64,000 nt of DNA from Onthophagus taurus (Eukaryota > Arthropoda > Insecta > Coleoptera > Scarabaeidae): NCBI RefSeq assembly GCF_036711975.1, contig NC_091970.1, positions 6,827,501 through 6,891,500 on the forward strand, written 5' to 3'. Position 1 is the stretch's first letter. Every line of letters begins with the position of its first letter. Below are positions 1 through 64,000 of this stretch, in pieces. A model generated the notes under the pieces. It was not told the DNA's origin, searched no databases, and was given only the letters and a program-made list of their open reading frames with translations. The position numbers and the translations under genes were made by a program.

Positions 1-1745
1 AAAAAAAATCGTTAAAAATCGATTTTTTCAACAATCATTTTGAAACTTACAACATTTATAAACAAAGATCTCCTCTATCTAATGCACCAAACCGCTTCTG
101 AAAATCTCATTTCATTTTGGAGATAATAATTGTTAAACTTAACCAAATTGCAATATTTTCAGAAAAGCAACTCGATTAAAAAAAAATCGTTAAAAATCGA
201 TTTCTTCAGCAATCATTTTGAAACTTGTAACATTTATAAAGGAAGATGTCCTCTTTTTAATGCATTAAACCGTTTTCGAATATCTCATTTCGTTTAGGAG
301 ATAATAATTGTTAAACTTAACCAAAATGCAATATTTTCAGAAAAACAACTTATTTAAAAAAAATCGTTAAAAATCGATTTTTTCAACAATCATTTTGAAA
401 CTTACAACATTTATAAACAAAGATCTCCTCTATCTAATGCACCAAACCGCTTCTGAAAATCTCATTTCATTTTGGAGATAATAATTGTTAAACTTAACCA
501 AAATGCAATATTTTCAGAAAAACAACTTATTTAAAAAAAATCGTTAAAAATCGATTTTTTCAACAATCATTTTGAAACTTACAACATTTATAAACAAAGA
601 TCTCCTCTATCTAATGCACCAAACCGCTTCTGAAAATCTCATTTCATTTTGGAGATAATAATTGTTAAACTTAACCAAATTGCAATATTTTCAGAAAAGC
701 AACTCGATTAAAAAAAAATCGTTAAAAATCGATTTCTTCAGCAATCATTTTGAAACTTGTAACATTTATAAAGGAAGATGTCCTCTTTTTAATGCATTAA
801 ACCGTTTTCGAATATCTCATTTCGTTTAGGAGATAATAATTGTTAAACTTAACCAAAATGCAATATTTTCAGAAAACCAACTTATTTAAAAAAAATCGTT
901 GAAAATCGATTACTTCAGCAATAATTTTGAAACTTACATTATTTATAAACAAAGATCTCCTCTATCTAATGCACCAAACCGTTTTTGAAAATCTCATTTC
1001 GTTTAGGAAATAATAATTATTAAACTTAACCAAATTGAAATATTTTCAGAAAAATAACTCGATTAAAATAAAATCGGTAATAATCGATTTCTTCAACAAT
1101 CATTTTGAAACTTACACTATTTATAAACAAATGTCTCTTCTTTCTAATGCACCAAACCGTTTTTGAAAATCTCATTTCGTTCAGGAGATAACAATTGTTA
1201 AACTTAACCCAATTGCAATATTTTCAGAAAAACAACTCAATTAAAAAAAATCGTTAAAAATCGATTTCTTCAACAATCATTTTGAAACTTACATTATTTA
1301 TAAACAAAGATCTCCTCTATCTAATGCACCAAACCGTTTCTGAAAATCTCATTTCGTTTAGGAGATAACAATTGTTAAACTTGACCAAATTGCAATATTT
1401 TCAGAAAAACAACTCGATTAAAAAAAATCGTTAAAAATCGATTTCTTCAACAATGATTTTGAAACTTACAACATTTATAAAGCAAGATCTCCTCTTTCTA
1501 ATACATCAAACCGTTTTTGAAAATCTCATTTCGTTTAGGAGATAATAAGTATTAAACTTAATCAAATTTGTTGCCATATTTTGGAATAAACACTTTTCAT
1601 CGCTCCATTAAAAAAATCGTTAAAAATCGATTTATTCAACAATCATTTTGCAACTTACAGCATTTGTAAATAAAGATGTCTTCTTTTAAATGCACTAAAC
1701 CGTTTTTGAAAATTTCATTTCGTTTTGAAAATAATAAATGTTAAA
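1..1745. repeat. Tandem satellite array, about 177-bp unit
   Basis: About ten head-to-tail copies of a 177-178-bp AT-rich unit. Each starts near a TCGTTAAAAATCGATTT motif, seen at 9, 187, 364, 541, 719 and 896 and continuing with more divergence to about 1745. The array runs off the left edge of the window. Units starting at 9 and 541 are identical over most of their length, as are those at 187 and 719, so a block of about 532 bp was duplicated recently. No open frame persists across units. Confidence 0.93.
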
Positions 1746-3050
1746 CATAAAATCACCTCGTAAATTCTAAGAAGTTAGTGACTTTCCTACGCGAGGAAAA
1801 GCACGTCCAGGATCTCGGCTATTCTTAAGCTTTCAACGTGGGTGGACCAAAATGTTTACATATTTCTATTATGCTATATGCGTTTTCTTTTTTTGAGCCT
1901 ACATTTCCTCGTTTTCACAACTATTACAATAAACATTTATGTCCCGCATTCTTTTTCATTAGAATTCTAATAGAATCAGTCAGCTTAGGTCGTTAAAACT
2001 CCTTTTAACCTCGCGATTGTATCCTCTTAAAATAACTAAAGCACACGTTTCCTTTACGTCACAACGCGATGTTCGGGAATTTAGGTCAATGTTTTAAGGA
2101 AAAACCACTTAATTGAGTTTAAAAGAAATTTTTCGGCAATTTTTATTTTGTAACATTATCTTTTCTCCACTAATTTGTTTGTGTTGGCTCAGATTCAGAC
2201 AACGGCGGTCAATTTTAAACTGTTCCTAAATAAATTTTCGTTAAAACCCAAACCTTTCATTCAGGAAGTCAAACTCTCTCAGACATTGACCTCACATTTG
2301 GTTATAGCTTTCGAGAGAGATACTTATCGATTTGATCGACTCGATTGTTGTAGAAGTAGAACGTAAAACTATTGTGAGAACGTTGATCGACGAAAACGAT
2401 AACGATTTGTTATAAACGTAATTAGACAACGTCTGGTGTAATCGTATCACAATCGACTTTGATACAGTTTTGGATTAAATCGAGATAAAAAACCGCGGCA
2501 TATGATGTGGTTATTTATTAATAAGGAATCTGTTTTATGTAATCGCGAAAATGGGTGAATCAAACGTTTGGCCATGATAAATGGCACGAAATTTTCCGAC
2601 GCGTGACTTGGGTCAGATACGATTTCTGTTCGGGGAAAATTCGTTTCAGCATATTCATAAGCTTAGCGTACGTGGTTTGTTACGTGTTAATATTCAGGTA
2701 TGTTCTAAGAAAATTGCTACGCTGTTTGTTGTTAATTTAAACACCGTTTTATTTTCCCAAGGATATTTTTAGTATATCGCTAAAGTAGTATTTATTTAAT
2801 TTTATTTGGATTTATAGGAAAACATGCCACCAAGGTTATAAAACTTTATACATTTCTAACGCAACATTGATAGTGATTTATGTTCAATATTAGCTAACTT
2901 TATTTTATTTATTATAATAAATATTTCATTGTAGCGATAAAAACACTTAAAAAATATAATATTTCTTTATTGTCCGAAATTATTTAGATTTGGTAACTTT
3001 AATTAATAAAAATTCGCAATCTTCGTTAAAAATCCTTTAAAACGAGTCCA
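1746..3050. other. Unannotated AT-rich stretch, no gene recognised
   Basis: Short open frames of about 60 codons occur (2175-2366, 2555-2772) but resemble no family, and two of them overlap in different frames. No splice-flanked coding segment, RNA gene or terminal inverted repeat was recognised. Confidence 0.5.
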
Positions 3051-4040
3051 AACACGATATACTTATCTTTAAAAACAGCTGAAATATAAGTGTTTAAAGA
3101 AAAAAATGACAGATGATTGTCAATTGTTTCTTTGATTTTTCTTATAGGTTTTTAATAAATATAAAAACGTGACTAATCAATCAGAAACACCTTAAGGTTA
3201 AGAAAACAAGATAATAACTTTGAAGAGAATGTTTTCCAGAAATACAAAAACTTTAGAAAATCGAAAACGTTGATTGGTGTGAGTCAAAATGGCTTTAATC
3301 GATTAAAAACATCTCAAGAATACTTAATGAGGATGATAAAACTAAAAGAAATTATTTTGGTGGATTTTGAAAATGCTTCAAAGATACTAGGATGTGGAAA
3401 ATGCTTGTTGGTGTGTGTCAAAATGGTACTAATTGATTGAAAGCATACTGAGGTTGCTTAAAAAGGTCAAAATAACTTAATAATGATAAAGGTGATGTTT
3501 TCAAAAAAGTTTTAAAATATTAAAATATGGAAAAAACTGATTGGTGTGAGTCAAAATGGTTCTAATCGATAAAAATCATCTCAAAAATACTTAATGAGGA
3601 TGAAAAAAATAAATAAAATCATTTTGATGCATATTGGAAATGTTTCAAAGATACCAGAAAATTGAAAATGCTTGTTGGGGTGTGTCAAAATGATACTAAT
3701 TGATTGGAAACATGTTGTGGTTGGTTAAGAAAGCTAACATGACTTAAACTAAATAATAATATGTAAGTTTTGCATGTTGCTTGTTGAACAAAAAGGTTTT
3801 TGAAAAATGAAATATACAAAAAAAGTGTTTCATTTTATGCTTACCAACTTAGAAACATCGATTTCAAGAAAAATCTCACAACTGGTGTTCTTGTTATCTC
3901 AATTGGTTCTAAGTGGAAAACTAAATAAGATAAAAGTAATTATGTACATAAGAAATCGTCGTAATTAAGCTTAAAATAGATTATCATAACAAATTTTTAC
4001 CTGTAATAATTAATTACCAACTTAGAAACAACAAAAACTT
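3050..4040. repeat. Diffuse degenerate repeats
   Basis: A motif like TTGGTGTGAGTCAAAATGG recurs at about 3274, 3408, 3540 and 3674, so units are about 133 bp and alternate in pairs of about 266 bp. The copies are too diverged for a clean array. The region grades into the 174-bp satellite that follows. Confidence 0.6.
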
Positions 4041-5560
4041 AACTAATTTCAAATTTGATGTTTTTATTATTAGAATTTGTTCTAAATTGAAAATTAAATA
4101 AGATAGAAAGAAATGTTTCGGATAAAAAAGGTTCCTAATTCATCGAAAAAATATTTAGCGTAATCAGTTTTAATGCATCGTTTATGAGTACCAACTTAGA
4201 AACGCTAATTTCCCGAAATATCTTAAATTTGATGATTTTCTTATCAATATTGGTTCTAAATTGGAAATTACATAAGATGGAAAGAATTGTTATTGATAAA
4301 AAATGTTCGTAATTAACCTTGTATATGTTTTGAATTAAAGATATTAACTCATTCTTCAATATCATCATCTTAGAGGTTTGTAATCCTAAAAAAATTGAAA
4401 TTTGACGATTTTTACTTTAAAATAGGTTATAAATCGAGAAATAAAAATGTTAGAAAGAAATGTTTCAGATAAAAAAGGTTCCTAATTGATCTAAAAAATG
4501 ATTAGCATAATCAGTTTTAATTCATCGTCTATGAGTACCAACATAGAAACGGTAATTTCCCGAAAAATCTAAAATTTGATGTTTCTCGTTTTAAATTAGG
4601 TTATAAATCGAGAAATAAAAATGTTAGAAAGAAATGTTTCAGATAAAAAAGGTTCCTAATTGATCGAAAAAATGATTATCATAATCAGTTTTAATACATC
4701 GTTTGTGAGTACCAACTTAGAAACGGTAATTTCCTGAAAAATTTAAAATTTGATGTTTCTCGTTTTAAATTAGGTTATAAATCGAGAAATAAAAATGTTA
4801 GAAAGAAATGTTTCGGATAAAAAAGGTTTCTAATTGATCTGAAAAATGATTACCATAATCAGTTGTAATACATCGTTTGTGAGTACCAACTTAGAAACGC
4901 TAATTTCCTGAAAAATCTAAAATTTGATGTTTCTTGCTTTAAATTAGGTTATAAATCGAGAAATAAAAATGTTAGAAAGAAATGTTTCGGATAAAAAAGG
5001 TTTCTAATTGATCTAAAAAATGATTACCATAATCAGTTTTAATACATCGTTTGTGAGTACCAACTTAGAAATGCTAATTTCCCGAAAAATCTAAAATTTG
5101 ATGTTTCTTGCTTTGAATTAGGTTATAAATCGAGAAATAAAAATGTTAGAAAGAAATGTTTCGGATAAAAAAGGTTTCTAATTGATCTAAAAAATGATTA
5201 CCATAATCAGTTTTAATACATCGTTTGTGAGTACCAACTTAGAAATGCTAATTTCCCGAAAAATCTAAAATTTGATGTTTCTTGCTTTGAATTAGGTTAT
5301 AAATCGAGAAATAAAAATGTTAGAAAGAAATGTTTCGGATAAAAAAGGTTTCTAATTGATCTAAAAAATGATTACCATAATCAGTTTTAATACATCGTTT
5401 GTGAGTACCAACTTAGAAACGCTAATATCAAGAAAAATCCCAAATTTGATGCTTTTGTTATTAAAATTGGTTTAAAGTGGAAATTAAATCAGATGGGCAG
5501 AATTGTTATGAATAAAAAATATGCATAATTAATCCAAAAAATGATTAGAATAGAAGATTT
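4040..5560. repeat. Tandem satellite array, 174-bp unit
   Basis: The landmark GAAATGTTTCGGATAAAAAA occurs at 4457, 4631, 4805, 4979, 5153 and 5327, exactly 174 bp apart, with more divergent copies at both ends. The central copies are nearly identical, while edge copies around 4110 and 5490 have decayed, as expected when unequal crossing-over homogenises the middle of an array. Confidence 0.93.
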
Positions 5561-7690
5561 TTAGTCATCCTCCAATGTTGCCAACTTAGAAGCTTGTAAT
5601 TCAAAGAATTACAAGAATCGTGAAATAAAAATCTTGGAATGAAATATTTCGGATAAGAAATGTTTTTAACTCAGAGACAATGAAATTGTGAGGAATGTCA
5701 AAATCGATGTTTCTCTTATTTTATTGGTGACGAATAATTTAATTCGTAGAATAACTTTCTTCTTTATGATGTAAGTGCGAAGTACTTTCAATCTTGTATT
5801 CCTTGACAATTCATTGTAATACATAATATGGAATTTAAATTTTTGTATTATTCCCTCGTTACAATTCATTATTCATCGTCTTGATCTTTCTGACACTTGT
5901 TGAAGTGCCCGCTCAAAACACGGCGATAAAGAAAACATTATTCACAATAAAAAACTTATTTATGAACGAAATCTCACCGAATCAAATTTTTTTATTAATT
6001 CAACGATTATATTATAGAAATGATTGTCACGCAGCTCAAAAACGGTACAACGCGAGTCGTCGTTGGCGCCGCAGGAACCGCAGGAGGTCAATGTCATTAC
6101 CACCATACCCAATTTCATCCATCAACTATTAACTTACATCAATTTATATGTATCCACAATCAAGGTGGTTTTGGGGAATTTACTCAAAGTGATGGATCTA
6201 ATTCTGCTGATGTTACTGGTGTCGATGTCGTCGTCTGGGAATCCCGCCGTTTTTTTATAATGACGTCAGAATACGTCACGGAGAACACACGTCCCTTACT
6301 ACTTAGATTTGAACGAGACTCCGCGTTGCTGAGTATTCTGAACCTTCTGAACAGGCTGAACAGTTGTATATTGGACGTCGCGTAGAGCAGTCCACGCTCT
6401 AAAGTTGTGGAGATCTCCAGGCACGTGCTTTGCTTTTAGTTGGTTTCGTATTCGCGGGTTTCTGCGGAGAGTTAAATCTTATTCCTTTAAAGATAAGGAA
6501 ATCGTCTCAAAATAACGCGAGCATTACGTTATTATTAATATAAAAAAAAAATTTGCACTACGTGACGCGAAACATGTTGGCGTTTAATTATTAATTTTAT
6601 TTAATTGTTACAATTTAATTTGTTGTAAAATTTAATTTAATTTAGTTTCTAGTGTATAATAAAGGAACTAAGTTTAAATGGAAAAGTTAAAAATGAAAAT
6701 TTTCTTATTTAATTTTTAATTTGGAAGAGGTTTGGTGCGAAATACCGGAGGAGGTGAGTGGACGATAACGGCACGTGCCCTTTGATAAATGAAAACTGCG
6801 AAGATAATCGAGAGTATGCGAATAACGTAAAAATTCCACGAGATTATTTTAATCGCATTTTTTAAATGAATCAAATTTAATTTTAACGATTTTCTTGACA
6901 TTTCTCTAAATGATTAACGATTAAAATCATAAATAACACCAAGAACAATAACAATAGTAGGTCATTTCGAAGTGAAAACACTTTCGTTTTAAAATCTATT
7001 AATTTTTTAATTTCACAATATATGACTCCAACAACAAATAACGCCATTTTTTGCTAAGACTTCTAATTAATAACAAAAACACGGTAATCTTTTACGTGTT
7101 CATAAATAAACAAGCACTTAGTGGAAAGCTTTTCATGTTCATTTTCAATTTATGATGAAGCATCACATGTTAGCATAACAGTTGGAACGAATTAAAACTG
7201 AATTTATAGTCTATTAAGATCCTGTTATAAGAGATTTTTGAAAATGAAACTTTTTTATTTACTCTATAAAGGTAATGATACTTTTACTATTAATGATTGG
7301 GATAAGAAAATTTTATGTAATTAATACTGGAACTGTTGGAGTGTGAAAGGTCCCATTACGATGACAATTTGGGTCAGTAGCTGATCGCAAACAATGCCAA
7401 CAACTCGATACTGCTCAAGTAACGTGTCGTTATCGCGTGCTCAATTTACACAGCCAACATTTTGTTTTACTTCGTAATTGTTTCAAATGATATCAAAACA
7501 AAATTTAAAAAATTAATATAAATCTCCTGATGATGGCGTTAAGACACGAAATCGGTCTAAATCGGATATAATATTCATATATAACGAGATTCTCCATCGT
7601 TCCGTTATTTTTAATTATTCTAATTAATTTCATTTTTTAATACAACCCGAAAACATTTTAAGTTTCGAGGCTAGTTCTTCCAAAATATTT
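5561..7690. other. Non-satellite stretch with a GC-richer island
   Basis: The segment at about 6020-6480 is visibly richer in G, C and CpG than its surroundings and contains a perfect TGACGTCA palindrome (6261-6268, CRE-like). It could be a promoter or first exon. A + strand ATG at 6192 opens a short hydrophobic, signal-peptide-like stretch (MDLILLMLLVSMSSSG), but no good splice donor follows before the stop at about 6260. I could not assign it to a gene. The rest (6500-7690) shows no coding signal apart from a small ribozyme-like motif at 7525. Confidence 0.4.
7525..7556 (+). other. Hammerhead-ribozyme-core-like motif, degenerate
   Basis: CTGATGA is followed 14 bases later by GAAATCGG. This is the conserved core order of hammerhead ribozymes (CUGAUGA, stem II, GAAA), which are known from Penelope-like elements and retrozymes in animal genomes. 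Stem II pairing is poor here, and I could not find a convincing stem I or cleavage strand. A similar but better copy is at 39671-39700. Confidence 0.3.
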
Positions 7691-7699
7691 ATAACTTCA

Positions 7700-10600
7700 A
7701 CTAACTAAAATATGGATATGATTTTGGGGTTTATTCTGAACAATTTTCATTCATATCATTTTCATCGATCGATTTTAATTTTTGAGATATTCTTGATTTC
7801 AGCTAAATTCTACAATAAAATTCATTTAATTTAAAATTTGGGAAATAGCTGCTTTGTTCTTAAAAAATAATCACAGCTTGGTTTTAATTATTTGTGAATG
7901 TATCCTTTAGATCAATTCTGAGACATTTTTATGTATTCCACCTTTTTCTATCTGTTATAGTTTTTGAGATATTCCAGATTTCAGTAACATATATCGTATA
8001 TTTTAAAATTTCGGGGATTTTTGCTCTATATCTTGGAAAGCATGATAATCATATTCAATATGGTTATGGATTATGTTCTTATGGTTCATTACAAACAATT
8101 TTTATACATAATTTATTTCCCAATCGACTTTAATTTTTGAGTTATGATCATTTGAGTTTATTTCAATCAAAATTCGTCAATCTTGCAATTTATAGAATTA
8201 TTGCTTTGTATCTACAAAACAGAAACAACTAAATTTAATCTATTTATGGATATATAAATTTAGGTTCATTTCGAAATATTTTGATACATATCACTTTTCT
8301 CCATCGATTTTAGTTTTTGAGTTATTCTGGATTTCTGCACAAATATCATTTATTTTGATGTTTTGAGCTTTTTTACCCTATATCTTAGAAAGCATGATAA
8401 TCAGCTTTAATACAGTTATGGATTATGTTCTTATGGTTCATTACAAACAATTTTTATACATAACTTATTTCCCAATCGACTTTAATTTTTGAGTTATGAT
8501 CGTTTATTTCAATCAAAATTCGTCAATTTTGCAATTTATAGAATTGTTGATTTGTATCTACAAAACAGAAACAGCTAAGTGAAACTATTTATGGATATAT
8601 AAATTTAGGTTCATTTTGAAACATTTTGATACATATCACTTTTCTCCATCAATTTTAGTTTTTGAGTTATTCTGGATTTCTGCACAAATATCATTTATTT
8701 TGATGTTTTGAGCTTTTTTACCCTATATCTTAGAAAGCATGATAATCAGCTTTAATATAGTTATGGATTATGTTCTTATGGTTCATTACAAACAATTTTT
8801 ATACATAACTTATTTCCCAATCGACTTTAATTTTTAAATTATGATCGTTTTTTTCAATCAAAATTCGTCAATTTTGCAATTTATAGAATTGTTGATTTGT
8901 ATCTACAAAACAAAACCAGCTAAATTTAAACTATTTATGGATATATAAATTTAGGTTCATTTCGAAACATTTTGATACATATCACTTTTCTCCATCGATT
9001 TTAGTTTTTGAGTTATTCCGGATTCGTGCACAAATATCATTTATTTTCATGTTTTGAGCTTTTTTACCCTATATCTTAGAAAGCATGATAATCAGCTTTA
9101 ATATAGTTATGGATTATGTTCTTATGGTTCATTACAAACAATTTTTATACATAACTTATTTCCCAATCGACTTTAATTTTTAAATTATGATCGTTTTTTT
9201 CAATCAAAATTCGTCAATTTTGCAATTTATAGAATTGTTGATTTGTATCTACAAAACAGAAACAACTAAATTTAATCTATTTATGGATATATAAATTTAG
9301 GTTCATTTCGAAATATTTTGATACATATCACTTTTCTCCATCGATTTTAGTTTTTGAGTTATTCTGGATTTCTTCACAAATATCATTCATTTTGATGTTT
9401 CGAGCTTTTTTACTCTATATCTTAGAAAGCATGATAATCAGCTTTAATATAGTTATGGATTATGCTCTTATGGTTCATTACAAACAATTTTTATACATAA
9501 CTTATTTCCCAATCGACTTTAATTTTTGAGTTATGATCGTTTTTTTCAATCAAAATTCGTCAATTTTGCAATTTATAGAATTGTTGATTTGTATCTACAA
9601 AACAGAACCAGCTAAGTTTAAACTATTTATGGATATATAAATTTAGGTTCATTTCGAAACATTTTGATACATATCACTTTTCTCCATCAATTTTAGTTTT
9701 TGAGTTATTCTGGATTTCTGCACAAATATCATTTATTTTGATGTTTTGAGCTTTTTTACCATATATCTTAGAAAGCATGATAATCAGCTTTAATATAGTT
9801 ATGGATTATGTTCTTACGGTTCATTACAAACAATTTTTATACATAACTTATTTCCCAATCGACTTTAATTTTTGAGTTATGATCGTTTATTTCAATCAAA
9901 ATTCGTCAATTACGCAATTTATAGAATTGTCGATTTGTATCTCAAAACAGAAACAGCTAAGTTTAAACTATTTATGGATATATAAATTTAGGTTCATTTT
10001 GAAACATTTTGATACATATCACTTTTCTCCATCGATTTTAGTTTTTGAGTTATTCTGGATTTCTTCACAAATATCATTTATTTTGATGTTTCGAGCTTTT
10101 TTACCCTATATCTAAGAAAACATGATAATCAGCTTTAATATAGTTATGGATTATGTTCTTATGGTTCATTACAAACAATTTTTATACATAACTTATTTCC
10201 CAATCGACTTTAATTTTTGAGTTATGATCGTTTATTTCAATCAAAATTCGTCAATTATGCAATTTATAGAATTGTTGATTTGTATCTACAAAACAGAAAC
10301 AGCTAAGTTTAAACTATTTATGGATATATAAATTTAGGTTTATTTCGAAACATTTTGATACATATCACTTTTCTCCATCGATTTTAGTTTTTAAGTTATT
10401 CTGGATTTCTGCACAAATATCATTTATTTTGATGTTTTGAGCTTTTTTACCATATATCTTAGAAAGCATGATAATCAGCTTTAATATAGTTATGGATTAT
10501 GTTCTTATGGTTCATTACAAACAATTTTTATACATAACTTATTTCCCAATCGACTTTAATTTTTAAATTATGATCGTTTTTTTCAATCAAAATTCGTCAA

Positions 10601-12600
10601 TTTTGCAATTTATAGAATTGTTGATTTGTATCTACAAAACAGAAACAGCTAAGTTTAAACTATTTATGGATATATAAATTTAGGTTTATTTCGAAACATT
10701 TTGATACATATCACTTTTCTCCATCGATTTTAGTTTTTAAGTTATTCTGGATTTCTGCACAAATATCATTTATTTTGATGTTTTGAGCTTTTTTACCATA
10801 TATCTTAGAAAGCATGATAATCAACTTTAATATAGTTATGGATTATGTTCTTATGGTTCATTACAAACAATTTTTATACATAACTTATTTCCCAATCGAC
10901 TTTAATTTTTAAATTATGATCGTTTTTTTCAATCAAAATTCGTCAATTTTGCAATTTATAGAATTGTTGATTTGTATCTACAAAACAGAAACAGCTAAAT
11001 TTAAACTATTTATGGATATATAAATTTAGGCTCATTTCGAAACATTTTGATACATATCACTTTTCTCCATCGATTTTAGTTTTTGAGTTATTCCGGATTT
11101 CTGCACAAATATCATTTATTTTGATGTTTTGAGCTTTTTTACCCTATATCTTAGAAAGCATGATAATCAGCTTTAATATAGTTATGGATTGTGTTCTTAT
11201 GGTTCATTACAAACAATTTTTATACATAACTTATTTCCCAATCGACTTTAATTTTTGACTTATGATCGTTTATTTCAATCAAAATTCGTCAATTTTGCAA
11301 TTTATAGAATTGTTGATTTGTATCTACAAAACAGAACTAGCTAAATTTAAACTATTTATGGATATATAAATTTAGGTTCATTTCGGAACATTTTGATACA
11401 TATCAATTTTCTCCATCGATTTTAGTTTTTGAGTTATTCTGGATTTCTGCACAAATATCATTTATTTTGATGTTTTGAGCTTTTTTACCATATATCTTAG
11501 AGAGCATGATAATCAGCTTTAATATAGTTATGGATTATGTTCTTATGGTTCATTACAAACAATTTTTATACATAACTTATTTCCCAATCGACTTTAATTT
11601 TTGAGTTATGATCGTTTATTTCAATCAAAATTCGTCAATTTTGCAATTTATAGAGTTGTTGATTTGTATCTACAAAACAGAAACAGCTAAGTTTAAACTA
11701 TTTATGGATATATAAATTTAGGTTCACTTCGAAACATTTTGATACATATCACTTTTCACCATCGATTTTAGTTTTTGAGTTATTCTGGATTTCTTCACAA
11801 ATATCATTTATTTTGATGTTTCGAGCTTTTTTACCCTATATCTTAGAAAACGTGATAATCAGCTTTAATATAGTTATGGATTATGTTTCTATGGTTCATT
11901 ACGAGCATTATTATTATACATCTAATTTTTGAATTATTCTCAATTCAAACAACAAACATCGTTCATAATACATTTCGAAAATAAATCGAATTTTTTAGGT
12001 TTATTGCTTTGTACGAAGAAAACGATGATAGCTAGGTTTAAAGCAGTTATGGATTATGTTTGTTTGGTTCATTTTGAATAATTTTTATGTATAACGTGAT
12101 TCTCCATCATCTTTAATTTTAGAGTTTTTCCCAACTGAAACAACAAACATCGTTCACGTTGTAATTTTAGACATTTTTACTTTGTATCTACAAAATGATG
12201 ATAACTGGCTTTAACATGATTATGGATAATGTTTTTATGATTCATTATGACCAATATTTATATATAAGATGTTTCTCCATCATTATTAATTTTTGGGTTA
12301 TCATTAACTTTTAGAATAAAAATTTTACTTTTGAAATTATGCTTTGTAGCTAAAAATTGGCCACAGCTGGATTGAAGTTGTTTATGCACGTGTATTTTGG
12401 CCTTCATTCTGAATTACGTTCATTCTTGCCGCTTTGCTCTATCTATTTTAGTTTATAAGTTATTTCCCATTTCAGTCACAAACATCATAAATTTTGATAT
12501 TTTAGATATCTTTACTTTGTACCTACAAAGTTATGATGATTTGTTATTCTTAATTTTGGGATTGAGCTTGTTTTCACCTCCCTTTCTCTTTTACTTCTGT
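7700..12600. repeat. Satellite array, 346-bp dimeric unit
   Basis: The landmark CCCAATCGACTTTAATTTTT recurs at 8119, 8471, 8816, 9162, 9508, 9854, 10199, 10544, 10891, 11237 and 11583, about 346 bp apart. Each unit is a dimer of two related halves of about 173 bp. Both halves share a GGTTCATT...CAATCGA/CATCGATTTTAGTTTTTGAGTTAT core. Core copies are highly similar. Copies beyond about 11900 and before 8100 are diverged. It shares an ancestor with the 173-bp array at 49985-52625. Confidence 0.93.
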
Positions 12601-12709
12601 TTATGAGGATAAAATCACCAGGACTATCAAGCTTATAAATTGTAATCCCTTCTTTTTCGATTAATGATTTTATAAGCCGTTAATAATATAGGGCACTGTC
12701 CTACCCAAC

Positions 12710-12853
12710 ATCCTGCTTAACAATCTCCTTAATCGATTCTTTTCAAAAGTTCTCGCTTTAGCAATTAACGATGTCCTGGATCTGCAAAACAATCTGAATG
12801 TTTTCTTCGTATGGTGTGGCAATCGTGGCCTTATTTCGTATGATTTCAAGTAA
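12710..12853 (+). pseudogene. Possible reverse-transcriptase fragment
   Basis: One open stretch of 47 codons reads through a segment containing LQNNLNVFFVWCGNRGLISY. This resembles the region after the catalytic motif in Jockey/CR1-type reverse transcriptases (pattern LQxDLxxLxxWCxxNxLxLN). No other part of an element is recognisable nearby, so this is a tentative relic. Confidence 0.35.
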
Positions 12854-13079
12854 TGTTATTGTATTTAGAGACTCAATTGAAATGCATGATTGATTTAGAA
12901 TTGTATTAATAATTATATCATATCTCAAATTCAAAACGAGATATCGCCATAAGCAGTTTAAAGCAAAATTAATATAGTTTTAGAGTCTAAGAAATAATAT
13001 CTTTACTTTCATAAATCTCATTCACAACATCTTTTTACTTCAATTCTGCACCCTTGATAAATATTAATTTTTTATTAAT

Positions 13080-15640
13080 AAGGATGTATGATATCGTATC
13101 TCAAGAATTAGTTAAGAAATCGTGATGATATAAATGTTATTTCAAAGCAAATTTAATCTAGTTTTAGTACAGCATAAATAATTTGTTAATATCCATAAAT
13201 TTGGTCGATACGATTTTTTGAATCACACTCATTTAGATCGATCAGATATAAAATTTAATTAAGCATATCTCAGAAACTAGTTGAGATATGATAATGAGAT
13301 AAAAAGCGTTTTAAAGGAAAATTGTTATGTTTTTAGCATGCAAAAAATGATTTCTTCGTTTCTATAAATATCGTTGTTATGAGTTTTTTTATTCAATTCT
13401 TCAACCTTAATAAATATTGGTTTATTCATAATCATACAAAGTAACGTATCTCAAAAAGTATTTGTGATATCATGATGATTTATATATCATTTTAAAGCAA
13501 ATTTAATCTAGTTTTAGCACTCCATAAATAATTTGTTAGTATCCATAAATTTGGTCGATACGATTTTTTGAATCACACTCATTTAGATCGATCAAATATA
13601 AAATTTAATCAAGCATATCTCAGAAACTAGTTGAGATATGATAATGAGATAAAAAGCGTTTTAAAGGAATATTGTTATGTTTTTAGCATGCAAAAAATGA
13701 TTTCTTCGTTTCTATAAATATCGTTGTTATGATTTTTTTATTCAATTCTTCAACCTTAATAAATATTGGTGTATTCATAATGATACAAAGTAACGTATCT
13801 CAAAAAGTATTTGTGATATCATGATGATTTATATATCATTTTAAAGCAAATTTAATCTAGTTTTAGCACACCATAAATAATTTGTTAGTATCCATAAATT
13901 TGGTCGATACGATTTTTTGAATCACACTCATTTAGATCGATCAGATATAAAATTTAATTAAGCATATCTCAGAAACTAGTTGAGATATGATAATGAGATA
14001 AAAAGCGTTTTAAAGGAAAATTATTATATTTTTAATATGCAAAAAATAATTTCTTCGTTTCTATAAATATCGTTGTTATGATTTATTTATTCAATTCTTC
14101 AACCTTAATAAATATTGGTGTATTCATAATGATACAAAGTAACGTATCTCAAAAAGTATTTGAGATATCATGATGATTTATATATCATTTTAAAGCAAAT
14201 TTAATCTAGTTTTAGCACTCTATAAATAATTTGTTAGTATCCATAAATTTGGTCGATACGATTTTTTGAATCACAGTCATTTAGATCGATTAGATATAAA
14301 ATTTAATCAAGCATATCTCAGAAACTAGTTGAGATATGATAATGAGATAAAAAGCGTTTTAAAGGAAAATTGTTATGTTTTTAGCATGCAAAAAATAATT
14401 TCTTCGTTTCTATAAACATCGTGGTTATGATTTATTTATTCAATTTCAACCTTAATAAATATTGGTGTATTCATAATGATACAAAGTAACGTATCTCAAA
14501 AAGTATTTGAGATATCATGATGATTTATATATCATTTTATAAAGCAAATTTAATCTAGTTTTAGCACACCATAAATAATTTGTTAATATCCATAAATTTG
14601 GTCGATACGATTTTTTGAATCACAGTCATTTAGATCGATTAGATATAAAATTTAATCAAGCATATCTCAGAAACTAGTTGAGATATGATAATGAGATAAA
14701 AAGCGTTTTAAAGGAAAATTGTTATGTTTTTAGCATGCAAAAAATAATTTCTTCGTTTCTATAAACATCGTGGTTATGATTTATTTATTCAATTTCAACC
14801 TTAATAAATATTGGTGTATTCATAATGATACAAAGTAACGTATATCAAAAAGTATTTGAGATATCATGATGATTTATATATCATTTTAAAGCAAATTTAA
14901 TCTAGTTTTAGTACACCATAAATAATTTGTTAATATCTATAAATTTGGTCGATACGATTTTTTGAATCACACTCATTTAGATCGATTAGATATAAAATTT
15001 AATCAAGCATATCTCAGAAACTAGTTGAGATATGATAATGAGATAAAAAGCGTTTTAAAGGAATATTGTTATGTTTTTAGCATGCAAAAAATGATTTCTT
15101 CGTTTCTATAAATATCGTTGTTATGATTTTTTTATTCAATTCTTCAACCTTAATAAATATTGGTGTATTCATAATGATACAAAGTAACGTATCTCAAAAA
15201 GTATTTGTGATATCATGATGATTTATATATCATTTTAAAGCAAATTTAATCTAGTTTTAGCACATCATAAATAATTTGTTAGTATCCATAAATTTGAACG
15301 ATACGATTTTTTTAATCACACTCATTTAGATCGATCAGATATAAAATTTAATCAAGCATATCTCAGAAACTAGTTGAGATATCATAATGAGATAAAAAGC
15401 GTTTTAAAGGAAAATTGTTATGTTTTTAGCATGCAAAAAATGATTTCTTCGTTTCTATAAATATCGTTGTTATGATTTTTTTATTCAATTCTTCAACCTT
15501 AATAAATATTGGTGTATTCATAATGATACAAAGTAACGTATCTCAAAAAGTATTTGAGATATCATGATGATTTATATATCATTTTAAAGCAAATTTAATC
15601 TAGTTTTAGCACACCATAAATAATTTCATCAAAAATTTGG
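13080..15640. repeat. Satellite array, 349-bp dimeric unit
   Basis: CAGAAACTAGTTGAGATATG recurs at 13271, 13621, 13970, 14319, 14668, 15015 and 15364, spaced 347-350 bp. Each unit looks like a dimer of halves of about 175 bp. One half shares AATTTAATCTAGTTTTAG...ATAATTTGTTAG...CGATTTTTT with the 190-bp satellite further right, so the two arrays belong to one superfamily. Confidence 0.92.
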
Positions 15641-17088
15641 TCAATACGTTTTGGTGAATAAAACTTTAATAAATCGTATCTAAAAGCTCAATAAATTCTT
15701 AATAAATTTTGTTGTTTCGCGTGAAATGTTAAACTACTATTGTCAGTGGCGTGTCTTACGTAAACCTCGTTGTAAATTCCGACTAAAAATAACCACGGGA
15801 CGTTTTAGAATAGACTCGTAGAGAGTGTGATGATAGTTATTATTAGAATATTTTACTCATCTTTAACTACAAGTTATTATTAAAAAAATGTACTCTAAAG
15901 AGAATGGCTTTAATGATAACTTTTTAACCACACCGTGTCTAAATAGAATCGTGTAAAAACAAGCTCCTTGAAAATGAACCCAACCTTGCGTAGGCTCGAC
16001 GAATTAAAACACTTTTTTTCCTTCTATTTGTTCCAGATTGAACGACTGAACTCGACAGAATAAGAACAAAACTTGGGGAAGAAAACGAAATTAAGAAAAG
16101 TTGAAAGAGAAAGAACCGGTTGATATCCACCAGCACAAGAGGAATTGATTAATTAAACTGTATATTGATCGAAGGAATAAAAAGCAGTCAAATTAAGTGA
16201 AACGAGAATTTATTATTATTATTTTTTATTTTTTAATTATCGCGAATCGTTAAGGGTGGGATTTTTCTATAATCACTATTTATTCGAACGGGAGGGCTCA
16301 CTTTGACAGGACGCCAACCCGGAAAACCCGAAGAAATCCTGACCGTTCCACTTCCAGAGCAGAAATAATCGGCCGCGTCTAATATTGGGCCCCGTCTGGC
16401 CTTATCTCGACGGCTTTGTATGTGCAAAATAGGTCAGGAATGCTCTAAGACACGGCTCATATCTACCATCATAGATAACCATAGAGTATTAATAAATGAT
16501 AAATAAATTTCAATCATTAAATTCATCCCCGCAAATTTACAAATTTAAAACAGATGTCTCCTTGAAACATATCCATTTAATATGGATCATTAATAACTTT
16601 CGAGACACGTGGTCTACACGATTAAACATGGGTGTAGACGCGAAAAGTCTAAAAATAAAGTAGTCGTAAATCTATTAAATTGAGTATTTAGCAGAACGAT
16701 GACTGAGCTGGGTTAATTTTTCAGAGGCGAATCGAATCCGGTTAGAATTTTGCTGTTTTGTACTTTAATCGACTCTATTTCTTGTTGGATTTAAATCGGT
16801 TAAGGGGTTATTTTTGGACAATTATATTTTTTTTATGCGTTTTAAGTAATTTAATTTATTGTCCAACGATATAAAACGCTTTATTCAGCCCAGAGACGAG
16901 GGTTATAACTGAAATATGATTCGTTTTCTTTGAGAAAGGAACCCAAATTCTTTTTATTGTTCCTAAATACTCGATAATTAATTTAATTAAATAAGAGTCA
17001 CGTTTTAAAAGGCAGGTTTTTATAATCCCTAATTTCTTTATTACATTTTATATGGCACAAACTCGCGTTTCATAATCTTTTTTTGTAG
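15641..17088. other. Single-copy stretch upstream of the FGF exon
   Basis: I looked here for the missing N-terminal FGF exon (a segment resembling LYCxTGxHLxI ending in phase 1) and did not find it. A GC-richer patch at 16290-16430 is open on both strands for about 30-64 codons but matches no family. An acceptor-like polypyrimidine tract ending in CAG lies near 16055. Confidence 0.4.
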
Positions 17089-20000
17089 CTGTACTACAAA
17101 GAACTGCAGTTGGAGTGGGTCAATTGAAGATTCAAGGTGTAGCAACGTGTATGTACCTGTGCATGGATGCTTGTGGATTTTTATACGGATCGGTGAGTTA
17201 GTCACTTTCAAATTTACACAACAATAATTCTTAGACTTATTAAGATTCACGTTATTTACGTTTGACGTTTTCTGAAAATCGCGATCAAAAAAAATGTTTT
17301 TCTCCAGAATGGTTTCGAATTGAGAAATTACACTTTTTGAGGTTACAAAGGAATGTTTGATGTTACGTTATATCAAATTTTAAGTTTCCCACTTTAACGG
17401 ATTAATTACAAAAAAATTATAAAACCGATTTAAATTTGATGTTTTTTATGGCAGTTTTATTAAAAATGATTAAATTTTATAGAATCGTATCTCAAAATAA
17501 AAATGAGATATCACGATGAGATACAAAGCATTTTGAAGGAAATTTAATCTAGTTTTATTGTGTCAAAAATAATTTCTTAGTTTCCATTAATTTAATTGTT
17601 ACGATTTTTTTAATCACACTTTGCTTATTTACTACTTACTGAGGTTAAATTAAAAATGAATAAACTTTAAGAAATCGTATCTCAAAATCAAAATGAGATA
17701 TCACGATGATATAAAAAGCATTTTGAAGCAAATTTAACCTAGTTTCAGTGTGCCAAAAGTAATTTCTTAGTTTTCATTAATTTAATTGTTATGATTCTTT
17801 TAATCTCACTCTGCTTATTTATTACTTACTGAGGTTAAATTAAAAATGAGTAAACTTTAAAACATCGTATCTCGAAATCAAAATGAGATATCACGATGAG
17901 ATAAAAAACATTTTGAAGGAAATTTAATCTAGTTTCATTGTGCCAAAAATTATTTCTTAGTTTTCATTAATTTAATTGTTACGATTTTTTTAATCACACT
18001 TTGCTTATTTACTACTTACTGAGGTTAAATTAAAAATGAGTAAACTTTAAGAAATCGTATTTCAAAATCAAAATGAGATATCACGACGAAATAGAAAGCA
18101 TTTTGAAGCAAATTTAATCTAGTTTTATTGTGCCAAAAGTAATTTCTTAGTTTCCATTAACTTAGTTGTTACGATTTTTTTAATCACACTCTGCTTATTT
18201 ATTACTTACTGAGGTTAAATTAGAAATGAGTAAATTTTAAGGAATCGTATCTCAAAATCAAAATAAGATATCACGATGAGATAAAAAACATTTTAAAGGA
18301 AATTTAATCTAGTTTTATTGTGGCAAAAATAATTTCTTAGTTTCCATTAACTTAGTTGTTACGATTTTTTTAATCACTCTCTGCTTATTTATTACTTATT
18401 GAGGTTAAATTAAAAATGTCTAAACTTTAAAAAATCGTATCTCAAAATCAAAATGAGATATCACGATGAGATAAAAAACATTTTAAAGGAAATTTAATCT
18501 AGTTTTATTGTGGCAAAAATAATTTCTTAGTTTCCACTAACTTTGTTGCTACGATTTTTTTAATCACACTTTGCTTATTTATTACTTATTGAGGTTAAAT
18601 TAAAAATGTCTAAACTTTAAAAAATCGTATCTCAAAATCAAAATGAGATATCACGATGAGATAAAAAACATTTTAAAGGAAATTTAATCTAGTTTTATTG
18701 TGGCAAAAATAATTTCTTAGTTTCCACTAACTTTGTTGCTACGATTTTTTTAATCACACTTTGCTTATTTATTACTTATTGAGGTTAAATTAAAAATGTC
18801 TAAACTTTAAAAAATCGTATCTCAAAATCAAAATGAGATATCACGATGAGATAAAAAACATTTTAAAGGAAATTTAATCTAGTTTTATTGTGGCAAAAAT
18901 AATTTCTTAGTTTCCATTAACTTAGTTGTTACGATTTTTTTAATCACACTCTGCTTATTTATTACTTATTGAGGTTAAATTAAAAATGTCTAAACTTTAA
19001 AAAATCGTATCTCAAAATCAAAATGAGATATCACGATGAGATAAAAAACATTTGAAAGGAAATTTAATCTAGTTTTATTGTGCCAAAAATAATTTCTTAG
19101 TTTCCATTAATTTAATTGTTACGATTTTTTTAATCACACTTTGCTTATTTACTACTTACTGAGGTTAAATTAAAAATGAGGAAACTTTAAAGAATCGTAT
19201 CTCAAAATCAAAATGAGATATCACGGCGAAATAGAAAGCATTTTGAAGCAAATTTAATCTAGTTTCATTGTGCCAAAAATTATTTCTTAGTTTCCATTAA
19301 TTTAATTGTTATGATTCTTTTAATCCCACTCTGCATATTTATTACTTACTGAGGTTAAATTAAAAATGAGTAAACTTTAAAAAATCGTATCTCAAAATAA
19401 AAATGAGATATCACGATGAGATAAAAAGCATTTTGAAGCAAATTTAATCTAGTTTTATTGTGCCAAAGCTAATTTCTTAATTTTAGCTTACTATACGAAT
19501 CGGTGAGTTAATCACTTACAAATCAAATTCACTTAGAAACAGATTAGTTATAGTCACTTTAAGCTTTTATTTTATTCCTTGGCGAGGTGAATTCTAGGGC
19601 ACCCACATCTTAATTTAAAACAACAATAATTCTTAGACTCACTAAGATTCGCTTTATTTATTTGACACACTTCACCAAAAAAAAATCGTTTACGTGTTTT
19701 CTCGTTACAAAATCAAGTTCTAACGCAGGTGCGCACCACATTCTTCATTTATCACAGTAAATGGTCGTAAAATTCGATACTGACACAACCTAGTTGCCTA
19801 GAATTTCAGTTAATGCGGCTATATTGTTGGTAACCGGTTCGTTTCGAAGTGAGTGTAATACTCGCGGTGTACATAAATTGTGTAATCAACACCATCAAAT
19901 TTATTTTATCCATAACAAGTTGCGAAATAATTCTTTAACCCGGCACCTCCGCCAATTTTAAACTTATATTTAACTCAATTTTTCTTCTCTCATTCCTATT

Positions 20001-23000
20001 TAACTCCCATAAAGTTATAATCACTTCGTACTTAGAGTTCATTCGGGGAAATAAATGATTGAGGAAATTGCGCCAACACATTAAAAGCCGAGAAAAATCG
20101 TTTGAAGTAATTACAAGTTGTAGCCGTCGGCGTTCGTTTATAATTGCTGTGTTAATTGTACCATCATACACAGCTGCCAGTAAAGTGTTAAGTGGAGGAC
20201 TTTAAGTGCTATTGACGTCTCAGAAATAGCATAATTACTGTGCTGTCTAACTCTAACGTCTGCAATGCAACGAACAAACACATAAAACGCAAGAAAACTT
20301 ATAAATAATAAATTAATTTGTCGAAATCTGGGGCAATAAGATAAATGACCTCAAACCTACCGCATGCAACTCGAAACGAGAGTGAATCCGAATGATTATA
20401 ATAATCTGTGGGGCAACACGCAACTGAGAGAATATGTTAATGAACGGGGTCGGTGTAGTGACGGCCCCCCGTTGAATAATGTCTGGGTTACAGGTTTAAT
20501 AAGGCAGAATCATTTATTTTTTTGTTTTGCTTTCGTTTTCATCGTTCAATATTTTATTTGATTTTTTTTTAACTAAATCTGTCCGAAGAGGATTTAACAA
20601 AGCCCGATTACAACGGCTTTTATTCACATCGAACAATAACCGTGTCAACGTTAAATTTTAAAACCCCCTTTGTATCTTGCCGAAAGTAAATTGGTTCTTT
20701 CGCAAAGTGTCCGGAGTCAATAAACTTACATTTTTATTATTTATTTCCGTTTTTAGTTAATTTATACATTTTTAATTAATTAACATCTACTTGTAATATG
20801 TCAAGTACGCATTAACCACGTAATTATTTATTATTATACAAGGTTGTATACTTTGTATGTTAAAAAAATAGAAAACCGTTCTATTAAGCACCTTGAACCC
20901 GGACTTCGTGGATGATTAGTGATTAATTTACTTTCTCTTTTTCATTTCCTTAAGATAATCTAGATTTTTACTTAGGCATGTTAAGTTAAGTCATCTTTAA
21001 TTAAATTTCTTTTGCAACTTTCAAACCGCAATCGAATCATAACTTTTTTCTCGAGTAACGAATTGATGCAGAAATATTTTTTCAGTTACAACTTTTTATT
21101 AACAATCAATGGGATTTTTATTGAAAAAATCCATTATAAAATGAACTAAAATGAGTTTTTAAAAATCGAATACATTTTTTTTTCTCTACAACGGCTAAGA
21201 ATTGAGAAATAAAACTTATTGTGGTTATAAAAGATAACATTTTCTGAAAATTAAGATTAAAAAATTTTTTTTCTCTTAAATGGTTTGGAATTGAGGAATG
21301 AAACTTTTTGAGGTTATAAAGGAATGTTTGATGTTAAGTTATACCAAATTTTAAGTTTCCCACTTTAACGGTTTAATTACAAAAAAATTTTTAAGCCGCT
21401 TTAAATTTGATGTTTTTTATGACGGTTTTATTAAAAATGACTAAACTTTAAAAAATCGTATCTCAAAATAAAAATGAGATATCACGATGAGATAAAAAAC
21501 ATTTTGAAGCAAATTTAATCTAGTTTTATTGTGCCAAAAATAATTTCTTAGTTTCCATCAACTTAGTTGTTACGATTTTTTTAATTACACTCTGCATATT
21601 TACTACTTATTGAGGTTATATTAAAAATGGCTAACTTTAAAGAATCGTATCTCAAAATCAAAATGAGATATCACGATGAGATAAAAAGCATTTTGAAGCA
21701 AATTTAATCTAGTTTCATTGTGCCAAAAATAATTTCTTAGTTTCCATTAACTTAGTTGTTACGATTTTTTTAATCACACTCTGCTTATTTACTACATATT
21801 GAGGTTATATTAAAAATGGCTAACTTTAAAGAATCGTATCTCAAAATCAAAATGAGATATCACGATGAGATAAAAAGCATTTTAAAAGAAATTTAATCTA
21901 GTTTTATTGTGCCAAAAATAATTTCTTAGTATCCATTAACTTAGTTGTTACGATTTTTTTAATCACACTCTGCTTATTTGCTACTTATTGAGGTTATATT
22001 AAAAATGAGTAAACTTTAAGAAATCGTATCTCAAAATAAAAATGAGATATCACGATGAGATAAAAAACATTTTGAAGCAAATTTAATCTAGTTTTATTGT
22101 GCCAAAAATAATTTCTTAGTTTCCATCAACTTAGTTGTTACGACTTTTTTAATCACACTCTGCATATTTACTACTTATTGAGGTTATATTAAAAATGGCT
22201 AACTTTAAAGAATCGTATCTCAAAATCAAAATGAGATATCACAATGAGATAAAAAGCATTTTAAAAGAAATTTAATCTAGTTTTATTGTGCCAAAAATAA
22301 TTTCTTAGTTTCCATTAACTTAGTTGTTACGATTTTTTTAATCACACTCTGCATATTTACTACTTATTAAGGTTATATTAAAAATGGCTAACTTTAAAGA
22401 ATCGTATCTCAAAATCAAAATGAGATATCACGATGAGATAAAAAACATTTTGAAGCAAGTTTAATATAGTTTTATTGTGCCAAAAATAATTTCTTACTTT
22501 CCATTAATTTAATTGTTATGATTCTTTTAATCTCACTTTGCATATTATCTACTTACTCAGGTTATATTAAAAATGAGTAAACTTTAAGAAATCGTATCTC
22601 AAAATCAAAATGAGATATCACGATGAGATAAAAAGCATTTTAAAAGAAATTTAATCTAGTTTTATTGTGCCAAAAATAATTTCTTAGTTTCCATTAAGTT
22701 AGTTGTTACGATTTTTTTAATCACACTCTGCTTATTTGCTACTTATTGAGGTTATATTAAAAATGAGTAAACTTTAAGAAATCGTATCTCAAAATCAAAA
22801 TGAGATATTACGACGAAATAGAAAGCATTTTGAGGCAAATTTAATCTAGTTTCATTGTGCCAAAAATAATTTCTTAGTTTCCATTAACTTAGTTGTTACG
22901 ATTTTTTTAATCCCACTCTGCTTATTTGCTACTTATTGAGGTTATATTAAAAATGAGTAAACTTTAAAAAATCGTATCTCAAAATCAAAATGAGATATTA

Positions 23001-24138
23001 CGACGAAATAGAAAGCATTTTGAAGCAAATTTAATCTAGTTTTATTGTGCCAAAAATTATTTCTTAGTTTCCCTTAACTTAGTTGTTGTAATTTTTTGTA
23101 TTTGATCTTTTATTGTCGTAAGAGACAATAAAATGATGATATTGGAGTTATTTATGGATCAAAAAAGAACTATTTCACAGTAAATTTCATTTCCTTGTTT
23201 ATTAAACAATTTATATCATCGGGAAGGATTTAAATCGTCCCTCCTCGCTTTCTCGTAGTGTTATTTATAGATGAACGATTATGTTTACATTTAAGAAGCG
23301 GTTGTTATACGTCTCTTTGAAGTCATCGTCGCTTCGCGTCAGCAACCGCCTTACGTGTAGCGTTAACCATGTTTTTAATCTCACCTTCTTTTCCTCATTT
23401 CAGAGAGACGTCACGAAAGAATGCATCTTCAGAGAGAAAATCAACGAGGACAACTACAACACTTACTCCTCGGTGAAATACTCAAACGTAAACAAAACGA
23501 TGTACGTCGCGATGAACAGGTACGGGCAGACGCGAAAGCTCGTCTTAAGAGGGAACGCGGATCTAGGAAAATTAGCTTCGTATGCTCGAGCTTTGACGAC
23601 GGTTCCACATCCGGATGTTCATCCAATTAGGCACGAGGCTCACCACTGTAGGGATGCGCCCTCGGATTTACCGGATGGTGGAAGTCCATCAGGAGCACGG
23701 TGCCCAATGGGGGCAAAGAAGAAAAAGAAAAAGAAGAAGCGAAAGTGTACTCACGCGGATCCTTGCGTTAAAAAAAACAATAAGAAATTAACGGGGAAAA
23801 AATGTTCGGGAGAGGACGGTGAAAAGTGCTCGCGAGTGTCGAACCAAAACAATAAAGGTGGTAATAAACGGAAAAATGGAGGGGGGCCCAAAAGATTGGC
23901 GGGATTGGGGAAGAATAAAAAGAAAGGTTTCAAAGGGAAACTATTTCAGGGGAACAAAAAAGGCGGTAAACGAACCACGACCACGACGGAACTAGCAGCA
24001 ATCTCGACGACCACGACGGAAGAACCCATCGATGATGATTATTATGGGTTCGATAACAGCACTCACGCGGAGTGGGACGAAGCCAGCACGGCTTCCGTAG
24101 ATGAATCTAGTACTACTACTACCATGCACCCAGACTGA
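17089..24138 (+). CDS. Fibroblast growth factor ligand, two 3' exons (partial)
   Basis: Secreted FGF-family ligand expected to activate an FGF receptor tyrosine kinase. Two exons are seen. The first is 17089-17192, after TTTTTTTGTAG and before GTGAGT. It encodes QLKIQGVATCMYLCMDACGF then LYGS, the FGF core strands ending in the conserved LYGS. The last exon is 23404-24138, after TTTCAG, joined in phase 0. It begins RDVTKECIFREKINEDNYNT, the equivalent of the ECxFxExxxxNxYNTYxS FGF motif, followed by MYVAMNRYGQTRK. The rest of its 244 residues is a tail with an eight-lysine run, many Lys/Asn/Gly residues, and Thr-rich repeats near the end. This tail probably binds heparan sulphate. The exon(s) for the signal peptide and first core strands were not found and may lie in or beyond the satellite region on the left. 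The protein could be branchless or an FGF1-type paralogue; I cannot decide. The 6.2-kb intron holds two satellite arrays. Confidence 0.85.
17268..17460 (+). repeat. Leader sequence of 190-bp satellite array, copy 1
   Basis: About 190 bp containing GAATGTTTGATGTTACGTTA and TTAAGTTTCCCACTTTAACG, directly before the array. A close copy lies in the same position before the second array (21240-21430), so leader and array look like parts of one mobile or duplicated unit. Confidence 0.75.
17461..19480. repeat. Satellite array, 190-bp unit (array 1)
   Basis: Around eleven copies of a 190-bp unit marked by ATCGTATCTCAAAATCAAAA followed by the near-palindrome TGAGATATCACGATGAGATA. Positions 17484, 17674 and 17864 show the exact 190-bp spacing. 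The array lies wholly inside the FGF intron. Confidence 0.93.
19485..19670 (+). repeat. Partial duplicate of the FGF exon end and splice donor
   Basis: CTATACGAATCGGTGAGTTA (19490-19509) closely matches the end of the FGF exon plus its donor at 17182-17201. A second block, CAACAATAATTCTTAGAC, matches 17218-17235 and is followed by similar sequence (AAGATTC). About 100 extra bases separate the two blocks here. The copy has no intact acceptor or full exon, so it is a dead duplicate that leaves a decoy donor in the intron. Confidence 0.75.
19671..21239. other. Non-repetitive intron segment
   Basis: Lies between the two satellite arrays inside the FGF intron. Small open frames on both strands (19935-20171 -, 20364-20561 +) are unlike any family I know and have no splice context that would join them to the FGF exons. 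Confidence 0.45.
21240..21430 (+). repeat. Leader sequence of 190-bp satellite array, copy 2
   Basis: Matches the 17268-17460 leader, including GGAATGTTTGATGTTA and TTAAGTTTCCCACTTTAACG, and again directly precedes the array. Confidence 0.75.
21431..23095. repeat. Satellite array, about 189-bp unit (array 2)
   Basis: About nine copies of the same satellite as 17461-19480, with ATCGTATCTCAAAAT and TGAGATATCACGATGAGATA in each. Many units read GGTTATATTAAAAATGGCTA instead of the first array's GGTTAAATTAAAAATG, so the two arrays have homogenised separately. Confidence 0.92.
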
Positions 24139-24920
24139 TGTGTTTATTTATTATTTACTATTTATTGTGTTTTTAATAATTTGTAAAACCAAGAAGACTT
24201 GTAGAGATTATTTAACGGACGAATATGCGAAGAAAAAGATAAAGAATGTGACAAAAATTGTTTAAAACCAGTATTTCAAAATCCATAAAAAAATACAAAC
24301 AGGCTGTGTCCTTTTTACTATGTAATAGAAAAAGACCAACAAGTCTATATAATATATATAAATAAAAAATGAATACTTAATTTAATTTGCTCAGCAAATT
24401 ACAATTAAACCCTAAAATTAAAAGAAAACTTTTTGTCACAATACATAATTATTACTAAGTAATCTCTTAATCATTTAGTAATAATTTAGTAAAAACTTCG
24501 CAAATAAACTGCAATATACACGTGTATCTCGCATCGCACCTCTTTTTACCCAATTACTCTCTTCAGATTTTATATGTAAATTACGTGCACGAAACAAATA
24601 AAATGTAATAATAGCAAATATAACTCGAAAAAAATAATCATGTTAATAATTCATCGGATATCGACGATGAATCAATCAGCTTCAGCTTTGAAATGGCTTC
24701 GAGACCCGTGTAGTTAGTTACCACCTCCACGTCCGCTATTCCAGTGAATCTGACCGAGAAGACAACATTCAGTGTACGCGAAATAAACTAAAAAAGAAAA
24801 ATAAGTAAAAAGTAAACACTTAGGATAATACGAGAAAACGCATGATTAAGAAGCAAAAATAAACATGTTCGAAACTTATTGTTGTATTTATTTGATTTTA
24901 CCTAATTTTAAAAAACTACT
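24139..24920 (+). promoter_or_regulatory. FGF 3' untranslated region with poly(A) signals
   Basis: AT-rich sequence after the FGF stop. AATAAA signals at 24361-24366 and 24597-24602 are likely cleavage signals for the FGF mRNA. No coding segment is seen up to the next satellite. Confidence 0.45.
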
Positions 24921-27900
24921 AAATTGATTTCAAACCATAATTTACAATTGAAAAAAATTCGAATTTCTAAAGAAATTGTGAAGTTCAAATTTACAGAATC
25001 AGAAGTTGTGCTCAAATTAAATTTGCAAGAATTTAAAAAAAAAATGGTTTCCGGACAACTAGATGACCAAAATAAATTTTTGTTCTATACATTTGCTGCA
25101 CAATACGTTTTTATATCACATCATAAACTAGAATCTTTAAGCTTCAATTTAACATACATATCATATAATGATTCTTAAAAACACAGTAGATATGACTTTT
25201 TGAAAATTTAGTATTTTCTTTGATTTATAAATTTGATAATTTCTCCTATAATAAGTTTTTCTTGGAAATTTCAATAATATTATCTTATTGTTTTTATATC
25301 GCATCATAAACTAGAATCTTTAAGCTTCAATTTAACATACATATCATATAATGATTCTTAAAAACACAGTAGATATGACTTTTTGAAAATTTAGTATTTT
25401 CTTTGATTTATAAATTTGACAATTTCTCCTATAATAAGTTTTTCTTGGAAATTTCAATAATATTATCTTATTGTTCTTATATCACATCATAAACTAGAAT
25501 CTTTAAGCTTCAATTTAACAGATATATCATATCATCATTCTTAAAAACACAGTAGATATGATTTTTTGAAAATTTAGTATTTTCTTTGATTTATAAATTT
25601 GACAGTTTCTTCTATAATAAGTTTTTCTTGGAAATTTCAATATTATCTTATTGTTTTTATATCACATCATAAACTAGAATCTTTAAGCTTCAATTTAACA
25701 TATATATCATATCATGATTCTTAAATTTACAGTAGATATAATTTTTTGAAAATTTAGTATTTTCTTTGATTTATGAATTTGACAATTTCTTCTTAAATAA
25801 ATTCTTCTTGGAAATTTCAATAATATTATCTTATTGTTTTTATATCGCATCATAAACTAGAATCTTTAAGCTTCAATTTAACATATATATCATATCATGA
25901 TTCTTAAAAACACAGTAGATATGATTTTTTGAAAATTTAGTATTTTCTTTGATTTATAAATTTGACAGTTTCTTCTATAATAAGTTTTTCTTGGAAATTT
26001 CAATATTATCTTATTGTTTTTATATCACATCATAAACTAGAATCTTTAAGCTTCAATTTAACATATATATCATATCATGATTCTTAAATTTACAATAGAT
26101 ATAATTTTTTGAAAATTTAGTATTTTCTTTGATTTATGAATTTGACAATTTCTTCTTAAATAAATTCTTCTTGGAAATTTCAATAATATTATCTTATTGT
26201 TTTTATATCACATCATAAACTAGAATCTTTAAGCTTCAATTTAACATATATATCATATCATGATTCTTAAATTTACAGTAGATATAATTTTTTGAAAATT
26301 TAGTATTTTCTTTGATTTATGAATTTGACAATTTCTTCTTAAAAATTCTTGGAAATTTCAATAATATTATCTTATTGTTTTTATATCACATCATAAACTA
26401 GAATCTTTAAGCTTCAATTTAACATACATATCATATCATGATTCTTAAAAACACAGTAGATATGACTTTTTGAAAATTTAGTATTTTCTTTGATTTATAA
26501 ATTTGACAATTTCTCCTATAATAAGTTTTTCTTGGAAATTTCAATAATATTATCTTATTGTTCTTATATCACATCATAAACTAGAATCTTTAAGCTTCAA
26601 TTTAACAGATATATCATATCATCATTCTTAAAAACACAGTAGATATGATTTTTTGAAAATTTTGAATTTTCTTTGATTTATAAACTTGATAGTTTCTTCT
26701 ATAATAAGTTTTTCTTGGAAATTTCAATATTATCTTATTGTTTTTATATCACATCATAAACTAGAATCTTTAAGCTTTAATTTAACATATATATCATATC
26801 ATGATTCTTAAATTTACAGTAGATATAATTTTTTGAAAATTTAGTATTTTCTTTGATTTATGAATTTGACAATTTCTTCTTAAATAAATTCTTCTTGGAA
26901 ATTTCAATAATATTATCTTATTGTTTTTATATCACATCATAAACTAGAATCTTTAAGCTTCAATTTAACATACATATCATATAATGATTCTTAAAAACAC
27001 AGTAGATATGACTTTTTGAAAATTTAGTATTTTCTTTGATTTATAAATTTGACAATTTCTCCTATAATAAGTTTTTCTTGGAAATTTCAATAATATTATC
27101 TTATTGTTTTTATATCGCATCATAAACTAGAATCTTGAAGCTTCAATTTAATATATATATCATATCATGATTCTTAAAAACACAGTAGATATGATTTTTT
27201 CAAAATTTAGTATATTCTTTGATTTATAAATTTGACAGTTTCTTCTATAATAAGTTTTTCTTGGAAATTGCAATATTATCTTATTGTTTTTATATCACAT
27301 CATAAACTAGAATCTTTAAGCTTCAATTTAACATATATATCATATCATGATTCTTAAATTTACAGTAGATATAATTTTTTGAAAATTTAGTATTTTCTTT
27401 GATTTATAAATTTGACAATTTCTTCTTAAATAAATTCTTCTTGGAAATTTCAATAATATTATCTTATTGTTTTTATATCACATCATAAACTAGAATCTTT
27501 AAGCTTTAATTTAACATATATATCATATCATGATTCTTAAATTTACAGTAGATATAATTTTTTGAAAATTTAGTATTTTCTTTGATTTATGAATTTGACA
27601 ATTTCTTCTTAAATAAATTCTTCTTGGAAATTTCAATAATATTATCTTATTGTTTTTATATCACATCATAAACTAGCATCTTTAAGCTTCAATTTAACAT
27701 ACATATCATATAATGATTCTTAAAAACACAGTAGATATGACTTTTTGAAAATTTAGTATTTTCTTTGATTTATAAATTTGACAATTTCTCCTATAATAAG
27801 TTTTTCTTGGAAATTTCAATAATATTATCTTATTGTTTTTATATCGCATCATAAACTAGAATCTTTAAGCTTCAGTTTAATATATATATCATATCATGAT

Positions 27901-28140
27901 TCTTAAAAACACAGTAGATATGATTTTTTGAAAATTTAGTATTTTCTTTGATTTATAAACTTGATAGTTTCTTCTATAATAAGTTTTTCTTGGAAATTTC
28001 AATAATATTATCTTATTGTTTTTATATCACATCATAAACTAGAATCTTTAAGCTTCAATTTAACATATATATCATATCATGCTACTTAAAAACACAGTAG
28101 ATATAATTTTGTGAAAATTTAGTATTTTCTTTGATTTATA
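24921..28140. repeat. Satellite array, about 182-bp unit
   Basis: About 17 copies marked by AAACTAGAATCTTTAAGCTT at 25125, 25308, 25491 and 25671 and onward, spaced 180-183 bp. Two unit types alternate irregularly: one with ATTCTTAAAAACACAGTAGA, the other with ATTCTTAAATTTACAGTAGA plus TTCTTCTTAAATAAATTC. This suggests higher-order multi-unit repeats. The small + strand open frame at its start is part of the array edge. Confidence 0.93.
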
Positions 28141-28730
28141 AACACAAATGGAAAGTGCCCAAAGCATCTTTTTCATATTTAATATATTAGAGATAATGCT
28201 GCAAATCAAAATTAAATTGATTAACCCGAAAAAACTCATGGAAATCTGGTTTTCTAATCAAATAGGAAATGGCAGAATATTTTTTGTTAATATTTGCCGT
28301 TTTAAAGATGATGAGGAATCTTCTGCAGCTCATATTAAACTAATCAAAGATTCTGCGCAATCCGAAATTTGTAAAAAATCATGAAAAACTAGTACTGCAA
28401 TGAAATAAGAAATGTCAATACTTTTTTTTTCAATATTTGCTTTCTAAACATGATGAGCAATTTGCTGCAGCTCAAAGAACTAGTTTTGTAATGAAATAGA
28501 AGATCGCGTGCATTCTATAATCTCGGCAGCGTAGCTTCCTCAGGTGCCAAATGGTAAATTGTTCGCAAAAGACTTCTAATACTATATATTATGTTCTTAT
28601 TGAATAATAAAATTTCTTATCTTAGGCTTCTGCTTATCTATAATTAAAAAAATTTTTTTAAAGCAGTTATTATTTTACATTATAATTTATTTAATGTAAC
28701 TTTACACCCCACACATAAATCAAAATTAAA
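28141..28730. other. Intergenic stretch downstream of OGDH-like gene
   Basis: Contains a + strand open frame of 78 codons (28148-28384) with no recognised similarity, plus a short duplicated motif (GCAGCTCA...AACTA at about 28325 and 28465). It also contains the 3' flank of the OGDH-like gene. Nothing else is supported. Confidence 0.4.
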
Positions 28731-31700
28731 TTATAACGGTAAGTTATGATCATTTTCTATTTGTGACATAAGATCCATTTTCATTTTTTGATTTTTGATG
28801 TAATCATCGGAGGAAATGTCATAATGAGTATGAAGTGTAGCGGGTGTGGTTATAACTTTAAACAGATCATTTTTCAAAATGTTTTTAAGTTTGCGACTAC
28901 AATATTGATGAAAGCCCATATTTCTCGGTTCTTCTTGCGCAAAAACGAACTTAGCTTTCGGATATTTAGCGATTTCCGCTTGTATTAGATCGTAAGGGAA
29001 CGGATAGATCTGTTCGATTCTTATAAAAGTGACGTCATCTCTATTTTCTTTTTGGCGAATCGCGTCGAATTCGTAAAACACTTTCCCGCAACAAAAAACG
29101 ACCGCTTTTATTTTAGCTGGATCTTCGACCTTTTCGGTGATAATCCGTTTAAAGGTTGAGTTAGTTTTGAATTCGTCGAAATAGCTGATGTTTGCGTCGC
29201 TTGCTATTAAATTTCTAGGTAACAAATTTATTAACGGTCTTCTAAACGGCATCAAAATTTGTCTGCGAAGAACGTGGAAAAAATTCGCTGGCGTTGTTGG
29301 ATAAGTTACAATCCAATTGCATTCGAATAATTGCTTTTTGTAATCAAATTCCATCACATCATCGTTCGCGCAGAGTTGGAGAATTCGTTCTGGGCGAAAT
29401 GAACACGATGAAATCGTGGTAACGTTTCTTCCGTGAGGAAGATTTAAAACAATTCCGGACGGCTTTTTCCACTTTTCTATCCCACAAGATAAATATTCGT
29501 CAATTACAGCTTGGGGGATACCGGAAGAATCATCTTTTGCGTTCCAAACGACTAAAACGTTGGGGTCGCATTGAGAGTAACCGATTTCAAATCCTAAAAT
29601 TGCTTCTTGAGATGAAGAATGATGCTGATTTTGAATGGAAAATTTCGCTTGGGCTGGATCAACGAAATCAATTGGACTAAAAATACATAAAATGATTCAA
29701 TAATAATTTTATCTTAATAAGATAATTACGTGTAAGAAATGTTTTCCTTTTTTTGATGTTGAATAACATAATGGCGATTTTTCCACATATTTTCCTGAAT
29801 CGATCCACTCAAACGAACTTGAATTCCTGCTTTTAACAATGATCCAAAAGCAATCGCTTCTGCTAAAGACCAATTAACATTTTTCTTTTTAAGAAGTGAG
29901 GTGCGACGTTTAAAGAGGCTTTCGATTTCGCTGTGGACTACGAAGTCGCCGAGGGGTGGTGAAGAATGAATCATACCGATGGACATAATTTCGTTTTCTT
30001 CAATCCCCGTTGAAGGAATATCACCTGGTTTGTTAAAACCAGCTAATTTCGGAGTATCAATCCATGAACCAACAGCATGCGTGCCTAAATCTTTAGAAGT
30101 TTCAAAAGCCGTTTTTAAAAGCTGTTGATATTTATCCGTGTATTCCGAAATCTGTAAAATTAAAGTTTAAATTAAAAAAATTATTTGTTTAAGATTAATA
30201 TTTATTAAGGTTTCTTTTTCAATTTTTTTTTTTTAAGCAGTTCTTCGGCAAATTTTATCCGTTCACTTCGTTTCATATCTTTCAACTGTTTAATCATCCT
30301 CCTTCGCTCCAACCGATTACTTTCAGCTTTCTCGATTTCCTCAAAAGTCTCTTTAAAATCTTCTTTAATTACTTCACCGTCTTCAATATTTCCCAAAATA
30401 TCGTCTTTTTTCTTACCCACATCTTTATCTTCTCCAACTATTTTTCCAGCCGTTTTCACTCGTTTTTGGTGAGCCTGAAAAGAAGCACAAAAACGATCGT
30501 GAAAACGGCTGAAAAAAAGTTGTTTCGACGATTCTGAAAGAAATTTAAACGAAACTTAAACGTTACTTACTAAATTTTCGGTGATTACGCCTTCTTTACT
30601 CAGGCGATTAAAGTATTTTTGAACAACATCTGGTTTGCTTTTTTTGCATTTAATCTTTAGCGGGGCATTCGGGTTTAATCCCATCAAATCGTCGAATTTA
30701 ATTTCGTTGGAAGACATTAAATTAATTATGCAATCCTTTTTGAAACGATTCCTCCATTCAGATGCTATTATAGCCACTCTTTGAACAGCTTCTGGATCTT
30801 CTGCGTCAACGTGGAAAATTGGTGCATCTATCGTTTTTGCTAAATCTAAAAAACAATTTTTTTGTTGTTAACTCAAAGTTTAAAAGAAAATTAAATTCTA
30901 ATTCAAGTTATTTTGGTGAGAGACGATGAGTTACGTCACTTTATGTGAATCAACATGGATTTGATGGGGATAGCCTTGGATTTATCGCGGTGAAACAGTT
31001 TTGCGAAACACAGTGATATTTAAATCCCTTAATACAAGAGAAAGGTGCGTTAATAAAGATCTTCGCATATACGAGTAATCTCGAAACTAGGTGTTGCTAA
31101 ATCTTGTATTTTTCAACCTAATATCTATCTGTTTTGTAACATTTTTACCTCTTTAAAAGTGAAAAATTAAATTTTTTATACTGCAAGTATGTTATTAAAT
31201 GAATTAGGAGGTATCGGAAAGGACTACAGCACTGACTTTTTTGTTGTTAGTTGCATTTCAATATTTCATGTCAATTTTGCTTAGTTTAATCTTCTAAAAA
31301 TAGTAGATACTGTTCTGAAAATACTAGGAAATCATCTACAAGCAGTTTTAGTTTTCTGTTCACTATGTTAGTCTGCCATTAGGGTATATTGTCTTCTGTC
31401 AACTACATCTAGTCTTCTGTTAACACCACCTAGACTTGTTTAAGGAGTATTTAATATTTTTCCGGCAGTATTTAGTCCTTTGCAAGCACTACGTAATCTC
31501 CTGATAGCAGTAGATAGCTGCTATAAGTCTTCTATTAGCAGTTCTAGTCTCCTATTAGCAGTATATTGTCTTCTGCCAACATCTAGTCTCTTGCTAACAT
31601 TACCAAGACTTGTTTAAGGAGTATTTAATGTTCCTTCGGCAGTATCTAGTCATTTGCGAAAAGTGCTTATGCTTCTGGAAGCAGTAGGTAGTCTTTATTT

Positions 31701-34613
31701 GTATGTCAAGGGGTTAAGGAGTATTTACTATTCTTTCTAGTCGTCTGCAAGCAGTTCTCTACGCTATCATTAAGAGTATATAGTCTTCTATAAACAATAC
31801 CGGTCTTCTGTAAGCAGTATATAGTCTTTTGAAAGCAGTGCCTAATCTCTGGAAGCAGTAGATAGTCTTCTGCAAGTAGTTCTACTCTTTTATTAGCAGT
31901 TCTAGTCTGCCATTAGGAGTATATTATCTTCTATAAACAACATCTAACCTTCCACTAATACAACCTAGACTTGTTTAAGATATATTTAATATTGTTTCAG
32001 CAGTGTCTAGTCTTCTGCAAGCAGGTACTGCTCAGTTCTAGCCTTATATTAGCAGTTTAGTCTGCCATTAGGGATATATTCTTCTGTCAACAACACCTAG
32101 TTATCTGATAACGCAACCTAAACTTGTTTAAGGAGTATTTAATTATCCCTCGGCAGAATCTAGTCATCTGGGAAAAGTGCCTATGCTCCTGGAAGCTGTA
32201 GGTAGTCTTTATTTGTATGTCATGGAGTTAAGGAGTATTCACTATTCTTTCTAGTCGTCTACAAGCAGTTCTACGCTATCATTAAGAGTATGTAGTCTTC
32301 TATAAACAATACCGGTCTTCTCTAAGCAGTATATAGTCTTATGAAAGCAGTGCCTAATCTCTGGAAGCAGTAGGTAGTCTTCTGCAAGCAGTTCTAGTCT
32401 TCTATTAGCAGTTCTAGTCTCCTATTAGCAGTATATTGTCTTCTGCCAACATCTAGTCTCTTGCTAACATTACCAAGACTTGTTTAAGGAGTATTTAATG
32501 TTCCTTCGGCAGTATCTTGTCATTTGCGAAAAGTGCTTATGCTTCTGGAAGCAGTAGGTAGTCTTTATTTGTATGTCAAGAGGTTAAGGAGTATTTACTA
32601 TTCTTTCTAGTCGTCTGCAAGCAGTTCTCTACGCTATCATTAAGAGTATATAGTCTTCTATAAACAATACCGGTCTTCTGTAAGCAGTGCCTAATCTCTG
32701 GAAGCAGTAGATAGTCTTCTGCAAGCAGTTCTACTCTTTTATTAGCAGTTCTAGTCTGCCATTAGGAGTATATTGTCTTCTATAAATAACATATAACCTT
32801 CTACTAATACAACCTAGACTTGTTTAAGGTATATTTAATATTGCTTCAGCAGTGTCTAGTCTTCTGCAAGCAGGTACTTGCTCAGTTCTAGCCTTATATT
32901 AGCAGTTTTAGTCTGCCATTAGGGATATATTCTTCTGCCAACAACACCTAAGTAGACTTGTTTAAGGAGTATTTAATATTCCCTCTTTAATCATGGATAA
33001 ACTAAGTAGTAGAATATTACACAAAGTAACGCGTAATCATTAAGTGAGTAATTATGTATAAAGTAAGTAAGAATTATGTATAAATAAATAAAAATATTAC
33101 TTGAGAAGAATTGCGATTGGAATTCCAAATTGAAATTATTCAAAACAATATGAATAGTTCCTCCTGTATTAGACCCAGATGAACAGGTTAACGCGTAAAT
33201 TTCGGAACCCAAAACATCGGTGTTTTGATGAATCAAAATCGGAAGGATTTCGTTTTCCGTTTTGAACAATTGCTCAATTTTGGATCTCCCCAACGTAATG
33301 GGAGCCATGATGTTCATGTTGTTTGGCCCAACCATCATGGTTAATCTCGTTTTTTTATTCGAATTTGTATCCAATCTAAAAAGAAATAAAAAATGATTAA
33401 AAACGAAATAGTTAATAATAAAATCATGATTTACTTGACTTGATCTGTCCCTAAATAAGACGTGAAGAATTCGTTTTGATGGAGATAACCCATCAGTTTC
33501 ACCAAAGGAACTCCGAAGATGTTTGCTAAAACGTTTAATCTCCCTTTTTGTGCCATTCCAAAAACGTAATGATCAACGCCGAATGAGGAGCTGTGATCGA
33601 TTATCATTCTGATGCAGGGAATTAACATTTCGCAACCTTCCAAACTGTTTAATCCACCGGTACTTGGACAATTTGTGTTTATAAATTTTTCAAAGCTAGA
33701 AGTTAATTCATTAAATGGAATTTTTTTTTTGATATATTTTTTTGTTCATACCAAGCTGTACGGGTTAATCTTGAAAATAATAATCTTTTCTCGTCTTTCG
33801 TTAAATTGAAAATGTTGGGAGTTTCGAATTCTTTGCGTAAATAATCGCATTGAGTAAAACTATTCATGTGCATAAATTCTAACCCTATCGAGTTACAATA
33901 AGTATCTTCTAAACGATTGATGATTTCAAATAGACTCAAACGCGTTTCTTTTCCGCTTATATAAGTTGTCGGTGACGGTAATGCAAATAAATTATTCAAT
34001 TTTAATTCGGCTAAAGAGAAATTAAATTTAACTCAATGAATTTGAATAAAAAAAAATGTTTACATTTAACTTTCTTCAATAAAGTTTTATGTTCCTCTTC
34101 GGCAATCGCATTTTTTTCGCTTAAATTTGGATATAATTTGGCAAAGTAGTGTCCACGAATCTATTTTAAATTAAATCAAACGAAATAATTAAAAAAATAA
34201 ACAAATTTAATTATATCTCACTTGATAGCTTCGAATTAATTGTTGCACCAATAAAAATTGTTTCAAATTGATCTCTCTTTCATCTCGCTTTTGAACTTTT
34301 TCTTTTTTCTTAATTTTCCCGACTTCGGCCAGCGATTTCGATTTGATTTTCGTGCGATCGTAATGGGAGATTGACTTGAAAAATGAATCCCAAGGCTAAA
34401 CGGTACAAAAAAAAATTTTAATCGTGAAAAAGAAACGAATTGTTTAAAGTTGATTACAGCAGGCACGTTTTTAGGATCACTCAACCATTTTTCATAAATC
34501 GTTCGTACACCGCCGATTTCAGTTTCGCCGATAACCGTAGATCCGCTCCTGAAGAGGTCTTGATTCACTTTTTTCAATCTGCACAAGCAGTTCGCTGATC
34601 GACGGGACGTCAT
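28731..34613 (-). CDS. 2-oxoglutarate dehydrogenase E1-like protein, likely catalytically inactive
   Basis: Nine exons: 34613-34458, 34395-34222, 34160-34064, 34010-33752, 33695-33435, 33375-33101, 30845-30571, 30151-29730, 29676-28731. They total 2865 nt, coding 954 aa; family members are usually about 1000. The family decarboxylates 2-oxoglutarate with thiamine diphosphate (TPP) in mitochondria. The fold-level match is clear: YEKWLSDPKNVPAPWDSFF, LEGCEMLIP-type helix, GRLNVLAN, RLTMM, TIHIVLNN, APIFHVDAEDPEAV, LAEAIAFGSLLKAGIQVRLS, TTPANFFHVLRRQI, PKAKFVFAQEEPRNMGFHQY. However, HRGRLNV is now QKGRLNV, KYHLG is TSYLG, NPSHLE is GPNNMN, GDAA/GQG is NTDVLGSEI, RRNGHNE is SSNEIKF, and EGxGPEHSSARPER is RNVTTISSCSFRPER. 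The start is the first in-frame ATG after a stop. The N-terminus is short but has arginines (R4, R5, R12), compatible with mitochondrial import. Frames and splice sites are intact, so it is probably expressed as a pseudoenzyme paralogue. Confidence 0.9.
30205..30474 (-). other. Candidate alternative terminal exon within OGDH-like intron
   Basis: Lies inside the intron between OGDH-like exons 7 and 8. It follows an acceptor (CTTTTCAG) and is open in phase 0 relative to exon 7. It encodes 89 residues rich in Lys, Glu and Asp (e.g. RRRMIKQLKDMKRSERIKFA) before a stop that overlaps an AATAAA poly(A) signal. Including it would truncate the protein at about 588 residues with a charged, helical tail. 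It has no counterpart in the OGDH family. It could also be a nested gene or a chance open frame. Confidence 0.45.
31290..32985. repeat. Short-motif minisatellite-like repeat in intron
   Basis: The 2.26-kb OGDH-like intron 6 is filled with variants of TAGTCTTCTGCAAGCAGT, and ACTTGTTTAAGGAGTATTTA recurs at least seven times. Larger blocks are duplicated: the segment from about 31541 (GTTCTAGTCTCCTATTAGCA) recurs 870 bp later at 32411 nearly unchanged. Unlike the satellites elsewhere it has no fixed unit length. Confidence 0.8.
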
Positions 34614-36050
34614 AGCCGAAAGTGTCGGTAATAACCAGAGAATCTGCCCATTTAATTTGGTTTGATGAGTTTTTTACACGAAAATTTTTCCTAAAAATTT
34701 TGACTTTGAAAACACCGAATATGACAACAACAAAAATTTATTTATTTCTTTTCTATGGAAACATCACATCATCCTAGTAATAAATAAGCAACAATTTATA
34801 TGCAATTATTGAATTAATTGATATCTGCACAAGCTGGTACAGAAATTGACTAAAATGTTCAACAAGGAAATATCAGTCGATATTTCAGGTAATAGTTCAA
34901 ACGGAATAACCTCAGAATTAGTGATAGCACCCTTTTGCATAGCCTAGTAGGTAGCACCAAGTTTGATAGATCCATTTTCCTCATTTTTGCCTTATTTTTG
35001 GTGTCTCTAGCACCCACTTACTTTTAGATCTTCTCTAAAAACATTAATTGATGTTCCTGCAGCTTCTTGTCGCCATGGAATTGTGAACGATGTTTCAGTT
35101 CAAACAACTTTGTGAGAGCTTAACTCTCCTTAAAGATATCCTTCATGAATCAAGAGCTTTACGTCTCTATCCTATAAATGTTAAAGTTCTTAAGTTGTCT
35201 TACATCGTCCATGTAGTGTAGTTTTAGCCTTCCTATTCCAGTCTTCATTACTTAATTATTTGCTATTAAACAAGCTTTTTTTTCTATAAGCTTCAAAAGC
35301 TCTATACTCGAATGTTCAAGTTTTATAGTTGACATTTCGATTAGCTCCATCTATCGGCAGAATTGATAATAATTTGTGTTTCGTTTATAATTAATAAACG
35401 GAACGTATTTAATAATATATTTGTTTTCAACTATACTTAATACTTAAAAAACATTATTTAAGATTTATTTGTAAACTTTAAAATTTTTTTTATAAATAAA
35501 TTAAGGTATTTATTGATTACGAGTGGTGACATCTAGTGATTGAAAAAAGTTTTGTACTTGAGTTGAAATAATAACATTTAATTTTATTGAATTAATTCTA
35601 ATTTATTTCAGTTATAGGAATGATTTGATTTAATTTGAAGTAATTTTACATATTAACGTAAATAATTTCGGTAAGAAAAGATTATAAAAATTATATTGAG
35701 AAAATCGGTCACGCAGCGCCATCTTTTGATATTGAACGTTTGTTTTAACTGTAACTTTAAATACTGATTTAATTAATGATCTAATTTTGTATTAAACATT
35801 TTCAAAAATTCTTTTATAATTAACATCCTCAAATTAATTTAATGAAACTGATATTAAAAAATAATTTTAAATTTTTCAATAAATTTACTTAATAAATTCT
35901 GATAGATGTCGTTTTAACAATTGACGTATTCGTTTTTTTGACGGTAGCCATATTGTTTTGCGTATATGTCAGTGGTGTTCTTTCATATTGAGTCTCCTTA
36001 AAAGATTGAGCACGTTATTTATTAAACGGTTTAATCAAAAATTGTGTACG
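34614..36050. promoter_or_regulatory. Divergent intergenic region, OGDH-like and LUC7L promoters
   Basis: The two genes point away from each other across 1.4 kb, so this stretch must hold both promoters and 5' untranslated regions. No TATA box could be assigned with confidence. I see no transposon or additional open frame; the + strand frame starting at 35958 merely runs into LUC7L exon 1 from another frame. Confidence 0.5.
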
Positions 36051-39000
36051 ATGACGGCTCACGATCAGATGAGGGCGATGTTGGATCAGCTAATGGGTAC
36101 AGGTAGAAATGGTAAGTGGATAAAAAGAACTGGATGGATGCGATGGTGTTGAAACGATTAACAAATTAATTTTCTTTTTGTGTTGGGTTTATTTAGGGGA
36201 GAACAACCGATTCCAGGTGAAATTTAACGACCCAAAGGTGTGCAAATCGTTCCTGCTGGGTTGCTGCCCCCATGAGATCCTTTCCTCCACGGTAAGTTAC
36301 GTAAATGTGCCGCAAAAGAAAAATATATATATATATATATATAGGCAGTAGACGAGTATTGATTTTTTATTTTGTTATTTTTATTTATAATCTTTCTGTT
36401 ATTTGTTTTTCAAAATTAATAGTCGCAAAAAAATCGAAGTTATTTAAGAATTATGTTAAAAATTTAAAGAAATTAAAAGTTGTATCAAAAAAAATTTATA
36501 TTTACACACGTAGATTGGTTTTTTTGATTATTTCCCGGTTGGACTAATGTGCGAAATGTATTTTCAGAAACTTCAATTTACTATTAAATGATGAGGGATA
36601 GGTGTAAATTTTGTATGTAAGTACTATGACGTACGTATAAAAAAAATACTATTAAAACTTACTAGGTTAATATGTGGGTAGTAATGGTTCCTTAGCTACG
36701 TTTTTCGTGCTGAAGTTAAATTTATTTTATTTTTTCAGACCCATTGTCTTTTATCAATTTTCACAATCAAAAATTTTTGTCTCAATCGCCCAAAAAATTC
36801 GTAAATATTGATAAAACGCAATCGGTCCTTTAAAAACTTTGTTAATAACAACATAAAGATATTCAAAATTTCCCGGATATGATCTACAATCATTTTCTTT
36901 GCACTATTGGACTTTGATAATTATTGTAATCACTATAGATTGTTATTTCTTTAGTGATTATAGTAAAAATTCAATATCCATTCGTACAGATTGAAATCAA
37001 GCAACAAAACAATTAAGGTATGGTAAAAAAGTATGATAATGAACGGAATCGTACGCTAAGGATACCCAAATTTCCGTTTCTTAAACCACTCGGTAAGTAA
37101 AAAAAAAAATGAAAATAAAAAGTAACCAGAAACAATAAAGAAAAAGATGGAATCGCGAAAGGAACTCGTGTCCACCCCTCTATCAGTCTTATAATTTTTT
37201 CTTTCTCTCAGTCAAGATAACACACACGAGTGCATGTAAATTAGAGAAAATTCACTGAATTCCGTGAGTATCTCAAGTTTAAACGATCTACGACCGATCT
37301 ATGTTTATTATTGTTCTTATTTTTTTCCTTATTTTATTATGTTTTCCTTAAAGATAAAAATTTAATTGTACGAATCAATTGTGTCTTTATTGTGAGTATG
37401 AAATACGTACAATTAATTAATGGTAATCCGTTTTGGTTTTATGTTTTAATATTTGAAATAATATTCATTGCACCTTTTTGAAATCAACAACGAAGCGAAG
37501 ATGGTGTGCTTCTTTTCCTACAGCGTTATTGGTGCGTGTATTCTTTTACAATTAGAGATATTTTGGATAAATGTGTATTTTTTTATTTGCAAATTTTAAT
37601 TTTATATTGATTTCTTTTTAAAGGCCGTTCGTCCAGGTCCAGTGTGGAAATCAAAAGAGGCAACCAGTTGTTTGTGAATAAATAAATTTTTGTTAGGATA
37701 CATCTAGATCTACACCTTGTTGAGCCACAACTATGCAAATAATTACGAAAATTCTATTTTCTGACTTTTAATTAAAAGTCGTTGTTTTGAGCAATGCTAC
37801 AATCGTATTTTTTTTCCTTCTAATAGGATGATGTCCTATTTTTTTATACCTTTAGGTCTCCTGTGGCTCTGATGTCCAATGTTCATACCATTTTTTAGAT
37901 GGTTTCGTTTGGTGTCTGATTTTTCTAGCATGGTCTATTTGGCCAATCTTTCCTGAGATATCCCAACATCTTTAACACATTCATTTCTTCCCCTTGTATT
38001 GTTCTATTTGTCAATGTAATTTACTGGTTTCTTCATGTGTATCCTTCTCTTCTTACTTCATTTATAAGATTTCTGTTACTAAAGTTTTTACTCCTAAATA
38101 GTTAAACTTCATAGTTTGATGGATTATTTTATTGTCCACTTCAAGCTTGTATCTAATTGGTTCCTTAGAAATAATTGGTTGTTTTTTCGGATGAAATCAA
38201 CATATTGATATCTTAAGACAGTGTTTTTCAACCTTTGTCATTGCGCGGAACCCTTTTTTGAGATAATTTTTTTATGGAAACCTTCGTACAGTAACACACC
38301 CAGATTTGATTTTAGGGATTGATGTGTCGCATTATAATTACATATTACATGTTGTGAACAAGATGCGTCTCTGCCTTCGTTGTAAAAATTCTATACAAGA
38401 GTAACTAACTTGTGTTTATTCAAACAAAAAGATAAATATTCCTTATAAAATATAAATATGTTATAGTAATAGATAAATACTTATAAATAGATAAAGACTT
38501 TATTGTGCTTGTTTATTACTACACAATTTATCAATATCTGGATGAATTGATGTTAATTGGAGACGCATATCATTTTTAGCATCAAGTCGATTTCTGTACT
38601 TCGTTTTTATAGCGACGTATGTGGAAAAGGATTTCTCACAGAGATGTTTGGAAATTTCTGGATATTCATCCAATAATTTTATCCAAAATGGACCAATGCC
38701 ATCATGTGCAAATGTAGATTTTAATGTGGTGTCGGTATGTATATCTATAAGTTGTTCTTTTTCCTTAATTGGGAATGTATCGACCTTAAAAATTGTAGTA
38801 TTTGGTCCTTGAATTGAAAGATTAACGTCGTTCAGGTACTAAAATATGTCTGCAAGGTTAGCTAAAGTTGACTAAATTTTGAAACCAACTATTATCATTA
38901 AGTTTTCTAGCAAATTCACAGTTAAAAAGATACGAATTTCATCAAGCAATTCCTAGAATCGGGTTACAACCTCTCCCTTCGATAATCATCTTACATCAGT

Positions 39001-41170
39001 ATGAAGAAGGAGATTTTCATATAAGCTTCCACGTCATCACACAATAGGGTAAATACTCTGGCATTTAAGGGTCTGGATTTGATGAATTTAACGGCGTCAT
39101 TAAGAACTTTTTGCAGAGACAGCCTTGATGTCCGGAACTAGTTTCTTTATACGTGCTATTACACCCTTTACGACACCAACCATACCTTTAACTCCATCAC
39201 TACATACAGAGTGTTCAGAAATTGGCGGATAATCTACACGTAGCGACATTCTAAATTACGAAAATTGCTAATCCAGCCACGTCTGTAGATTCATCCATTT
39301 GTGAAGTAAAGCCATCTTTAGCGTGTTACAAACCATTCACTAGTTCTGAAAATATTTTGGATAATTCTATCAATTCCCGGAAGCATTGCTAAATTTTGAA
39401 ACCCGTTGGAAATATCTTTCTAATTCTGCCAACTTTGGGAAGTATTGTGCTTAATTATACGAGCTTCTAAAAATATTTTGCTTAATTCAGCCATTTTCTG
39501 GAAGCATTTTGCTTAAAGAAATATAACTCAAGAATATTCTTTATTATATTTAGTCAAATGTGTAGCCTATATTAATGTATATGTCAATTTTAGAATACAG
39601 GTAATCGAGTAACGTCGAATTTGGTTACAATTTCGTAAATAACGCGGTTAATTTTCTTCATAAATGTTAATTAAGTTCCTCCTGATGATGGTTAGCATAC
39701 CGAAACCGGTATGTTGTTATGTATATTGAAATTGCCCAAGTTCCTCAAATATATCACAAGCAACGGTGTCATTTTTTGGTTTCCAACGGTTTTCATAATC
39801 AGATGATTATGAATATAAACTTCATAGTAATAATTTTATAACGACAGTCGGCCTAAAATATTAACATTTTTCCTTTAATTTTTTAAAAGAATTTATTTTG
39901 CTCTAAATCTATAAAGAGTGTTTGTAAATGTTTCAAAAAATCTCTCTGATACATTTTTTCTTTATTATTATAACTTTATTTCTTTTTGTACGTTCTCTTC
40001 ACACCTCAAAAAAAAAATTAAATAAAAGAAACGCTGTGTATGTTGAAAAAAATGTGTTGTCGTAAATAAATTTCTTCCAGTAAAAATCGAAAATTTCTTG
40101 ATTTTAAAATTTATGCTCCACGCTAATCGTACGGTTTTTTGTAATTTGTTATGTTGGCAGCGTATGGACCTTGGGGAATGCCCGAAAATCCATGATCTCG
40201 CCCTGCGAGCGGATTTTGAAAAGGCCCAAGCCTCTAGAGATTACTTCTACGATTTGGACGTAAGATGAAAGAAATATGATAATAATAAATATACCTTTCG
40301 GATGTTTCTTTTAATTTTAAGGCTATGGAACATCTTCAGGCTTTCATTAGCGACTGCGATAGAAGAACGGAGGCGGCTAAGCAAAGACTGGCGGAAACCC
40401 AAGAAGAACTTTCAGCGGAAGTTGCGGTTAAAGCTAATAGCGTTCATGAATTGGCCGAGCAAATTGGGCAAAAATTGGCTAAAGCTGAACAACTTGGCGA
40501 AGAAGGATTTGTTGATGAAAGTATGAAACTTATGGAAGAGGTGATTTTTAAGCATTCTTAATTTAATTCTTAATTAATGAATTAATTTTTTTTATTAGGT
40601 GGATGAATTAAGGAAGAAAAAACTTGAAGCTGAACAAGAATACAGAAACTCAATGCCAGCTAGTAGTTATCAACAACAAAAACTCCGCGTTTGCGAAGTT
40701 TGCTCCGCTTATTTAGGCATTCACGACAACGATAGGCGATTAGCGGATCATTTCGGTGGAAAACTCCATTTGGGTTTTATTAAAATTCGGGAGAAACTCG
40801 CCGAACTTGAAGTAACTCAAAATTAATAAATTAATCAATATCTTAATTATTTAATTTTTTTTAGAAAACCTCTGAAAAACGCAAAGAAGAACGGCGTAAA
40901 GCACGGGATACGGATCGTGATAAAGATAGAGAGGATCGTTACAGACATCGCGAAACTTACGTCGGTGGTCGCGAACTCGATCGAAGATCGAAACGTCATC
41001 GTTCAAAGTCCCGCGAACGAAGGGATAGGGAGCGTGAAAAAGACAGGGGAGAACAAAAAAGTCGTTCGTATCGCTCTAAGTCTAGGAGTCGCGATAGGGA
41101 CCGTCGTTCCCACTCCAGACACTCCGGGTCTGGAAATTCCGACCGAAGACGCGAACGTGATAGAGATTAA
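36051..41170 (+). CDS. Luc7l: LUC7-like U1 snRNP splicing factor
   Basis: Six exons: 36051-36111, 36197-36291, 40161-40259, 40322-40540, 40599-40811, 40865-41170. They total 993 nt, coding 330 aa, typical for LUC7L. The protein is a U1 snRNP-associated factor that helps select 5' splice sites in the nucleus. It starts MTAHDQMRAMLDQLMGTGRN. The first CCCH zinc finger is seen as VCKSFLLGCCPHEILSST then MDLGECPKIHD. A coiled coil follows (TEAAKQRLAETQEELSAEVA), then the second finger, VCEVCSAYLGIHDNDRRLAD plus HFGGKLHLG. The C-terminus is an Arg/Ser/Asp/Glu-rich tail (RRSKRHRSKSRERRDRERE). All splice junctions fit GT-AG and phase. Intron 2 is unusually long (3.9 kb) and contains transposon relics; the other introns are 50-90 bases. 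Confidence 0.97.
36325..36343. repeat. (AT)n microsatellite
   Basis: A short perfect AT-dinucleotide run (about nine repeats) in LUC7L intron 2. Confidence 0.85.
37850..38215 (-). pseudogene. Non-LTR reverse-transcriptase 3' relic
   Basis: Read on the - strand with several frame changes and stops, it matches the C-terminal part of RTE/CR1-type retrotransposon polyproteins. Pieces are ISSEKTTNYF, then a YKLEVDNKIIHQTMKFNYLG-like stretch, then SNRNL..NEVRREGY and a SGxLR-like piece. It is long dead and lies in LUC7L intron 2, ending next to the hAT relic. Confidence 0.6.
38219..39310 (-). pseudogene. hAT transposon relic (Buster/ZBED5-like transposase)
   Basis: The right-to-left reading gives a broken hAT transposase. 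Visible pieces are TSQMDESTDVAGLAIFVI; CSDGVKGMVGVVKGVIARIK; LNDAVKFIKSRPLNARVFTL; LNDVNLSIQGPNTTI; and the C-terminal dimerisation segment FWIKLLDEYPEISKHLCEKS followed by AIKTKYRNRLD. Stops and frameshifts separate them. The 3' end of the element is marked by CAGTGTTTTTCAACCTTTGT at 38219, a hAT-type terminal inverted repeat. The 5' partner was not found, so the element is truncated. Confidence 0.8.
39671..39700 (+). other. Hammerhead-ribozyme-core-like motif
   Basis: CCTGATGATGGTTAGCATAC then CGAAACCGGT. It contains CTGATGA, a small GGT/ACC stem with loop, then GAAA and CCGG: the conserved core order of a hammerhead ribozyme. About 40 bases upstream, GCGGTTA could pair with AACCGG as stem III and supply a cleavage-site-like U-H, but stem I is weak. 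It may be the remnant of a Penelope-like element or retrozyme. It lies in LUC7L intron 2. Confidence 0.35.
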
Positions 41171-41960
41171 AACGGTAGTAATAATTTTTTTTTCTTCGTT
41201 ATTTCTGATTTCTTTGTCCAATTAGGAGTCCGTTTAGGGCCGGTGCTTTAGATCACCTTCCCCCGTCTAATTTTATTTCTTTAATGATGTGTTGGTTTGG
41301 CTATTCTGATGTTCTGTGTACATTTCATATAACGTTATTAAGTTTTTATTCCCTTTCACACAATTTAATATAATTTTTTGTTATTTAAGGGTTGTAATCA
41401 TATAATTACTTAAGTCTTTAATCTATTTTGGGTGCCCCCTTGTAACTGGTAATGTTATCAAGATAAAGATAACTTACTTTACGTTTGTGGGCTCGAATTA
41501 ATAAAGAAACTGACTATGTACATAAATGTTGGAAGTTTTTTTCCTTCATTGTAATGTATTTCCTAAATCACTTTCCTATTTATTATTTGATTAAAACTAA
41601 TGATGGAAAAATCTAAAAGGATTGGTACATATTTTGTTGTGCGTTTTCAGATGCACTGCTAAACCAAAATTTTTTAGTTAATTTTTTTTTTAATCAATGC
41701 GAAATGACCCAAAAAACACATTAAAAATAAAAAGAAAGTACTGAAAAGTGATTAACACTAAATTAACTTCAGTTATAAAACTTCTATTATATGATAACTA
41801 ACTTCAGGTTTAAAATGTCAACCTCAATTTTGACATGTTCATAATCTCATTAAAAATCCTTTAAAATGAGTACAAACACGGCATATTTATCTTCAATATT
41901 AATGAAGTTATAGTCAACTTCTGGTTAAGAATATCAACGTCAATTTTGACATATTTGTAA
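41171..41960 (+). other. LUC7L 3' flank
   Basis: 3' untranslated sequence after the LUC7L stop, with an AATAAA near 41500. After that, AT-rich sequence with recurring AACTTC...AATTTTGACAT phrases that recur loosely through 41760-43250. No gene was recognised. Confidence 0.45.
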
Positions 41961-41964
41961 TCGT

Positions 41965-43040
41965 CGTGAAAAATCGTATGTCCACGACTACCTTATGAAT
42001 GAGTTTTCTAAACCAAAATGGTAGTCATTTTTCACGGAGTGAATAATAGCGGTGAATAATAATCATTATCCACGGGTAGCCATCTTGACCAGACTAATAA
42101 TAATTATTTGAAACGTTAAAAGTTCAAAAAACGTCAATTTAATTCAATTTTTTAGATGTTTCTAAATGTTTGACATTAAGAAAACCTAAACAAATTCCTT
42201 TTTTCGTATGATTTAAGCATAAATTAATTAATTTTCATAAAGAAAACGACGTTTTATAAAACTGACATTTAATTTTGACAAATTGTTGTGAAGTTGGTTA
42301 CAGTTAGTAACATTGAATTTGTGTCACATTGACGTTTAACCTTTATTCAAAAATTTATTTAAAAAATAAATTTATGGAATCAATTTCAATAGTCGTGGAC
42401 AAAGTATAGTATTCTACTCGCATATAATGAGCTATTATTCACTCAGGTTAATTATGCCACTCGCTACGCTCGTGACATAAACTTAACCTTCGTGAATAAT
42501 AGCCCTCATTATGTGCTCTTATAATAATATACTATTGTCCACGACTACCTTGTAATATATACCTTATGAATGAGTTTTCTAAAACAAAAAGGTAGTCATT
42601 TTTCACGGAGTGAATAATAATCATTATCCACGGGTAGCCATCTTAACCAGACTAATAATGATTATTTGAAACGTCAAAATTTCAAAAAACGTCTATTTAA
42701 TTCAACTTTTTAGGACTTTTTAAAGGTTTGACATTAAAAAAACCTCAACAAATTCTTTTTTTCGTATGATTTAAGCATAAACTAATTTTCATAAAGAAAA
42801 CGACGTTTCATAAAATTGACATTTAATTTTGACATCTTGTTGTGAAGTTGGTTACAGTTGCTAACATTGAAAATTTATTTAAAAAATGAATTTAGGGAAT
42901 CAATTTCAATAGTCGTGGACAAAGTATAGTATTCCACTCACATATAATGAGCTATTCTTCTATATATTATAGATTATATTCTATTATATATAATAGCCTT
43001 CATTATATGCTCATATAATAATATACTATTAAAATGAGTC
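41965..43040. mobile_element. Foldback/MITE-like elements in tandem duplicate
   Basis: A palindromic unit spans 42390-42547. It opens TAGTCGTGGACAAAGTATAG and closes with the inverted form CTATTGTCCACGACTA. Inside are inverted arms around ATAATGAGCTATTATTCAC and GTGAATAATAGCCCTCATTA, with a GCTACGCTCG hairpin centre. A second, partial unit starts at 42910. The flanking block (TCCACGACTACCTTATGAATG, TTTTTCACGGAGTGAATAAT, ATCATTATCCACGGGTAGCC) is present at about 41980-42100 and again at 42540-42670. No transposase is encoded. Confidence 0.7.
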
Positions 43041-43327
43041 CAAACATGATACGTTTAATTCCAATATTACTCGAAATATAAGCAACTTCCGATTTGAAAT
43101 GTCAATGTCATTTTGACATTCTTAATTTTTATAAAATGTCTTAATATTTTTCACAAAATATAATTAAAAAAAAATCTAAAATTAAGGTTGGTATTAATAT
43201 TTAAAAATTAAATTGTTATCTTCATTGTTGCTAACTTCGGGTTTAATTCAAAATTTTTTGTTTTTTTGATAAGTACGTCAGCTTTGGACTCATTTTAAAG
43301 GTTTTTTAATGAAGATGACATATATAT

Positions 43328-43790
43328 ATCGTACGCAATGCTAATGACAGAATCTTGGACCTGGTACTTAGTAACTCCTTCATCGTCACAGATATCACTC
43401 AGTGTACTAACCAATTGGTACAAGTGGACTCCCATCACCCCGCTTTAGCACTTTCCATCAATTCTTCCTTGCGTCCCCTTCGCGAAAATTGCTTGCATAA
43501 ATATCTCTTCTTGTTTTACTCAATTATCCGTAGTGCGGTTGACGAGCATGTTCCTCATCGAACTGTGCATAAACGTAGATTTCCATCATGTTATTCGCTG
43601 TGTACTATCAAAGTCATTAAAGAAAAGCTATAATATCATAAAAAGTGGAAGTCCACAGGTTGCGATAATTATTATGAAACGTTTCGCTTGCTCAAAGCTC
43701 GCACTAAAACATTAATCACAGCCGATTACAGGACTTTTCTTGACGTCACACAGGCTAATATGTGTGTCAGCCCGTATGATGCAAATCGGA
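43328..43790 (+). pseudogene. Jockey/CR1-type non-LTR retrotransposon relic
   Basis: The + strand encodes the end of an apurinic endonuclease domain (NANDRILDLVLSN, then LVQVDSHHPALALSINSS). After an internal deletion comes the linker before the reverse transcriptase (VIKEKL, stop, YHKKWKSTGCDNYYETFRLL). The in-frame stop and missing middle show it is dead. Confidence 0.75.
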
Positions 43791-44316
43791 CTTGAAATCG
43801 TATAACGTGATTGGCGCTTAGCTTTATCCTTTAAAACAAATGGTATTTTAGGTCTTTCGGTATTCGGCATTGTTTCTAAGATAAGTTACACCTTTACCTA
43901 CCAGACAGCATGAAAATGTGTCAAGTGATGTATAACGCGGTCTAATTAACACTAGAACTAGAATGTTTCATGTTTAGCCCTACGTCGCTTAAGACTGCTA
44001 AACCCCAATGGTTCTAGGTGTAGTGTTAGCTCTAATGATATAGAACTAGTAATTTGATTTTGGGCTAAACTCGGCTTTCTCAATTTTTTTTTTACATTAT
44101 GAACCTTATTAAGTCTCAAATTAACACTAGAAGCCACAAATAAAGTAAATTAATCATTTGGTAATTCAAAGTGTGAAATATTAGATGCGTGACGTCACGA
44201 ACGGTCCGTCGCGGGATGTAGTAATCCTCTTACAATTAGATTCTACCGTCTTTGTATATTGAAACAAGTTAAGAAGATAAAAAATAATTTATTAATGCAC
44301 TAAATTCGAAATAACA
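43791..44316. other. Intergenic stretch, 3' of thioredoxin gene
   Basis: Non-coding, with a self-complementary patch around 43950-44050 (CACTAGAACTAGAATG, then GGTTCTAGGTGTAGTG). The thioredoxin mRNA, which runs on the - strand, must end here. No gene was seen. Confidence 0.4.
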
Positions 44317-44712
44317 TTACTTTTTCTTATTCAACCTATTAATCATATTTTCAATCATATTGGCGTCGACCAATCCAATAAATTTATCGACGATTAATCC
44401 GTTTTTAATGGCAACAACTGCAGGAACGGCTTTTACCTCAAAAGTATCCGCTAATTCGGTGTAATTTTCGACATCGACCGTCGCTAAATCAACGTTTTCC
44501 ATGTTTTCTAATAATTCAGTTAATTTTGGTGTGAGAATATGGCAAGGTTCGCACCATTCCGCGTGAAAATTTACAATTACAGGATTTTCTGAATGTAAAA
44601 CTTTTAAATGGAAATCGTTGTCGTCCTTTATATGGATTAATTTTTTTAGCTTTGATGTGCTGTAAATTGATCGGCATTGAAAAAGCGCTTTTTTTATTAA
44701 GGACGAATTCAT
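44317..44712 (-). CDS. Trx2: Mitochondrial thioredoxin
   Basis: Single-exon, 131 aa. Thioredoxin reduces protein disulphides using electrons from thioredoxin reductase. The first 24 residues (MNSSLIKKALFQCRSIYSTS plus KLKK) are basic and hydroxylated with no acids, a good mitochondrial presequence. The active site is WCEPC (W53, C54, C57), a variant of WCGPC, within VIVNFHAEWCEPCHILTPKL. The cis-proline is in VKAVPAVVAIKNG (P97). The length is normal for precursor plus fold. Its ATG lies only five bases after the stop of TMEM218 on the same strand, so it may be the second cistron of a shared transcript or have its promoter inside that gene. Confidence 0.95.
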   Translation of the reverse strand: MNSSLIKKALFQCRSIYSTSKLKKLIHIKDDNDFHLKVLHSENPVIVNFHAEWCEPCHILTPKLTELLENMENVDLATVDVENYTELADTFEVKAVPAVVAIKNGLIVDKFIGLVDANMIENMINRLNKKK

Positions 44713-44717
44713 TTTTT

Positions 44718-45116
44718 TTAAAAGGATTTTAATAGTTTTGGACGAATTGGATCAATACAATGGAAAATAAATAAACAAATTAAGGATAATAAGGTTGAAA
44801 TTATTAAAAACGTTAAGAATATACTTTTATAGAAGAAAGTGTAGTCTTTTTCTTCCTGAAAAACAAACAAAATCATTTTTTTTTAATTAAAATTAATTTA
44901 TCTTTAATCTTATACCGTTTGAGATATTGATGTAATTTCTTGTTTCGTTTCTGTTGGAATAACAATTAAGATAATAGTTATCAATGTAGCAACAGCTAAA
45001 GAAATCCAACCAATGTTACTTTGCACACGCACTGAATACACAAAAATAACACAGGTTAATATCCAAACTATGATTAATATTAATAATCCTAACCCTATAT
45101 TTCCCACTGTGGTCAT
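44718..45116 (-). CDS. TMEM218: TMEM218, ciliary transition-zone membrane protein
   Basis: Two exons, 45116-44916 and 44855-44718 (339 nt, 112 aa; vertebrate TMEM218 is about 115). Exon 1 begins MTTVGNIGLGLLILIIVWIL and holds two hydrophobic segments. Exon 2 encodes a third, then ends IDPIRPKLLKSF, parallel to the vertebrate ending EPIYAKPLHSY. Both splice sites are GT-AG and phase 0. Vertebrate TMEM218 works with the transition-zone (MKS) complex at the base of cilia. In insects this would fit ciliated sensory neurons or sperm. The stop codon is five bases before the thioredoxin start. Confidence 0.8.
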
Positions 45117-45359
45117 AATTCCTCTTCAAAACTTTTTCATCGAAGATTTTTTTTAGACACTTATATCACTGCGTCATTTTTAACCTCTTTAACACCAATG
45201 ACTTATAAAACCATGTGGATGAAGCCGCGATGTCAACAAACGGGCTTAAAATAGACAAAGATGGATATAATGAAATGTCACTTTGTTTTATTATTTCCTT
45301 TATTTAAGCTAATATATTTTCCAATAAATATAAAGTAGCATATTAAAGTATTTATCTTA
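45117..45359. other. Short intergenic region between PTP A and TMEM218
   Basis: About 240 bases. It holds the 5' region of TMEM218 and the 3' end of PTP gene A, both on the - strand. No further feature was seen. Confidence 0.5.
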
Positions 45360-48300
45360 TCACTCATTAGCATAAATAGGTGCTTTAATATTGGATACAA
45401 CTTGATGCGCAAATACGTATTGATCGAAAGTTTGTACCATTTTGGTTCGTTGTTGTCGCAAATCGTACAAAATTGAGGGCATATCGATTATTCCCGTCGC
45501 TTTAGCCATGTTTATGGCGATGTTTGCAAGGATTAAGGTTCCGGTTCGGCCAACACCAGCACTAGGAACAAATTTGATTGCATTATTTTTAATTTATTAC
45601 ATTCTAATTATTTTCAACATCTCGCATTTTAGACTGAAAAATAAAAATTTTTAACTGGTAATGTTCTAAGAATAATAGTATATTATTCAACAAGCGTATA
45701 ATGGCGGCTGTTACTCACGAAGATGAAGTTGCAACACGAGCGAGCGAAGCGAGCGAGTGTTGTAATCTGAGTGGGTAACATCCATTATACGCAAGTTGAA
45801 TACTATACTTTATCTACAACTATTTAATTTTGAAAAAAAAATCAAAAAAACGAAAAAAAAATAAACTTGATAGACATTTCAGACATAACCTCAATATAAG
45901 AAAGCTGTCATTTCTGTTAATATTTTATTTTTTGATTAGTAGGCAGTGTCAGAACTGTGGAATAATGGTCTCATTATTCAACACTTTGTCTGTCATGGGT
46001 AATGAGTGTCATTACCCGTCAAAAATCAAATGTATAACGAATAGATAATTCAATAGTTGTAGATAAACATATTAACGTGGTTTTAGCAAAAAAAGGATTA
46101 AAATGATTAGTGTAGACTCAAAATATCGATATAATTCCAAATTTCTTCAAAGAGTTCCTTGATAATGTAATTTTAGACTTGCAGAATTAATTTTAGACTT
46201 TGTGGCTGGAAATACATATGTAGTGTCATGTTTCATAATTTCTTTTTTGGTTCCACAACTCGTTGTGAACCTTGGTCTGCCTTAACAATTCCTTCTAAAC
46301 TTTCCTCCCCGACCTTCCGAATTCTTAGATCTTCTTCTACATCGTCCACAAATCGTCTTTTCGACGTCCCAACCGATTTTCTACTCACAGAGTAGAAAGT
46401 TTAATCTCATTAAGTTGTTTTTAATCTCATGGAAGCGTATGTTGGCTTGGATTATCATCTTCTTTATTTCCTCGCTGCCCGAATTTTTGACGGTTTAGTA
46501 GTTTTGAGTCTCACCTCTTGTTTTGTTGGAGGCTTGGATTTTGTTAATAATCTTCCCTCGTTGGTGAAGTCGGCATTGGTATTCGTATTGACAATTTCTT
46601 ATTCTTCTTCTGGTCCATTTAAGAATTCTTCGAAGTTGTCTGCCCATCTGTTTAGTATTTCTTTCTTATTATTAAGGATATTTTTCTGTTTGTATCTAAA
46701 TGCCCTTATTCTGGGTTTAAATTCGTGTTTCCCTGTGTCACTCTCGTTGTATAGCTCATTCATTTCCTGTAATAACTTGTTCTGTTGGGTTGGGTTGGGC
46801 TTGGTTTGGTTCTGTTGGGTTGGGTTTGATTTTGTTGGGTTGGGTTGAATTTGGTTTCGTTAGGTTGGTTTGAGTTGGGTGATACTTTTGATATACAAAT
46901 CAAAAACCAACATTGATAAAATAAATCAAATTATTCCAACACCACAACGTTGGGAGAAAGACTTACAACGACTACAGATGAAAAAATGTTAGGCAGAGTA
47001 TGATAATAAAACTGGACTTGATTAAACCAGATTTGTATTAACAAAATGACAAATCCAACAATCGTGGAAACACAAAATATTTCTAAAAGCTCTGAACTCT
47101 GGAGTACTCAGCAACAATTTTATGTCAAAATTTTAAATAGTATTTATAAACTTTTAGAAGTTAGTTTCCCATACTTTAATTCAACTTTAAAACAATCTCA
47201 GACGAATTTAAATTGATTATCTATTTTTTTTTTATTTTAGGCCATCCACGGTGATTCTCGACGATTTTATCTCAAGTTTTCAACACTTACTCATCGAAAT
47301 GATTTTATTAAAAAATTGAAATAGGTAAGTCACTAATAATTTTAGTAATTTTCGATTTCTTACCTGCAATGAACCACAATGGGGCATTCATTTTCATAAT
47401 TTTTCATTTTATGCAAAACGTTTTCAATTCCGCTAGTTGATACGGGAACGTCTTTATCTAACCACCCTTCGTAATGAATTTGAACTAACTGAAATTTAAA
47501 ACAAGTTTATGAATTAAATGATTTATTTAAAAAAAAAATAAATTACTTTTCGCATTGTCGATTCTGAATATATCTCAAAAGTTCTAATTGTTACATTGTC
47601 ACCAAATCCCTTACTATCAATACATTTAATGGCGATTTCGCCGAATTTAAATGTTTCTAATTCGTCCGGCCAATATTTTTCACATTTTGGCTGAATTAAA
47701 AATTAAAAATTATTAATTAACAAAAAGGAAGTGATAAATAAATTCACCTTTCCGCTTTCAATTAATTTCGACAACATTACAATGCATTGAACGTTTTCTT
47801 GCCAAATCATCATCCAAAAATCGGCTACGGTGAATCCTGTTGGAGCTTGAGCAGCTATGAACGCTTTTTCTTTATTAAAACCCTATAATACAAAAAAATT
47901 AATCCCAAAAATTACAAGATTTAATTCTTACATCGATGTAATTGGCGTTGATGTAATCGCTTGTGTTAGAATACATGTTATTTGATAATTTCACCCTGGT
48001 TTTGTCGTCTATGCGGAAAATTAAGTTTTAAAATTAAAATAAAATCGATTTAATCTTAACTTACAAGCAATTATGTTTTTGTATCGATTCTTTTTAGAAT
48101 TATTTGGGTCTAATCCAGCCGCAGTATCGAATTTATCGTTTAATTCATCGATCGTCTATATAAAAAAAATAATTTTGTAAGAAATTTTGATTTTTATTAT
48201 TTATTTTACCGTGTATTCTTGAAACAATACACCTTGTTGTATAGCGTTGTTCACATAATTCATAAAATCTTTTACTTGAACCACTTGAGAAAATTTCGGG

Positions 48301-51300
48301 TTATTAGAAAGCGGGATTAACACTGCATCATTTTTATACGCTATGTTTGGTACAGTTGTTGTTCGCGTTTGAGGAAGAAATGTGTCAACCCAATCGGGTT
48401 TATAAGTGATTCTTTTTGTTTTGTACCTAAAACAAGATTATGATTAATGATTAACACTAAAGATACTATGTGATATATTCCTTACATATAAATAGTAGCA
48501 CTCAACGTTATAAGTACTAAAAGTAACACGACGATAATTACAATTATATTATCAGATGATGCTGAATTATGAGTTGGAGACTTTCGAGTATCTTTTTTAC
48601 TGAAAATTGGTTTATCGCTATATGTTGAGCATCTTGAGTAATTTCCAAAAGAATTTTTTACGAAAATTACGATAATGCATTGTGAAGTTTCATTATTTTT
48701 TGTTAAAGTAGTTGTTTTATTGTTGTTGGGATATATTATAATCTTTTTGGTTGATTTATTTTCGAGGATGTCAAAATCGTTACAATTTTTATTAAGAGTT
48801 ATGTTGGATTTTTTATCGATGTAGTAAACGTAAATTTCGCTGGAATAAAATAATTACAAGATTATGTAATGCTTTCTAATCAGAATCCAAACCTTTTGTT
48901 GTGTACATTTTCTATTAAACTCAAATCAACAAATACATTTTCGTCAGTTTCTTTAATTAGGCCATCACGTAAAATGGGTGTTCTTGGTGGAATAATTACA
49001 ATTTCTTTTATAGACTTGGATTTTCCCGCAAAATTTGAAAATAATACCATTATTTCTTGGCGAGTAGAGCTGTAATTCAAGGCGTCTATATTGAAAGAAT
49101 AATTTCTCGTGGTACTTGGAATGTCGAAAATCGTTTCCGTGTTGTTAATGAAAATATGTAATTTACGAATTGGTCCTTTGACGTCCAAAGGATACGAACA
49201 ATTGATTGTTAAATTTAAAAAATCATCCCAAATTGTAGTTAAATCAATGGGAGATGCTGGAGCTAAAACAGAATTTATTTATTTTCTTTATCTCTGTGGT
49301 TTAAAATAAATATATTACCATTTTCTGTTGTCAATGCATCCACACTAGTACCAACGTTGGAAAATTCTTCTACGTCCTTATTTTTTGCTTTTATCTAAAA
49401 CATATCTAACTTTTTTTAAACGTTATTGAAATATCATAATTACCTTTATAGAATATTTTTCATTCATGGTTAAATTATGAAGAGTTACACAAAAATTCCT
49501 CTCCCAAATTTCACATGCTTTTGGTTTAGTTATGTTACGTTCAATCCATTCTACGCTAGCAATATTTCCAAAATCCCCTTTATCTTTTTTTTTATACTCA
49601 ATTGTGATTAATTCCAAAATGCCATTTTTTGGATAAGGTTCAGGCCATCTAATGGAAACTGATGTGTTGGTTTCCTCATAAACCCTTATTTCTCTAATTG
49701 GACGTGGAGCTATAAAAATGTATTTCTTATTTAGTAGATACCAAAGACGTTTGACAATGTTTCATACATCTCGCGTTAATAGACTAAAGCACATAAGTCA
49801 TAAAACACTGAAATTGTGTTTGTAACGCCAATGTTGATTATTTTATCTGACTTATCGTCTGACTACAGCACTCAAGTCAATATAGTCTGTTCTTGACATA
49901 ACACTATTTTGTAATTTTCTAATCGATTATATCATAACCTATCGGGAAATTCATCCCAACTAGATTCTGGATATTAGAATACTAATGAGTTTATGAGTTA
50001 TGATTGAGTTAATTTTCGATAATCAACAATTTTGATGTTTAATCGATTTACAGCTTATAAATAAAAAATGGTAATAATTGGGTTCAATCTTTTTATGGAT
50101 CTAGTCTTTATGGCCCATTACTAAGGTTTTATGTATAAAAAGTTTTTGTCCATCGCTTTTAGTTTTTGAGTTATGATTGAGTTAATTTTCGAAAATCAAC
50201 AATTTTGATGTTTAATCGATTTAGAGCTTATAAATAAAAAATAGTAATAATTGGGTTCAATCTTGTGATGGATCTAGTCTTTATGGCCCATTACTAAGGT
50301 TTTATGTATTAAAAATATTTCCCCATCGCTTTTAGTTTATGAGTTATGATTGAGTTAATTTTCGAAAATCAACAATTTTGATGTATAATCGATTTAGAAG
50401 GTATAAATAAAAAATGGTAATAATTGGGTTCAATCTTGTTACGGATTTAGTCTTTATGGCCCATTACCAGGTTTTATGTATAAAAAATATTTCCCCATTG
50501 CTTTTATTTTATGAGTTATGATTGAGTTAATTTTCGAAAATCAACAATTTTGATGTTTAATCGATTTAGAGCTTATAAATAAAAAATGGTAATAATTGGG
50601 TTCAATCTTGTTATGGATCTAGTCTTTATCGTCCATTACTAAGGTTTTATGTATAAAAAGTTTTTCTCCATCGCTTTTAGTTTATGAGTTATGATTGAGT
50701 TAATTTTCGAAAATCAACAATTTTGATGTTTAATCGATTTAGAGCTTATAAATAAAAAATGGTAATAATTGGGTTCAATCTTTTTATGGATCTAGTCTTT
50801 ATCGCCCATTACTAAAGTTTTATGTATAAAAAGTTTTTCCCCATTGCTTTTATTTTATGAGTTATGATTGAGTTAATTTTCGAAAATCAACAATTTTGAT
50901 GTATAATCGATTTAGAAGGTATAAATAAAAAATGGTAATAATTGGGTTCAATCTTGTTACGGATTTAGTCTTTATGGCCCATTACTAAGGTTTTATGTAT
51001 AAAAAATATTTCCCCATTGCTTTTATTTTATAAGTTATGATTGAGTTAATTTTCGAAAATCAACAATTTTGATGTTTAATCGATTTAGAGCTTATAAATA
51101 AAAAATGGTAATAATTGGGTTCAATCTTGTTATGGATCTAGTCTTTATCGTCCATTACTAAGGTTTTATGTATAAAAAGTTTTTCTCCATCGCTTTTAGT
51201 TTATGAGTTATGATTGAGTCAATTTTCGAAAATCAACAATTTTGATGTTTAATCGATTTAGAGCTTATAAATAAAAAATGGTAATAATTGGGTTCAATCT

Positions 51301-54300
51301 TTTTATGGATCTAGTCTTTATCGCCCATTACTAAAGTTTTATGTATAAAAAGTTTTTCCCCATTGCTTTTATTTTATGAGTTATGATTGAGTTAATTTTC
51401 GAAAATCAACAATTTTGATGTTTAATCGATTTAGAGCTTATAAATAAAATATAGTAATAATTGGGTTCAATCTTGTTATGGATCTAGTCTTTATCGTCCA
51501 TTACTAAGGTTTTATGTATAAAAAGTTTTTCTCCATCGCTTTTAGTTTTTGAGTTATGATTGAGTTAATTTTCGAAAATCAACAATTTTGATGTTTAATC
51601 GATTTAGAGCTTATAAATAAAAAATGGTAATAATTGGGTTCAATCTTGTTATGGATCTAGTCTTTATCGTCCATTACTAAGGTTTTATGTATAAAAAGTT
51701 TTTCTCCATCGCTTTTAGTTTATGAGTTATGATTGAGTTAATTTTCGAAAATCAACAATTTTGATGTTTAATCGATTTAGAGCTTATAAATAAAAAATGG
51801 TAATAATTGGGTTCAATCTTTTTATGGATCTAGTCTTTATCGCCCATTACTAAAGTTTTATGTATAAAAAGTTTTTCCCCATTGCTTTTATTTTATGAGT
51901 TATGATTGAGTTAATTTTCGAAAATCAACAATTTTGATGTATAATCGATTTAGAAGGTATAAATAAAAAATGGTAATAATTGGGTTCAATCTTGTTACGG
52001 ATTTAGTCTTTATGGCCCATTACTAAGGTTTTATGTATAAAAAATATTTCCCCATTGCTTTTATTTTATAAGTTATGATTGAGTTAATTTTCGAAAATCA
52101 ACAATTTTGATGTTTAATCGATTTAGAGCTTATAAATAAAAAATGGTAATAATTGGGTTCAATCTTGTTATGGATCTAGTCTTTATCGTCCATTACTAAG
52201 GTTTTATGTATAAAAAGTTTTTCTCCATCGCTTTTAGTTTATGAGTTATGATTGAGTCAATTTTCGAAAATCAACAATTTTGATGTTTAATCGATTTAGA
52301 GCTTATAAATAAAAAATGGTAATAATTGGGTTCAATCTTTTTATGGATCTAGTCTTTATCGCCCATTACTAAAGTTTTATGTATAAAAAGTTTTTCCCCA
52401 TTGCTTTTATTTTATGAGTTATGATTGAGTTAATTTTCGAAAATCAACAATTTTGATGTTTAATCGATTTAGAGCTTATAAATAAAATATAGTAATAATT
52501 GGGTTCAATCTTGTTATGGATCTAGTCTTTATCGTCCATTACTAAGGTTTTATGTATAAAAAGTTTTTCTCCATCGCTTTTAGTTTTTGAGTTATGATTG
52601 AGTTAATTTTCGAAAATCAACAATGTTGAAAGTGGGTAAACAGAAAGAGAGAGGAACAGGGTGAATGGAGTAATTTGGAATCTGAAAGAAACGTACTGGG
52701 AGACATATTCAGACCACGTAGACAGAGTCGACAAGAAATAAAGGAAAATCTGCGTAATAGCTGTTACTATTTTAGGCTTGTGTGCTTTAGTCTGCCGATC
52801 CGAGATATAACAAACCTATTGGTCCTGTTGTTATAGAACATATATTTTTATACAGGACATTAGTATCGTTTTCCTTCTCATAGATTCCTATATAAACTGT
52901 ATAATCAGATAGTCCGTACTCAATATCCGCTTCTACATTTGTGTCATTTACAGTTATATTAGATCTTTGTGTGCTACGTTGAGTACACCATTCATTGCTA
53001 CAATTTATCACCAAATGATAATAAAATTCAAAACTTGGCGTTTCGTTTTGTTTTAGATTAATTAATAATTTAGTGCCATTTTGTTGCAATTCACATTTAG
53101 GAAATTTTTCATTTAATTCGTTTTGTAAAGATTTAGATTTCAAATTTCTTGTTTGAGGTAAGACGTTCATGCTGACATTTTCAAGTTTCGTTTTTACTTC
53201 CATACTTGCGGTCTCTATAAACAAAATGAAAACATTAAATTATACACTGATATATCATTTATGCGGTTGTCATTACGGCAAATTCACTTTAATATTTAGA
53301 ATAAGGACCAAGTAATCTAATAAATCTCTCTCATGTTTTCTGCAGTACATACACGAGATTTTGTGGTAAACATTATCTTTAAGAATTCCTCATAAAAGGA
53401 ATGTTAACCTAATAGGATAGTATAATTCCGATTTAAAACTTCTTGAGCAATTTGGAAGAATGTGCGGGGCACCCATCATTTTGTAGCAACATAGTTAGTC
53501 TTTATTGCAATCTCTAAATTTCTAATAATATTGCTAAGTAGATATATCTTCGATAATACCACATCTATATCTATCATCATATCTAAATTGATTTAGGGAA
53601 TGAAGCCGAGGTTGCTTGCGATTGAGACGTTAATCTATCAGGGCTTGATTGTAGCACCTTGGTCGCATGTGTCAAGCGAATGCAATGCTCAATTGCATTT
53701 TATTTTTAAGGGTTGCAACGTAATGCCTCGATACCAAGCGACCTCAACTACAATCTGTCAAGATCAACAAAGAGACGAACATACTTCTATTTAGGAAAGA
53801 TCTAATTAGTCCTTCCCTTTACATGAATGCAAATAAGTTATTAGTGATTATTTGTGAAGATGCCTAGGATTTTAATTACTGACTATTAGGGTTGGTGGTA
53901 TTTATTGATGAATCTAGAAATCTACGTGTTGTTGGAGTGTGAAGCATTTCATTGCAGACAAAGGTCGAGAATGTTGAAAATCTTAAAGTTAATCTTAAAA
54001 ATTATTCGTTTTTGAGATTTTTACAGAATACTGGAAAGGAATGAGAGTTAGAGGAATAGCTTGTTGATGCTTTAGGACATTCTATACAATAAGAACAATA
54101 AATATTTTGAGTTAAAATTAACTCACCATTTATACAATTTCTAATATCGCCGATATGAGAGTAACAAGAGTCCGCTTTTAACACTACATTCAATTTTGTT
54201 TTATTTGCGATCGCGTTTAATTGTAGCTCTTCCCATTCGTTTTTCTGCAAGAAATTAATTAAAAATACAAGTTTTTTATAAATCATTTTTAGTATTTACA

Positions 54301-55434
54301 TTTTTTGGGGATTGGCTATCCAAAACATTGTCGTTTTCTCCGAGTAATTCTAAAGTAAGATTGGAATTATTACAGGTTCCAACCAAAATTGCTATACAAA
54401 TTTCTTGATTGTTTCCATTTGTTGCTACAGGAATAGTTGTATTTCCATTTGAGTTGGAGGCAAAGAGGCCATCTAAAAAAGTTATGCTAGAAAATCACAA
54501 CTTGTTTATTGTATATTTTTTTTACAAGAGAGTAGTTTCCAATTTGCAGCATTACTACTTCCAAATGCAAAGTGTGTTGGTTTAAATCCATTATGGGGGT
54601 ATGAAAAAGTGAAATTATTAGATTCTTCGGTTAGTGTAAGATTTTCTTCCTGCAATGTTAATGTGAAATTATTCCATGTTGTAAGGTCTATATTATCTGT
54701 TTTTTCATAAGGACAATCGTCTTCAGATGATATTCTAAAAATCGATGAATTTTCTTGTTGTGAAATTATAATTGTTTTTATGACGCTATTATCCCATAAA
54801 TAAATTAATATTGCACGAGGATCTCCACCGCGATGTAACACAGAAAATGAAATATTATTGTGGAATGTTTGATTAACTGCTTTGGATAAATTCGTATTGT
54901 TAGTTTTTATTGAAGGATAGTCTAAAATAACATATATATATTGTTATCAACGATTTGAATAACTTAATGAAACCTACCTTCCAATTTTCTAATTATTGGA
55001 ATGTCAACAAAATTTTGGAAATAATCGTGCTTCCATGGACTATTTAGAAAGAGCTTTCTTTTGCAGTTTTCATTAACAGATACTTTGCAAAAAACGTCGT
55101 TAATATCATTTTGATTTGTAGGTAACTGCGATTCTAATAAAAAAAAATTATCAATTCTATATATAATATAATATACCTTACCAGCCCGTTCAGGATCCAT
55201 TTGATTATTCGATATAACCATCACAGCCCTTTTTTCTGTATCAGTTAAATTACAATAATGAAACATATCGCTATTTAAATTCAAATTTTCTGATTCACCA
55301 ACCACAATAAACACAAAACTTTGAAAAAAATGGATCCATAATAAAATCAAGCAAAACACGATCCTATAATTTTTGTATTATTAGTCTAAACGCAAATTAA
55401 TTTATGTATTATTGTCTTACTTGTAGTTCTGCAT
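45360..55434 (-). CDS. Receptor-type tyrosine phosphatase A
   Basis: Seventeen exons: 55434-55421, 55363-54978, 54921-54526, 54472-54300, 54244-54127, 53214-52816, 49709-49444, 49394-49319, 49262-48893, 48839-48486, 48426-48210, 48155-48065, 48008-47932, 47882-47748, 47690-47547, 47488-47364, 45561-45360. They total 3543 nt, 1180 aa. The first 27 residues are a signal peptide (MQNYKIVFCLILLWIHFFQS). The ectodomain is Asn-glycosylation-rich; two fibronectin III-like units lie at about 495-735. One TM helix follows (IIVIIVVLLLVLITLSATIY, about 825-850), then a single phosphatase domain. Motifs: KNRYKNIIAYDKTRV, SDYINANYID, FIAAQAP, the WPD loop as HYEGWLDKDVP (W1081, P to L), active site HCSAGVGRTGT (C1113), and Q-loop MVQTFDQYVFAH. 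It should remove phosphate from protein tyrosines at the plasma membrane, though the WLD loop may lower activity. Which Drosophila receptor PTP it matches is unclear; it has the single-domain layout of Ptp10D/Ptp52F. Confidence 0.93.
45672..45822. mobile_element. Foldback element with GAGCGA hairpin centre
   Basis: In the last intron of PTP A. Inverted arms AATAGTATATTATTCAACAA.. and ..CAAGTTGAATACTATACTTT, then GTATAATGG and CCATTATAC, enclose CGAGCGAGCGAAGCGAGCGA. No protein is encoded. A related outer pair (TTTATCTACAACTATT at 45809 and AATAGTTGTAGATAAA at 46051) suggests a nested second element. Confidence 0.7.
46230..46790 (-). pseudogene. RTE-like retrotransposon relic
   Basis: Read on the - strand, the segment encodes a broken reverse-transcriptase N-terminal region: FKPRIRAFRYKQKNILNNKK, EILNRWADNFEEFLNG, then PPTKQEVRLKTTKPSKIRAA. 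After a deletion comes the typical C-terminus SKRRFVDDVEEDLRIRKVGE with VKADQGSQRVVEPKK. Stops interrupt it. It lies in PTP A's last intron. The + strand frame of 139 codons here is only its antisense. Confidence 0.7.
46787..46885 (+). repeat. Degenerate TTGGG-type simple repeat
   Basis: Imperfect run of TTGGG, TTGGT and TTGGC words, e.g. GTTGGGTTGGGCTTGG. It is located at the edge of the RTE relic, so it is most simply a retrotransposon-associated or slippage-derived repeat. Confidence 0.6.
49985..52625. repeat. Satellite array, 173-bp unit with 1038-bp higher-order repeat
   Basis: About 15 copies of a 173-bp unit marked by GAGTTATGATTGAGTTAATT. Variant GTATAATCGATTTAGAAGG occurs at 50901 and 51939, exactly 1038 bp (six units) apart. 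The surrounding units match in order, so 50550-51587 and 51588-52625 are two nearly identical six-unit blocks. The array lies in PTP A between exons 6 and 7. PTP B lacks it. Its unit resembles a half-unit of the 346-bp array at 7700-12600. Confidence 0.93.
52626..52770. pseudogene. Short retrotransposon-like relic in PTP A intron
   Basis: After the satellite, the + strand reads a fragment like ETYWETYSDHVDRVDKK, which resembles the WxxHVDRM segment near the end of RTE-type polyproteins. A related segment stands at the same place in PTP B (about 59930-60060), so it was there before the duplication. Confidence 0.4.
53215..54126. other. PTP A intron 5 with small inverted-repeat element
   Basis: Between about 53640 and 53765, GATTGTAGCACCTTGGTCGC faces GCGACCTCAACTACAATC, so arms of about 25 bases enclose about 80 bases. 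This could be a tiny MITE. The remaining intron shows nothing else. Confidence 0.45.
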
Positions 55435-57023
55435 GGTCCCACAACACTAAAATTCCAAATAATTTTACATTGTCAACGCTACTGCAAATTAACGAATTTT
55501 CCTTAACAATTTTCCTAGTTTTGCAATCAATGTTGAACACTTTCAATAATACTTTTATCAAAAAATAAACAATTTCGCGGAAATACACACAATTTTATTA
55601 TAAAGCAAATATTATCAATATACCACAGGGGTTCTTTTAATACAACACTAGCGAATATCTCAAGCACGTTACATTTGACATAAATTTTTATAAAATGATT
55701 GAAATGTAAGTTTGAGGAAAATTAAAATAATATTTTTTAATCTTAACGTTATTTTCAAGCTCGTATCAAAGTACTCTATATATTTAATTACAAAATCTGA
55801 ATTTAAAGCATTTATCATTTAAAATTTGTTTTCGATAATTAAAGTTTTAGACATCATTTATAATATAGACCTATATATACAGGGTGTCACACTAAACACT
55901 TCGCGCAAGAATTCTGTAGTTTTGGCAAATGAGTGTTTAAAGCCCTAAATAATGTTTGACGATTAGATTCATGGCTGACATTCAACTCTTTAGCCATTTT
56001 TCTGAGACAAGGACGTGCGAAACGCTATCAAGAAAATAAAGAATGTAGGGGCAGCTGGTTAGGAAATAGTACCCAAAATGGTGAAGGCAGGAGGCATGGT
56101 ATTGACCGAAGAAAATAAAGAACTATTTCGAACGATATCGAGACTTGGGCGGATACCAGCAAATTGGCAAAGAAACATAATCATTCCTATATACAGAACA
56201 ATATGGCTCATTAATATCATTGAATTGGACGATAAACACAAGATCTCATTTTCTCCCTACGCTGTAGAACTGATAAATGGATCTGCAGAATCATATCTGT
56301 ATACCTAGCTTTTTTGGATATGCACTCTGTATTTGATGAAATGCCAAGCAAGACGTCGGAAAGCACTAGAGAAGAAAAGGACTCCCTACAATTAATACAG
56401 GCCATCAAGTCCATGTTCCAGCTGAGTGAAGGGAGTTGTGAGGCTTAACCGGAAGATCTCTAGCATGTTTATGATGGAAAAAGGACAGTTTATCCCCATT
56501 GCTCTTTGTAGTTTTTATGGATGATGTGGTGAAGACATGTTTAACCTCAAACCGATCATGTGCCAGGCTCTGATATATGCAGATGATGTAGTCCTCATCG
56601 CAGACTCGCAGAGGAAATTGCAACAAGCTATACTCGAGTGGTCAGATATTTTAAAGGAGAGGGGCATGATGTTGAATAAAATGAAGAGTCATGTTAATGA
56701 CTCGTCATGTCAAAGAGTCTATACTTACCTGTGGCAGTGAAAGCTGGATCGCAAATAAAAGGGACTTAGTCGAATTCGAGAAGAGCTCAATATGCAGCCG
56801 GTCGAAAAGATGATTGAGGTTAGACAGCTCTCTTGGTTTGGCCACGTCAGACGAATGGGACAGAATGATATGGAAAGAGACAGTGACGCAGATTGCGGCC
56901 AATCGAGGGAAAACTATGTATCAGTTCTTTTTATTTATAATTAATTTATTAACTAACATAGATATTACATCTTAGATATTCTATATAATTTAATCTACGC
57001 ATAACAAATAATTATTACAATAA
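55435..57023. other. Intergenic region between PTP A and PTP B
   Basis: About 1.6 kb separates the start of gene A from the end of gene B. It holds A's promoter (no clear TATA box could be assigned), an AT-rich stretch, and the RTE relic annotated separately. Confidence 0.5.
56030..56930 (+). pseudogene. RTE-like retrotransposon relic
   Basis: The + strand, across several frames, shows an ordered but broken reverse transcriptase: MVKAGGMVLTEENKELFRTI, GRIPANWQRNIIIPIYR, then the catalytic-box region ALIYADDVVLIADSQRKLQQ, and finally the C-terminus VEKMIEVRQLSWFGHVRRM. Frameshifts, stops and deletions between these blocks show it is inactive. Confidence 0.8.
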
Positions 57024-60000
57024 TTATACAGTAACAGGAAAAGTATAAATTGGATCCGATAAAGTGGCTAAAACTTGATGGGCCAAAACGTACTGAGCGT
57101 AAGTTTGTACCATTTTGGGTCGTTGTTGTCTCAAATAGTAAAAAATTGAAAACATGTCTATCGTTTTGGCCTTTTCGGCCATTGTTGCGGCGATGTTTGA
57201 GAGAATTATTATCCCAGTTCGGCCAATACCATCACTAAATAAACCCAAATTTTATTTGTAAGGTTGATAGTATTATTTATTAGAAGTCGCAATTTCATAC
57301 CTGCAATGAACTAGCGTTGGATTGCGGTTTCCGTGATTTTTCATTAAATGCAAAATGTTTATAACAGTTTCAATTGTTAATTCGTCTTGCCTGAATTTTC
57401 CTGAATAATGAATTTGAACTAACTAAAATTAAAAAAGTTATATTTAAAACCACTTTTTAGTATAAAGAAATACTTTTCTATTTGAAGAATTTGAGGATAT
57501 TTCAAAAGTTCTGATTATTATATCAGAAGTGGTGTTACTATTAATACATGCAATGGTGATTCCGCTGTATTCTAAACTTTTCTTCAATTCTGGCCAATAT
57601 TTAGCATATTTCTCCTGTGAGTTAAAAATGATATTAATGAATATTTTAATTTTTTTTTTATTTATTACCTTTTCGGATTCGTTTAAATTAGTTAACGCTA
57701 CGATGCATTCAACATTCTCATCCCAAATCATCTTCCAAAAGTTTCTTATGCTGGATTTTATTGGAGATTGAGCGGCAATAAAAAGTTGGTCTTCATTAAA
57801 ACCCTCGAATAAAAACGAAATTATTTACACCTAATTTTTAATGCTATTTTAATTCTTACATTAATGTAATTAGGGTTAATGTAATCTTTTGCGGTGGAAT
57901 CGAGATGATTCACTAATCTAGTCCCTGTGCCATCATCTATGAACATCAAATCGATCAAATCGTTGATTAAAAATAGATTTAATTTCAACTTACAGGATAT
58001 GTTATGTTTTCTCATTGTGTCGCTATCTAATTCCAATTTGGTATCCAATTTTTCGACCATCTGTATAGACAAAAATTAGGTTAATATAAAAAAATTGTTA
58101 TTTGTCTTACGTTGAATTGTTGAAGAAGTTTACCATCCCTTATTGCGTTATCTACGTAATTTATAAAGTTTTCTATTTCAACCGCATGACAGAATTTATT
58201 TATACTTGATTTACAAGTAATTCTTTTTATCTTGTACCTTAAAAAAATCTAATTGAGGTTTACTTAGTACTGATATTTTTATGACTCGCGACTGCCAAGG
58301 AATTTAATCGCATTTTTGTTTTAGAATTTGCGATTAAAGTTATGTCTCGAGTTATAGAAATATCCTGCATAGAAATGTCATCAATTTACATATAAATAGT
58401 TACTCCCAAGATGATGAGTAACAGAATCAATACAATGATAATAATTATTAAATTGTCAGATTGTGCTGAAGGAATGTTTGGTGTATTTGGAGTATCTTTT
58501 TTACTAAAAATTGGTTCAACCCTATATGTTGAGCATCTTGAGTACTTTTCAAAAGAATTTTTTACGAAAATTACGATAATGCATTGTGAAGTTTCCTTAT
58601 TTTTTGTTAAAGTAGTTGTTTTATTGTTGTTGGGATATATTGTAATCTTTTTGGTTGATTTATTTTCCAAAATGTCAAAATCGTTACAATTTTTATTAAG
58701 AGCTGTGTTGGATTTTTTATTGATGTAGTAAACGTAAATTTTGCTGGAATAAAATAATTACAAGATTATGTAATGCTTTCTAATCAGAATCCAAACCTTT
58801 TGTTGTGTACATTTTCTATTAAGCTCAAATCAACAAATACATTTTCGTCAGTTTCTTTAATTAGGCCATCACGTAAAATGGGTGTTCTTGGTGGAATAAT
58901 TACAATTTCTTTTATAGACTTGGATTTTCCCGCAAAATTTGAAAATAATACCATTATTTCTTGGCGAGTAGAACTGTAATTTGAGGCGTCTATATTGAAA
59001 GAATAATTTCTCGTGTTATTTGGAATGTCAAAAATCATTTCCGTGTTGTTAATGGAAATATTTAATTTACGAATTGGTCCTTTGGCGTTCAAAGGATACG
59101 AACAATTGATTGTTAAATTTAAAAAATCATCCCAAATTGTAGCTATTTTAATGGGAGATGCTGGAGCTAAAACAGTATTTATTTTCTTTATCTCTGTGCT
59201 TTAAAATAAATAAATTACGTTTTTCTGTTGTGATTGCAAATACAGCAGTACCAGCTTTGGAAAATTCTTCTACGTCCTTATTTTTTGCTTTTATCTAAAA
59301 TATATGCAAATTTCTTGAAACGTTATTGAAAGATCATAATTACCTGTATATAATATATTTCATTCATAGTTAAATTATGAAGAGTTACACAAAAATTCCT
59401 CTCCCAAATTTCACATGCTTTTGGTTTGGTTATGTTACGTTCAATCCATTCTACGCTAGCAATATTTCCAAAATCCCAATATTTATCTCTTTTTTTATAC
59501 TCAATTGTGGTTAATTCCAAAATGCCATTTTTTGGATAAGGTTCAGGCCATCTAATGGAAACTGATGTGTTGGTTTCCTCATAAACCTTTATTTCTCTAA
59601 TTGGACGTGGAGCTATAAAAATGTATTTCTTATTTAGTAGATACCAAAGACGTTTGACAATGTTTCATACATCTCGCGTTAATAGACTAAAACACATAAG
59701 TCATAAAACACTGAAATTGTCTGACTACAGCACTCAAGTCAATATAGTCTGTTTCTGACATAACACGATTCTGTAATTTTCTAATCGATTATATCATAAC
59801 CAGTAGGGAGATCATCCCAGCCAGATTCTGGATATTAGAACACTAATGTCCGGAAACGCGACTTAGTTCTATGCAAATACCGATTTAAGCCCAACCTTCA
59901 AAACATAAAGAAACCAATCCATAAAGAGAATATCAGAACAGACTAAGGAAAAAGCCAACTGAGGGTGCTTGATGTAGAGCAATTTGTGTGGGCAAGGCGC

Positions 60001-60863
60001 AGATGTTGGCATAGACAGAATCGACAACAAATAAAGGAAAAGCTGCATAATATATTATCCTGTTACTAATTTAGGCTTGTGTGCTTTAGTCTGCCGATAC
60101 GAGATATAACAAACCTATTGGTCCTGCTGTTATAGCACATATATTTTTATGCTGGACAATAATATCCTTATTCCAACTGATTCCTAAATCAACTGTATAG
60201 TTAGATAGTCCACACCAAATAGACACATCATTCATAAAATTTTTGTCATTTACAGTTTTAACTATGTGTGTAATGTGTACTGCGTGTGCACACCCTTCAT
60301 TGCTACCATTTATCACCAAATGATAATAAAATTCACAATTTCCTGTTTGTATTCGTTTTAGATTAATTAATAATTTAGTGTCATTTTGTTGTAAGTCACA
60401 TTTAGGAACTTCTTTATTTAAATCGATTTGTAAACATTTAGATTTCAAATTTCTTGTTTGATGTAAGGCTTTCATGTTAACATTTTCAAGTTTCTTTTTT
60501 ACTTCCATATTTGCGGTCTCTACAAAAGAAAAATATTAAATTATATACCGATATATCATTTATACGGTTTTCATTTCTGCTTTGATCGTTCATGTTGACA
60601 TTTTTACGCTTCGAATTTATAATATGAAATTCTATGCCATCTAATTTAGGATCCAGTAAAGAAAGAGGGTTTTTTTTATTCCAAAGATCAAACATACCGT
60701 TAATTGAAATCAAATTTTGTGGTTCACCAACCACAACGACACTAAAACTTCGAAAAAAATTGATCCATAATAAAATCAAGCAAAACACAATCCTAAAATA
60801 TATGTATTATTAGTCTAAACGCAAATTAATATATTTATTATTCTCTTACTTGCAGTTCTGCAT
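57024..60863 (-). CDS. Receptor-type tyrosine phosphatase B, probable pseudophosphatase
   Basis: Fourteen exons: 60863-60850, 60792-60566, 60519-60115, 59612-59344, 59294-59219, 59166-58797, 58743-58390, 58237-58111, 58060-57994, 57936-57860, 57803-57669, 57614-57474, 57422-57301, 57234-57024. They total 2595 nt, 864 aa. It is a tandem paralogue of gene A. Signal peptide (MQNCKIVFCLILLWINFFRS), fibronectin III-like units and TM helix (LIIIIIVLILLLIILGVTIY) are kept. Counterparts of A's exons 3-5 are absent and exon 2 is shorter. In the phosphatase domain, KNRY is MRKHN, the whole GWPDxxVP loop is GKFRQDEL, and the active site is HCSDGIGRTG (C about residue 794; A to D). The juxtamembrane exon is 90 nt shorter. 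The frame is open and all splice sites are consensus, so it looks like an expressed, catalytically crippled receptor that may bind ligands or substrates rather than dephosphorylate. Confidence 0.9.
59613..60114. other. PTP B intron, satellite-free equivalent of the A intron
   Basis: The first 230 bases match A's 49710-49985 (GTAGATACCAAAGACGTTTG, TCTCGCGTTAATAGACTAAA). The last 100 match A's 52700-52815. Between them, where A has the satellite, B has unrelated sequence plus a decayed retrotransposon-like piece (LRVLDVEQFVWARRRCWHRQ). Confidence 0.7.
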
Positions 60864-61099
60864 CGTCACACAACACTAAAATTCCAAATAATTTTACATT
60901 ATCAACGTTACTGTAAGTTAACGAATTTTCCTTAATCATTTTCCTAGTTTTACAATTAGTCTTATGTGACGAACACTTTCAATAATACTTCTATCAAAAA
61001 ATAAACAATTTCACGGAAATATACATAATTTTTTTATAAAGCAAATATTATTAATAAGTATACAGGAAGGTCGTTTTAACGCAGGATAAGAATACAATG

Positions 61100-61660
61100 A
61101 TTTAATCGAAAGTTTGAGGAAAGTTATGGTCTAAATTAAAGTTATTTTCAAAGTCATCAGATTGCAAAATCTTAATTTATAAGTGAACGTAAAGTATTTA
61201 TAGTCGATATCAAGTTAGAAAAGATACATTTGGAGCAAGTACACTGCCCTGAGGTACTCCAGCTTCTATAACACGAAAGGAAAGGTACCTTCTTGTTTGA
61301 TTCTGAAGTAGCGCCCTAACATTCCTAGTAGTGTTCCATAGGCAAGTAGTTATGCCAGTTTGTGGAAAAGTCCTCCATGTCAAATGTTATCAAATGCTTG
61401 CGCGACATTCAGGAATGTCTTCTTTTCTTCTAAACATAGCCTTTTCAACAATATTAGAAACTTTAGGGACTTATTGGATGGTTGAGTGATTAATTCGAAA
61501 ATTAAACTATATGACGTAACATCATTTGTTGATTTGCCTTAATTATGTATCATGATCACCGTTGCTGCTTTCCAGAAAGCTGGGAGGTATTTTAATCTAA
61601 CATTATACAGATCTTCCTTGGTAACCGTTCTGTTTCGCTTTCACTCTGAGTTTTGTATTT
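61100..61660 (-). pseudogene. Jockey-type non-LTR retrotransposon relic
   Basis: Read on the - strand across frameshifts: RLKYLPAFWKAATVIMIHN, GKSTNDVTSYSLIFELI, LEEKKTFLNVAQAFDN, GTLLGMLGRYFRIKQEGTFP and EAGVPQGSVLAPN. These are the ordered landmarks of Jockey-clade reverse transcriptases (WKxAxVxxIxKPGK, FLDVxQAFDxVWH, AGVPQGSVLxP). Stops between them show it is dead. It sits between PTP B and the odorant receptor. Confidence 0.8.
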
Positions 61661-61854
61661 GAAATACATTCATTAGGTTTAACAGTTTTTTCTAGATACT
61701 TTGCAAACAGTTGTGAAGACGAGACTCAGTTTTCAGCTAAGGTTGAAATTACTTTATTAGGTAATAATAATTCTTGCATAAAAATCTTCTGCAACATTAA
61801 ATCAACATTAAAAGCTGTCTAAAAAAGTGCGAATATCTTAAAGAGATTTTCAAA

Positions 61855-63153
61855 TTAATTATTTTCTTGTACTCTATGAAGCACGGCAAAACAAGAATAC
61901 GATGTCCTAAGAATCTGAAACATCCAAAGACAATTTAACAATTAATTCCACAAAAAAAATTATACCGAAGTAAAATTTTCAACTGATAAGGTAACCAATC
62001 CAGCTGCGTATAATTTAACTGGAACTCTGGTTCTCATCATTACAAATAAAAGGTTTTTTTTAAATTGTTGCGAGCAATCCGTCCAATCGCTTTTAAAAGC
62101 CGATAACGGTATCAACCCACTCTTTAACATAATTTCATTTCCGTACCAACAATAAAGAAAAGCTTGTATTAAAATACAAAGTTGGTACATAATCATTGAC
62201 ATGAATTGAATTCCCCCAATTTGAACGCTCGTTGATTTAAACATTGACATACACATAGTTAAAACAGTAATACCAACTTGAACAAAGACGACTACGCTGA
62301 ACAGATTAAAGAATTTTTGAATCATGCTTAAAATCAATAAATGATGTCGAACGATCCTTTCTAATTCAAGATCCATTTTGGTTTGAAGATTTTTATCGTG
62401 GTCGTTATCGTTTTCGCATCGCCTTTTAATATGTTCTAATGAGTCGTTTAATAAATCGAATTGGTTGCAAAAAAATCTCATAAAACTCGCAACCGTCGCA
62501 TCGATGTTAATGTTTAGTATCGCAGAAATAGTAACTAAGATAATTTGAAAACACAGGATTATTTGAAGCGTCGGGTAACGATCTACGTCGAAAGGATACC
62601 ACCCCCGAAGAGGTAAAGAAATATTTTCGCCTTGTTTTCGTTCCAAAAATGGCAAAACTGCCCATAACACACACGTCGCAATCCCGGTAAATTGAAAAAT
62701 TGCATAAACAATCTTGTATCTCTTAATGGAAGTTTTCATTAATTCTTGTTGCTCGTGGTATCGAGGCATGAAAAGTTCGTCGTCCATTTCGTTTAGAAAT
62801 TTTTTAATATCCTTTTGTTGTATAAGAAACACGCGAATTTTTATCATTTGTACTGCGTGAGTAAAAAATAAAAAGAGACAACTCGTAAGTTCTTCTAGAT
62901 CATCCAAGACGTGAAAAATGTAAATAATCTCTGAAATCGAATACAAAACGAGCGTACTCAGCAAAAATAAAACAGAATAACAAGTGTAGAGCTTTTGGGT
63001 TGTTCGATTTTCAGTTTCAGGCCACCAACATCCGCCCAATTTCAAAAGAATTATGTTTAGATACAAAGAATTTCTTAATTTTAACCGATCCCATTCTAAA
63101 ATCATCTTGAAATTGTGATACTTGGAAATGATTTGAGACAATTTGAATTTCAC
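61855..63153 (-). CDS. Odorant receptor, insect 7tm_6 family
   Basis: Two exons, 63153-61966 and 61914-61855, total 1248 nt, 415 aa, normal for the family. The large first exon holds six or seven hydrophobic helices, e.g. LYTCYSVLFLLSTLVLYSIS and PTLQIILCFQIILVTISAIL. It ends in the conserved C-terminal region VPVKLYAAGLVTLSVENFTS. The short last exon encodes ILRTSYSCFAVLHRVQENN, the family's hallmark ending (F.xI+R.SYSxFxVL). Insect ORs form ligand-gated cation channels with Orco in olfactory neurons, with inverted topology. It lacks Orco's long conserved loop, so it is a ligand-tuning subunit. The open frame continues two codons past the donor to a stop, so an unspliced reading would miss the last exon. 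Frame is intact. Confidence 0.95.
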
Positions 63154-64000
63154 GTTGCTTATTTATAAGAGAATTTAGTGTAATTAGATTCTAATAAGGT
63201 ACTTCTCGAAACGGGTTGTTTAGGATAATAACGTAATTGGAGGGGATTGAAACGTGTAATTTTCTTTTGTTGGAGATTAAATCGTTATGTTTCTTCTAAC
63301 GAAATCACGCCCAGAAAATTATATCAACTCAAATAATAGGTGTGTTTAAATTTTTTTAAAGATACTTATTACAAAAAATAGAAAAAAAGTAAAAATATAC
63401 AGAAAATTTTTTAGTTCTTTCTGAAAAATTATTTTGATGATATTTGAAAGAAGATTGTAAAGAAAACAGAAAGATGGCAGAAAAATTCAGAATGAAGAAA
63501 TTAAAGAGAACTTACAAAGCAACCAATAAAATAGAAATATTACAAATCAAAAAGGAAACAAACACAAAAGCATAACCCCAGACAATTTTGGCTATCAAAT
63601 GCCTAATATCTTAGCAACCCAACCTTACCTTTATCTTTCCAAAATGTTATTTCAAAAACCACATCATCTTGAGTGATTGCAGTGTTTCGTGAATGATGAT
63701 TCAGTTATCAGATGCAGTTTGCAAATTAGAGACTTCCAAAAATTTCCATAATGGTTACGACTCGAAGTTAGTACACGACTCCAATGTCCATTTGATGATT
63801 CCAGTATGGGTTGTTACGAGAAGCATTCATAAGGATTCGTTTCAGTATACTGAGGTTGATGCAGCATAAGTCCAGACAATTTTGGCTATCACATGCCTAA
63901 TTTCTTACCAACCCAACCATACTTTTATCTTTCCAAAATATCATTTCAAAAACCACATCATAACAGGAGATCTTCTCGGATTGCTATTAACTGCAAAGTT
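63154..64000. other. Region upstream of the odorant receptor with direct repeat
   Basis: Holds the OR promoter. A block of about 100 bases, beginning GACAATTTTGGCTATCA and running through ACCCAACC...CTTTATCTTTCCAAAAT to AAAACCACATCAT, is at 63579 and again at 63875, about 295 bp apart. It may be the start of another tandem array leaving the window. Confidence 0.6.

Follow-up and report, generated by a model that had tools for sequence, protein, structure and literature searches.

A strongly diverged, frame-intact OGDH-like gene of Onthophagus taurus that lacks nearly all catalytic residues of its family

The window, a 64,000-nucleotide stretch of Onthophagus taurus DNA, carries an ancient, intron-retaining and strongly diverged DNA-level duplicate of the mitochondrial OGDH (E1o) gene whose reading frame is intact. 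Judged from its residues and by the known mechanism, the product cannot be a 2-oxoglutarate dehydrogenase, and we consider it very probable that the gene is a pseudoenzyme maintained by selection. Taken overall, the best explanation is purifying selection on a non-catalytic E1-type subunit, most likely in male-germline mitochondria, an account we hold with moderate confidence. Coordinates of all features of the gene are given in Table 1.

Gene model and neighbourhood

Standard splice rules yield a minus-strand gene (34613-28731) of nine exons, with 954 codons and one terminal stop. The model of nine exons, 955 codons and good splice sites proposed in the initial annotation is therefore reproduced, the figure of 955 including the stop. 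All eight introns have GT...AG borders, and their lengths in order are 62, 61, 53, 56, 59, 2255, 419 and 53 bases. GC content is 0.37 in the coding sequence versus 0.13-0.24 in the six short introns. Six K/R and one D/E occur among the first 24 residues of the protein. The signs of a pseudogene (stops, frameshifts, broken splice sites) are absent. Assembly error was rejected as a source of the changes described below, since these are spread across exons 5 to 9 and the frame is intact. The repeats of intron 6 fall into families of 300, 206, 135 and 69 bases with copies 67-98% alike, and their comparison with phages gave no match.

The open frame of intron 7 spans 116 codons in all, a length reached in 2 of 2000 shuffles. 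Its GC content by codon position is 0.49, 0.24 and 0.29, the genome search returned a single match to it, and no Pfam family scored above cut-off. An open frame of 112 codons faces it on the opposite strand, so base composition may favour open frames in this intron. The frame may serve as an alternative last exon, in which case the isoform would be shorter and charged. Since canonical OGDH aligns gap-free with the nine-exon model across exons 7 and 8, full-length and alternative-end forms are both possible.

The window also holds an FGF gene, together with two tandem near-copies of a gene with an asparagine-rich ectodomain (48482-60535, minus strand), for which a fibronectin type III domain was seen in the one copy scanned. 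An odorant receptor (7tm_6, PF02949) occupies one 400-codon open frame at 61960-63162 on the minus strand; 7tm_6 receptors are an insect family. A search for the telomere pattern TCAGG gave 0 matches.

Table 1. Features of the OGDH-like gene. Residue equivalents follow DHTKD1 numbering, whereas Asp699 and Arg734 are numbered as in the window protein; the roles of Asp333, Glu640, His708 and Arg715 are those given in PMC7340257.
Feature	Position	Strand	Description
Exon 1	34458..34613	-	presequence-like basic start and first part of 2-oxogl_dehyd_N motif
Exon 2	34222..34395	-	both junctions match canonical OGDH introns (phase 0)
Exon 3	34064..34160	-	splice reading
Exon 4	33752..34010	-	splice reading
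Exon 5	33435..33695	-	QKGRLN for HRGRLN; region-1 Lys and Phe, and KYHLG, replaced
Exon 6	33101..33375	-	NPSHLE, GDAA-GQG and NNQxGF blocks altered or deleted
Asp333 equivalent (ThDP/Mg)	33222..33224	-	codon 367, AAC, Asn
Intron 6	30846..33100	-	2255 bases, mostly degenerate tandem repeats
Exon 7	30571..30845	-	loop 2
His435 equivalent (active site)	30694-30696	-	codon 458, Phe; exon 7
Lys/Glu-rich open frame in intron 7	30208..30474	-	phase 0 after exon 7; TAA overlaps AATAAA
Exon 8	29730..30151	-	exon 7/8 junction aligns gap-free
Exon 9	28731..29676	-	alpha/beta-2 and C-terminal domains; stop 28731-28733
Glu640 equivalent (proton relay)	29607..29609	-	codon 663, CAA, Gln
Asp699 (salt-bridge partner)	29499-29501	-	kept
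His708 equivalent (active site)	29406..29408	-	codon 730, TCG, Ser
Arg734 (salt-bridge partner)	29394-29396	-	kept
Arg715 equivalent (salt bridge)	29385..29387	-	codon 737, Arg, kept

Family, paralogues and descent

Four E1o Pfam domains score above their own cut-offs in the window protein (PF16078, PF00676, PF02779 and PF16870), the first of these, 2-oxogl_dehyd_N, reaching 29.2 bits against a cut-off of 27. The best solved relatives are human OGDH structures (8i0k, E 2e-167; 7wgr, E 2.1e-166). Human OGDH entries score 562 and 559 bits, versus 371 for E. coli SucA and 297 for human DHTKD1 (E 3.4e-87).

We searched the 291-Mb assembly, in which the window lies on contig C5, with the window protein. 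Among the best candidates scored, 17 matching stretches fall in four places: the window gene itself, one gene on contig C6, one on C7 and a fragment on C1. When 14 E1-family loci were compared, matches were confined to the places on C6, C7 (29.78 Mb) and C1. Assembled from loci L014-L016, the C6 gene is a canonical OGDH with the motifs HRGRLN, KYHLG, NPSHLE, HGDAAFCGQG, NNQIGFTT, RRNGHNENDEP, EAQFGDF and EHSSCRPER. The initial annotation had proposed looking for a separate canonical OGDH, in whose absence the window gene would have to be the working enzyme; with the C6 gene present, the genome does not lack another OGDH, and the idea that the window gene is its sole copy is rejected. The C7 gene is a DHTKD1 with intact GDAA, NNQVGY, GHNE, EAQFGDF and EHSS motifs.

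Several further observations concern these relatives. The C6 OGDH has two candidate last exons (L015, about 7984 and 6821, minus strand), whose C-terminal tails differ (YIGRPVAPSPATG... and IARPARAAPATG...). The C1 fragment (C1:8569775-8571962, L012) is SucA-like, contains several in-frame stops and looks like a decayed bacterial-type copy. A pyruvate dehydrogenase E1-alpha-like gene, split into two or more exons and retaining GDGAANQGQ and YHGHSMSDPG unchanged, lies at C7:7718632-7719877 (L003, L004).

Identity of the window protein is 38.5% to C6 OGDH (930 columns), 37.6% to human OGDH (806) and 31.6% to SucA (822), and the C6 and human OGDH proteins are 65.4% identical to each other over 844 columns. 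In a tree of six sequences and 539 columns the window protein sits inside the OGDH clade, and placement with DHTKD1 or SucA is rejected (AU p about 0.001). DHTKD1, the E1 of 2-oxoadipate dehydrogenase, belongs to a related E1 family and has its fold in common with the window protein, but the tree excludes the window protein from it and the genome has its separate, motif-intact DHTKD1 on C7. The best tree puts the window protein outside C6 and human OGDH together (p 0.92, support 89). The tests allow it as sister of C6 OGDH (p 0.12) and reject its grouping with human OGDH alone (p 0.029). The window branch measures 1.11 substitutions per site versus 0.17 for C6 OGDH, and a branch this long could itself produce the outside position. 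Of the sites that distinguish C6 from human OGDH, the window protein has the C6 state at 67 and the human state at 49 (p 0.11); a polarised shared-state test gives 15 for C6 versus 6 for human (p 0.08). This weak preference for C6 makes a duplication on the insect side likely, though not proved, from the sequences compared.

Five of the eight introns of the window gene share both alignment column and phase exactly with C6 OGDH introns. A sixth agrees with its C6 counterpart in phase and lies five columns away in a gapped stretch. The remaining two are its own, and two introns close to the 3' end of C6 OGDH have no counterpart in the window gene. The matching introns indicate an origin by DNA duplication and not by retroposition, and a processed copy is ruled out.

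Catalytic residues and evidence for selection

Alignment to canonical OGDH confirmed the loss of catalytic motifs described in the initial annotation. In the window protein HRGRLN has become QKGRLN, KYHLG has become TSYLG, NPSHLE has become GPNNMN and EHSSxRPER has become SSCSFRPER. Two further blocks are changed with deletion, HGDAAxxGQG to HQNTDVLGS and NNQIGFTT to NNF, and the region corresponding to RRNGHNEMDEP is free of histidine, none occurring in residues 440-480.

We took catalytic residues, in DHTKD1 numbering, from PMC7340257 and PMC9367764. The former (Bezerra et al. 2020) names the working residues of DHTKD1 and describes each ThDP site as taking one half from each subunit; the substrate contacts in the latter derive from docking. 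Human OGDH has the same spacings as DHTKD1 (Glu640-His708, 68; Asp677-His708, 31; Asn366-His435, 69; Asp333-Asn366, 33), and Leu290 and Asp333 are 43 apart in human DHTKD1 as numbered. Asp333, Asn366, His435, Glu640 and His708 were placed by the human OGDH spacing and Leu290 by that of human DHTKD1. Gly369, Phe370, Asn436 and Glu707 lie at most four residues from a spacing-placed residue, and for Lys188, Phe190 and Tyr263 the placement relied on motif alone. Ile368, whose equivalent is deleted in the window protein, was excluded from these 13 because SucA has Val.

The 13 residues were examined in an alignment of 84 sequences comprising the window protein, C6 OGDH, human OGDH, SucA and 80 of 80 bacterial relatives. 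Outside the window protein 185 columns are near-invariant, and the window protein keeps 99 of them. It keeps just one of the 13 published catalytic residues (Asn366) versus 98 of the 172 other near-invariant residues (Fisher p = 7e-4). Counting the three motif-placed residues as non-catalytic changes this to 1/10 versus 98/175 (p = 0.006). A test on motif windows gave 25/79 motif columns kept versus 132/219 other invariant columns (p 1e-5); its blocks were partly picked for having been seen changed, a bias that the published-residue test mostly avoids.

Besides the substitutions listed in Table 1, Glu707 is replaced by Ser, Asn436 by Asp, Leu290 by Met, Lys188 by Gly and Phe190 by Leu, and loop 1 (Gly369, Phe370) is deleted. 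The equivalent of Tyr263 is Ser in one alignment and a gap in another, so neither restores Tyr; the alignment is loose here and near His435/Asn436, and the lost residues are restored by neither version. Of the features that mark a functional 2-oxoglutarate dehydrogenase, the Asp and Asn pair for ThDP/Mg retains its Asn and has Asn in place of Asp, the proton-relay glutamate is Gln, and both His435 and His708 are gone. Since the residues for ThDP/Mg2+ binding, cofactor activation and substrate or lipoyl handling are nearly all lost, the known reaction cannot be carried out by a protein of this sequence. A different enzymatic activity that dispenses with ThDP is very improbable, several of the pocket-forming stretches being deleted.

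The dimer-axis salt-bridge network of Asp677, Arg712 and Arg715 is retained at all three positions. The E1o fold is also recognised, with a structure model that covers the exon-9 part. This model, built with an alignment of 33 relatives, predicts a fold like that of canonical OGDH, and single-sequence prediction of the same part reached some confidence only at about residues 181-270 (mean pLDDT 46.0 overall). Canonical OGDH (human 7wgr and C6) thus shares with the window gene its clade, four Pfam domains, introns and dimer salt bridge, but differs from it at more than 60% of aligned positions and in 12 of the 13 catalytic residues. Constraint has loosened everywhere, since 74 of the 172 non-catalytic near-invariant residues are changed too.

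Silent sites between the window gene and its C6 paralogue are randomised: in 98 codons that specify the same fourfold-degenerate amino acid in both genes, third positions are identical in 27 (0.28), where chance predicts 0.27. The NG86 estimates of dN 0.60 and dS 2.61 come from a distant paralogue, with dS saturated and both branches averaged. Neutral evolution was simulated on the 906-codon core of the canonical gene (F81, no indels, 100 runs per setting). Decay to 38-42% protein identity produced a mean of 38 to 53 stops across three base compositions, and the window gene has 0. Neutral decay is rejected on this count.

An alternative is a pseudogene that has begun to decay only recently, after long constraint as an enzyme. 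The fast branch noted above fits such a history, as does the loosening of constraint outside the active site. Against it, the catalytic losses are nearly total and partly deletions, which makes an old date probable; unselected decay of that extent would give dozens of stops, and every splice site is intact. We regard recent decay as extremely improbable. The catalytic changes are many, deletions included, and we take them to be old, with the frame kept since. Selection for a non-catalytic role, as first suggested in the initial annotation, is supported by the presence of canonical OGDH elsewhere, the saturation of silent sites in a gene whose frame is perfect and the concentration of losses on catalytic residues. 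Together the comparisons provide strong evidence for selection on the protein after the loss of catalysis, with a distant paralogue and not a branch dN/dS as their basis.

Possible role of the window protein

Retention of the salt bridge and of the C-terminal domain suggests that the window protein probably still folds and dimerises as E1o does, and its N-terminal motif may still dock on DLST. Its most likely role would lie in male-germline (sperm) mitochondria, as an abundant protein for structure or assembly; it would then parallel, within the OGDH family, the sperm leucyl-aminopeptidases (S-Laps), which are enzymatically dead. We take CG33791 to be Drosophila Ogdh2, from FlyBase numbering. 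According to PMC11089389, two genes encode OGDH E1 in Drosophila and Ogdh2 is testis-specific; like the window gene, Ogdh2 is an extra OGDH-type gene that an insect has in addition to a ubiquitous one. PMC9494239 places CG33791 within the top 20 sperm proteins by abundance, a group that also includes S-Laps, Bb8 and aconitase 2. S-Laps are M17 peptidases shown to be structural proteins of sperm (PMC6388916). Like the window gene, they are members of a metabolic-enzyme family that are kept without catalysis, and the window gene resembles them in having lost family-wide catalytic residues with its frame kept. It is because of this analogy with Ogdh2/CG33791 and the S-Laps that a male-germline role is favoured, and for a selected pseudoenzyme we put such a role at about an even chance.

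The same genome contains an M17 leucyl-aminopeptidase (C1:40327006-40327950, L118) that reads TTDCAGRL and TYNSGG versus NTDAEGRL and TFDAGG in a canonical-looking member (L117). The two changed motif residues are presumably metal ligands, and by its motifs this gene is a candidate S-Lap-type pseudoenzyme.

The window protein might instead be an inhibitory partner that forms mixed dimers with canonical OGDH and serves as an off switch. The two-subunit architecture of the ThDP site, as described in PMC7340257, is relevant here: with both halves dead in the window protein (Asp333 and loop 1; Glu640 and His708), a mixed dimer would be left without a functional site, and the salt bridge at the dimer axis is kept. 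Identity to the canonical partner is only 38.5%, however, and we consider this reading unlikely. Less likely again is a scaffold or decoy, in which the dead E1 would fill E1 sites on DLST and alter the composition of the complex, with no tie to the germ line. The region of human OGDH equivalent to the 2-oxogl_dehyd_N match is reported to carry two DLST-binding motifs, and p.R715C weakens DLST binding in DHTKD1 (both from PMC7340257), Arg715 being kept here; the N-terminal profile score is above its cut-off, but barely so. For the fuller proposal of a selected dead E1 that still dimerises and docks, and that the male germ line would use as bulk sperm-mitochondrial structure or as a mixed-dimer off switch, our confidence falls slightly short of even.

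A search of open-licence full text found no report of a dead, selected OGDH E1 or of an insect OGDH pseudoenzyme. It likewise gave no paper that places this dehydrogenase in a beetle sperm proteome and nothing on topic for the testis of Tribolium castaneum, and the main text of PMC7560327 never uses the word 'oxoglutarate'. The fold and family are known, and a dead OGDH E1 under selection is new as far as we have searched. Automatic annotation by homology would label the window gene a 2-oxoglutarate dehydrogenase, a label that its residues contradict. If our reading is true, OGDH complexes can be tested for the presence of non-catalytic subunits, and the recruitment of dead metabolic enzymes to insect sperm, known from the S-Laps, would extend to an E1 of the TCA cycle.
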